Assembly (NCBI GenBank): GCA_902624585.1
Contig: CACNXU010000004.1
Span: forward strand, 1 to 49,297
Direction: 5' to 3'
Source: an uncultured Pelagibacteraceae bacterium
GTDB taxonomy: Bacteria; Pseudomonadota; Alphaproteobacteria; Pelagibacterales; Pelagibacteraceae
DNA length: 49,297 bases
Part shown: positions 1 to 49,297 of the stretch, in pieces
How the letters are laid out: each line of letters starts with the position of its first letter
Numbering within the stretch: the stretch's first letter is position 1
The notes under the pieces: generated by a model
Database searches by the model: none
What the model saw: only the letters and a program-made list of their open reading frames with translations
Told to the model about the DNA's origin: nothing
Made by a program: the position numbers and the translations under genes

Positions 1-375
1 ATACTTTCCACTTTAATTTTAACTACTTTATTAATCTTAAAATCCTTAGAAGAAAATGTAGTTTATTTTCAATCACCAACTGACATTAAATTATTAAATG
101 AATTAGAAAAAAATAAAATTAGAGTTGGAGGTATGGTTAAAAAAAATTCAATTTCGATTAATGCCAAGGAGCTAAATTTTATAATTACAGACCAAAAAAA
201 TGAAATTAATGTAACTTATTCAGGAGCTGTTCCAAATTTATTTGCTGAAGGTAAAGGTGTAGTTGCAGAAGGTTTTTTAAAAGATAGAAACTTTTTCAGC
301 GCTACAAAAATTTTAGCAAAACACGATGAAAATTATATGCCACCTGAAGTAAAAGAGGCTCTGGGGGAAAAATAA
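1..375 (+). CDS. ccmE: Cytochrome c maturation heme chaperone CcmE (5' truncated by window edge)
   Basis: Frame 1 is open from base 1 ([23 protein letters not shown]...); [30 protein letters not shown] and [12 protein letters not shown] motifs; followed by ccmF-G-H. Confidence 0.95.
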
Positions 376-376
376 A

Positions 377-2251
377 TTGATATATAGTCTAGTTGGATAT
401 TATTCTTTAGTATTAGGATTAATTGTTGGATTAACGTTATTCTATTTTTCTTTTAAAAATTTTAATAATGCAACAATATTAAATTCTAAAATATTATCTT
501 TTACATTTTTACAATTTTTTTTTGTTGTTATTAGTTTTTTGTGTTTAATTTTTTCTTTTGTTGTCTCAGATTTTAGTAATGAAACAGTTTTTAATAATTC
601 CCATACTACAAAACCTTTATTTTATAAAATAAGTGGGACTTGGGGAAATCATGAAGGAAGTTTATTATTGTGGTTATTAGTTTTAACATTTTTTATATTT
701 ATTTTTTTATTAAAAACAAAAAATCAACCAATAAAGTACAAAATATTAACTTTAGTTTTTCAGCAAGTAATAATTATTGGATTTTTTATTTTTTTAATAA
801 AGACATCAAATCCATTTAATTATCTTTTCCCTATACCAGTTGAGGGATTGGGTTTAAATCCAATTTTACAGGACCCAGCTTTAGCAATTCATCCACCAAT
901 TTTATATTTAGGGTATGTTGGATCATCGATAATTTTTTCATCAGTATTGTCTGCGACAGCTTTAAAAATGATCTCAATTAGCTGGGCAACTCATATTAAA
1001 AAATGGATCCTGACTTCATGGATATTTTTAACATTAGGCATTTTACTTGGATCAATATGGGCTTATTATGAGTTGGGATGGGGAGGATTTTGGTTTTGGG
1101 ATCCGGTGGAAAATGTATCGTTAATGCCATGGCTTGCATTAACTACTCTATTACATTGTATTATGGTTCTAGAAAAAAAAAATATTTTAAGTTCATGGAC
1201 AATTATTCTTTCAATAGCAACGTTCACTTTAAGTATGTGTGGAACTTTTCTTGTAAGATCAGGTATTTTAAATTCTGTACATACATTTGCAAATGATCCA
1301 GAGAGAGGTGTTTTTATATTAATTTTTCTATTTATATTAATTTTTTTATCATTATTTATTTTTTTCTTTTTTCACAAGGATAATGAAAAAAATTCCAATC
1401 AGTTTTTTTGGCTAAGTAAAGAAACATCAATTTTAATAAATAATTGGTTTATGATGTATTTTTTGTCTGTCGTTTTAATTGGAACTGTTTATCCTATATT
1501 TTTAGACGTTATATCCTCAGAAAAAATATCAGTAGGTCCTCCTTTTTATCATAAGTTAATAATACCATTTTTAATTCCATTTTTACTAATGATGGCAATA
1601 GGACCTAAATTAAAATGGATAAAGTCAGATTTTGAGAATAAATTTTACCTTATTTGCTTATTGTTAATATCAATTTTCTTAGCTTATTTTATATTAAAAA
1701 GTTTTAATCAGAAAATTTTGATTAATACAATTTTGATATCAAGTGCACTTTATTTATTTTTTATAACAATTAGAGATTTTTTTGTTAAGAAATATAAAAA
1801 CTTGTCTCAAAATATTTCTCATTTTGGATTTAGTTTATTAATTTTAAGTATTTTATTTAACAATCTTTTTTCAAGCGAAATCATAACTAATTTAAAGGTG
1901 GGTGAAACTTTTGAAAATTCAAAAGTAAATATATATTTTGAGAGTATAGACTCAAAAAAAAGTAAAAATTATGACTCAATTATTGCAAATTTTATTATTC
2001 GAAACTCAAATGGAGAGAAAGACAAACTTTCACCAGAGTTAAGAATTTATAACCAACCTGTTATTGCTACAAGTGAAGCTGATATCAAAACAAGTCTTAT
2101 TTCAGATAAATTTATTGTAGTTAATTTGGTACAAAATCAAGATTATTTTAATGTAAGATACCAGGTTAAACCATTAATGATGTGGATTTGGATTTCAGTT
2201 ATATTGATATCTTTTGGTGGTTTAATTAGCTTAATAAAAAAAAAATCATGA
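377..2251 (+). CDS. ccmF: Heme lyase CcmF
   Basis: Multi-TM protein with WGGFWFWDPVENVSLMPWL heme-handling motif; TTG start just after ccmE. Confidence 0.95.
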   Translation: MIYSLVGYYSLVLGLIVGLTLFYFSFKNFNNATILNSKILSFTFLQFFFVVISFLCLIFSFVVSDFSNETVFNNSHTTKPLFYKISGTWGNHEGSLLLWLLVLTFFIFIFLLKTKNQPIKYKILTLVFQQVIIIGFFIFLIKTSNPFNYLFPIPVEGLGLNPILQDPALAIHPPILYLGYVGSSIIFSSVLSATALKMISISWATHIKKWILTSWIFLTLGILLGSIWAYYELGWGGFWFWDPVENVSLMPWLALTTLLHCIMVLEKKNILSSWTIILSIATFTLSMCGTFLVRSGILNSVHTFANDPERGVFILIFLFILIFLSLFIFFFFHKDNEKNSNQFFWLSKETSILINNWFMMYFLSVVLIGTVYPIFLDVISSEKISVGPPFYHKLIIPFLIPFLLMMAIGPKLKWIKSDFENKFYLICLLLISIFLAYFILKSFNQKILINTILISSALYLFFITIRDFFVKKYKNLSQNISHFGFSLLILSILFNNLFSSEIITNLKVGETFENSKVNIYFESIDSKKSKNYDSIIANFIIRNSNGEKDKLSPELRIYNQPVIATSEADIKTSLISDKFIVVNLVQNQDYFNVRYQVKPLMMWIWISVILISFGGLISLIKKKS

Positions 2252-2766
2252 GAAACAAAATATTATCCATCTCTGTCTTTTTGTTTTTTTCTATCGTATT
2301 TGTTATTTTTTTTAAAGGTTTAAAAGAAACAAATATTTATACTCCTGATTTAGATATAAAAAAAGAAATTCCTTTTTTTCATGCCAAAGACTTTTACACA
2401 GGCAAGAAATTAAATACGTCAGATATTTTTAAATTAAATCAAACATATTTATTAAATATATGGTCTTCATGGTGTGTACCATGTAGAAAAGAGCATCCCC
2501 TCTTATTGAGTTTAAATGAAAATAAAAAAATAAACATTATAGGCATGAATTATAAAGATAATAAAATTAATGCTGAAAAATTTTTAAAAGAATTGGGCAA
2601 TCCATATAAGAGAGTATTTGAAGATTTAGAAGGAACAATTGCAATAGAGTGGGGAGCATATGGAGTTCCTGAAACTTTTTTGATTTACAATAATAAAATA
2701 ATTAGAAAATATATAGGACCCTTAAACTTAAATATTATTGAGGAAATAAAATTATTAATTAAATGA
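2248..2766 (+). CDS. ccmG: Thiol:disulfide interchange protein CcmG/DsbE
   Basis: Thioredoxin-like WSSWCVPCRKEHP motif, GVPETFLI; N-terminal TM; overlaps ccmF by 4 nt. Confidence 0.92.
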   Translation: MRNKILSISVFLFFSIVFVIFFKGLKETNIYTPDLDIKKEIPFFHAKDFYTGKKLNTSDIFKLNQTYLLNIWSSWCVPCRKEHPLLLSLNENKKINIIGMNYKDNKINAEKFLKELGNPYKRVFEDLEGTIAIEWGAYGVPETFLIYNNKIIRKYIGPLNLNIIEEIKLLIK

Positions 2767-3125
2767 ATATTTTAAAAATCATTATTATTATTTTTCTTAT
2801 TTATCCAACAAGCAATCTTAAAGCGGAAGATTTAGAAATGAAAAATAAAATAACTAAAAATTTACGCTGTCTTATCTGTCAAGGCCAGTCTGTCTATGAC
2901 TCAGACTCTGAATTTGCCAATAGTTTAAAAATTATAGTTGATAAAAAAATTAATGAAGGTCTTTCAGAGGATCAAATATATGAATTTTTCAAGAACAAGT
3001 ATGGAGAATGGATACTTTATGATCCTGGATTAAATAAAAATACTTATATTCTTTGGTTATTGCCGTTATTGATATTTTTAGCAGGAGGTGCAATAATCTA
3101 TAATAGTTTTATAGTTAAAAAATAA
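2763..3125 (+). CDS. ccmH: Cytochrome c maturation protein CcmH (short form)
   Basis: LRCLICQGQSV motif, signal peptide and C-terminal TM. Confidence 0.92.
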   Translation: MNILKIIIIIFLIYPTSNLKAEDLEMKNKITKNLRCLICQGQSVYDSDSEFANSLKIIVDKKINEGLSEDQIYEFFKNKYGEWILYDPGLNKNTYILWLLPLLIFLAGGAIIYNSFIVKK

Positions 3126-3133
3126 ATTAATCT

Positions 3134-3649
3134 ATGACCACTCTTAAAAAATTTATAATTAATGTTTTTATAATCATATTTGCTTTTTCATCAATTGCTG
3201 AGGAAAAAGTTTCAAATGAACAAAATACTGAATTTAGTGTTTATACAGGAATGTTTGATTTTAGCGATGATGGAAAAAGATCAACTTTAATTGGTTTTCA
3301 GCATCAAAACGAAAATTTAAATAGAGACACTTTTTTAGGAAACCTCTCCCCAATAACTGGATTTTTAATAACAGCTGATAACGCAGGATATGTTTACACA
3401 GGTGTTCAGGCTCAATATAAATTAGGAGCATTAAATCTAACTCCTAGCTTTACACCAGGAATATATCACGAAGGAGATGGTAAAGATTTAGGTCATTTAA
3501 TTGAATTCAAAAGTGAACTACAAATTTCACTTGATTTATCAAAAACAAGTGAATTAGGCTTTTCTTACAATCATATATCTAATGCTAGTTTAGGAGATAA
3601 AAATCCTGGGGCAAATAGTTATATGTTTAATTTTTTTAAAAACTTTTAA
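3134..3649 (+). CDS. Acyloxyacyl hydrolase / PagL-like lipid A deacylase family protein
   Basis: Signal peptide; beta-barrel-like pattern; C-terminal NHISNASLG...NPGANSY resembles the PagL His-x-Ser active-site region. Confidence 0.65.
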   Translation: MTTLKKFIINVFIIIFAFSSIAEEKVSNEQNTEFSVYTGMFDFSDDGKRSTLIGFQHQNENLNRDTFLGNLSPITGFLITADNAGYVYTGVQAQYKLGALNLTPSFTPGIYHEGDGKDLGHLIEFKSELQISLDLSKTSELGFSYNHISNASLGDKNPGANSYMFNFFKNF

Positions 3650-3658
3650 AAGGTAATC

Positions 3659-4810
3659 ATGAATTTAAATGATTGTCATAATTTTAGTGATTTTAGAAAA
3701 CTTGCTAAAAAAAAATTGCCATCACCAATTTTTCACTACATAGATGGGGCTGCAGATGATGAAATCACTTACGCTAGAAATACAAGCGCATTTGATGATG
3801 TTGATTTAGTGCCAAATGTTTTAAGAGGTGTAGAGAATGTGGATTTATCGACAACAATATTTGGAAAAAAATTAGATTTACCTTTTTATTTATCACCTAC
3901 CGCCTTACAGAGATTATTTCATTATGATGGTGAAAGAGCTGTGGGTAAAGCAGCTAAAAAATATAATACCATGTTTGGGGTATCGGCACTAGCAACAGTA
4001 AGTGTGGAGGAAATTTCTTCACTCGTTGATACGCCAAAAATGTTTCAGTTTTATTTTCATAAAGATAGAGGTTTAAATGACTCTTGTTTAGAAAGAGCAA
4101 AAGCAGCTAATTTTGATGTCATGGCTTTAACGGTTGATACAATTACAGGAGGAAACAGAGAAAGAGATTTGAGAACTGGGTTTACATCACCACCTAAACT
4201 AACATTATCAAGTTTATTTAGTTTTGCGACAAAGCCAATGTGGGGAATAAATTATTTAACAAAAGGTAAGTTTGAACTACCTCATCTTCAAGATTTTGTA
4301 AAAGAGGGTACGAGCACAAACTCTTCAATTGGAAATTATTTCTCCACAATGCTAGATCAATCAATGAACTGGAAAGATGCCGAACAACTTTGCTCTAAAT
4401 GGGGAGGTCATTTCGCTTTGAAAGGTGTTATGAGTGTCGAAGATGCAAAAAGAGCTGTAGATATTGGATGCACAGGAATAATGGTTTCAAATCATGGTGG
4501 AAGACAACTTGATGGATCAAGATCACCTTTTGATCAACTTGCTGAAATCGTTGATGCTGTTGGTGACAAGCTGGATGTGATCTGTGAGGGGGGAATTCAC
4601 AGAGGAACTCATATGCTTAAAGCATTGTCATTAGGTGCAAAAGCATGTTCTGGTGGCAGACTTTACTTATATGCTTTAGCAGCAGCTGGACAAGCAGGCG
4701 TTGAGAGAGCTTTAGAGAAGTATAAATCTGAATTAATTAGAGATATGAAGTTGATGGGATGTACAAAGATAAGTGATCTTAATAGAAATAATTTAAGATT
4801 TAGAAAATAA
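3659..4810 (+). CDS. FMN-dependent alpha-hydroxy acid dehydrogenase (paralog A)
   Basis: IDGAADDE, LTVDTITGGNRERD, SNHGGRQLDGS family motifs. Confidence 0.93.
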   Translation: MNLNDCHNFSDFRKLAKKKLPSPIFHYIDGAADDEITYARNTSAFDDVDLVPNVLRGVENVDLSTTIFGKKLDLPFYLSPTALQRLFHYDGERAVGKAAKKYNTMFGVSALATVSVEEISSLVDTPKMFQFYFHKDRGLNDSCLERAKAANFDVMALTVDTITGGNRERDLRTGFTSPPKLTLSSLFSFATKPMWGINYLTKGKFELPHLQDFVKEGTSTNSSIGNYFSTMLDQSMNWKDAEQLCSKWGGHFALKGVMSVEDAKRAVDIGCTGIMVSNHGGRQLDGSRSPFDQLAEIVDAVGDKLDVICEGGIHRGTHMLKALSLGAKACSGGRLYLYALAAAGQAGVERALEKYKSELIRDMKLMGCTKISDLNRNNLRFRK

Positions 4811-4814
4811 AATC

Positions 4815-5966
4815 ATGAACATTAAGGACTGTTATAATTTTGATGATTTCAGAAAATTAGCAAAAAAAAAACTACCAGCACCGATTTTTCATTACATCGA
4901 TGGTGGTGCAGATGATGAAGTCACACTAAATAGAAATACAGAAGCATTTAATGATTGTGACTTGGTTCCAAATATTCTTAACAGCGTTGGTGAGCCAGAT
5001 CTATCAACAACAGTGTTTGGTAGGAAAATAAGTATGCCATTATTTTTATCACCTACAGCGATGCAAAGTTTGTATGATCCAGAAGGAGATAAAGCATCTG
5101 CGAGAGCAGCTGAAAAATTTGATACTATTTATAGTATGTCTACTATGGCGTCTTTTTCAATTGAAGAGGTCGCAAATGTTTCAAGTGGTCCGAAACTTTT
5201 TCAACTTTACATTCATAAAGATAAATCAATCACAGATGATTTAATTGATAGATGTTCTAGAGCAAATTTTGATGGCATGTGTATTACAGTTGATACTCTT
5301 GTAGCAGGTAATCGCGAACGTGATCATAGAACAGGTTTTACAACTCCACCAAAATTTACTTTGGATAGTTTATTAAGTTTTGCAATGAGACCAGGATGGG
5401 TTTTTAAATATTTTACTAACAGAAAATTTGAATTAGCAAATATTAAGAATAAGACAGATAAGGGTACCAATATTGCAAAATCAGTAATGGATTATATTAA
5501 CGAGCAATATGATCCTGCAATGAATTGGAAAGACGCTGAATATTGCATTAAAAAGTGGAACAAACCAATGGCACTAAAGGGAGTTATGTCAGTTGAAGAC
5601 GCTAAGAAAGCAATTGATATTGGTTGTACAGCAATAATGATATCAAACCATGGGGGAAGACAACTTGATGGTTCAAGGTCTCCTTTTGATCAAGTAAAAG
5701 CAATTTCTGATGCAGTAGGTGATAAATTGGAAATTATTTTAGATGGTGGCGTAAGAAGAGGAACGCATGTTTTAAAGGCATTGGCTGCAGGAGCAACAGC
5801 ATGTAGTTTTGGAAAAGCATTTCTTTTTAGTTTGGGAGCTGGTGGACAAAAAGGCGTTGAAAGATTGTTGGAAAATATGCAAAAAGAAATAAGACGTAAT
5901 ATGGTGTTAATGGGCTGTAAATCTGTAAAAAATCTTGATGCGTCAAAAATAGTATACCGAAATTAA
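4815..5966 (+). CDS. FMN-dependent alpha-hydroxy acid dehydrogenase (paralog B)
   Basis: Same length (383 aa) as paralog A with shared motifs; SNHGGRQLDGS, DGGVRRGTH. Confidence 0.93.
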   Translation: MNIKDCYNFDDFRKLAKKKLPAPIFHYIDGGADDEVTLNRNTEAFNDCDLVPNILNSVGEPDLSTTVFGRKISMPLFLSPTAMQSLYDPEGDKASARAAEKFDTIYSMSTMASFSIEEVANVSSGPKLFQLYIHKDKSITDDLIDRCSRANFDGMCITVDTLVAGNRERDHRTGFTTPPKFTLDSLLSFAMRPGWVFKYFTNRKFELANIKNKTDKGTNIAKSVMDYINEQYDPAMNWKDAEYCIKKWNKPMALKGVMSVEDAKKAIDIGCTAIMISNHGGRQLDGSRSPFDQVKAISDAVGDKLEIILDGGVRRGTHVLKALAAGATACSFGKAFLFSLGAGGQKGVERLLENMQKEIRRNMVLMGCKSVKNLDASKIVYRN

Positions 5967-6070
5967 ATACTGCTTAAATTCAGCTTTAATTGATTAATAT
6001 TAACAAATTTATTTTTCAATTCAGAATAGACAAAAAAGTTTTTTTCGTTTAGTTTGGCGACTTTAATTTT

Positions 6071-7237
6071 ATGAAATTAGCTGAGTCATTAAATAGATTA
6101 GGTACTGAAAGTGCTTTCACAGTTTTAGCTGAAGCTAAAAAACTTGAAGCACAAGGTAAACCAATGATTCATTTAGGTTTAGGTCAACCTGATTTTAAAA
6201 CACCTAAGCATGTTGTTGAAGCTGCAAAAAAAGCTTTGGATGATGGTCATCATGGTTATGTTATGTCTAATGGTATTCCAGAATGTAGGCAAGCGGTAAC
6301 TAGATGGATTAAAAAGCGTTATAATGCAGACGTTGATTTCGAGAGAATACTTATTATGCCAGGTGGTAAACCAACCATGCATTATGCTATTCAATGTTTT
6401 GGTGAACCAGGCGCTGAAATAATTCACCCAACACCTGCATTTCCAATTTATGAGTCTATGATAAATTATACTGGTTCAAAAGCAGTGTCATATGACTTAA
6501 CAGAAGATAAGGACTTAAAATTTAATGCAGATAAAATTTTGTCCTTAATAACTGATAAAACTAGATTGTTAATTTTAATTAATCCAAACAATCCAACAGG
6601 AAGTTTTGTAGAAAAACCAGAAATTGACAAGTTAGCTGAAGGATTAAAAAAACATCCACATGTAACAATTTTAAGTGATGAAATTTATAGTAGACAAATA
6701 TTTGACGACAAAGAAATGCCAACCTTTTTTAATTATCCTGAGTTACGAGATAGATTAATTGTCCTAGAAGGCTGGAGTAAAGCTTATTCAATGACTGGTT
6801 GGAGACTTGGTTGGAGCTTTTGGCCAGAACACTTAGTTGAACATGTAAACAAATTATTAATCAATAGTGTATCATGTGTAAATGCTGCTGCACAGTTTGC
6901 AGGTATTGCAGCTTTAGATGGTCCAGATGACTCAATTCATGAAATGATGGAAAAATTTACTCAAAGAAGAAAACTAATACACGAGGGATTAAACAGTCTA
7001 CCTGGTGTTGAATGCAGTTTACCTGGAGGCGCTTTTTATGCATTTCCAAAAGTGATAGAAACTGGAATGAATGGTTCTGAATTTTGCAAAAAAGCAATGC
7101 ATGAAGCTGGAGTTGCTATTGTTCCAGGAACAGCTTTTGGTAAAACTTGTCAAGATTACGTAAGATTTAGTTTTGCAGCTTCTAGAGATAATATTTCTCA
7201 AGCATTAGACAATATAAAAAAAATGCTTACTAAATAA
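6071..7237 (+). CDS. Class I/II PLP-dependent aminotransferase
   Basis: LGLGQPDFKTP, NPNNPTG, SDEIYS, WSKAYSMTGWRLG (PLP Lys) motifs. Confidence 0.94.
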   Translation: MKLAESLNRLGTESAFTVLAEAKKLEAQGKPMIHLGLGQPDFKTPKHVVEAAKKALDDGHHGYVMSNGIPECRQAVTRWIKKRYNADVDFERILIMPGGKPTMHYAIQCFGEPGAEIIHPTPAFPIYESMINYTGSKAVSYDLTEDKDLKFNADKILSLITDKTRLLILINPNNPTGSFVEKPEIDKLAEGLKKHPHVTILSDEIYSRQIFDDKEMPTFFNYPELRDRLIVLEGWSKAYSMTGWRLGWSFWPEHLVEHVNKLLINSVSCVNAAAQFAGIAALDGPDDSIHEMMEKFTQRRKLIHEGLNSLPGVECSLPGGAFYAFPKVIETGMNGSEFCKKAMHEAGVAIVPGTAFGKTCQDYVRFSFAASRDNISQALDNIKKMLTK

Positions 7238-7275
7238 GCTGTATTTTATTCAAATTTTTTATTATTATCGCCATA

Positions 7276-8649
7276 ATGAATGAACAAGTTAAAAGTGAAT
7301 TAAAAAAAATCTTTAACGGAAGATTTTCCACATCTGAGTCAACAAGAGCAAATTATGCAAGAGGTGAGGATACTTATGACCCTATATTGTCACAAGCAGT
7401 TGTATTCCCAGAGACAAATGAGGAAGTTTCTCAAATTTTAAAATTATGCAATGAGCACAAAATACCAGTTGTACCTTTCGGAACGGGAACTTCCTTAGAG
7501 GGAAACGCTGTTGGTAACTCAAATGGAATAACAATTTCATTAGAAAAAATGAATAAAGTTTTGTCGGTAAATGCTGAAGATTTTGACTGCAGAGTTCAAG
7601 CTAATGTCACCAGAAAACAATTAAATGAATATTTAAGAGAAGACGGTGTTTTTTTTCCAATTGACCCAGGTGCTGACGCTGCATTAGGAGGCATGGCATC
7701 AACATCTGCTTCGGGAACAATGGCTGTTAAATATGGAACAATGAGAACAGTTATTTCAGGCTTAACAGTAATTTTACCAAATGGTGATATAATTAAGACA
7801 GGAGCTCGAACAAAAAAAACATCAGCTGGTTATAATTTAACAAACTTATTTATAGGATCTGAAGGCACTCTTGGTATAATTACTGAGGTGCAACTTAGAT
7901 TGTCACCAATTCCTGAAAGTATTATGAGTGCTGTATGCTATTTTCCCGATCTAGCTTCAGCAGTTAAAACTGCACAAGAAGTCATACAATATGGAGTACC
8001 TATTGCGAGAATTGAAATGCTCAATAAAGATCAAATGGAAATAAGTATTAAGTATTCTAAGTTAGATAATATTAAAGCATCTCCAACTTTATTTTTTGAG
8101 TTTCATGGTAGTGAGACAACAAACAATGAGTCAATAAGTATTGTTGAAGAATTATCTAAAAATAATAATGGCAGTGATTTTCAGTGGGCATCTTCTCCAG
8201 AAGAACAAAAAAAATTGTGGAAAGCAAGACATGATGTTTATTATTCAGTAAAAGCTTTAGGTGACAATATGAAAGTTTATTCAACAGATGTTTGTGTACC
8301 AATATCTAGATTGGTTGAATGTATTTCCTGGGCTGAAAAAGAGGTCAAAAGATTGGGACTTACTGCTCCAATGGTTGGACACGTCGGTGATGGAAATTTT
8401 CATTCAATAGTTTTATACGACCCACAGGATAAAGAAAAACAAAAAAAAATAAGACAGTATAGCGATGACTTAATCAGTAAAGCTCTAGAATTAGAAGGCA
8501 CTATCACAGGTGAGCATGGTATTGGACTCCAAAAGAAACATTATCTTTTAAAAGAACATCACGATAACGTTCCTGTTATGAAAGCAATTAAGAGAAGTTT
8601 AGATGTTAACAATATTATGAATCCAGGAAAAGTTTTTGATTTAAACTAA
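7276..8649 (+). CDS. FAD-linked oxidase, GlcD / D-lactate dehydrogenase type
   Basis: PFGTGTSLEGNAVG FAD-binding motif, GHVGDGNFH, GEHGIGLQKKHYL. Confidence 0.92.
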   Translation: MNEQVKSELKKIFNGRFSTSESTRANYARGEDTYDPILSQAVVFPETNEEVSQILKLCNEHKIPVVPFGTGTSLEGNAVGNSNGITISLEKMNKVLSVNAEDFDCRVQANVTRKQLNEYLREDGVFFPIDPGADAALGGMASTSASGTMAVKYGTMRTVISGLTVILPNGDIIKTGARTKKTSAGYNLTNLFIGSEGTLGIITEVQLRLSPIPESIMSAVCYFPDLASAVKTAQEVIQYGVPIARIEMLNKDQMEISIKYSKLDNIKASPTLFFEFHGSETTNNESISIVEELSKNNNGSDFQWASSPEEQKKLWKARHDVYYSVKALGDNMKVYSTDVCVPISRLVECISWAEKEVKRLGLTAPMVGHVGDGNFHSIVLYDPQDKEKQKKIRQYSDDLISKALELEGTITGEHGIGLQKKHYLLKEHHDNVPVMKAIKRSLDVNNIMNPGKVFDLN

Positions 8650-8660
8650 TCAAAATAGTC

Positions 8661-9614
8661 ATGAAAAAAATACTTATTACTAGAAAACTTTTAAGATCTT
8701 GTGAAGATAAAGCTGAAGAAATGTTTGATGCAAATTTCAATTCTAACGACGAACTTTATTCACAAAAAAAACTCATAGAGTTAAGTGCAGGCAAGGATGG
8801 CATTCTATCCTCTTTAACGGATAAACTGGATACCGAAACAATAAACCAACTTCCAGATAGCATTAAAATTATATCAAATTTTGCTGTTGGATTTGGAAAT
8901 ATAGATTTAGACGCTGCTAAAAATAGAGGTATTGCTGTAACAAACACACCAGATGTTTTAACAGATGCAACAGCTGAAATTGGAATTTTGTTAATACTTG
9001 GTGCATGTAGAAGAGCTTCAGAAGGAATTGAAAGTGCAAAACAAGGCGGCTGGAAATGGTCAGCAGACTATTTAATAGGAAAACAACTAACTGGATCTAG
9101 ATTAGGAATTTTAGGAATGGGAAGAATTGGTCAAAAAATTGCAAAGATAGCGAGTTCTTTAGGTATGATTATTCATTATCATAACCGATCAAAATTAAGT
9201 GAAGATAAAGAACAAGGTGCAACTTATCATGATAATTTAAAAAGTCTTTTGTCAGTATCTGATGTACTTTCTGTATGTTGTCCTGCATCAAAAGAAACAG
9301 TAGATATGATTAATAAAGAGACATTGGAGTACTTACCAAAAGGTGCTGTTGTTACTAACGTTGCTAGAGGAGATATTATTGAAGATGAAGCTATGATTGA
9401 TGCTCTTGATAGGAGAAAAGTTTATGCAGTCGGTTTAGATGTATACAAAAATGAGCCAAATTTAAATCCAGGTTATTTAAAACATAAAAGTGCTTTCATC
9501 CTCCCACATCTTGGCAGCGCAACTAAAGACACTCGTACCGCAATGGCTAACTTAGCTATTGATAATTTGGATGAATACTTCAAAACGGGAAATTGTAAAA
9601 ATAAAGTAAATTAA
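8661..9614 (+). CDS. D-2-hydroxyacid dehydrogenase (glycerate/hydroxypyruvate reductase-like)
   Basis: LGILGMGRIGQKIA NAD site, VNVARGD-like segment (VTNVARGDIIED), HLGSAT. Confidence 0.92.
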   Translation: MKKILITRKLLRSCEDKAEEMFDANFNSNDELYSQKKLIELSAGKDGILSSLTDKLDTETINQLPDSIKIISNFAVGFGNIDLDAAKNRGIAVTNTPDVLTDATAEIGILLILGACRRASEGIESAKQGGWKWSADYLIGKQLTGSRLGILGMGRIGQKIAKIASSLGMIIHYHNRSKLSEDKEQGATYHDNLKSLLSVSDVLSVCCPASKETVDMINKETLEYLPKGAVVTNVARGDIIEDEAMIDALDRRKVYAVGLDVYKNEPNLNPGYLKHKSAFILPHLGSATKDTRTAMANLAIDNLDEYFKTGNCKNKVN

Positions 9615-9631
9615 AAAAGTCTAATCGTAGT

Positions 9632-10531
9632 TTAAGTTCTAGATAACAACAGCATTGAAACTCCAATAACAAAAATAATTATTCCAATAATTTCTATAAT
9701 TTTTACTTTCTCTTTAAAAATATATCTTGAAGAAAAATAACTAAATAATAATTCAATTTGACCAACCGCTCTTACAAATGAGGACTGTATTAAAGTGAAA
9801 GCATAAAACCAAGATAATGATGCTAATAATCCAGCTATACCCGTTAAAAAACATTCATACTTATCACGATATAGTTTCTTAAATTCTGATTTTTCAAAAA
9901 AAATTAAATAAATGGTTAAAATTAATGTTTGTATAAATAAGCCAATGAATAGTGCTGTAATAGCTTTCCCAAAATTTGAGCTAATATTTTCTAATGTTAA
10001 AATAGCCGCTCTAAAATAAACAACACTTAAACCTAAGAACAATCCTGAAATCAAACCAATTATAGTAGTTTTTGAAAATAAATTATTAAGAAAAAGTCTC
10101 AAATCTTTTACAGATAATAATATAACACCGAGTGTTGATATAATAATTCCACTAATTCCAAACTTATTTAGTTTTTCGTTTAATATTAAATATTCAAATA
10201 ATGCTACTTGGATAACCTCAGTTTTGCTAAGAGATGTGCCTACAACGAAATTTGAAAAATTAAATAAATATAATAAAAAAAATGTAAAAATAATTTGAAA
10301 TATTGATGCTAGAGAAACGTTAAGTAGGAACCCTGGTTGTACTAAAATTTCTTTCAAGATTTGTAAGTCTCTAAAGAATATAAAAAATAAGATTGCTGAA
10401 AAAGGTAATGCAAATGCAAACCTAACATATGTAGAAGCTAAAGTAGAAACATCTTTATTTAATTTTTTTTGTAATGATGATCTTAAATTTTGAAAAAAAG
10501 CACCAAAAACTGTAACTAATATCCAATTCAT
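9632..10531 (-). CDS. EamA/DMT-family transporter
   Basis: About 10 hydrophobic segments; two-repeat EamA layout (FEYLILNEKLNKFGISGIIISTLGVILL / FSYFSSRYIFKEKVKIIEIIGIIIFVIGVSML). Confidence 0.85.
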   Translation of the reverse strand: MNWILVTVFGAFFQNLRSSLQKKLNKDVSTLASTYVRFAFALPFSAILFFIFFRDLQILKEILVQPGFLLNVSLASIFQIIFTFFLLYLFNFSNFVVGTSLSKTEVIQVALFEYLILNEKLNKFGISGIIISTLGVILLSVKDLRLFLNNLFSKTTIIGLISGLFLGLSVVYFRAAILTLENISSNFGKAITALFIGLFIQTLILTIYLIFFEKSEFKKLYRDKYECFLTGIAGLLASLSWFYAFTLIQSSFVRAVGQIELLFSYFSSRYIFKEKVKIIEIIGIIIFVIGVSMLLLSRT

Positions 10532-10604
10532 TAATAATTATTTATTTGTAAAATATATAAAAGTCGACTTTAATATTAAGTTAAACAATTAAGAGGGAAA
10601 TAAA

Positions 10605-11594
10605 ATGAAAATATTAAAAAAAATAATTTTTTCTCTAATTTTTGTTTCTATTGCAAGTGCAAGCATTGCTGAAACAAAAATGAGAATAACTCTTCAACTA
10701 CCTTTAAAAGCACACTTAGGTCAAAACCTTTTAGTGTTTAAAAAAGAATTGGAGTCAAGATCAGACATAAAAGTAGAAATTTATGACTCTGCACAACTTT
10801 ATAAAGACAAGGAAGTGCCTCAAGCTGTAGGTTCAGGCGCTATTGAGGCAGGTGTTGCGTCAATAACTAGATTTGCGGGCACAAATCCAGAGGTTGATAT
10901 TTTTTACTTACCATTTCTATTTGACTCAGAGGCAAAAATTAGAAAAGCAACCAAAGCTGGATCTGAAATCAGATCAATACTTGACCCGGCTATAGCTTCT
11001 ACAGGCGCTGTACCATTGTATTATCAGGCTTATGGATCTGCAATTATGCTTTCTAATGGCGGACCTATGAAATCGCCTTCTGATTTTAAAGATAAGAAAA
11101 TCAGAGTCTTTGGAAAAACTTTAGGAGCTTTTATAAGTTCTTTAGGGGGTAAGCCTGCATTAATATCTGGATCTGAACAATACCTAGCTTATCAAAGAAA
11201 AACTGTAGATGCTGGTATGACAGGAGTATCGGGTGTTAAATCAAGAAAGCTTTATCAAGTTATGGACACTTTAACAGTAACTAATCATGGAGATATAGAG
11301 TTCGTTGTTGTTGCAAACGATAAATGGTTAAAATCATTAACTCAAAAACAAAGAGATGCCATTGCTGAAGCTTCTAAAGTCGCTGAGAAGGCTGTTAGAG
11401 ATGACATGGCTAATATAGAAGCAGCTGCTTATAAAGAAGCAAAAGAAAATGGGATGAATATTGTGAACTTATCAAGTTCTGAAACATCTGCTCTTAAAAA
11501 AGCATCTTCCTCAGTAATAGATGATTATATTTCTAGAACTGGTGGAGCTGGTGGAGTCGGCGATAAGTTAGTTAAAGCTGCTAACAATCTATAA
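10605..11594 (+). CDS. dctP: TRAP transporter substrate-binding protein DctP (system 1)
   Basis: Sec signal peptide; YDSAQLYKDKEVPQAVGSGAIEAG, FKDKKIRVFG; followed by DctQ and DctM. Confidence 0.92.
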   Translation: MKILKKIIFSLIFVSIASASIAETKMRITLQLPLKAHLGQNLLVFKKELESRSDIKVEIYDSAQLYKDKEVPQAVGSGAIEAGVASITRFAGTNPEVDIFYLPFLFDSEAKIRKATKAGSEIRSILDPAIASTGAVPLYYQAYGSAIMLSNGGPMKSPSDFKDKKIRVFGKTLGAFISSLGGKPALISGSEQYLAYQRKTVDAGMTGVSGVKSRKLYQVMDTLTVTNHGDIEFVVVANDKWLKSLTQKQRDAIAEASKVAEKAVRDDMANIEAAAYKEAKENGMNIVNLSSSETSALKKASSSVIDDYISRTGGAGGVGDKLVKAANNL

Positions 11595-11610
11595 TTAAAT
11601 ATAAAATAAA

Positions 11611-11636
11611 CCCCACAATTAAATTTGTGGGGTTTT
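11611..11636 (+). terminator. Hairpin with short T-run between dctP and dctQ (system 1)
   Basis: CCCCACAA(ttaaat)TTGTGGGG, 8-bp perfect stem, then TTTT; ends 3 nt before the dctQ ATG. Confidence 0.8.
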
Positions 11637-11639
11637 GTT

Positions 11640-12116
11640 ATGAATTACTACGATAAAATTGTAAAATATTCAGGTTATTTAGCGTCAGCTTTATTTATAT
11701 CTATAGGATTTATAGTTTCTTATGAAGTTATCATGAGATACTTGTTTAATTCACCTACTATTTGGGTGAATGAGGTTTCAAGGTTTTTACAAATTTGGGC
11801 GACTTATCTTGCATTAACTTATTCATTTCATAAACAAGATTTTATTAGAATTACTGTTATTTACGATAGATTAAATGAAACTGGAAAAAAAATTTTAGAT
11901 TTTATTAGTTTTATTTTTATTATTATCTTTAGTTGTTTCGTTGTTTATTATGGATGGTTAATTGCATATGACTCTTTAAAAGTCGGACGAACCAGCTCAA
12001 CTATTTTAGATGTTCCGTCATTTTTAACAGAATTAGCGATACCTCTCTGTTTCGCTTTTTTAGTTTTAAGAGTAATTTTGGAGGCAATAAGATATATTAG
12101 GAATTTTTCCAAATGA
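11640..12116 (+). CDS. dctQ: TRAP transporter small permease DctQ (system 1)
   Basis: Four TM segments, SYEVIMRYLFNSPTIWVNEVSRFLQIWATYLAL; ATG at 11640 preferred over TTG 11625, which lies inside the hairpin. Confidence 0.9.
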   Translation: MNYYDKIVKYSGYLASALFISIGFIVSYEVIMRYLFNSPTIWVNEVSRFLQIWATYLALTYSFHKQDFIRITVIYDRLNETGKKILDFISFIFIIIFSCFVVYYGWLIAYDSLKVGRTSSTILDVPSFLTELAIPLCFAFLVLRVILEAIRYIRNFSK

Positions 12117-13384
12117 TAGTTGCAATAATTCTTTTTGTTCTTTTTTCAATATTATTTTTAGGAGTGCCAATCGCCTTTGGTCTTGGTTCGCTGGGTTTGG
12201 GTTTAATGTTATTAGGGGATATTTCCCCTCTTATGATTCCGCAGACCTTTTATAGTGTTGCAGATAATTTTATACTTTTAGCTGTACCAATGTTTTTAAT
12301 GATGTCTAATATTCTTTTAAAAGCAGGTGTTGGTGAAGATCTGTTTAATTTTGCTCAAAGCTGGGTAGGAAATTTTCCAGGAGGATTAGCAATAGCAACT
12401 ATAGTTTCATGCAGTATTTTTGCAGCAATCTCGGGTTCATCAGTTGCTACTGCTGCAACGATTTCAACTGTAGCATTCCCTGCAATGATTAAAAGAGGTT
12501 ATCATAGAAATTTTACATTGGGTATTTTAGCTGCAGGAGGAACATTAGGAATTTTAATACCTCCCTCTATTCCAATGATTGTATATGCATTTGTTGTTGA
12601 AGAATCTGTATTAAGTATGTTTTTAGCTGGTATTGGACCAGGAATAGTATTGGCACTTTTTTTTATTATTTTTTCAGTCATTTATGTAATTTTTTTTAAT
12701 AAAGAAGTTCAGAATGTCAAAACTTCATTTGAAGATAAAATTAAATATACAAAAAAAGGTTTACCAGTTCTACTAATGGCTTTTATAATGTTAGGAGGAA
12801 TTTATGCTGGTATATATACTCCTACCGAAGCAGGTGGAATAGGTTTTTTAATATCTTTTATATACGTTGTTACAAAAAAAAAATTAGATTTTAAAGGTTT
12901 TATGGAGGCTGGTTTAGAAACCATGAAGACAACAGTAACAATATTTATTATTATAGCTGGTGCAAAAATTTTTGGTAAAGCTATTTCGCTTTATAGAATA
13001 CCTCAAGAACTCTCTGCTTTTATTGTTACAAATATAACCGAGCAAGGAATGTTTATATTCGTTGTTGCAATCACTTTATTAATTCTAGGATTTATAATGG
13101 AAACCTTGTCATTAATATTAATTATGATGCCTATATTTGCTATCTCTATTGCTGCAATGAATATAGATTTAATTTGGTTTGGAATTATTTTTACACTTAT
13201 GATTGAGTGTGCATTGATAACACCGCCTGTAGGCTTAAATATTTATGTTTTGCAAGCGATTGGAAAAGCAAAAATGTCTGAAATAGCCAAAGGTGTTATA
13301 CCTTTTGTACTAATCATGCTTTTTACAGTTTATGTGATTTACTTGTTTCCTGACTTAGCATTATATATACCTTTTAAATTATAA
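12113..13384 (+). CDS. dctM: TRAP transporter large permease DctM (system 1)
   Basis: GGTLGILIPPSIPMIVYAF, ALITPPVGLNIYVLQ; multi-TM. Confidence 0.93.
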   Translation: MIVAIILFVLFSILFLGVPIAFGLGSLGLGLMLLGDISPLMIPQTFYSVADNFILLAVPMFLMMSNILLKAGVGEDLFNFAQSWVGNFPGGLAIATIVSCSIFAAISGSSVATAATISTVAFPAMIKRGYHRNFTLGILAAGGTLGILIPPSIPMIVYAFVVEESVLSMFLAGIGPGIVLALFFIIFSVIYVIFFNKEVQNVKTSFEDKIKYTKKGLPVLLMAFIMLGGIYAGIYTPTEAGGIGFLISFIYVVTKKKLDFKGFMEAGLETMKTTVTIFIIIAGAKIFGKAISLYRIPQELSAFIVTNITEQGMFIFVVAITLLILGFIMETLSLILIMMPIFAISIAAMNIDLIWFGIIFTLMIECALITPPVGLNIYVLQAIGKAKMSEIAKGVIPFVLIMLFTVYVIYLFPDLALYIPFKL

Positions 13385-13386
13385 CT

Positions 13387-14262
13387 ATGTTCTCAAAAAT
13401 TAAATCAAAAGATAAAGCAGAAAATTTAAAAAAAATTTTAGATAAAAAAGGTATAATAGTTATGCCAGGTTGTTTTGATGCTCTTTCAGCAAAACTTATA
13501 GAGAGAGAGGGTTTTGATGTTGGATTTATGTCTGGCTTCAGTGTTTCTTCCACTAGATTGGGTATGCCCGATACGGGTTTGATTTCATTTTCAGAAATGG
13601 CAGAGCAGGTTAGAAATATATGTAATTCAACTACTATCCCAATTATTTTTGACGGAGATACTGGTTATGGAAATTCTGTTAATGTATTTAGAACAGTAAG
13701 AGGTTACGCTGATGCTGGTGCCGCTGGAGTAATGATTGAAGATCAAAAATGGCCAAAAAAATGTGGACATACTAAAGGAAAAGATGTTGTAGATATAGAT
13801 GAAGCAAAATCAAGAATTAAAGCGGCTGTAGATGCAAGAAAATACGGAAATAATGATATTTTAATTATGGCCAGAACAGATGCAATTGCAACACATGGAC
13901 TCGATGAAGCAATTAAAAGAATGCAAATATTTTCTAAAATTGGAGTTGATATTCTTTTTATAGAAGCTGTCAAAACAAAAGAAGATATGAAAAAAATTAT
14001 GAAAGAGGTACCTGGAAATCACATGGTAAATTTGATTGAGGATGGAGATACCCCCTTGTTAGAAATTAACGAATTAGAGGAAATAGGTTATAAAATTGCA
14101 GTCATGCCATTAACCTTAATGAGCGCTTCAGTTAAAACCATGCAGGAGTGCTTAAAAAATATGAAAAATAAATCTTACAATACCAATGTAACAAAATTTT
14201 CAGAACTGAGAGACATAGTGGGTTTCAATGAGTATTACGATATTGAAGATAAATATAAGTAA
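13387..14262 (+). CDS. Isocitrate lyase/PEP mutase superfamily C-C lyase
   Basis: GFDVGFMSGFSVS, DGDTGYGN, IEDQKWPKKCGH (KKCGH-type lyase motif). Confidence 0.9.
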   Translation: MFSKIKSKDKAENLKKILDKKGIIVMPGCFDALSAKLIEREGFDVGFMSGFSVSSTRLGMPDTGLISFSEMAEQVRNICNSTTIPIIFDGDTGYGNSVNVFRTVRGYADAGAAGVMIEDQKWPKKCGHTKGKDVVDIDEAKSRIKAAVDARKYGNNDILIMARTDAIATHGLDEAIKRMQIFSKIGVDILFIEAVKTKEDMKKIMKEVPGNHMVNLIEDGDTPLLEINELEEIGYKIAVMPLTLMSASVKTMQECLKNMKNKSYNTNVTKFSELRDIVGFNEYYDIEDKYK

Positions 14263-14324
14263 TGTTTTAAAAGAATTTAAAAGTATTTTCTTAAAAAAAT
14301 CAAACTTAACCAAAGGAGATTTAT

Positions 14325-15239
14325 ATGAGTGACGTTATCGCTTTTATAGGAGTTGGGAATATGGGAAATCCAATGGCAGAAAACTTACTTAAATCTGGAA
14401 AAAAAATTACTGTATTTGATGTTTCTAAAGAAATGATGGAGAAAGCAAAAAAAAAGGGACTAAACATATCGGAAAGCATTGAGGCTTTAATAAATAAAGA
14501 AGTTTCGATAGTCATAACAATGTTACCTGAGGGTAAACATTCAAAAAAAATATATCTAGGCGACAATGGAATAATCAACAAAGTTTCAAAACATTGCTTG
14601 TTGATTGATTGCTCAACGATAGATATAGAAACTTCAAAAGAAATTGGAAAAGCTGCAGATGACCAAAATATTATGATGATAGATGCTCCAGTAAGTGGGG
14701 GAGTAATGGGTGCTCAAAAGGCAACTCTTAATATAATGGTTGGTGGATCAAAAGAAGCTTTTGATAAAGCATTACCTGTTTTAAAAATTTTGGGAAAAAA
14801 CATCTATCATGCTGGCGAGATAGGTAGTGGTAATGGAGCTAAGATTTGTAATAATATGGCTTTAGGTATTGCTATGATTGCAGCTTCAGAGTCATTAATG
14901 TTAGCTAAAAGATTAAATATAGATATCAAAAAGGTTCATGAAATAATGAAAAATGCATCAGGTAATAGTTGGCCAATTTCTGTTTATCCACCTCTGCCAG
15001 GTCTAATTGATGGAACACCATCTAATAATAATTACCGCCCAGGTTTTTCAGCAAGCATGATGAATAAAGATCTCAAACTTGCTTATGAATGTGCAAAAAG
15101 TGTGAATGCCGAAACCCCATTAGGTAAGATGGCATTAGAAATTTATGATCAATTTTGTAAAGAGGGAAATGATACTAAAGATTTTTCAGCAATTTCAAAA
15201 GTTATCGGGGGAGATGCTTGGGATTATCCAATTGATTAA
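14325..15239 (+). CDS. 3-hydroxyisobutyrate dehydrogenase-like NAD(P)-dependent beta-hydroxyacid dehydrogenase
   Basis: IGVGNMGNPMAENLLK, DAPVSGGVMGA, GSGNGAKICNNM, YPPLPGL...PSNNNYRPGFSASMMNKDL. Confidence 0.92.
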   Translation: MSDVIAFIGVGNMGNPMAENLLKSGKKITVFDVSKEMMEKAKKKGLNISESIEALINKEVSIVITMLPEGKHSKKIYLGDNGIINKVSKHCLLIDCSTIDIETSKEIGKAADDQNIMMIDAPVSGGVMGAQKATLNIMVGGSKEAFDKALPVLKILGKNIYHAGEIGSGNGAKICNNMALGIAMIAASESLMLAKRLNIDIKKVHEIMKNASGNSWPISVYPPLPGLIDGTPSNNNYRPGFSASMMNKDLKLAYECAKSVNAETPLGKMALEIYDQFCKEGNDTKDFSAISKVIGGDAWDYPID

Positions 15240-15374
15240 TTAATTTCCCTTTAATAATTAACAACTAACTATAGGTTGTATTTGTTAATTTATTGAACAC
15301 TTAAAAGAGGCATTGACTTCATGGAATATAAAATTTTTAATGTGTCTTTTTTAAATTAATAGGGAGGCAAAGGA

Positions 15375-16436
15375 ATGAAAGCGCAAGTACTGCACAAATA
15401 TGATCCAGAGATGAAAGAAAAAGTTTGGGTCACAGGGGAAGAAATGCCGGATCCAAAAATTGAAAAGGCATCAGATGTAATTGTTAAAATTGGTGCTGCA
15501 GGTGTTTGCAGAACAGATTTGCACATTATCGAAGGAGTATGGAAACATATCCAAGACCCAGATGGAACTTTATTACCATGTGTGATGGGACATGAAAATG
15601 CAGGATGGATAGAAGATGTGGGTAAAGACGTTACAGATTTTAAAAAAGGTGATCCAGTTATTTTGCACCCTCTAATTTCTGGTACAGATGGAACTTGTTT
15701 AGACTGCAGAAGAGGAAACGATATGCATGCTGCTGCAGGAGCATTCCCAGGTTTAAGTATCAAAGAAGGAGGATACTCAGAACTATTAAAAACAAGTGTA
15801 AGAAATTTAATTAAACTTCCAAAAGTTTTAGCACCAAAAGATGTTGCACCATTTTCAGATGCAGGACTTACAGCTTATAGAGTTGTAAAAAAAGCCACAA
15901 GACATCTCCTGCCGGGTCAGAGTTGTACGATAATAGGTGCTGGTGGTCTAGGTCATATCGCTATTCAATGTTTAAAAGCAATGTGTGCTGCTGACATTAT
16001 TATAGTAGAAAAATCTGAAACTGCTCTTAAACACGCAATGGAGCTTGGTGGAGATCATGGAGTTTTAATTGATGGTAATGAAATAGAAAAAGTCCAAGAA
16101 CTAACAAAAGGAAAAGGCTCAGAGGCTGTAATAGATTTTGTTGGAGAAAAGGGATCTACAGCAATGGGTATTCAAATGACCTCTAATGGTGGTTTTTATT
16201 ATATTGTTGGATACGGAGAGGAAATCAAATCTTTAGCTGTTGATCTAATTATTTCAGAAAAAACAATTGTAGGAAATTTAGTGGGAACGTGGTCTGAATT
16301 ATATGAACTTATGGAGTTAGCTGATCGAGGTAAAGTAAAGCTATCTATGCAAGAGTATAAATTAGACGATGCTAATAAAGCACTTCATGACCTTAATGAC
16401 GGTAAAGTTAAGGGAAGAGCTGTTTTAGTTCCATAA
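15375..16436 (+). CDS. Zinc-type NAD-dependent alcohol dehydrogenase
   Basis: GVCRTDLHIIEG, GHENAGWIEDVG, GAGGLGHIAIQ. Confidence 0.92.
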   Translation: MKAQVLHKYDPEMKEKVWVTGEEMPDPKIEKASDVIVKIGAAGVCRTDLHIIEGVWKHIQDPDGTLLPCVMGHENAGWIEDVGKDVTDFKKGDPVILHPLISGTDGTCLDCRRGNDMHAAAGAFPGLSIKEGGYSELLKTSVRNLIKLPKVLAPKDVAPFSDAGLTAYRVVKKATRHLLPGQSCTIIGAGGLGHIAIQCLKAMCAADIIIVEKSETALKHAMELGGDHGVLIDGNEIEKVQELTKGKGSEAVIDFVGEKGSTAMGIQMTSNGGFYYIVGYGEEIKSLAVDLIISEKTIVGNLVGTWSELYELMELADRGKVKLSMQEYKLDDANKALHDLNDGKVKGRAVLVP

Positions 16437-16456
16437 TTAAAAAGAGAGGAAAAATA

Positions 16457-17992
16457 ATGAAGATAATAAAAACATGCCTAACAGCTATAATATCTAGTGT
16501 TATGATATTTAGCCCAATGGCGTATGCAGATAAGTGGAGTGATCAATTTCCACATATTAAGGCAACAGGAGATATTCCTGGAGAATGTTCTTACGAGTCT
16601 ATGTCTAAGAAAAACTACAAAGGCAAGACTTTGAAAATAAATACACACGCTGTTCCGGTTATGGGAGAGCCAACAGCTCTTCATGCTGAGCAGTTTGCAA
16701 AACTTACAGGAGCAAAAGTTGACGTAACTCACACTCCTGCAGGAGACCTATACGCAAAAGCGATGGTACCTTTTCAAGCAGGTCAAGCTCCATATGATAT
16801 AGTTTTTGGATTTTCTAATTTTATTAATGATTGGAGAAGATATTTAGAACCAGTTCCAAAAAAATATGTTGAAATGAAGCAAATGCAAGATGTTACTCCA
16901 TCACATATTGGTATAGCTTCTTGGGATGGTGTAATGTATCAGTTCCCTGTAGATGGTGACAGACACTATCTTAAATACAGAAAAGATGTAATTGATAATC
17001 CTAAATATCAAAAAAAATATAAAGCTGACACTGGAAAAGAGTTAAGAGTTCCACGAACATGGAAAGAGTATGGAGAAATGGCTGCATACTTTAATGACTG
17101 GGACTGGGATGGTGATGGTGAAAAAGAGTATGGATCAGCAGAAGTTATGAAAAAAGATGACTTAATGTATGCTGCTTTTTATTCTAGATCAGCTGCTTAT
17201 TCTAAAAACCCTAAAACACCAGGTGGATTTTTCTTTGATTTAGAAACGATGAAGCCATTAATTAACAATCCAGGTTTCGTTGAAGCTCTTACTGATTGGG
17301 TTGAAGCAACTAAATATGTTCCTCCAGGAGGAATAAATTTTGGTCTAGGAGATGAAATTGGATCATTTGGTGGTGGACAAACTTTATTTAGTTTTTCATG
17401 GGATGATGCATTTGTTGCTGCTATGCAACCAGATAGTCCTATCAATAATAAAGTTGGTGCTGCACAATTACCAGGAGCTATGAAAGTTTGGAATAGAAAA
17501 TCTAATTCTTGGGACGAAGGTTTCAACCAAGCTCCTTTCTTCGTATGGGGATGGGCAGTTGGTGTTGCTAAGAAAAGTAAGGAAAAAGAAATGGCGTTTG
17601 ATTATCTTTGTTTCTTTGCTAACGAAGCTAACCACCAAGCTGACATTGGTATAGGAAGATTTGGGGTAAATCCATTTAGAGACGCTGACTTTCAAGCAGA
17701 TGTATGGACACAAATCGGTTGGGATAAAGATATTGCTCAATCATATGTAGATACTTTAGCTGAAATGGAAAAAAGTAAAAACCGAGTATTTCCATTGAGA
17801 GTTCCCGGAACTTTTGAGTTTAATGCTGCCTTAGCTACTGCTGCAGCAAAAGCTTTAGCTGGACAATTATCACCACAAGCTGCTTTAGATGAAGCTGCTA
17901 AGCAGTGGGAAGATATACTTAACAGAGTAGGAAAAGATAATGTAAGAAAAGCTTACGCTGTTGGTGTAGCAATGGAAGATAATAAGTTATAA
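16457..17992 (+). CDS. ABC transporter family 1 solute-binding protein (glycerol-type GlpV-like candidate)
   Basis: Signal peptide; extracellular sugar/polyol SBP features; followed by two permeases and two ATPases. Confidence 0.85.
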   Translation: MKIIKTCLTAIISSVMIFSPMAYADKWSDQFPHIKATGDIPGECSYESMSKKNYKGKTLKINTHAVPVMGEPTALHAEQFAKLTGAKVDVTHTPAGDLYAKAMVPFQAGQAPYDIVFGFSNFINDWRRYLEPVPKKYVEMKQMQDVTPSHIGIASWDGVMYQFPVDGDRHYLKYRKDVIDNPKYQKKYKADTGKELRVPRTWKEYGEMAAYFNDWDWDGDGEKEYGSAEVMKKDDLMYAAFYSRSAAYSKNPKTPGGFFFDLETMKPLINNPGFVEALTDWVEATKYVPPGGINFGLGDEIGSFGGGQTLFSFSWDDAFVAAMQPDSPINNKVGAAQLPGAMKVWNRKSNSWDEGFNQAPFFVWGWAVGVAKKSKEKEMAFDYLCFFANEANHQADIGIGRFGVNPFRDADFQADVWTQIGWDKDIAQSYVDTLAEMEKSKNRVFPLRVPGTFEFNAALATAAAKALAGQLSPQAALDEAAKQWEDILNRVGKDNVRKAYAVGVAMEDNKL

Positions 17993-18000
17993 AATACTAA

Positions 18001-18025
18001 TGTGGCCGTCTTAACGACGGCCACA
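18001..18025 (+). repeat. Strong GC-rich hairpin between ABC binding-protein and permease genes
   Basis: TGTGGCCGTC(ttaac)GACGGCCACA, 10-bp perfect stem, no following T-tract. Confidence 0.85.
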
Positions 18026-18048
18026 AATAATAAAATCCAAAAAAATTT

Positions 18049-18915
18049 ATGAATTTTAAGCACAAGTATGTTTTTTTATTTCCAGGTTTATTTGTGCTCA
18101 TTGGAATACTTATATTTCCAATAATATTTACTATTAGATTAAGTTTATCTGGCTGGAATAGTTATACGCCAGAAATGAATTTCATAGGAATTACAAATTA
18201 CATAAGATTATTTACTGATGACCCTAGATTTTGGGAGTCATTTTTTAGATTAAGTTTTTTATCAGTATCAACTGTAATTTTACAGTACATAATAGGTTTT
18301 GCGCTGGCCCTGATGGTCTGGAGAGAAATTAAATTTAAAAGATTTTTTAGAGTAATTTTCTTAATACCCATGATGACTACTCCAGTTATAATGACTGTAA
18401 TTTGGAGAACTTTCTTTCACGAGTCACTCGGGCCTGTAAATGATTTGTTAGGAAATATTGGAATTGATCCTATTTTATGGCTAAGCGATCCCGTTATCGC
18501 AAAATTTACAGTTATAATTGTTGAAGTTTGGCAATGGACGCCATTTATGTTTTTATTATTATTAGCTGGATTACTGTCACTTCCTAAAGAACCTTTTCTT
18601 GCTGCAGCAATAGATGGAGCAAGTTCATTTAGGAAATTTGTATATGTTACTTTTCCACTAATGGCTCCAATTTCAATTGGGGCAATAATTATAAGACTTA
18701 TTGAGGCTTCAAAAATAATGGATACTGTTTTTGTTCTTACGTCAGGTGGGCCAGGGACCGCAACAGAAACTTCAAGTTTTTATATCTACATTAAAGGATT
18801 AAGAGAATTTCAAATGGGTTATGCAGCAACTCTCTCTTTTACTTATCTAGTTATAATGATCATAAGTTTAACAATCATAGCAAAAGTTTTAACAAAATTA
18901 ATGATTAAGGAATAA
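18049..18915 (+). CDS. ABC sugar/polyol transporter permease 1
   Basis: MalF-like EAA loop region AAAIDGASSFRKFVYVTFPLMAP. Confidence 0.92.
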   Translation: MNFKHKYVFLFPGLFVLIGILIFPIIFTIRLSLSGWNSYTPEMNFIGITNYIRLFTDDPRFWESFFRLSFLSVSTVILQYIIGFALALMVWREIKFKRFFRVIFLIPMMTTPVIMTVIWRTFFHESLGPVNDLLGNIGIDPILWLSDPVIAKFTVIIVEVWQWTPFMFLLLLAGLLSLPKEPFLAAAIDGASSFRKFVYVTFPLMAPISIGAIIIRLIEASKIMDTVFVLTSGGPGTATETSSFYIYIKGLREFQMGYAATLSFTYLVIMIISLTIIAKVLTKLMIKE

Positions 18916-19763
18916 TGGAAAAATTATATAAGTTTTTAAAATATACATTTATCATTTTATGGACAGTTTTTATAGTTGCTCCATTTTTATGGGCAGTTTC
19001 AACTTCTTTCAAAGATTTTCAATCTGTAAATAGTAAAGTTACATATATTCCATGGTTAGATTTTGAACCGACATTAGAGGGATGGCGTGTACTTGTAAAA
19101 TCACCAGCAAGAGGTGGTGTTGATATTGTGGAACCTTACTTTAATAGTATTTTTGTAACTTGTACGGCTAGTCTAATAAGTATTATTCTTGGCACATTAG
19201 CCGCTTATGCCTTATCAAGATTTACTTTTAAAGCAGGTTTTGTTCGAAATAACGATATTACATTTTTCTTTATATCTCAGAGAATTATGCCACCAATTGT
19301 TTTATCAATACCCTTCTTTATTTTTCTAAGTACCATAGGTTTGTTAGATAGCTTGTTAGGTTTAGTCGTTGTTTATATTGTTTTATTAATGCCGATTGCT
19401 GTTTGGATAATGGTAGATTTTTTTAATAGAGTTCCAAAAGAGCTTGATGAGACTGCATTGATTGATGGATGTAATCCTTATCAGGCTTTCTATAAAGTTG
19501 TTTTACCCAATTCTATACCAGGACTAATAGTAGCTGGAATGTTTTGTATTATATTTGGTTGGATAGATTTTTTCTTTGCATTTATTCTAACATTTACTGA
19601 AGTTCAATTATTGCCTGTAAAAGTTGTAGCATTGAATTCTTCTATTACTCCATGGTGGAGCCTATCTGCTTCAGCATTAATATCAGTTGCTCCTTTAATA
19701 ATTGTTGCCTTTGTCGTAGAGAGATACTTGTCTAAAGGAAATTTATCTGGAGCACTAAAATAA
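18915..19763 (+). CDS. ABC sugar/polyol transporter permease 2
   Basis: MalG-like EAA loop DETALIDGCNPYQAFYKVVLPNSIPG. Confidence 0.92.
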   Translation: MEKLYKFLKYTFIILWTVFIVAPFLWAVSTSFKDFQSVNSKVTYIPWLDFEPTLEGWRVLVKSPARGGVDIVEPYFNSIFVTCTASLISIILGTLAAYALSRFTFKAGFVRNNDITFFFISQRIMPPIVLSIPFFIFLSTIGLLDSLLGLVVVYIVLLMPIAVWIMVDFFNRVPKELDETALIDGCNPYQAFYKVVLPNSIPGLIVAGMFCIIFGWIDFFFAFILTFTEVQLLPVKVVALNSSITPWWSLSASALISVAPLIIVAFVVERYLSKGNLSGALK

Positions 19764-20842
19764 TGAATTTAATTGGAGAAAACTTAATCTACAAACCTGA
19801 TAATCAGTTTCATCTTAACAATGTATCGTTTGATTTTAAAAAAGGAAATTTGTACACAATTTTAGGAAGAACTTTATCTGGAAAAACTACATTTTTAAAA
19901 ACCATAGCTGGTTTACTTAACCCAGATAGTGGAAATTTATCATTCGATGGCAAAGATTTTAGTAAAATTCCAGTGTGGGAGAGAAATGTGGCAATGGTTT
20001 ACCAGCAATTTATAAATTATCCCCACCTTAATGTTTATGAGAACGTAATATTTCCCCTCAAACAAAGAAAACTAAGCGCAGACAAAATTAAGACAGATGT
20101 TGATGAGGCTTTAAAAACAGTAGGGTTAGTTGGATTTGAAAATCGTAAAATTCAAGAATTATCTGGAGGGCAACAACAGCGAGTTGCACTAGCGAGATCT
20201 TTAGCAAAGAAAGCAAAGATATTGCTTCTAGATGAGCCATTGGTTAATCTAGATTATAAACTTAGAGAGCAATTAAGAGAGGAATTTAAAAAAATATTTT
20301 CTAAGGGGCTATCGTCAGATGCGATTTTAATTTATTCAACAACTGATCCACAAGAAGTAATGGAGTTAAATGGTGAAGTAATTGTTTTAGATGAGGGAAA
20401 AGTTTTACAAAAAGGTCCTGCAAAGGAAATATTTGAGAATCCTAGAAACTTAAAAGTAGCTGAAATTTCAAATGATCCACCAATGAATATTTTAAAAGGA
20501 ATTAAAAGTTCAGAAAAATTAATTTTTGAAAATATTTCTATTAACATACCTAGTCATTTCAAAAATCTAGAGGATCAAAACTATAATTTTGGGATAAGAG
20601 CTTCTGAAATAAAATTAGATGATCAAGGAGAGGAATTTGAAATTGAACTTGCAGAAATAAGTGGTTCAGAAACTTTACTTCATTTAAAAAAAGGAGATTC
20701 AAAAGTAATCGCATTAATAGAGGAAGTAATGAATTTTAAAATTCATGAAAAAGTAAAAATAAAATTTAATGAAAATAAATTTTATGCTTTTAACAAAGAA
20801 GGAGAATTAATTTCTTCTCCTTATGGAGATTTAAATGGCTAA
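19763..20842 (+). CDS. ABC transporter ATPase 1 (GlpS-like, atypical Walker A and H-loop)
   Basis: GRTLSGKTT Walker A, LSGGQQQRVALARSL signature, LLLDEPLVNLD, C-terminal TOBE-like domain. Confidence 0.9.
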   Translation: MNLIGENLIYKPDNQFHLNNVSFDFKKGNLYTILGRTLSGKTTFLKTIAGLLNPDSGNLSFDGKDFSKIPVWERNVAMVYQQFINYPHLNVYENVIFPLKQRKLSADKIKTDVDEALKTVGLVGFENRKIQELSGGQQQRVALARSLAKKAKILLLDEPLVNLDYKLREQLREEFKKIFSKGLSSDAILIYSTTDPQEVMELNGEVIVLDEGKVLQKGPAKEIFENPRNLKVAEISNDPPMNILKGIKSSEKLIFENISINIPSHFKNLEDQNYNFGIRASEIKLDDQGEEFEIELAEISGSETLLHLKKGDSKVIALIEEVMNFKIHEKVKIKFNENKFYAFNKEGELISSPYGDLNG

Positions 20843-21908
20843 AATTGAATTATCAAATATTTCTCATAGTTATAATCCTAATGATTTGAATCCTACATAT
20901 GCACTAAATCCATTTTCTATGATATGGGAAAATGGAAAAAGATATGCAATATTAGGACCATCTGGATGTGGAAAAACTACAATGTTAAATATCGTTTCAG
21001 GTCTTGTTAAGCCCTCAAAGGGGAATGTTTTATTTGATGATAATGATGTTACTAATCTTATAACCGAAGAAAGAAACATTGCACAGGTTTTTCAATTTCC
21101 TGTGATTTATAGCACGATGACTGTTTTTGATAATTTAGCTTTTCCTTTGAGGTGTAGAAATTTTTCTGAAGAGAAAATTGAGGAAAGAGTAAAATCCGTT
21201 TCAGACACTTTAAGACTCTCAACCTTTTTAAATATGCCAGCAAGGAAACTTACAGCAGATCAAAAACAACTTATATCGTTAGGAAGAGGATTAGTAAGGG
21301 AAGATGTGGCTGCTGTATTAATGGATGAACCATTAACTGTCATTGATCCAGACTTAAAATTTAGATTGAGAAGAAATTTAAAAGAAATTAATGAGGAATA
21401 TAAGACGACATTAGTTTATGTAACTCACGATCAAAATGAAGCAATGACATTTGCTGATAATATTATTGTAATGGACCAAGGTGAAATAGTTCAAGTTGGT
21501 CTTCCTAAAGATTTATTTGAAAGACCTAAAACTACTTTTGTTGGCTATTTTATTGGTTCTCCTGCAATGAATTTATTTGAAACCCAATTGCATTCAGACA
21601 ATAGTGTAAAAATTAATGACACAACAATAAAGACAAATACAAATTTATCAAAATTGAAAAATAATAATATAAAATTAGGTATTAGATCAGAATTTGTAAA
21701 AGTAGCTAAAGACGAAAGTGAAAATTTGTTGGAAGTTAATATTCAAAAAATAGAAGACTTTGGAAACTTCAAACTATTAACTGCGAAAATGGGTCAACTA
21801 ACAATAAAGTCTAAAATTAATAGAGAAACTGAGATTTCTAACAATACAATAAAGTTACATTTTCCTGCTGAAAAATGTTGTGTTTATCAGAATAATAAAC
21901 TCATCTAA
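20835..21908 (+). CDS. ABC transporter ATPase 2 (GlpT-like, atypical signature motif)
   Basis: GPSGCGKTT Walker A, NIAQVFQFPVIYSTMTVFDNLAFPL, LTADQKQLISLGRGLV, VTHDQNEAMTFAD. Confidence 0.9.
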   Translation: MAKIELSNISHSYNPNDLNPTYALNPFSMIWENGKRYAILGPSGCGKTTMLNIVSGLVKPSKGNVLFDDNDVTNLITEERNIAQVFQFPVIYSTMTVFDNLAFPLRCRNFSEEKIEERVKSVSDTLRLSTFLNMPARKLTADQKQLISLGRGLVREDVAAVLMDEPLTVIDPDLKFRLRRNLKEINEEYKTTLVYVTHDQNEAMTFADNIIVMDQGEIVQVGLPKDLFERPKTTFVGYFIGSPAMNLFETQLHSDNSVKINDTTIKTNTNLSKLKNNNIKLGIRSEFVKVAKDESENLLEVNIQKIEDFGNFKLLTAKMGQLTIKSKINRETEISNNTIKLHFPAEKCCVYQNNKLI

Positions 21909-22024
21909 GTTATATTTTCTACTCAAGATTGAATCAAAATATGCATGGGTCATTTTCGCTATGGACTCTAATCGTCATTTATATTTTACTGCGCGGAGTT
22001 AATTAACTAATAGAGGAGAAACTA

Positions 22025-23182
22025 ATGATTAAAGATAAAAAATCATTGAAGGGTTCTAAAACTCCTTCAAGAAGAAAGTTCTTCAAAGCCGCAGCAGCGA
22101 CAGGTGCAGCAGCAGCAACTGCTGTAGCTATGCCAAACGTTGCATTTGGTGCTCCACAAACATTAAAGATGCAAGCAGCATGGCCATCAGGCGCGAATAT
22201 CTTTTTTGAAATGGCTGGAGATTATGCCAAAATGGTAGGAGACATGTCAGGTGGAAGTTTAAAAATAGATCTTCAGCCTGTTGGAGCAGTTGTTAAAACT
22301 GGAGAAATTGGACAAGCTGTAAGTGATGGTGTACTTGATATGGGTCACTGGGTTACTGCTTACTGGTATGGAAAAAATCCTGCCGCGTCTCTTTTCGGAA
22401 CTGGCCCATCTTATGGTCTATCATCTCAAGAAGTAATGGCTTGGATGGAAGAAGGTGGTGGAAGAGCATTATATGAAGAAACACTAGCTAAAGTTGGATA
22501 TGACTACGTCGGTGTTTTTGCAATGCCAATGCCTGCACAGCCATTTGGTTGGTTTAAAAAGAACGTAACTAAAGTATCTGATGTTAAAGGTATGAAGTAC
22601 AGAACAGTTGGTCTTGCAACTAACGTTCTTACAGCAATGGGAATGGTAGTTAGACAATTACCAGGCGGTGAAATTCAGCCAGCAATGAAAACTGGTTTGA
22701 TTGAAGCTGCTGAGTTTAACAACCCTACATCAGACTCTCAGTTTGGTATGCAAGATGTTTCTAAGCATTATCACTTAGGATCTTTCCACCAATCTCAAGA
22801 GATGTTTGAAATACCGATTAACAAAAAGACATTTAATAGCTTATCTCCTGCGAACCAAGCAATCTTAAAAAATGCTTCTTATGCAGCAAATACTGCTAAC
22901 TACTTTAAAGCTTTGGTAAGATACTCTGCTGATTTATCAAAACTGATGAATGAGCATAAAGTAAATGTTTACCAAACTTCAGATGCAATTCTTGCAGAGC
23001 AGTTAAAAGGTTGGGATAAAGTTATAGGTGACTTCTCTTCTAAAGACCCGTTCTTTAAGAAGATTGTTGATTCACAAAAAGCTTACGCAAAAAGAGTAAT
23101 GAAATACTTACTAATGAATCAACCTAACTACAGACTTGCTTATGAAAATGAGTTTGGTCCGTTAGCGAAAGTTAAAATCTAA
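22025..23182 (+). CDS. dctP: TRAP substrate-binding protein DctP with Tat signal (system 2)
   Basis: SRRKFFKAAAATGAAAATAVAMPNVAFGA twin-arginine signal; TRAP SBP body; followed by DctQM. Confidence 0.92.
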   Translation: MIKDKKSLKGSKTPSRRKFFKAAAATGAAAATAVAMPNVAFGAPQTLKMQAAWPSGANIFFEMAGDYAKMVGDMSGGSLKIDLQPVGAVVKTGEIGQAVSDGVLDMGHWVTAYWYGKNPAASLFGTGPSYGLSSQEVMAWMEEGGGRALYEETLAKVGYDYVGVFAMPMPAQPFGWFKKNVTKVSDVKGMKYRTVGLATNVLTAMGMVVRQLPGGEIQPAMKTGLIEAAEFNNPTSDSQFGMQDVSKHYHLGSFHQSQEMFEIPINKKTFNSLSPANQAILKNASYAANTANYFKALVRYSADLSKLMNEHKVNVYQTSDAILAEQLKGWDKVIGDFSSKDPFFKKIVDSQKAYAKRVMKYLLMNQPNYRLAYENEFGPLAKVKI

Positions 23183-23203
23183 GGTTTAAAGATATAAAAA
23201 ATT

Positions 23204-23230
23204 AAGGGGGCTTTTTAGCCCCCTTTTTTT
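23204..23230 (+). terminator. Rho-independent terminator between dctP and dctQ (system 2)
   Basis: AAGGGGGCT(tttt)AGCCCCCTT followed by a T-tract. Confidence 0.92.
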
Positions 23231-23271
23231 TAATTGAATTTATTAAGAAAATTAAGATAAGTTAGTCGTTT

Positions 23272-23856
23272 ATGCATTCTTATATAAAATTTGCCGATAC
23301 CCTTAGCTCCTCAATGGGAAAAGCTTTTTCATGGTGTATTGTAATATTAATGGGTGGAACATGTTATGAGGTAATAATGGCTTATGCTTTTAACGCTCCA
23401 ACTTTATGGAATTTTGATTTTAGTCTTCAGATGTATGGCGCTATTTTCATGATGGCAGGTGCATACACTTTAGCAACTGAGGCTCATGTCAGGGGAGATG
23501 TAATTTACAGATTATTCCCAACAAAAGTTCAAGGATGGATAGATTTAGTATTGTATTTTATATTCTTCTTTCCTGGAGTAATTGCCCTTGCTTTTTATGG
23601 ATATGAATATGCAGCTAAGGCTTGGATGGTAAAAGAAACTAGTTGGAATAGTCCCGCGCAAATTCAAATTTATATGGCTAAATCTTTAATACCTCTGTCA
23701 GGTATACTTCTTACTATTCAAGGAGTGAGCGAAGTATTTAGAGCAATTATATGTATTAAGACAGGACATTGGCCTGAAAGAGAAGCTGGTGCCGAAGAAA
23801 CTGAAAAAATTTTAATGAGAAAATCAAAAGAGGAAGAAGATATTGATGTTGTTTAG
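23272..23856 (+). CDS. dctQ: TRAP transporter small permease DctQ (system 2)
   Basis: CYEVIMAYAFNAPTLWNFDFSLQMYGAIFMMAGAYTL; four TM. Confidence 0.9.
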   Translation: MHSYIKFADTLSSSMGKAFSWCIVILMGGTCYEVIMAYAFNAPTLWNFDFSLQMYGAIFMMAGAYTLATEAHVRGDVIYRLFPTKVQGWIDLVLYFIFFFPGVIALAFYGYEYAAKAWMVKETSWNSPAQIQIYMAKSLIPLSGILLTIQGVSEVFRAIICIKTGHWPEREAGAEETEKILMRKSKEEEDIDVV

Positions 23857-25207
23857 TCTTACAAATCCAGAAATTGCTATTTTAATGATGGTAATATTTT
23901 TGTTTGCTGTTCTTTTAGGTTTTCCGATCGCCTTTACTTTAATGGCAATGGGATTAGGATTTGGATACTATGCATATTTTGATCCATCCAGAATGGATCA
24001 TTTATTTGACAATAGGATATTTAAATTATTTGTTCAAAACACCTATTCTGTCATGGATAATCATGTCCTCACCGCCGTACCCTTATTTTTATTTATGGGA
24101 TACTTAGTTGAAAGAGCAGGAATAGTTGCAAGGTTATTTTATGCAATCAGGCTTGCCTCTCATTCTCTTCCAGCGTCGATGGCTGTTGCGGCTTTGATTA
24201 CATGCACTTTATTTTCAACTGCAACAGGTATAATCGGGGCCGTTGTAACTTTAATGGGTTTACTTGCATGGCCTGCAATGGTTAAGGCTGGTTATGATAA
24301 AAAATTTGCATCAGGAGTTATATGTGCTGGTGGTTGTCTAGGAATTTTAATCCCGCCAAGTATAATGCTTATTGTTTATGCTGTGATAGCCCAGCTATCG
24401 CCACTTAGATTGTTTGCAGCTGCAATATTCCCAGGTTTAATGTTGGCAGGCTTATATATTTTATATGCTATTATTTTAGCTTACTTTAATCCGTCAATAG
24501 CACCAAAACCTCCTAAAGAGGAAATACCTCCAAGAGCAGTTATATTAAAAGAAGTTCTTGTATCTTTTTTACCTTTATTTTCTCTTATTATTTTAGTTTT
24601 AGGGAGCATTCTCGCTGGCTTAGCAACTCCCGCAGAAGCAGCAGGAGTGGGTGCATTCGGAGCTTTGGTTTTATCATTCTTTTATAAGTCGCTTAAATGG
24701 AAAAATTTTAAAGAGTCAGTTTTTTTAACAGCAAAAACCACTGCAATGATTATGTGGTTATTTATTGGATCTTGGACATTTGCATCCGTATTTTCATATT
24801 TAGGTGGACACGAGGTCTTCGAACATTTTTTTAAGTCAATGGATATTAAACCTTGGCAGTTTTTAGTTATTACACAGATCATAATATTTTTATTAGGTTG
24901 GCCGTTAGAATGGACTGAAATATTAATTATATTTGTACCAATATTTTTACCACTAGTAGAATTTTTCGGAGTTAACCCTTACTTTTTTGCAATGTTAATT
25001 GCTTTAAATTTGCAGACTTCATTTTTAACACCCCCCATGGCAATGTCAGCTTATTACTTAAAAGGTGTACAATCTAAAAATGTCGAATTAATCGAAGTAT
25101 TTAAAGGGATAATGCCTTTTTTAGCAATTGTTATTTTAGGAATGGTTTTAATGTATTTATTTCCAGGTATAGCTTTATGGCTACCTGATCAGTTATTTGC
25201 AAACTAA
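23843..25207 (+). CDS. dctM: TRAP transporter large permease DctM (system 2)
   Basis: AGGCLGILIPPSIMLIVYAV, LQTSFLTPPMAMSAYYLKG. Confidence 0.93.
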   Translation: MMLFSLTNPEIAILMMVIFLFAVLLGFPIAFTLMAMGLGFGYYAYFDPSRMDHLFDNRIFKLFVQNTYSVMDNHVLTAVPLFLFMGYLVERAGIVARLFYAIRLASHSLPASMAVAALITCTLFSTATGIIGAVVTLMGLLAWPAMVKAGYDKKFASGVICAGGCLGILIPPSIMLIVYAVIAQLSPLRLFAAAIFPGLMLAGLYILYAIILAYFNPSIAPKPPKEEIPPRAVILKEVLVSFLPLFSLIILVLGSILAGLATPAEAAGVGAFGALVLSFFYKSLKWKNFKESVFLTAKTTAMIMWLFIGSWTFASVFSYLGGHEVFEHFFKSMDIKPWQFLVITQIIIFLLGWPLEWTEILIIFVPIFLPLVEFFGVNPYFFAMLIALNLQTSFLTPPMAMSAYYLKGVQSKNVELIEVFKGIMPFLAIVILGMVLMYLFPGIALWLPDQLFAN

Positions 25208-25211
25208 GTTA

Positions 25212-26549
25212 ATGAATGAAATTATAAATTTTTCTGTTGAAGAATTAATCACCAAAATTTCAAACTCTCAAATAACATCTGTTGAAATATGTGAGGCTTA
25301 TATTGAAAGAATTAACAAATTTGAAAAAGACATAAATGCCTGGGCTTTCTTTGATAAAGAATTACTATTAGAAAAAGCAAAGGAGTCAGATGACTATAAA
25401 AAATCTGGCAAACCCATAGGTCCTTTGCATGGAATTCCAGTTGCCGTTAAAGATATTGTTGGAACTTTAGATATGCCTACTGAATGTGGAACACCAATAA
25501 GAAAAGGAAAATCATATTCTCAAAATGCAGAAATAATAGATTTACTTCATGCTTCTGGTGCAATTGTAATGGGTAAAACAGTTACTACTGAACTAGCTTT
25601 TTTAAATCCATCTAAAACTAAAAATCCACATGATTATACTAGAACACCAGGAGGATCATCAAGTGGTTCCGCAGCAGTAATAGCATCATACATGGCCCCA
25701 CTCTCTGTTGGATCGCAAACAGGGGGATCAATAATAAGACCAGCATCATATTGTGGTGTTGTTGGATACAAACCTTCTTACGGTTTAATCTCAAGAAATG
25801 GAGTGTTAAAAACTTCAGAGAAACTCGATCACATTGGTGTCTTTGGAAAAAAAGTTGAAGATATTGCTTATCTAGTTAAAGAACTAATTAAAAAAGACTC
25901 CCATGATCCCGCCACTGTTTATTATTCTTCTAGCAGAATGGTCGATGCAGTAAAAAAAGGCCCATTATATGAACCAAAGTTCATTTTTTATAAAACTGAG
26001 TTTTGGAAAACAATTGATAAAAAATCAAAAGAAGCTTTTGAGTATTTTATTAAATCATTTAAAAAAAATATTGAAATTCATGATACTCCATCATATTTTA
26101 AAGATATTCATAAGTATCATCAAATAATTTACGAAACTGATTTAGCTAATAATTTTAGTGACTATTATAAAAATTTTAAAACAAAGCTGTCAAAAATTTT
26201 GCAAAATGCAATTGCTAATGGAAAAAAACATTCTGCAAAGGAATATGCTGAAGCAATAGATTTTATGAAAAGAAGTTACGACTCATATAAAGAAGTATTC
26301 GAGGATTATCATGGAGTTTTATCCCCGTCCAGTCCAGGTATTGCTTTAAAGGGATTAAAAAGCACTGGCTCAGCAGATTTCAATAAAGTATGGTCTTATC
26401 TAGGTACACCATGTGTTTCTCTTCCTTTACTTCAAGGAGAAAATAATTTACCATTAGGTATTCAAGTTATTGGTGAGAAGTATGATGATAATCGTTTTTT
26501 AGGTGTCTGCAGTTGGCTTGAAAAAGAAAGTGAGAAATTTAATGAATAA
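25212..26549 (+). CDS. Amidase (amidase-signature family)
   Basis: GIPVAVKDI catalytic Lys region, GGSSSGSAAVIAS and GSQTGGSIIRPASYCGVVGYKPS. Confidence 0.94.
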   Translation: MNEIINFSVEELITKISNSQITSVEICEAYIERINKFEKDINAWAFFDKELLLEKAKESDDYKKSGKPIGPLHGIPVAVKDIVGTLDMPTECGTPIRKGKSYSQNAEIIDLLHASGAIVMGKTVTTELAFLNPSKTKNPHDYTRTPGGSSSGSAAVIASYMAPLSVGSQTGGSIIRPASYCGVVGYKPSYGLISRNGVLKTSEKLDHIGVFGKKVEDIAYLVKELIKKDSHDPATVYYSSSRMVDAVKKGPLYEPKFIFYKTEFWKTIDKKSKEAFEYFIKSFKKNIEIHDTPSYFKDIHKYHQIIYETDLANNFSDYYKNFKTKLSKILQNAIANGKKHSAKEYAEAIDFMKRSYDSYKEVFEDYHGVLSPSSPGIALKGLKSTGSADFNKVWSYLGTPCVSLPLLQGENNLPLGIQVIGEKYDDNRFLGVCSWLEKESEKFNE

Positions 26550-26718
26550 ACTTGTAACTCTTATCGGACTTTCATTTGCAATTTTTTTTCTTATTGGGTT
26601 AGCTACAACACTTACAAGATCAATGATGATTGGTTTTCTTGATGTTATACCCGTTTACATTTTGATGGCTTTAGCAATATCAATGATGCTCTATGAGGCC
26701 TTTTTTGACAAAAAATAA
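26542..26718 (+). CDS. 58-aa two-TM membrane protein of unknown function
   Basis: MNKLVTLIGLSFAIFFLIGLATTLTRSMMIGFLDVIPVYILMALAISMMLYEAFFDKK; start overlaps the amidase stop (ATGAATAA). Confidence 0.65.
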   Translation: MNKLVTLIGLSFAIFFLIGLATTLTRSMMIGFLDVIPVYILMALAISMMLYEAFFDKK

Positions 26719-26846
26719 AATCTATCGATATTAGATTTACTACCTCAGATTGTAATACAATATTCATTTGTTATTTTAATCTAGACTCACAGGCTCATTT
26801 GTAATTAAATCTTATTAGTTAATTAACAATGAAGAGGAGATAACTA

Positions 26847-27971
26847 ATGATTAAAGAAAAAAAATCATTGAAGGTTTCTAGATCACCTTCAAGAAGAAAG
26901 TTCTTTAAAACTGCAGCTGCAACTGGTGTTGCTGCTGTTGCTTTATCTGCTCCAGCTGTTGCCAAAGAAAGAGTAGAAGCTTCTATGGTAGCAACTTGGC
27001 CTAGAGATTTTCCAGGCTTAGGAACTGGCGCACAAAGACTTGCTCAAAGATTAAGCGACATGAGTGATGGTCGAATTCAAGTCACTTATTACGCTGCTAA
27101 TGAAAGAGTTAAAGCATTTGACTCGTTTGATGAAGTTGCATCAGGTAACTCGCAAATGTATCACGGTGCTGATTACTATTGGGTTAAAAAACACCCTGCA
27201 TTTGGATATTTTACTGCAGTTCCATTCGGTTTCACATATGCTGAAATGAATGCATGGTTAAAATTTGCTGGTGGACAAGAGTTGTGGGATGAATTGACCG
27301 ATGATTTTGGTACACAAAGTTTTGCTGCTGGTAATACTGGAGTGCAAATGGGTGGTTGGTTTAATAAAAAAATTAGATCAGCTAATGACTTTAAAGGTTT
27401 AAAAATGCGTATGCCTGGTTTAGGTGGACAAGTTCTTGGAAAACTTGGTGGTTCTCCAATTTCACTACCTGGTGGACAAATTTATGAAAACCTTGTGTCA
27501 GGTGCAATAGATGCAACAGAATGGGTAGGACCTTGGAATGATGAAGCGATGAAATTCCAGGAAGCTGCTAAGTATTATTACTATCCAGGAATGCATGAAC
27601 CAGGATCTACGTTAGCATGTGGTGTTAATAAATCTTGGTTTACTAGTTTGTCAAAATCAGATCAGTTAATTATTAAAACTGCATGTGATTGGGCTGACAC
27701 AACTACAATGGCTGAATACAATGCTAAAAACGGAGCTGCACTAGCACGATTAGTAAACGAAAGTGGAGTTAAACTAGAGAAGTTTAACGATAAAGTTTAT
27801 GATGCTTTCGCTAAAGGTGCTGCTGAAGTTTTCGATGAAGTTCAACAACATAGTGCTCTTGCTAAGAAAGTACATGCTGCCTTTGTTAAAGGTCGTAAGG
27901 AAATTGGTGCTTGGACTAACTTGTCTGACGGGCCATATGTTGCTCAAAGAAATAGAGCATTAGGAGTATAA
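26847..27971 (+). CDS. dctP: TRAP substrate-binding protein DctP with Tat signal (system 3, TakP-like family)
   Basis: SRRKFFKTAAATG; TWPRDFPGLGTGAQRLAQRLSDMSDGRIQVTYYAANE. Confidence 0.92.
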   Translation: MIKEKKSLKVSRSPSRRKFFKTAAATGVAAVALSAPAVAKERVEASMVATWPRDFPGLGTGAQRLAQRLSDMSDGRIQVTYYAANERVKAFDSFDEVASGNSQMYHGADYYWVKKHPAFGYFTAVPFGFTYAEMNAWLKFAGGQELWDELTDDFGTQSFAAGNTGVQMGGWFNKKIRSANDFKGLKMRMPGLGGQVLGKLGGSPISLPGGQIYENLVSGAIDATEWVGPWNDEAMKFQEAAKYYYYPGMHEPGSTLACGVNKSWFTSLSKSDQLIIKTACDWADTTTMAEYNAKNGAALARLVNESGVKLEKFNDKVYDAFAKGAAEVFDEVQQHSALAKKVHAAFVKGRKEIGAWTNLSDGPYVAQRNRALGV

Positions 27972-27991
27972 TTTAATTCCAATTATTATTG

Positions 27992-28018
27992 GAGGGCCCT
28001 TAAATGGGCCCTCTTTAT
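27992..28018 (+). terminator. Hairpin/terminator between dctP and dctQ (system 3)
   Basis: GAGGGCCC(ttaaat)GGGCCCTC followed by TTTATT. Confidence 0.85.
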
Positions 28019-28043
28019 TATATATCATTAAAAGATTTTTAAT

Positions 28044-29027
28044 ATGATGGCCAAAAATAACTTATCTATTTTAATAAGAATATTTAGTTATTCTATTTTA
28101 GCCTTAACATTAGTTTTTCTCATCAATAATGTTTTAACAGTTTGGTTTGATTGGCCAGGAGTAAAAAAACTTTTTGCTCATTATGAATTATTTGGATTTA
28201 AAAAATTAAATAAACCTTTGGAGGGGCTAGCAATAAACTTATCATATATTCAATTACTATTTTATTTTGCGTCTTTCATAGGTGTTATATTTTTTGTTCT
28301 AAAATCTATAAAACAAACATTACAAACCGACTCTGAGATCTTAACGAAAATTACAGCTTACGTTGTAAGATCTTCTTTCTGGGCTGTGTTAATAGTTGGA
28401 GTAGCAGATTTTTTAATTTCATTTATGGTTGTGGAAAAACTAGTTGAGCCAATTTTTGGAGAACAACTTAAAATTAATTTAGTAATACCTGCTTTCAGAA
28501 TTACATATATACACTTTCCTTTAATATTGGCCTCTTTTGTAATTGGTTTTTTTACAAGATCTGTAGGGTTTATTTGGCTAGCGGTTTTAGTTGTTGGAAG
28601 TGAATTTTTGATAGTTCTCTCAAGATTTATATTTCAGTATGAACAGGCATTTCAGGGAGATCTTGTTCGTTTTTGGTATGCAGCTCTTTATTTATTTGCC
28701 AGCGCCTATGCTTTAATTCACGAGGGCCATGTTAGAGTTGATGTTCTTTATACTGGTTTTAGTGAACGTAAAAAAGCATGGACTAATGCAATTGGGTCAT
28801 TAATTCTAGGAATTCCTTTATGTTTGATTGTAATATTTTTAGGCATGGGGGGCAAAGCTAGTATCATCAATGGTCCTGTAATTTCATTTGAAATTACGCA
28901 GCAAGGTTCAAACGGTTTATATTTACTTTATCTAATGGCAGTTTATTTAGCTGTTTTTGCAGTAAGTATGTTAACTCAATTCACTAGCTACTTTATGAGT
29001 AGCAGTCACAAACTTTTAAAAAATTAA
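28044..29027 (+). CDS. dctQ: TRAP transporter small permease DctQ, enlarged (327 aa, system 3)
   Basis: C-terminal half has the DctQ pattern (FWYAALYLFASAYALIHEGHVRVDVLY); extra N-terminal TM block. Confidence 0.85.
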   Translation: MMAKNNLSILIRIFSYSILALTLVFLINNVLTVWFDWPGVKKLFAHYELFGFKKLNKPLEGLAINLSYIQLLFYFASFIGVIFFVLKSIKQTLQTDSEILTKITAYVVRSSFWAVLIVGVADFLISFMVVEKLVEPIFGEQLKINLVIPAFRITYIHFPLILASFVIGFFTRSVGFIWLAVLVVGSEFLIVLSRFIFQYEQAFQGDLVRFWYAALYLFASAYALIHEGHVRVDVLYTGFSERKKAWTNAIGSLILGIPLCLIVIFLGMGGKASIINGPVISFEITQQGSNGLYLLYLMAVYLAVFAVSMLTQFTSYFMSSSHKLLKN

Positions 29028-29030
29028 ATA

Positions 29031-31682
29031 ATGGAACATTTATTTTTAGCTTTACTTGTAATTATAATGATTGGAGCACTAGCTTCTGGTTTTCCAGTAG
29101 CTTTTGCATTACCTGGATCAGCAATAATTTCAATCGGGCTAGCTGCTTTTTTTGGTTATTTATTTGCAGGAGATAGTAGTGCTTATTTTGCTGTTGATGG
29201 TCCCAAAGAATGGTTAACCGCCGGTATTACAAACTTTAGGAGCAACTACTGGGATGTAGAAACTGATACTTTAATTGCAATTCCTTTATTTATTTTCATG
29301 GGGATCATGCTGCAAAAATCAAAAATTGCGGAAGATCTTTTAGTTACAATGGGGCAGTTGTTTGGACCTATCCCTGGAGGTTTAGGAATATCAGTAATTT
29401 TTGTTGGGGCGTTACTTGCAGCTACCACGGGTATTGTTGGTGCAACAGTAATAGCAATGGGATTAATATCACTACCCACAATGCTTAATAATAAATATGA
29501 TAAAAGTTTGGCAAGTGGAATTGTTTGTTCATCAGGAACTCTTGGGCAAATTATACCTCCTTCTATTGTATTAATTATCATAGCCGATCAATTAGCTAGC
29601 GCAGCAGACGTTGCAAATACTATGCGTCAGACTGATTACAAAATTTTAACTGGTGAATTTAATATGCCTGGAGAATTTAGAGTGGGTTCTACTTCTGCAG
29701 GAGATATGTTTTTGGGGGCATTATTACCTGGTTTAGTATTGGTTGGTTTGTATATGATTTATGTATTTATTTACGCAAGATTAAATCCTAAGGCAGCTCC
29801 TCCCGTTCCATTTAAAGGAAATTTTGACTCAAAATTTTGGATGAAGGTTTTAATAGTAATTATTCCTCCTCTTGCTTTAATATTTGCAGTTTTAGGATCT
29901 ATACTTTTAGGTATAGCAACCGTTAATCAAGCTGGATCTATTGGAGCAATAGGTGCAACTATGATGGCAGGTTATCGTTTACATAAAGGAAAAAAAGATG
30001 CTTATTATCCAATTATAATTGCAATTTTATCAGTCATTCCAATTTATATTTTATCTAAGAATTATAATTTAAATATTAAGGCTGTAGAAACTAGAGATCT
30101 TACAGCAATTTTTATAACAGGATTTTTTACAATTACTTTTTTAATTGGAATTATATGGAGTTTTTGGAGAGCGTACAAAATTGAGAATGTTTTAAGAGAG
30201 GTTGTTACAGAAACATGCGTAACGACTTCAATGGTTTTTATAATTTTATTGGGAGCTGCAATGTTAACCTCTGGATTTAGAGCGTTTGGAGGTGAAGAGT
30301 TAGTAAGAGATTTTCTTCAAGATCTACCAGGTGGATTTTGGACACAGTTTATCGTTGTAATGGCAGTGATTTTCTTACTAGGTTTCTTTCTTGATTTTAT
30401 TGAAATAGCTGTAGTTGTTGTTCCTATAATTGCTCCAATATTATTAGCTGAACCAGGAGCTAATGTGAGTGCAATTTGGCTTGGTGTAATGATTGGGGTG
30501 AATTTGCAAACCTCATTTTTAACACCACCATTTGGTTTTGCACTATTTTACTTAAAAGGTGTAGCTTCAAAACTTGTTACTACTTTAAATATCTGGAAAG
30601 GTGTAGTTCCATTCATTATTTTACAATTAATAGGTCTTGGAATTGTAGGTTTCTATCCATCATTAGTAAATTACCTGCCAGCAAGAACATATTTAACATC
30701 GAATGTTGCTCCACCACCGATGAATCCAAAGCTACAATATTGCTTACAAGAGTACAAATTTGCAATTTATAACACTGAAGAACAAAGAATTACTAATGCA
30801 ATAAAAGACATGCAGAAATTAACTCCCGCAAATCTTCCAATAGATAAACTAGATATTTTTGAAGAGCATTTTGATAATGCGCTTGGAACTTTTGCTATTG
30901 TTAAAAAACTTCAAAAAACGGAAGAAGAATATGAATTATTTACAAAAGATTATAGGGACTTACATTTCAATGTAAGAAAAATTGAGAAAAAAATTAGAAA
31001 AATAGATCAGAAAATTAAAAAAACTAAAGCGGAAATTAGAAATTTAGACGACGATAATTTATCAGCAAAAAATAAATTAGAATTAAAAATTGAAAATTAC
31101 GAGCTAGAAATTAATGAGCTTCAAAATAAAATTCCTGAAAGTTGGAAAGATAAAAATGGAGAATTTGAAGTATTACACAAAGCAAAAAACACTAGAACAA
31201 AAAGATATAGAAAAAATGTTGATGAAGCTTATGAAACTCTGGATCAAATAGTAATGTTTATAAATGATAATGAAAAATTAAAAGAACTTTCATCAGAAAT
31301 AAAAGAATTAAAATATTCCATAGATAATAAAAATTATGAAAACGCAATATCAATCATTGATAATCTTTTTGAAAAATTAGGAGAAATTTCTGGAACTGAA
31401 GAATTTGCAAATAAATTAGATGACCTAATATCTGTTATAGATAATGATGAGATAGATGAGCAAAAATTAATTGAAGTAAGTTCAGAAACTTTCAATCTTT
31501 TTAATTTAGAAGTTTCATGGAGAGATGATGCTAATAAGAATTTGATTCCTGAATTAACTAAATATAATGACGCTATCAAACATAATATTGGTCTAAGACT
31601 TCAAAACAGATTAACTAAAGAGCAAGCTAAATTTGTTGCAAGGTGTAACTCAGTTCATAGAGATATATCTTTAAACTTTTAA
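29031..31682 (+). CDS. dctM: TRAP transporter large permease DctM with internal insertion and about 320-aa coiled-coil C-terminal extension (system 3)
   Basis: SSGTLGQIIPPSIVLIIIADQL and LQTSFLTPPFGFALFYLKG (DctM), then a continuous charged helical C-terminus to the stop. Confidence 0.9.
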   Translation: MEHLFLALLVIIMIGALASGFPVAFALPGSAIISIGLAAFFGYLFAGDSSAYFAVDGPKEWLTAGITNFRSNYWDVETDTLIAIPLFIFMGIMLQKSKIAEDLLVTMGQLFGPIPGGLGISVIFVGALLAATTGIVGATVIAMGLISLPTMLNNKYDKSLASGIVCSSGTLGQIIPPSIVLIIIADQLASAADVANTMRQTDYKILTGEFNMPGEFRVGSTSAGDMFLGALLPGLVLVGLYMIYVFIYARLNPKAAPPVPFKGNFDSKFWMKVLIVIIPPLALIFAVLGSILLGIATVNQAGSIGAIGATMMAGYRLHKGKKDAYYPIIIAILSVIPIYILSKNYNLNIKAVETRDLTAIFITGFFTITFLIGIIWSFWRAYKIENVLREVVTETCVTTSMVFIILLGAAMLTSGFRAFGGEELVRDFLQDLPGGFWTQFIVVMAVIFLLGFFLDFIEIAVVVVPIIAPILLAEPGANVSAIWLGVMIGVNLQTSFLTPPFGFALFYLKGVASKLVTTLNIWKGVVPFIILQLIGLGIVGFYPSLVNYLPARTYLTSNVAPPPMNPKLQYCLQEYKFAIYNTEEQRITNAIKDMQKLTPANLPIDKLDIFEEHFDNALGTFAIVKKLQKTEEEYELFTKDYRDLHFNVRKIEKKIRKIDQKIKKTKAEIRNLDDDNLSAKNKLELKIENYELEINELQNKIPESWKDKNGEFEVLHKAKNTRTKRYRKNVDEAYETLDQIVMFINDNEKLKELSSEIKELKYSIDNKNYENAISIIDNLFEKLGEISGTEEFANKLDDLISVIDNDEIDEQKLIEVSSETFNLFNLEVSWRDDANKNLIPELTKYNDAIKHNIGLRLQNRLTKEQAKFVARCNSVHRDISLNF

Positions 31683-31685
31683 TTA

Positions 31686-32924
31686 ATGGAAAATTATATT
31701 TTACCAAAAAAACAGGCTATTGTTGTTTTTTTTGTATTTGCATTTGGTTATTTTTTATCATGTTTGTTGCGTGCAATTACTGCAACACTTTCCCCCGTAT
31801 TAACTTCAGAATTTAATTTGTTAGCAGCTGATTTAGGATTATTAGCTGGGGGTTATTTTTTGGGTTTTGCTTGTATGCAAATACCACTTGGATATTTGTT
31901 AGATAAATATGGACCAAAAAAAATTGTCTCTTCTTTTTTATTAATTGCATTATTTGGAACAGGATCATTTGCTTTAGCTGAAAGTTTTTCTGGATTGTTA
32001 GTTTCGCGAATTCTAATCGGCGTAGGTGTTAGTGCTTGTTTAATGGCTCCATTAACTGGTTACAGAATATGGTATGCAGAAAATCAACAACAAAGAGCAA
32101 ACTCATGGATGCTAATGATTGCGTCATTAGGTTTTTTGTCATCCACATTGCCTGTACAACTTTTATTGCCTAGTTTCGGGTGGAGGTGGATATTTGGTGG
32201 TATCGCTATCTTAATTTTAATTAGTATTTTTTTAATGTTAGTTTTCATTCCAAAATGGAATTTAACTAAAAATAAAGAGTCAGAAGAGCCAAGTAATACT
32301 GGAACTTTATCAGAAGTTTGGAAAAATAGATTTTTTGTAAGTGTAATTCCAATGGGTTTATTTAATTATGGGGGCTTAATGGCTATACAAACTTTATGGG
32401 CAGGCCCATGGATGACTAGAGTTGCTGGTTATACACCGCTTCAGAGTGCTACAGGATTATTTTGGATCAATGTAACTATGTTGGTATCCTTTTTCTTGTG
32501 GGGTTATTTTTTACCGAAAATTTCAGGTATAGGTTTTACTGCAAAAAGAATACTTAAATTAGGTTTACCAATTAGTTTTTCTGTAATGTTTGTGATTATA
32601 TTACTAGGCCCAAAAGCTGGTGCATTCTACATAACTTTATTTATTTTAAGTTCAATTTTTTTATCAGTTACACAGCCAGCTGTGGGCCTTTCTTTTTCAG
32701 GTTATTCTGCTGGTAAAGCACTAACTTCATTTAATTTATTAATATTTGCAGGAACATTCATAATGCAATGGCTAATGGGCCTAGTGATAGATATCGTTAA
32801 AGGCATGGGTCACACAGAAATATTTGCTTTTAAATCAGCTTTTTCAGTTTTCTTAATATTAAGTATTATTTCTTATATATTTTTTTTAATATTAAATAGA
32901 AAAAAATATGAAAATAAAACGTAG
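31686..32924 (+). CDS. MFS transporter
   Basis: About 12 TM; GYLLDKYGPKKIV loop 2-3 motif. Confidence 0.9.
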   Translation: MENYILPKKQAIVVFFVFAFGYFLSCLLRAITATLSPVLTSEFNLLAADLGLLAGGYFLGFACMQIPLGYLLDKYGPKKIVSSFLLIALFGTGSFALAESFSGLLVSRILIGVGVSACLMAPLTGYRIWYAENQQQRANSWMLMIASLGFLSSTLPVQLLLPSFGWRWIFGGIAILILISIFLMLVFIPKWNLTKNKESEEPSNTGTLSEVWKNRFFVSVIPMGLFNYGGLMAIQTLWAGPWMTRVAGYTPLQSATGLFWINVTMLVSFFLWGYFLPKISGIGFTAKRILKLGLPISFSVMFVIILLGPKAGAFYITLFILSSIFLSVTQPAVGLSFSGYSAGKALTSFNLLIFAGTFIMQWLMGLVIDIVKGMGHTEIFAFKSAFSVFLILSIISYIFFLILNRKKYENKT

Positions 32925-33726
32925 GAATTTTTTTTTGGAACTATTCATTGGTATCGTTGCTATTTACTTGATTGTTTTAATTTTCTTATTCTTTTTTCAA
33001 AGAAATTTAATGTATCATCCTGATGAGAATAATTATTCCGGAGATAATTTAGAAGTTAACATTGAAAAAGTTACTATCAAAACGACTGATAATATTAATC
33101 TATTAGGCTGGTTTCATAACAAAGATTTAAAAAATTATAAAACAATAGTTTATTTTCATGGAAACGCAGGGACACTTGAAAACAGAATCCACAAATTAAA
33201 TCATTTTAAAGGTATGGATGTTAATTTTTTAATAATTGCGTGGAGAGGGTTTAGTGGTAATAAAGGAAAACCAAGTGAGGAGGGTCTTTATACAGATGGT
33301 GCCAGTGCAATAAACTGGCTTAAAGAAAAAGGTCTAAAAGAAGAAGATATAATTATTTATGGAGAGTCATTAGGAACTGGAATTGCTACTGAAATTACTC
33401 AGAATAAAAATTTTGCAGGATTAATTTTAGAAACACCCTTCACATCAATGATAGAAGCTGCGAAAAATTTTTATCCATATATTCCAGTGGGTTTAATTTT
33501 AAAAGATAAGTATGAAAATAATGAAAAAATTAAAAATATTAATATTCCAGTATTAGTAATGCATGGTGAGGCTGACCAAATAGTTCCATTTTGGATGGGT
33601 AAAAAAATTTTTAATTTAGCAAGAGAACCCAAATATTCATATTTTACAAAATATGACGATCATATGATGGAATATGATGATAAACTTGTATTAGCTCTTG
33701 AATCGTTCGTTGATAGTTTAAATTAA
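32908..33726 (+). CDS. Alpha/beta hydrolase (BEM46/ABHD13-like), membrane anchored
   Basis: N-terminal TM; YFHGNAGTLENR, YGESLGTG nucleophile elbow, VMHGEADQIVPF. Confidence 0.88.
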   Translation: MKIKRRNFFLELFIGIVAIYLIVLIFLFFFQRNLMYHPDENNYSGDNLEVNIEKVTIKTTDNINLLGWFHNKDLKNYKTIVYFHGNAGTLENRIHKLNHFKGMDVNFLIIAWRGFSGNKGKPSEEGLYTDGASAINWLKEKGLKEEDIIIYGESLGTGIATEITQNKNFAGLILETPFTSMIEAAKNFYPYIPVGLILKDKYENNEKIKNINIPVLVMHGEADQIVPFWMGKKIFNLAREPKYSYFTKYDDHMMEYDDKLVLALESFVDSLN

Positions 33727-33774
33727 GCCATAATCTTAACAAAGATAATTCAAATTTTTTTTTTAAGCTAATTT

Positions 33775-34338
33775 ATGAAAATTTTTTTCTTATTTTTTAT
33801 TGTCCTTTTTTCTTTAAATAATTTATCAAATGCCAAAGAAAATTTAGCATCTGTAGACAGTCTTTTTCATATTGATCAAATGAATTCGCACGATGAAAAT
33901 TTTGCATTATATTTTAAAACCCGTGAAAAAGCTGTGTTAGCTCGAGGAGAAAATTCAAATTATATTAATGATTTTCCAAAAGATCTTTATATTTATAACT
34001 ACAAAACAAAAGAGTCTTTTCCATTAATTTCTTATGAATGGTTTCCTAAGACGGCAAAATATTTTTTGCAAGAGTATGATTTTCCGGTTTTCCCAGATGA
34101 TTTTGCATATTATCTTTTAAAAGATAACAAAACTCTGGTGATGATTAGTGCTGTAAAAAGTTTAAAAGCTAATTTTAAATTTGATATTGTTGAAAAAAAG
34201 TTAGAGCTTTATCCTATAAATGGAAAATTTGATTTTATTATTTCTTCGATAGCTAAAAATTGTGGACATTATGAATTTAAAGAACACTACAAATGTAGTT
34301 TTTATAAACCTTTAATTTCCAGTACCTTGATTAATTAA
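33775..34338 (+). CDS. Secreted hypothetical protein
   Basis: 187-aa ORF with signal peptide (MKIFFLFFIVLFSLNNLSNAKE); convergently overlaps the ftsY 3' end by 8 bp. Confidence 0.7.
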   Translation: MKIFFLFFIVLFSLNNLSNAKENLASVDSLFHIDQMNSHDENFALYFKTREKAVLARGENSNYINDFPKDLYIYNYKTKESFPLISYEWFPKTAKYFLQEYDFPVFPDDFAYYLLKDNKTLVMISAVKSLKANFKFDIVEKKLELYPINGKFDFIISSIAKNCGHYEFKEHYKCSFYKPLISSTLIN

Positions 34339-35248
34339 TTTGAGTAAATGCCTCTGCGAATTTTTCGGCCTCAAAAATTTGTAAATCATCTTCCTTTTCA
34401 CCTAATCCAAGTGCAATAATTGGTAGTTTATATTTTTTAGCAACAGCTAAAAGAATACCTCCTTTTGCTGTGCCATCTAATTTTGTCATAATAAGACCAG
34501 TTATTGGAATAATTTTATTAAATTCTTCAACTTGATTAATTACATTTTGACCAGAAGTTGCATCCAAAACTAAAATAACATCATGAGGAGCATCAGGATC
34601 AATTTTTTTAGTAACGTTTGCAATTTTTTTATATTCTTCCATTAAATTTTTTTTATTTTGTAGTCTTCCAGCTGTATCAATTAAAACTTGGTTAAAATTA
34701 TTGTTTAATGCTTCTTCAATAGCCTTGTAAGCGACAGATGCAGGATCAGAGCCTTGAGATGATTTTGTAATTTTAACATCAACTTTGTTTGCCCAATTTT
34801 CTAGTTGTTCTATAGCTGCTGCTCTAAAAGTATCAGATGCAGCTAGCATTACTTTGTTTCCATTAACTTTTAGTATTTTGCTTATTTTTCCAATAGTAGT
34901 TGTCTTCCCAACACCATTGACACCTGAAATTAATGTTGCATTTAATTTTTCTTTTTTTTTGAAGAATTCAATATTTTCCAAAGGTTTCATAATTGAAATA
35001 ATATAATTTTTTAAAATATTATTTATTTCGTCAGTTAAATCTTTATTGGGATCAATTTTTGTTTGAGAAATTATTTCTCTTATTTCTGAAGCCGAAACAA
35101 TACCAACATCTGATTGAATTAAGTAATCTTCGATTTTGTCTAATGTTTTGTCATCAATCTCTTTTTTTACAACTATATCTCTTAAACCTGTTGTAAAAGC
35201 TGAGGCACTTTTTTTAAAACCTGATTTAAATTTTTCGAAAATTCCCAT
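34331..35248 (-). CDS. ftsY: Signal recognition particle receptor FtsY
   Basis: GVNGVGKTTTIGKI, AASDTFRAAAIEQLE, DTAGRLQNKKNLMEE, TKLDGTAKGG. Confidence 0.96.
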   Translation of the reverse strand: MGIFEKFKSGFKKSASAFTTGLRDIVVKKEIDDKTLDKIEDYLIQSDVGIVSASEIREIISQTKIDPNKDLTDEINNILKNYIISIMKPLENIEFFKKKEKLNATLISGVNGVGKTTTIGKISKILKVNGNKVMLAASDTFRAAAIEQLENWANKVDVKITKSSQGSDPASVAYKAIEEALNNNFNQVLIDTAGRLQNKKNLMEEYKKIANVTKKIDPDAPHDVILVLDATSGQNVINQVEEFNKIIPITGLIMTKLDGTAKGGILLAVAKKYKLPIIALGLGEKEDDLQIFEAEKFAEAFTQIN

Positions 35249-36072
35249 TAAATATTAAAATTTATCTCCTTAATATCTGAAACTGGTCCTTTCATATGAA
35301 TACTATTGTTTTCATCAATTGAAATTGTCAATCTACCTGTAGAAAATTCAATATCAACTTTATCATTTACCAGTCCGTTTTGTTTTGCAGCAAAAGCTGT
35401 TGCGCAAGCTGCAGTTCCACAAGCTTTGGTAAGTCCAGCTCCTCTTTCCCATACTCTAACTTTTATCAATTCTTTGTTAACAACAGTTGCTAAAGTAACA
35501 TTACATTTTTCTGGAAATAGAGAGTGGGTTTCAATTGTTGGTCCAATTTTTTCAATTTCAAAATTTTCGTTATTATCAACAAAAAAAACAACATGTGGAT
35601 TTCCAACATTTACAGCAGTCCCGCCAGAAAATTCGTGATTATTTTTGTCGTTAATTTTAATTCCTAAATTATTCGTATTTAATTCTTTGGACAATGGAAT
35701 CTCATCCCATTTTGTTTTTGCAACACCTATTTCTGTAGAAACCATTTTTTCTCCAACAATATTTGATTTTAATTTGCCAGATAAAGTTGTTAAGACAATT
35801 TCTTTTTTGTTATTTTCTTTGCCTAATAAATCAGCAATACATCGTGTACCATTTCCACACGCACCAGACATTCCTCCATCTGAATTATAAAATTCTACTG
35901 AAGCATCTGAAATGTCATTTTTTTTAATCAATATTAGTTGGTCACAACCAATAAATTTTCTGTCACAAATCTTTACAATTTGCTCTTTTGTCAAATTTGT
36001 AATTGTTTGCCTATTATCTATGATGACAAAATCATTACCTAAACCGTCCATTTTAAAAGCTTTAATATTCAT
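35248..36072 (-). CDS. dapF: Diaminopimelate epimerase
   Basis: MDGLGNDFVIID, SGACGNGTRC, GNPHVVFF, ERGAGLTKACGTAACA. Confidence 0.96.
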   Translation of the reverse strand: MNIKAFKMDGLGNDFVIIDNRQTITNLTKEQIVKICDRKFIGCDQLILIKKNDISDASVEFYNSDGGMSGACGNGTRCIADLLGKENNKKEIVLTTLSGKLKSNIVGEKMVSTEIGVAKTKWDEIPLSKELNTNNLGIKINDKNNHEFSGGTAVNVGNPHVVFFVDNNENFEIEKIGPTIETHSLFPEKCNVTLATVVNKELIKVRVWERGAGLTKACGTAACATAFAAKQNGLVNDKVDIEFSTGRLTISIDENNSIHMKGPVSDIKEINFNI

Positions 36073-36130
36073 ATATAGATATTTAACTTATTTATTGACT
36101 TTTTGAACCTCTATTATAGGTTGTTGCCGT

Positions 36131-36230
36131 TTCCGCAAAAACATTAACTTTGCGGTGTCTTTGGAAACAAAGAGATCGACACTAGTCAGCGAGGGTTCGC
36201 CCACTAGTGCGTTACTGCTATGCGTAATAG
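36131..36230 (+). promoter_or_regulatory. Structured RNA leader upstream of ffh (multi-hairpin, probable cis-regulatory element)
   Basis: CCGCAAA/TTTGCGG (36133-36155); TCTTTG-GAAA-CAAAGA (36158-36173); CACTAGT..GGG-TTCG-CCC-ACTAGTG (36180-36209); GTTAC..GTAAT (36211-36228). Confidence 0.8.
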
Positions 36231-36232
36231 AT

Positions 36233-37591
36233 ATGTTTGAAAATTTAACAAATAAATTTGAAGAAATTTTTTCTTCTCTTAAAAAAGTACCTTCACTTGA
36301 TGAAGCTCAAGTAGATGAAGGTTTAAGAGGTATTAGGCAAGCCTTACTTGAAGCAGATGTCTCTTTGGATGTTGCAAAAGATTTTATTGAAAAAGTTAAG
36401 CCAAAAGCATTAGGCCAAGAGATAATAAGGTCTACCTCCCCTGGAGATATGGTTGTTAAAATTGTTTATGATCAGCTTGTAGACTTATTAGGTGCAACAA
36501 ATAATGAGATAAACTTAAACGCAGTACCGCCTGTGCCAATGATGTTAGTTGGGTTACAAGGTTCTGGAAAAACAACAACAACAGCAAAATTAGCAAAATT
36601 TTTAGAAAATAATAAAAAGAAAAAAGTAATGATGGTCAGTCTGGATATTTACAGACCAGCTGCACAAGAGCAACTTAGATCTTTAGGAGAACAAAATAAT
36701 ATTTTAACTTTACCTATTATAGAAGGTCAGCAACCTGCCGATATTTGTAGAAGAGCAATAAGTGCCGCTAATTTAAATGGAGCTGAAATAATTTTATTTG
36801 ATACTGCTGGTAGAACTCAAATCGATTTACAAATGATGAGTGAGATTAAGCAAATTGAAGCTGTCATTAATCCAACAGAAACTTTCTTAGTTGCAGACTC
36901 TTTAACAGGTCAAGTTGCAGCCTCGGTGGCAAAAGAATTTAAAAATACAGTTAATTTATCTGGTATTATTTTAACTAGGGCTGATGGTGACGCAAGAGGT
37001 GGAGCCGCAGTGAGTATGAAATATGTTTCAAACGTTCCAATTAAATTTTTAGGAATAGGGGAAAAAATAGATAATCTTGAAGTATTCCATCCAGATAGAA
37101 TTGCAAACAGAATACTTGGTATGGGGGATATCGTATCCCTTGTAGAAAAGGCGGCTCAAGATTTAGGTGAGGAGAATATTAAAAAAGCTGAAGAAAATTT
37201 AAAAAAGGGTCAATTTTCAATGGAAGATTATTTATCTCAATTAAGACAAATGAAAAAAATGGGTGGCATTGAGGGAATTATGTCTTTTATGCCAGGAGTT
37301 TCTAAAATTAAATCTCAAATGGATTCAGCAGGAATTGATGAGAGTATAATTACTAAAAATGAAGCTATTATTTTATCAATGACAAAAAAAGAAAGAGAGA
37401 ACCCAAAAATAATTGATGGTTCTAGAAAAAAAAGAATTGCTAATGGCTCTGGCACAGATCCGGCCACTATCAATAAATTGCTTAAGCAATTTAAAATGAT
37501 GTCTGAAATGATGAAAAAGATGTCAAAAGGAAATCTGAAAGGTATGTCTGATAAAGGTATACCGCCAGAGCTATTTAACCAATTAAAGTAA
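36233..37591 (+). CDS. ffh: Signal recognition particle protein Ffh
   Basis: [24 protein letters not shown], methionine-rich M domain ([16 protein letters not shown]); ATG at 36233 ([13 protein letters not shown]) preferred over GTG 36155. Confidence 0.96.
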
Positions 37592-37605
37592 AAAAAGGAG
37601 AAGAA

Positions 37606-38085
37606 ATGTTAAAATTAAGATTATCAAGAGGTGGAACAAAAAAACGTCCTGTTTATAAGGTTGTTGTTGCCGACAGTCGTTTTGCAAGAGATGGACGATT
37701 TATAGAAAAGGTTGGTTTCTTTAATCCACTATTACCTAAAGAAAAAAAAGAAAGAGTGGGCCTAGAAGCCGAGAGAATTAAATATTGGCTTGGTCAAGGA
37801 GCTCAGCCAACAACTAGAGTAGCAAGAATTTTAGGTGAGAACGAACTAATGCCTATGCCTGCAAATGGAAATAATCCAAATAAAGCAGTGCCAAAAAAAG
37901 AGAGAAATAAAAAAGAGGAGGATAATAAAGAAGCTCCTAAGGAAGAAGCTCCAAAAGCAGAAGCAGCTCCAGCAGCAGAGGCTCCTAAGGAAGAAGCTCC
38001 AAAAGCAGAAGCAGCTCCAGCAGCAGAAGCTCCTAAGGAAGAAGCTCCGAAAGCAGAGGCAGCTCCAGCAGAGGAAAAAAAATAA
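37606..38085 (+). CDS. rpsP: 30S ribosomal protein S16 with long low-complexity C-terminal tail
   Basis: [34 protein letters not shown] before ATG. Confidence 0.96.
37933..38076 (+). repeat. Three tandem 48-bp in-frame repeats in rpsP tail
   Basis: gctcctaaggaagaagctccaaaagcagaagcagctccagcagcaga[g/a] x2 plus a diverged third copy, encoding [16 protein letters not shown] units. Confidence 0.95.
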
Positions 38086-38099
38086 TTTAAAGTTTATTT

Positions 38100-38786
38100 A
38101 TGTGGCAAGCTCAAGTGTTTACACTTTATCCAGAAGTTTTTCCTGGTCCTTTATCTAAAGGGCTTTATGGAAAAGCTATATCAAATAATTTATGGAAACT
38201 AAAAGTTGTAAACATAAGAGATGCAGCTGATGACAAACATAAAACAGTAGATGATACACCTTATGGAGGTGGCTCTGGGATGTTGTTAAAAGCTGATGTT
38301 CTTGCAAAGTCCTTAGACGAAAATAAAAATGAGAATGAGAGAATCTTATACTTGTCACCAAAAGGAAAAAAGTTTGATCAAAATTTGGCAAAAGAGCTTG
38401 CTAATGAAAAATCATTGTCAATAATTTGTGGTCATTTTGAAGGTGTAGATGAGAGAATACTTTCAACAAGAAAGATTGAGGAGATTAGTATTGGAGATTA
38501 TATTTTATCAGGTGGAGAGTCGGCAGCGTATGTAGTGATAGATAGCATTTTAAGATTACTGCCAGGTGTATTAGGAAATGAAAAATCTAAACTAGATGAA
38601 ACCTTTGAAAATGGTCTTCTAGAGTACCCTCAATATACAAAACCTCAAATTTGGGAGGAAAAAGCCGTACCAGACGTACTATTATCAGGGGATCATAATA
38701 AAATTAAACACTGGCGTTTATCTCAATCTGAGGCTATAACACGCGACCGAAGACCAGATTTATGGGAAAAATATAAGAAAAACTAA
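38100..38786 (+). CDS. trmD: tRNA (guanine-N1)-methyltransferase TrmD
   Basis: [43 protein letters not shown]. Confidence 0.96.
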
Positions 38787-38802
38787 CTTGATACACATTA
38801 AC

Positions 38803-39357
38803 ATGAAAACAATTGAAGAAATAAATCAGCACAACGTTAAGAAAATACTTTCAGAGAAAAAAATTCCTGAATTTTATCCTGGAGATGTTGTTAAAGTTGG
38901 TGTGAGAATTACTGAGGGTAAAAAAGAAAGAATTCAATATTTTGAAGGGGTTTGTATTGCAAAAAAAAGTAGAGATTTAAATTCATCTTTTACTGTTAGA
39001 AAAATCTCTTTTGGGGAAGGTGTTGAGAGAACTTTTCCTTTATTTGGTACATTAATTGACTCGATCAAAGTTATCAGATCTGGTAAAGTAAGAAGAGCCA
39101 AACTTTATTATTTAAGGGACAGAACAGGTAAATCAGCAAGGATCGCTGAAAAAATTAGAAAAAAAATTGGTATTGATATTGATGTAAAACCAGAAACGGT
39201 TACTGAGGAAAATGTAGCTCCAGTAGCAGAAGCTCCAAAAGAACAATTAGCTCCAGCTGGAGAAGCTCCTAAGGCAGACGCAGCACCAGCAGTAGAGGCT
39301 ACTAAAGAAGAAGCTCCTAAAGTAGAAAAGTCAGAGGGTGCTTCAGAGAAAAAATAA
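38803..39357 (+). CDS. rplS: 50S ribosomal protein L19 with Ala/Pro/Glu/Lys-rich C-terminal tail
   Basis: [53 protein letters not shown] at 38803 preferred over TTG 38788. Confidence 0.95.
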
Positions 39358-39367
39358 TATTTTTTCA

Positions 39368-40771
39368 ATGGCCACAACACTTTACGATAAAATTTGGAAA
39401 GATCACCTAGTAGATCAACAAGATGATGGTACAGCATTATTGTTTGTTGATAGACACTTAGTACATGAGGTAACTAGTCCACAAGCTTTTGAAGGTTTAA
39501 GAAATTCAAATAGAAAAGTTAGGCATCCTAAGTTGACTTTAGCTGTTGCTGATCACAATGTTCCAACTACAGATAGAACAAAAGGAATTGCTGATACTGA
39601 CTCAAAAATACAGGTAGAAACTTTAGAAGCGAATTGTAAAGAGTTTGGAGTACAACTTTTTAGCATGAATGACAAAAGGCAAGGTATTGTTCATGTGACA
39701 GGTCCAGAACAAGGTTTCACGCAACCAGGTACAGTTATTGTTTGTGGAGATAGTCATACCGCTACACATGGTGCCTTTGGAGCGTTAGCTTTTGGAATAG
39801 GAACTTCAGAAGTTGAGCATGTATTGGCTACGCAAACATTAGTTCAGAAAAAAGCTAAAAATTTTAGAATTAATGTAAATGGAAAATTACCTTTGGGTGT
39901 AACTTCAAAAGATGTCATTCTTCAAATTATTGGTAAAATAGGAACAGCAGGTGGAACAGGATGTGTTTTGGAATATGCTGGAGATCTAATAGAGTCTTTA
40001 AGTGTAGAACAACGTATGACTATTTGCAATATGACAATAGAAGGTGGAGCAAGAGCTGGATTGATTGCACCTGATGAAAAAATATTTCAGTATCTAAAAG
40101 ACAGACCTATGTCTCCTAAGGGTGAAAATTGGCATAAAGCAATAGACTATTGGAGTAGTTTAAAAAGTGATCCTAGCGCAAGTTTTGATAAAGAGATGAG
40201 TTTACAAGCTGATGAAATTGTACCAATGATTACTTGGGGAACATCACCACAAGACGTAATAACTATAGATGGAAATATTCCAAATCCAAAAAATGAAAAA
40301 GATGAAGACAAAAAAAATTCATTAGAAAGAGCATTAGATTATATGGGTTTAAAACCAGATATGGCAGCTACAGATATTAAGATTGATAAGGTCTTTATTG
40401 GCAGTTGTACAAATGGCAGAATTGAGGATTTAAGAGAAGCAGCTCAAATATTAAAAGATAAAAAAATAGCTTCACATGTTCATGCAATGGTTGTTCCAGG
40501 GTCAGGATTAGTTAAAGAACAGGCGGAGCAAGAGGGATTAGATAAAATCTTTGTAAATTCAGGGTTTGAATGGAGAGAGCCTGGATGCTCAATGTGCTTA
40601 GCAATGAATGCAGATAAATTAAAACCAGAAGAAAGATGTGCCTCTACATCTAATAGAAATTTTGAAGGTAGACAAGGAAGAGGCGGAAGAACTCATTTGG
40701 TAAGCCCGGGTATGGCAGCAGCAGCAGCTATTTCTGGAAATTTAGACGATGTTAGAAAGTTCCAAAATTAG
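39368..40771 (+). CDS. leuC: 3-isopropylmalate dehydratase large subunit
   Basis: [60 protein letters not shown] at 39368. Confidence 0.97.
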
Positions 40772-41377
40772 ATGAGAAAATTTAATACCCTTAAAAGTAT
40801 TCCTGCGTACTTACCAATAGTTAATATTGATACGGATATGATAATTCCAAAACAATTTTTAAAAACAATTAAAAGAACTGGACTTGGAAAAAACCTTTTT
40901 TTTGAAATGAGATATGATGATAATGGAAATAAAATAGATGACTTTGTTTTAAATAAAGTTCCATATAATAATTCAAAAATTTTGATAGCTGGAAATAACT
41001 TTGGATGTGGATCTTCTAGAGAGCACGCTCCATGGGCATTGTTAGATTTTGGTATTACTTGCGTAATTAGTTCCAGTTATGCAGATATTTTTTATAATAA
41101 TTGTTTTAAAAATGGAATATTACCAATAATTCTAGAAGAAGAAAAAATAAAAGAGTTATCAGAGTATGCTAAAAGAAAAGAAGAGATTTCTATAGACCTT
41201 GCAGAAGAAAAAATAGTTTTTGGAAATAACGAGATTAAATTTGAAATCGACCCTTTCAAAAAAAAATGTTTGATCGAAGGTTTAGATGATATTGCACTTT
41301 CATTAAAAAAATCAGATAAAATTCAAATATTTGAAAATCATTTAAAAAATGAAAAGCCATGGATTATGAATGATTAA
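40772..41377 (+). CDS. leuD: 3-isopropylmalate dehydratase small subunit
   Basis: [29 protein letters not shown]. Confidence 0.97.
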
Positions 41378-42476
41378 AGTAAAAAAACGAAAAATACTTT
41401 TACTTCCAGGTGATGGTATTGGCCCAGAAGTAATAAGTGAAGTTAAAAAAATCATAAACTGGTTTAATGATAAAAAATCTTTAGATTTTGAAATAGATCA
41501 AGAACTTGTAGGTGGTTGTTCATACGACAAACATGGTACTCCAATTACTGATGAGGTTTTTTATAAAGCCTTAGAAAGTGAAGTGTTAATGCTAGGAGCA
41601 GTTGGTGGTCCCACGTGGGATAATTTAGAATTTTCAAAAAAACCTGAAAGAGCATTATTAAAACTTAGAAAAGAGTTAAAACTTTTTGCAAATTTAAGAC
41701 CTGCAATTTGCTTCAAACAATTAGTTGATGCTTCAACACTTAAGCCAGAGATAGTTTCAGGATTAGATATAATGATAGTTAGAGAGTTAACGGGAGGTAT
41801 ATATTTTGGTGAACCTAGAGGAATTAAGCCAATTGAGAATGGTGAAAGAAAAGGTATCAACACTCACACTTATACATCTAGTGAAATTTCAAGAGTAGCA
41901 AGAATTGCTTTTGATTTAGCTAGAAAAAGATCAAATAAAGTTACGTCTTGTGAAAAATCAAATGTAATGGAGGCTGGACAGTTGTGGAAAGAAGAAGTTC
42001 AAGAGCTTCATGATAAAGATTACAAAGATGTAGAATTAAGTCATATGTTGGCAGACAATTGTGCCATGCAACTTTTGCGAAATCCAAAACAATTTGATGT
42101 GATTGTAACCGACAATTTATTTGGAGATATGTTGTCAGATCAAGCTTCAATGTTAACTGGATCATTAGGCCTTTTACCTTCTGCATCTTTAGGCGCAAAA
42201 AATAGGGATGGTGAGATGAGAGCAATGTATGAGCCTATTCACGGGTCTGCTCCAGACATTGCTGGAAAAGGTATCGCTAACCCAATCGCTTCAATTTTAA
42301 GCTTTGCAATGGCATTAAGATATTCACTAGATCTTGATAAAGAAGCAGATATTTTAGAAAAAGCAGTTCAAGACGTTCTAGACGATGGTTTAAGAACTAA
42401 AGATATAATTTCTGACGGTATGAAAGAAATATCTACTTCAGCAATGGGTGATGCGGTAATTTCAAAATTGCAATAA
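41370..42476 (+). CDS. leuB: 3-isopropylmalate dehydrogenase
   Basis: [49 protein letters not shown]. Confidence 0.97.
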
Positions 42477-42502
42477 AAAAGGAATTATTCTAAGGTTTAA
42501 AA

Positions 42503-44266
42503 ATGCCAAGTTACACAGCTCCAGTCAAAGATATGATGTTTCTCTTCGAAAAATTAAGAGATAATAAAAATTATAACGAGCTTGAGAGGTATAATGAAGT
42601 AACTCCAGACTTGGTAAAAGATATTTTGGAAGAAGCGGCTAAGATAAATCAAAATTTAATTTTACCACTTGCTAAAGCAGGAGATGAAAATCCAGCTGTC
42701 CTAGAAAATGGTATTGTTAGAACTCCTCCAGGATATAAAGAAGCATACCAGAAATATATTGAAGATGGTTGGACATCGTTATCTTGTGATCCTAAATACG
42801 GTGGGCAAGGGATGCCAAAAACTGTGAGTGCATTCTTTGATGAAATGTTATCTTCAGCAAGTCTATCATTTAAATTATATAGTGAATTAAGTATTGGTGC
42901 TTATAATTGTATAAATCACCATGCATCAAATGAAATAAAAGATAAATATTTACCAAAAATTGTTGAAGGTAAATGGAGTGGCACGATGTGTTTAACAGAG
43001 CCAGTTTGTGGAACAGATTTAGGTCTATTAAAAACTAAAGCAATCAAACAGTCTGACGATACGTATAAAATTAGTGGGCAAAAAATATTTATAACTTCGG
43101 GCGATCACGACTTAACTGAAAATATCATTCATTTGGTTTTAGCAAGATCTACCGATTCTCCATCTGGTACCAAGGGTATTAGTTTATTTCTCGTTCCAAA
43201 ATATATTGTTAATGAAGATGGCAGTGTTGGTCCAAGAAATGGTATTTCAACTGGATCTATTGAAAGCAAGATGGGCATTAAAGGTTCAGCTACATGTGTA
43301 TTAAATTTTGATGATGCAACTGGTTATATGATTGGTACTAAAGACAAAGGTCTTAGTGCCATGTTTACTATGATGAATTTAGAAAGAATAGTGGTTGGTA
43401 TTCAAGGTTTAGGAATTTCTGAAATTGCTTATCAAAACTCACTTGCTTATGCAAAAGAGAGAAAGCAAGGAAAAACGAATAATTCTCAATCTTCAAATGG
43501 TGCGGATTTTATTATTGAACATGCAGATATTAGAAGATCTTTACTGAATATGAAATCCATAATTGAAGGTGAAAGAGCCTTATGTTTTTGGTTGTCCCAA
43601 CAAACAGAGGTAAGTCTTCATCATCCAAATGAGAAGATAAAACATGATGCTTCAGATTATGTTTCATTAATGACTCCTGTAGTTAAATCGCTATTTACCG
43701 ATCTAGCAATGGAAATCACAAGTGATGCAATGCAAATATACGGTGGATACGGTTATACAAAAGATCAAGGCATAGAACAATTGTATCGAGATAATCGTAT
43801 TACCCCTATTTATGAAGGAACAAATTCAGTGCAAGCAGCAGATTTAGTATTTAGAAAATTATTTAATAAAAATGGCAATATTATTAATAAGTTTTTAGAA
43901 ATGGTTAAGTCAGAGTCCAAGTCTAAAAATGGAAAAGTAAAAACATTTTCCAAAGAATTAAATTATTATTTAGATATATTGTCTAAGTTTACAGGCTGGA
44001 TAGGAGATAAAAATAAAATTGAAAAAGATGATGTTAGTGCTGCAGCAAATGATTATTTAAAAAGTTTAGGATACATCTCAATTGCTTATGCTTGGATTAA
44101 AATTTTAGATGTAAGTTTCAATGATTTTAACACAAATAAAGAGTTTTATAGTGATAAGATAAATACCGCTAAATTTTATTTTGATAAAGTTTTACCTCGA
44201 GCTGAGTATCATTATAAATCTGCAATTTCTGGAAGCTCAAATATTATGAATTTTAAATTTAATTAG
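42503..44266 (+). CDS. dmdC: Acyl-CoA dehydrogenase, DmdC-type (3-methylmercaptopropionyl-CoA dehydrogenase)
   Basis: 587-aa long-form ACAD; MCLTEPVCGTDLG, YGGYGYTKDQGIEQLYRDNRITPIYEGTN; cluster with DmdB and DmdA. Confidence 0.85.
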   Translation: MPSYTAPVKDMMFLFEKLRDNKNYNELERYNEVTPDLVKDILEEAAKINQNLILPLAKAGDENPAVLENGIVRTPPGYKEAYQKYIEDGWTSLSCDPKYGGQGMPKTVSAFFDEMLSSASLSFKLYSELSIGAYNCINHHASNEIKDKYLPKIVEGKWSGTMCLTEPVCGTDLGLLKTKAIKQSDDTYKISGQKIFITSGDHDLTENIIHLVLARSTDSPSGTKGISLFLVPKYIVNEDGSVGPRNGISTGSIESKMGIKGSATCVLNFDDATGYMIGTKDKGLSAMFTMMNLERIVVGIQGLGISEIAYQNSLAYAKERKQGKTNNSQSSNGADFIIEHADIRRSLLNMKSIIEGERALCFWLSQQTEVSLHHPNEKIKHDASDYVSLMTPVVKSLFTDLAMEITSDAMQIYGGYGYTKDQGIEQLYRDNRITPIYEGTNSVQAADLVFRKLFNKNGNIINKFLEMVKSESKSKNGKVKTFSKELNYYLDILSKFTGWIGDKNKIEKDDVSAAANDYLKSLGYISIAYAWIKILDVSFNDFNTNKEFYSDKINTAKFYFDKVLPRAEYHYKSAISGSSNIMNFKFN

Positions 44267-44268
44267 TA

Positions 44269-45885
44269 ATGAATCATTACGAGACAAATTTAGACAAAAA
44301 TAAAGCTAATCACGTTCCACTCACTCCACTGACATTTTTAAAAAGAGCAAAAGAAATTTATCCAAATTATGAAGCTTTAATTTATGAGGATAGAAAATAC
44401 ACTTGGGAAGAAGTTTATAAAAGAGTTGTAAAATTTGCTAGCGCTTTATCGAAAATAGGCGTTAAAAAAGGTGATACAGTTTCATTTTTAGCATTTAATA
44501 CGCCAGAAATTTTTGAAGCGCATTACTCAGTACCAATGACTGGTGCAGTTATCAATACTATAAACATAAGATTAGATGCTAAAACAATTTCTTACATTTT
44601 AGATCATAGTGAAGCAAAGGTACTTGTAGTAGATAGACAATTGCATGGAGAAGTAAAAAAAGCTTTAAAAACTTTTAACAAGAATATTACTATAATCGAT
44701 ATCAATGATAAATATGCTGATCAATCTAAATTAGAAAAAATTGGAGACTTAGAATACGAGAGTTTTTTAAATACAGGCGATGAAAATTTTCAATGGGAAA
44801 TGCCAGAAGATGAGTGGCAAGCAATATCATTGAGCTATACATCAGGAACTACAGGAAATCCAAAGGGAGTAGTATATCATCACAGAGGAGCATATTTAAT
44901 GTCAACAGGAAGCTCCGTAGCTTGGAATATGCCAAACAGATTAAATTTTTTGACAGTTGTTCCAATGTTTCATTGCAATGGTTGGTGTTATCCATGGACT
45001 GTTCCAATGCTTAATGGTCGAACAATTTGTTTAAGAAATATAGATATTAAAAAAATTTTTGAATTAATTGATAAATATCAAATTACTCATTTTGGTGGTG
45101 CACCAATAGTGTTAAATATGATTACTGGAGCACCTGAGAGTGATCAAAAAAAATTAAAGCAAAAAGTTTATGTATTAACAGCTGGAGCTCCTCCTCCAAG
45201 TATAATTTTTAAAAAAATGAAAGCCCTAGGTTTTGAAGTAATGCATGTATACGGTTTAACAGAAACTTACGGCCATGTTACCCAGTGTGCTTGGAATGAT
45301 GAGTGGAATGATTTTGATGAAGAGAAGCAAAATGAAATTAAAGCAAGACAAGGTGTCAAATATCCAAATACTGAAGGAGTAACTATTTTAGATCCTGAAA
45401 CAATGAAGGAAGTCCCTAGAGATGGAAAGACAATCGGAGAAATCATGATTAGAGGAAATGTGGTAATGAAAGGATATTTTAAGGATAAAGATGCAACTGA
45501 TAAAGCTATGAAAGATGGATGGTTTCATAGCGGTGATTTAGCTGTGATGCACCCTGATGGCTATATTAAAATACAAGATAGATCAAAAGATATAATTATT
45601 TCTGGAGGAGAAAATATTTCTTCAATTGAAATTGAGAATACTCTTTCGAAACATCCATCTGTTTCTATTGCTGCAGTTGTTGCAAAGCCTGATGAAAAAT
45701 GGGGAGAAGTACCATGTGCATTTATTGAAGCAGTCAAAGATAAACCAGTCAGCGAAAAAGAATTAATTGATTTTTGTAAAGAAACATTGGCAGGATTTAA
45801 AGTCCCAAAAAAAGTTATTTTTTGTGAGTTGCCAAAAACATCGACGGGAAAAATACAAAAATTTGAATTAAGAAAGCAAGTTTAG
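44269..45885 (+). CDS. dmdB: Acyl-CoA synthetase, DmdB-type (methylmercaptopropionate-CoA ligase)
   Basis: SLSYTSGTTGNPKGVVYHHRGAY, VYGLTETYG, GWFHSGDLAV; between DmdC and DmdA. Confidence 0.82.
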   Translation: MNHYETNLDKNKANHVPLTPLTFLKRAKEIYPNYEALIYEDRKYTWEEVYKRVVKFASALSKIGVKKGDTVSFLAFNTPEIFEAHYSVPMTGAVINTINIRLDAKTISYILDHSEAKVLVVDRQLHGEVKKALKTFNKNITIIDINDKYADQSKLEKIGDLEYESFLNTGDENFQWEMPEDEWQAISLSYTSGTTGNPKGVVYHHRGAYLMSTGSSVAWNMPNRLNFLTVVPMFHCNGWCYPWTVPMLNGRTICLRNIDIKKIFELIDKYQITHFGGAPIVLNMITGAPESDQKKLKQKVYVLTAGAPPPSIIFKKMKALGFEVMHVYGLTETYGHVTQCAWNDEWNDFDEEKQNEIKARQGVKYPNTEGVTILDPETMKEVPRDGKTIGEIMIRGNVVMKGYFKDKDATDKAMKDGWFHSGDLAVMHPDGYIKIQDRSKDIIISGGENISSIEIENTLSKHPSVSIAAVVAKPDEKWGEVPCAFIEAVKDKPVSEKELIDFCKETLAGFKVPKKVIFCELPKTSTGKIQKFELRKQV

Positions 45886-45891
45886 GTAATT

Positions 45892-46665
45892 TTGATTTTT
45901 CAAATAGAAAATAAAAATATTCATGCATCTGATGCCGGACAGGGAATAGATCTAGGTAAAGAGACTATTGTATTTCTTCATGGAAGTGGTCTTTCCCATA
46001 TAGTTTGGTCTTTAACAGAACAATTTTTTTCTAACAAAAATTTTAATGTTTTATCTGTAGATTTACCAGGCCATGGAAATTCTGATGGTCCTTGTCTTGA
46101 TACAATTGAGAAAATTGCTGATTGGTTAGAACAAGTATTTATTTCATTAAATTTAAAAAAATTGACTTTAGTTGGACATTCTCAAGGATGCTTGGAGATA
46201 CTTGAGTACGCATCAAAATATAAAAATAGATTGAAAAAAATAGTGTTTATTGGTGGTTCAAATAAAATGCCAGTTCATTCTGATCTAATTGATTTAGCAA
46301 AAAATGGAGATTCTGATGCAGTTAAATTAATGATGAAGTGGGGATATGAAGGATCAAAAAAATTTATTGGAGGCAATCCTGTAGAAAAAATTATTCAGTC
46401 ACCAAGAGATATTAGAGAAATATTAGCAGTGGATCTTGTTGCTTGTAACAATTATAAAAACGGAACTGATGCAGCAAAATCAATAGAATGCCCATCGTTA
46501 TTTATTTTTGGATCTTTAGACAAAATGGTAAACTTAGAAGCAGGTAAAAAATTTTCAAATTTAGTTAAAAACTCAACAGTATATGTAATTGAAGGATGTG
46601 GTCACATGATTATGATTGAAAAAGCATTTGAAATGAGAGACAAGGTCTTAGAATTTTTAAAATAA
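45892..46665 (+). CDS. Alpha/beta hydrolase in the DMSP cluster
   Basis: [21 protein letters not shown] nucleophile elbow, [14 protein letters not shown] start. Confidence 0.88.
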
Positions 46666-47774
46666 TGAAAACTTTTTCAATAGCAAAATCAAGAAGACTT
46701 AGAGGTACTCCTTATACTTCAAGAATCGAAAAACAAGGAGTTACAGCTTATACCATATATAATCATATGCTACTCCCTGCTGCATTTGGTACATTGGAAG
46801 ACTCTTACCATCATCTGAAAGAACATGTGCAAGTATGGGATGTTGCTGCAGAAAGACAAGTAGAAATTTCTGGAAAAGATTCTGCAAAATTAGTTCAATT
46901 AATGACCTGTAGAGATTTATCAAAATCAAAAGATGGAAGATGTTATTATTGTCCGATAATCGACGATAATGGAGGGCTCATCAATGACCCAGTAGTATTG
47001 AGGTTAAACGAAAACAAATGGTGGGTTTCTCTTGCTGACTCGGATGTAATATTGTTTGCTAAAGGATTGGCAATAGGAAATAAATTTGATGTTAAAATTT
47101 TCGAACCCGATGTTGATATAATGGCAGTACAAGGTCCAAAGTCATTTGATCTGATGGAAAAAGTTTTTGGAGATAAGATTGTAAATTTAAAATTCTTTGG
47201 ATTTGATTATTTTGAATTTGGTGGTGATAAACATTTAATTGCAAGATCCGGATGGTCAAAACAAGGTGGTTACGAAATTTATGTTGAGCACAATGACTCA
47301 GGATTAAAATTATATGATCATCTTTTTGAAATTGGAAAAGAATTTAATGTTAAACCAGGGTGTCCTAATTTAATTGAAAGAATTGAGAGTGGATTACTTT
47401 CATATGGAAATGATATGGATAATGGAGATAATCCATATGAGTGTGGATTTGATAAATACATTAATACAGATAGTGATGTTGATTTCTTAGGAAAAGATAA
47501 ACTAAAACAAATTAAATCTGATGGAATAAAAAAAAAATTAATGGGAGTAAAGTTTGATACAGATAAAATTAGTCTTACAGGTTCTTTAGATCTAACTGAT
47601 CAAAACAATAAAACAATTGGAGAATTGAGATCAGCTTGCTATTCGCCACATTTTAAAAAAGTTATTGGCATTGCAATGATGAAAAAAGACCACTGGAATA
47701 CTGATCAAGATGTAAAAGCTAAGATAAATAGCCAAAATTGCACCGGTAAAGTTTGCGATTTACCTTTTATTTAG
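46665..47774 (+). CDS. dmdA: Dimethylsulfoniopropionate demethylase DmdA (GcvT-like)
   Basis: 369-aa GcvT-fold protein; [46 protein letters not shown]; clustered with DmdB and DmdC. Confidence 0.88.
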
Positions 47775-47791
47775 TATAAAAGCTCTAAAAC

Positions 47792-48787
47792 ATGAACATA
47801 GCTATAGTAGGTGCAACAGGTAATGTAGGAAGAAAAACTCTTGAGGTTTTTGATAAAAAAAACTTTAAGTTTGATAACCTATATCTAGTTGCATCAGAAA
47901 AAAGTGCAGGAACAAAAATCACATTTAGAGACAAAGAGTACGAGGTTGAAAATTTAGAGAACTATGATTTTTCAAAAGCAAACATAACTTTTTTTGCAGC
48001 TGGTGGAAAAATTGCAGAAAAGTATGCAGAAAATGCAGCTAAAAATACTATAGTAATTGATAACTCTAGTTTTTTTAGAATGGATCCAGAAGTTCCTCTT
48101 ATTGTTCCACAGGTAAATGGATCTGATATAAAAAAAATGAAAAAAAATATAATTGCAAATCCAAATTGTTCAACAGCACAACTTGTTATTGCACTCAAAC
48201 CACTTCATGATTTATTTAAAATAAAGAGAGTTGTGGTTTCAACTTATCAATCTGTTTCAGGTGGCGGTAAGGCTCCAATGGATGAATTAATTGAACAAAC
48301 CAAATTGTACTTAGAAGGAAAAAAAATTGATTCTAAAAATTTTACCAAACAAATTGCATTTAATATTATTCCACACATAGATGTATTCGCAGAAGATGGT
48401 TATACAAAAGAAGAATTAAAAATGGAGAATGAAACCAAAAAAATTTTAGATAATAAAATTGAACTTACAGCAACTTGTGTGAGGATTCCGGTTCTAGTAT
48501 CACATTCTGAAGCTGTAAACATTGAATTTGAAAAATCATATAATTTAGAAAAAGTGAGAAATGCCCTAAATAACGCAGAAGGATGTAAGGTAATTGATAA
48601 AAGGGAAAACGGTGGTTATAGCACTCCACTTGATGCCACAGGGAGTGATGAAACTTATATATCTAGAATTAGAGAAGATAAAACAAATCCCAATTCTTTA
48701 AATTTGTGGATAGTTTCTGATAACCTATTAAGAGGTGCTGCACTTAATTCTGTTGAAATTGCAGAAACAATAATTAAATCAAGTTAA
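47792..48787 (+). CDS. asd: Aspartate-semialdehyde dehydrogenase
   Basis: IVGATGNVGRKTLEV, NPNCSTAQLV catalytic Cys, STYQSVSGGGK. Confidence 0.95.
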   Translation: MNIAIVGATGNVGRKTLEVFDKKNFKFDNLYLVASEKSAGTKITFRDKEYEVENLENYDFSKANITFFAAGGKIAEKYAENAAKNTIVIDNSSFFRMDPEVPLIVPQVNGSDIKKMKKNIIANPNCSTAQLVIALKPLHDLFKIKRVVVSTYQSVSGGGKAPMDELIEQTKLYLEGKKIDSKNFTKQIAFNIIPHIDVFAEDGYTKEELKMENETKKILDNKIELTATCVRIPVLVSHSEAVNIEFEKSYNLEKVRNALNNAEGCKVIDKRENGGYSTPLDATGSDETYISRIREDKTNPNSLNLWIVSDNLLRGAALNSVEIAETIIKSS

Positions 48788-48791
48788 GGAA

Positions 48792-49172
48792 ATGGAAAAT
48801 AGACCTTTATCACCACATATACAAATTTATAAATGGCATATTTCTTCATTGGTATCAATTTCACATAGAATTACTGGAATAATAAATTTTTTTGCGATTA
48901 CTTTAATTTGTTTATGGTTTGCTTTCATGCTTCTAGGTGAAGCCAACTATCAAATAATTAATAATTTTTTAGAAACATTTTTGGGAAAATTCATTTTGAT
49001 TAGCATAACTTGGTCATTCAGTTTTCAAATGTTAAGTGAGATTAGACATTTGATTATGGATTATGGTTATGGATTCGAGTTACAAAAAACAAAAGTTACT
49101 GGACTACTTGTTATTTTTGGATCAATAATTTTAACTGTATTAATTTATTTATTTGGAAGAGGTTTTGTATAA
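48792..49172 (+). CDS. sdhC: Succinate dehydrogenase cytochrome b556 subunit
   Basis: RPLSPHIQIYKWHISSLVSISHRITGI; HLIMDYGYG. Confidence 0.94.
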   Translation: MENRPLSPHIQIYKWHISSLVSISHRITGIINFFAITLICLWFAFMLLGEANYQIINNFLETFLGKFILISITWSFSFQMLSEIRHLIMDYGYGFELQKTKVTGLLVIFGSIILTVLIYLFGRGFV

Positions 49173-49297
49173 TGTTACCTGCAACAAAAAAGTGGATTTT
49201 TTTAAGAATAAGTTCATTAATTTTATTACCTCTGATGTTTTGGTTTGTAGTAAATTTAGTAAACTTTTATGATAAGACATATGTTGAAATAGTTGGA
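49172..49297 (+). CDS. sdhD: Succinate dehydrogenase membrane anchor subunit SdhD (3' truncated by window edge)
   Basis: ATG overlapping the sdhC stop; MLPATKKWIFLRISSLILLPLMFWFVVNLVNFYDKTYVEIVG open to window end. Confidence 0.8.
   Translation, partial: MLPATKKWIFLRISSLILLPLMFWFVVNLVNFYDKTYVEIVG

Follow-up and report, generated by a model that had tools for sequence, protein, structure and literature searches.

The window analysed here is a 49,297-nucleotide stretch of DNA from an uncultured bacterium of the Pelagibacteraceae (SAR11). A structured leader region at positions 36120-36232 lies between the divergent genes dapF and ffh, and the latter opens an operon that continues with genes for two ribosomal proteins and a gene located between them, trmD. 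Gene assignments build on the list of open reading frames, and the genes surrounding the leader are as follows.

35248 to 36072, minus strand: dapF, the divergent neighbour, located next to the leader in the marine PS1 clade (see below) as well
36233 to 37591, plus strand: ffh, encoding the signal recognition particle (SRP) GTPase Ffh (TIGR00959), first gene of the operon
37606 to 38085, plus strand: rpsP, encoding ribosomal protein S16, second gene of the operon
38100 to 38786, plus strand: trmD, with a homologous trmD in the PS1 operon
38788 to 39357, plus strand: rplS, encoding ribosomal protein L19, with an approximate start and a homologous rplS in the PS1 operon

The gap between rpsP and trmD (within 37606-38786) measures just 14 nucleotides, and rimM, which is usual in this operon, is absent at this spot.

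A search with cmscan against Rfam, one of the checks that an initial sequence-only reading of this DNA had called for, returned RF01793 ("ffh") at 36165-36217, scoring 56.9 bits where the gathering score is 35 (E-value 2.8e-8). This is the one Rfam match across the whole window, with other families reaching chance level at most, and its alignment is full-length (52 of 52 positions). The bulged hairpin of the family is recognizable by its outermost pair, C36180-G36209, and by its bulge cytosines, which face each other at 36187 and 36202, and the element precedes ffh (ATG at 36233) in an alphaproteobacterium. The window element is a copy of this known family, the "ffh motif" that Meyer et al. 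2009 (PMC2704228) reported from Ca. Pelagibacter ubique and further alphaproteobacteria, located ahead of ffh and without an assigned function. Theirs is the study of Ca. Pelagibacter ubique intergenic regions to which the sequence-only reading had pointed, and that reading was right in both location and family when it placed a structured leader directly upstream of ffh.

The same reading had held that the element is not ffs, and this is confirmed. The sequence contains no SRP RNA core, and RF00169, the bacterial small SRP RNA family with its Ffh-binding core, has no match in the window region at E-values up to 5, so 4.5S RNA, whole or in part, was rejected as its identity. Nor did the rest of this genome, which is 58% complete, yield an SRP RNA match; an SRP RNA is present in other SAR11 genomes. 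The element itself being already known, what is new here is a corrected and extended fold, evidence against feedback by Ffh, and an inferred target of the leader.

The promoter and structural features of the leader region are listed below.

36095 to 36100, plus strand: TTGACT, -35 box of a putative promoter, whose TTGAC is conserved upstream of P3
36117 to 36122, plus strand: TAGGTT, candidate -10 box after a 16-nucleotide spacer
36133 to 36155, plus strand: hairpin P1, 7 base pairs and a 9-nucleotide loop, CCGCAAA-(9 nt)-TTTGCGG, by direct reading of the sequence
36153 to 36178, plus strand: hairpin P2, base CGGU/AUCG, G-G mismatch, UCUUUG/CAAAGA and GAAA loop, from minimum free energy (MFE) folding and covariation
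36180 to 36209, plus strand: hairpin P3, 7-base-pair stem, C-C (36187/36202), A-C (36188/36201), GCGA/UCGC and 4-nucleotide loop, from the Rfam match and covariation
36210 to 36222, plus strand: 3' tail, family consensus C-R-W-U-U-N4-U-U-K-G, partially matched in the window

The MFE of the leader is -32 kcal/mol (z = -2.27), a value equalled or bettered by 6 of 200 shuffled sequences. Compensatory changes across related genomes, whose absence the sequence-only reading had named as one possible refutation, reveal strong covariation in both P2 and P3. Of the four consecutive helices it proposed, the first, a perfect 7-base-pair stem with a 9-nucleotide loop, is present as described and corresponds to P1. 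Hairpins resembling P1 can be picked out by eye in relatives. The 3' strand of P1 overlaps the base of P2, such that both need positions 36153-36155 and are therefore mutually exclusive.

The second helix, described as a 6-base-pair stem capped by GAAA, is indeed read directly at 36158-36173 (TCTTTG-GAAA-CAAAGA), but the hairpin is longer than claimed, with CGGU/AUCG pairs continuing below a G-G mismatch. This P2 hairpin extends the published model, which covers the last hairpin only. The Rfam consensus leaves the 3' strand of P2, a conserved GGGAUCG, unpaired and lacks both the 5' strand and the tail, whereas this segment pairs with CGGUCCC in a covarying hairpin just upstream. Among 26 starting sequences, in which the P2 5' strand had been selected for pairing, seven of the eight pairs are altered on both sides. 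All eight are altered in this way in an alignment of 89 sequences that was fitted to the model and is thus biased towards P2, where 92% of cells are paired and no slid register comes close. An independent control applied the same choice of partner after swapping strands among sequences: a P2 stem forms with its own 3' strand in 52 of 80 sequences, compared with 18.3 +/- 3.4 after swapping (maximum 26 in 300 trials).

For the third helix, the 7-base-pair stem stands (CACTAGT/ACTAGTG, 36180-36186/36203-36209), but the proposed tip, GGG-UUCG-CCC above a 6-nucleotide bulge, does not. Covariation and MFE folding agree on GCGA/UCGC above the C-C and A-C mismatches, and relatives carry the tip variants GCGC/GCGC, ACGA/UCGU and GCAA/UUGC. 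Of 80 distinct sequences, 79 have C-C as the mismatch adjoining the outer stem, as do all 18 additional loci found with R1, a model that includes P2. The next position in the same 80 sequences is variable (A-C 46, C-G 11, A-A 8, G-U 5, U-A 4, G-C 2, A-U 1), and it is a standard pair, mostly C-G, in 30 of 89. It is therefore best regarded as a pair position that tolerates A-C, leaving C-C as the only true invariant mismatch; the Rfam model draws a 2x2 loop where this one pair covaries. Conservation continues into the tail, as UUGG or UUUG occurs within 20 nucleotides of P3 in 68 of 81 sequences (17.5 in shuffled controls). The fourth proposed helix, GTTAC/GTAAT just before the ATG, is found in two close relatives (L012 and L038) but is absent from four others (L001, L005, L010 and L019), and was dropped as a part of the element because it is not conserved.

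Of 80 non-redundant leaders, 79 carry a TTGAC box 46-115 nucleotides ahead of P3 (7.9 +/- 2.6 in shuffled sequences), and a TAG(T/G)TT box frequently follows 17 nucleotides further on. The full pattern TTGAC-N16..18-TAnnnT is present in 34 of the 80 (shuffled, 3.8 +/- 1.9). A simple sigma-70 scan did not list this promoter, although the TTGAC box is clear from the comparison. Transcription is predicted to start near 36129, just before P1, and the leader most likely begins at P1. No intrinsic terminator or attenuator was detected within 36000-36300, and no clear Shine-Dalgarno sequence precedes the ATG at 36233, as the sequence-only reading had remarked. The segment 36155-36232 is free of stop codons in the ffh frame, and a GTG-started ORF would add 26 residues to Ffh; this is probably due to chance.

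The leader is found in 50 of 61 relatives and in at least 106 of the 385 genomes chosen to represent the class, a lower bound given that the 14 best candidates were scored per genome. Among 59 further ffh-bearing genomes that lacked a match in the RF01793 class survey, R1 recovered the leader in 18, in each case directly before ffh, a gain that may stem partly from search settings rather than from the model. Searching whole genomes with RF01793 turned up a single match in each, leaving no strong mimic apparent. Wherever a downstream gene is identifiable it is ffh, except in one family, f51, where it is rpsP. Among 146 loci, P3 and the start codon are separated by 17 to 292 nucleotides, with a median of 36; the spacing in the window is 23. 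One locus with a gap of about 290 nucleotides between P3 and ffh (L023, genome G343) may contain a small inserted ORF. In another (L131, genome G328), GTGCAATAGTATGTAGGC after P3 recurs just before ffh, as if the leader region had been partly duplicated.

A pattern scan assigns family f51 to the marine PS1 / OCS116 clade, which includes AG-390-A19, AH-321-D15 and MED-G09 FRAM18_bin064. Ffh was detected in 76 of 80 motif-bearing genomes tested, and the four without it are exactly the four f51 genomes. We examined 18 PS1 genomes (G109, G234, G330, G407 and G445-G458), six of which are at least 90% complete. None of the 18 has a match above cut-off to the Ffh family or to the SRP54 GTPase domain characteristic of Ffh and FtsY, compared with 14 of 14 controls for the latter; the best PS1 signal for this domain is one weak partial match of 20.5 bits, short of the cut-off at 22.7. 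SRP RNA is likewise found in 0 of 18, versus 30 of 32 alphaproteobacteria from outside the clade. Fourteen of the 18 PS1 genomes, among them all six near-complete ones, have SecY, and the four tested for rpsP have that gene. These absences suggest that the marine PS1 lineage has lost the SRP pathway altogether. Our literature search found no paper covering both this clade and SRP.

The leader is retained in 14 of the 18 PS1 genomes. The gene order is dapF (where covered), leader, rpsP, trmD and rplS, and rpsP is preceded by a Shine-Dalgarno-like AAAGGA. Among 12 distinct PS1 leader sequences, 99.5% of pairs are kept, and two pairs in each of P2 and P3 show compensatory changes, indicating that the leader is still under selection as an RNA. 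PS1 being a single clade, the switch in gene context represents one evolutionary event. Elsewhere in the alphaproteobacteria, six near-complete genomes have no clear Ffh (G114, G190, G292, G346, G401 and G513), which might reflect assembly gaps or true loss, and others have weak Ffh matches only (G128, G248, G420 and G501 of family f70, plus G135 and G424). A search for the leader in such Ffh-poor genomes outside PS1, as further natural experiments, yielded no match.

These observations bear directly on what the leader might sense. The suggestion in the sequence-only reading that folding could gate translation of Ffh is not supported, given the wide range of spacings and the PS1 RNAs that precede rpsP in the absence of Ffh. 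A specific form of this idea, that free Ffh or SRP binds a leader imitating part of SRP RNA and thereby represses ffh, has some appeal because the leader precedes ffh in nearly all alphaproteobacteria that carry it. Moreover, P3 has a short 5'-GUCAG stretch in common with the 4.5S RNA strand that faces the Ffh site, and an A-C pair there. However, such mimicry by P3 was rejected because the A-C position is so often a standard pair, and Meyer et al. likewise noted no similarity (PMC2704228). The SRP RNA is linked to the leader functionally through Ffh, but is a separate gene in relatives. This mechanism requires Ffh in the cell, and a leader kept without Ffh, FtsY-type GTPases or SRP RNA cannot sense Ffh in PS1. 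This persistence speaks against autoregulation by Ffh as what the leader does in general, and we consider that explanation quite improbable.

If the leader were a constitutive structure with no regulatory ligand, shielding the 5' end of the mRNA or aiding ribosome loading, this would account for the position directly after the promoter, for GC-rich helices in AT-rich genomes, and for retention upstream of whichever gene is first. It is nevertheless unlikely, since the invariant C-C and the conserved tail appear too sequence-specific for mere stability. Control of the whole operon by some other factor, be it another RNA-binding protein, a small RNA, a metabolite or a strand switch between P1 and P2, draws on the mutual exclusion of P1 and the P2 base. 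That overlap is missing in some families and no ligand candidate presents itself, making this alternative improbable as well.

What is common to all loci is rpsP-trmD-rplS, which leads us to infer a ribosomal-operon leader. The proposal that the RNA is the leader of the ffh-rpsP-trmD-rplS mRNA and sets expression of this ribosomal-protein operon, probably in response to an operon-encoded protein with S16 as first candidate, has in our estimate about an even chance of being correct. Our confidence is moderate for operon control and lower for S16 itself as the ligand. On the more specific and tentative view that S16 or L19 binds the leader in autogenous control, the name "ffh motif" would be a misnomer. 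The E. coli rpsP-trmD operon has been reported not to be autogenously controlled, which counts against control of this kind. The leader does lie upstream of its candidate ligand gene within one operon, as expected for an S16 leader, with rpsP second in the window and first in PS1. We favour S16 because of this PS1 arrangement and because S16 is the predicted ligand of a leader before rpsP in Flavobacteria (PMC7247131), a different phylum, where the likeness is one of gene context and predicted ligand. According to a 2024 review (PMC10931766), it is not known how the trmD operon is regulated.

Under operon control by S16 or, as second choice, L19, transcription would start just before P1, and P2, the C-C hairpin P3 and the tail would together form a putative protein-binding site. 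Free protein in excess would bind the leader, and translation would be lowered. In SAR11 this could occur through blocked loading of the 30S subunit, because P3 ends 23 nucleotides before the ffh ATG, a distance within reach of an initiating 30S subunit. The range of spacings is a poor fit to one simple blocking mechanism and indicates that direct blocking is not the rule everywhere; in lineages with long spacers, the leader might act through transcription or mRNA decay instead.

RF01793 has been without an assigned function since 2009. The PS1 clade provides a natural experiment in which ffh has been deleted from between the leader and rpsP, and it points to the ribosomal operon and narrows the candidate ligands to a few. 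The abstract of PMC7844537 calls SRP conserved in all living organisms, which would make a bacterial lineage devoid of every SRP component notable.
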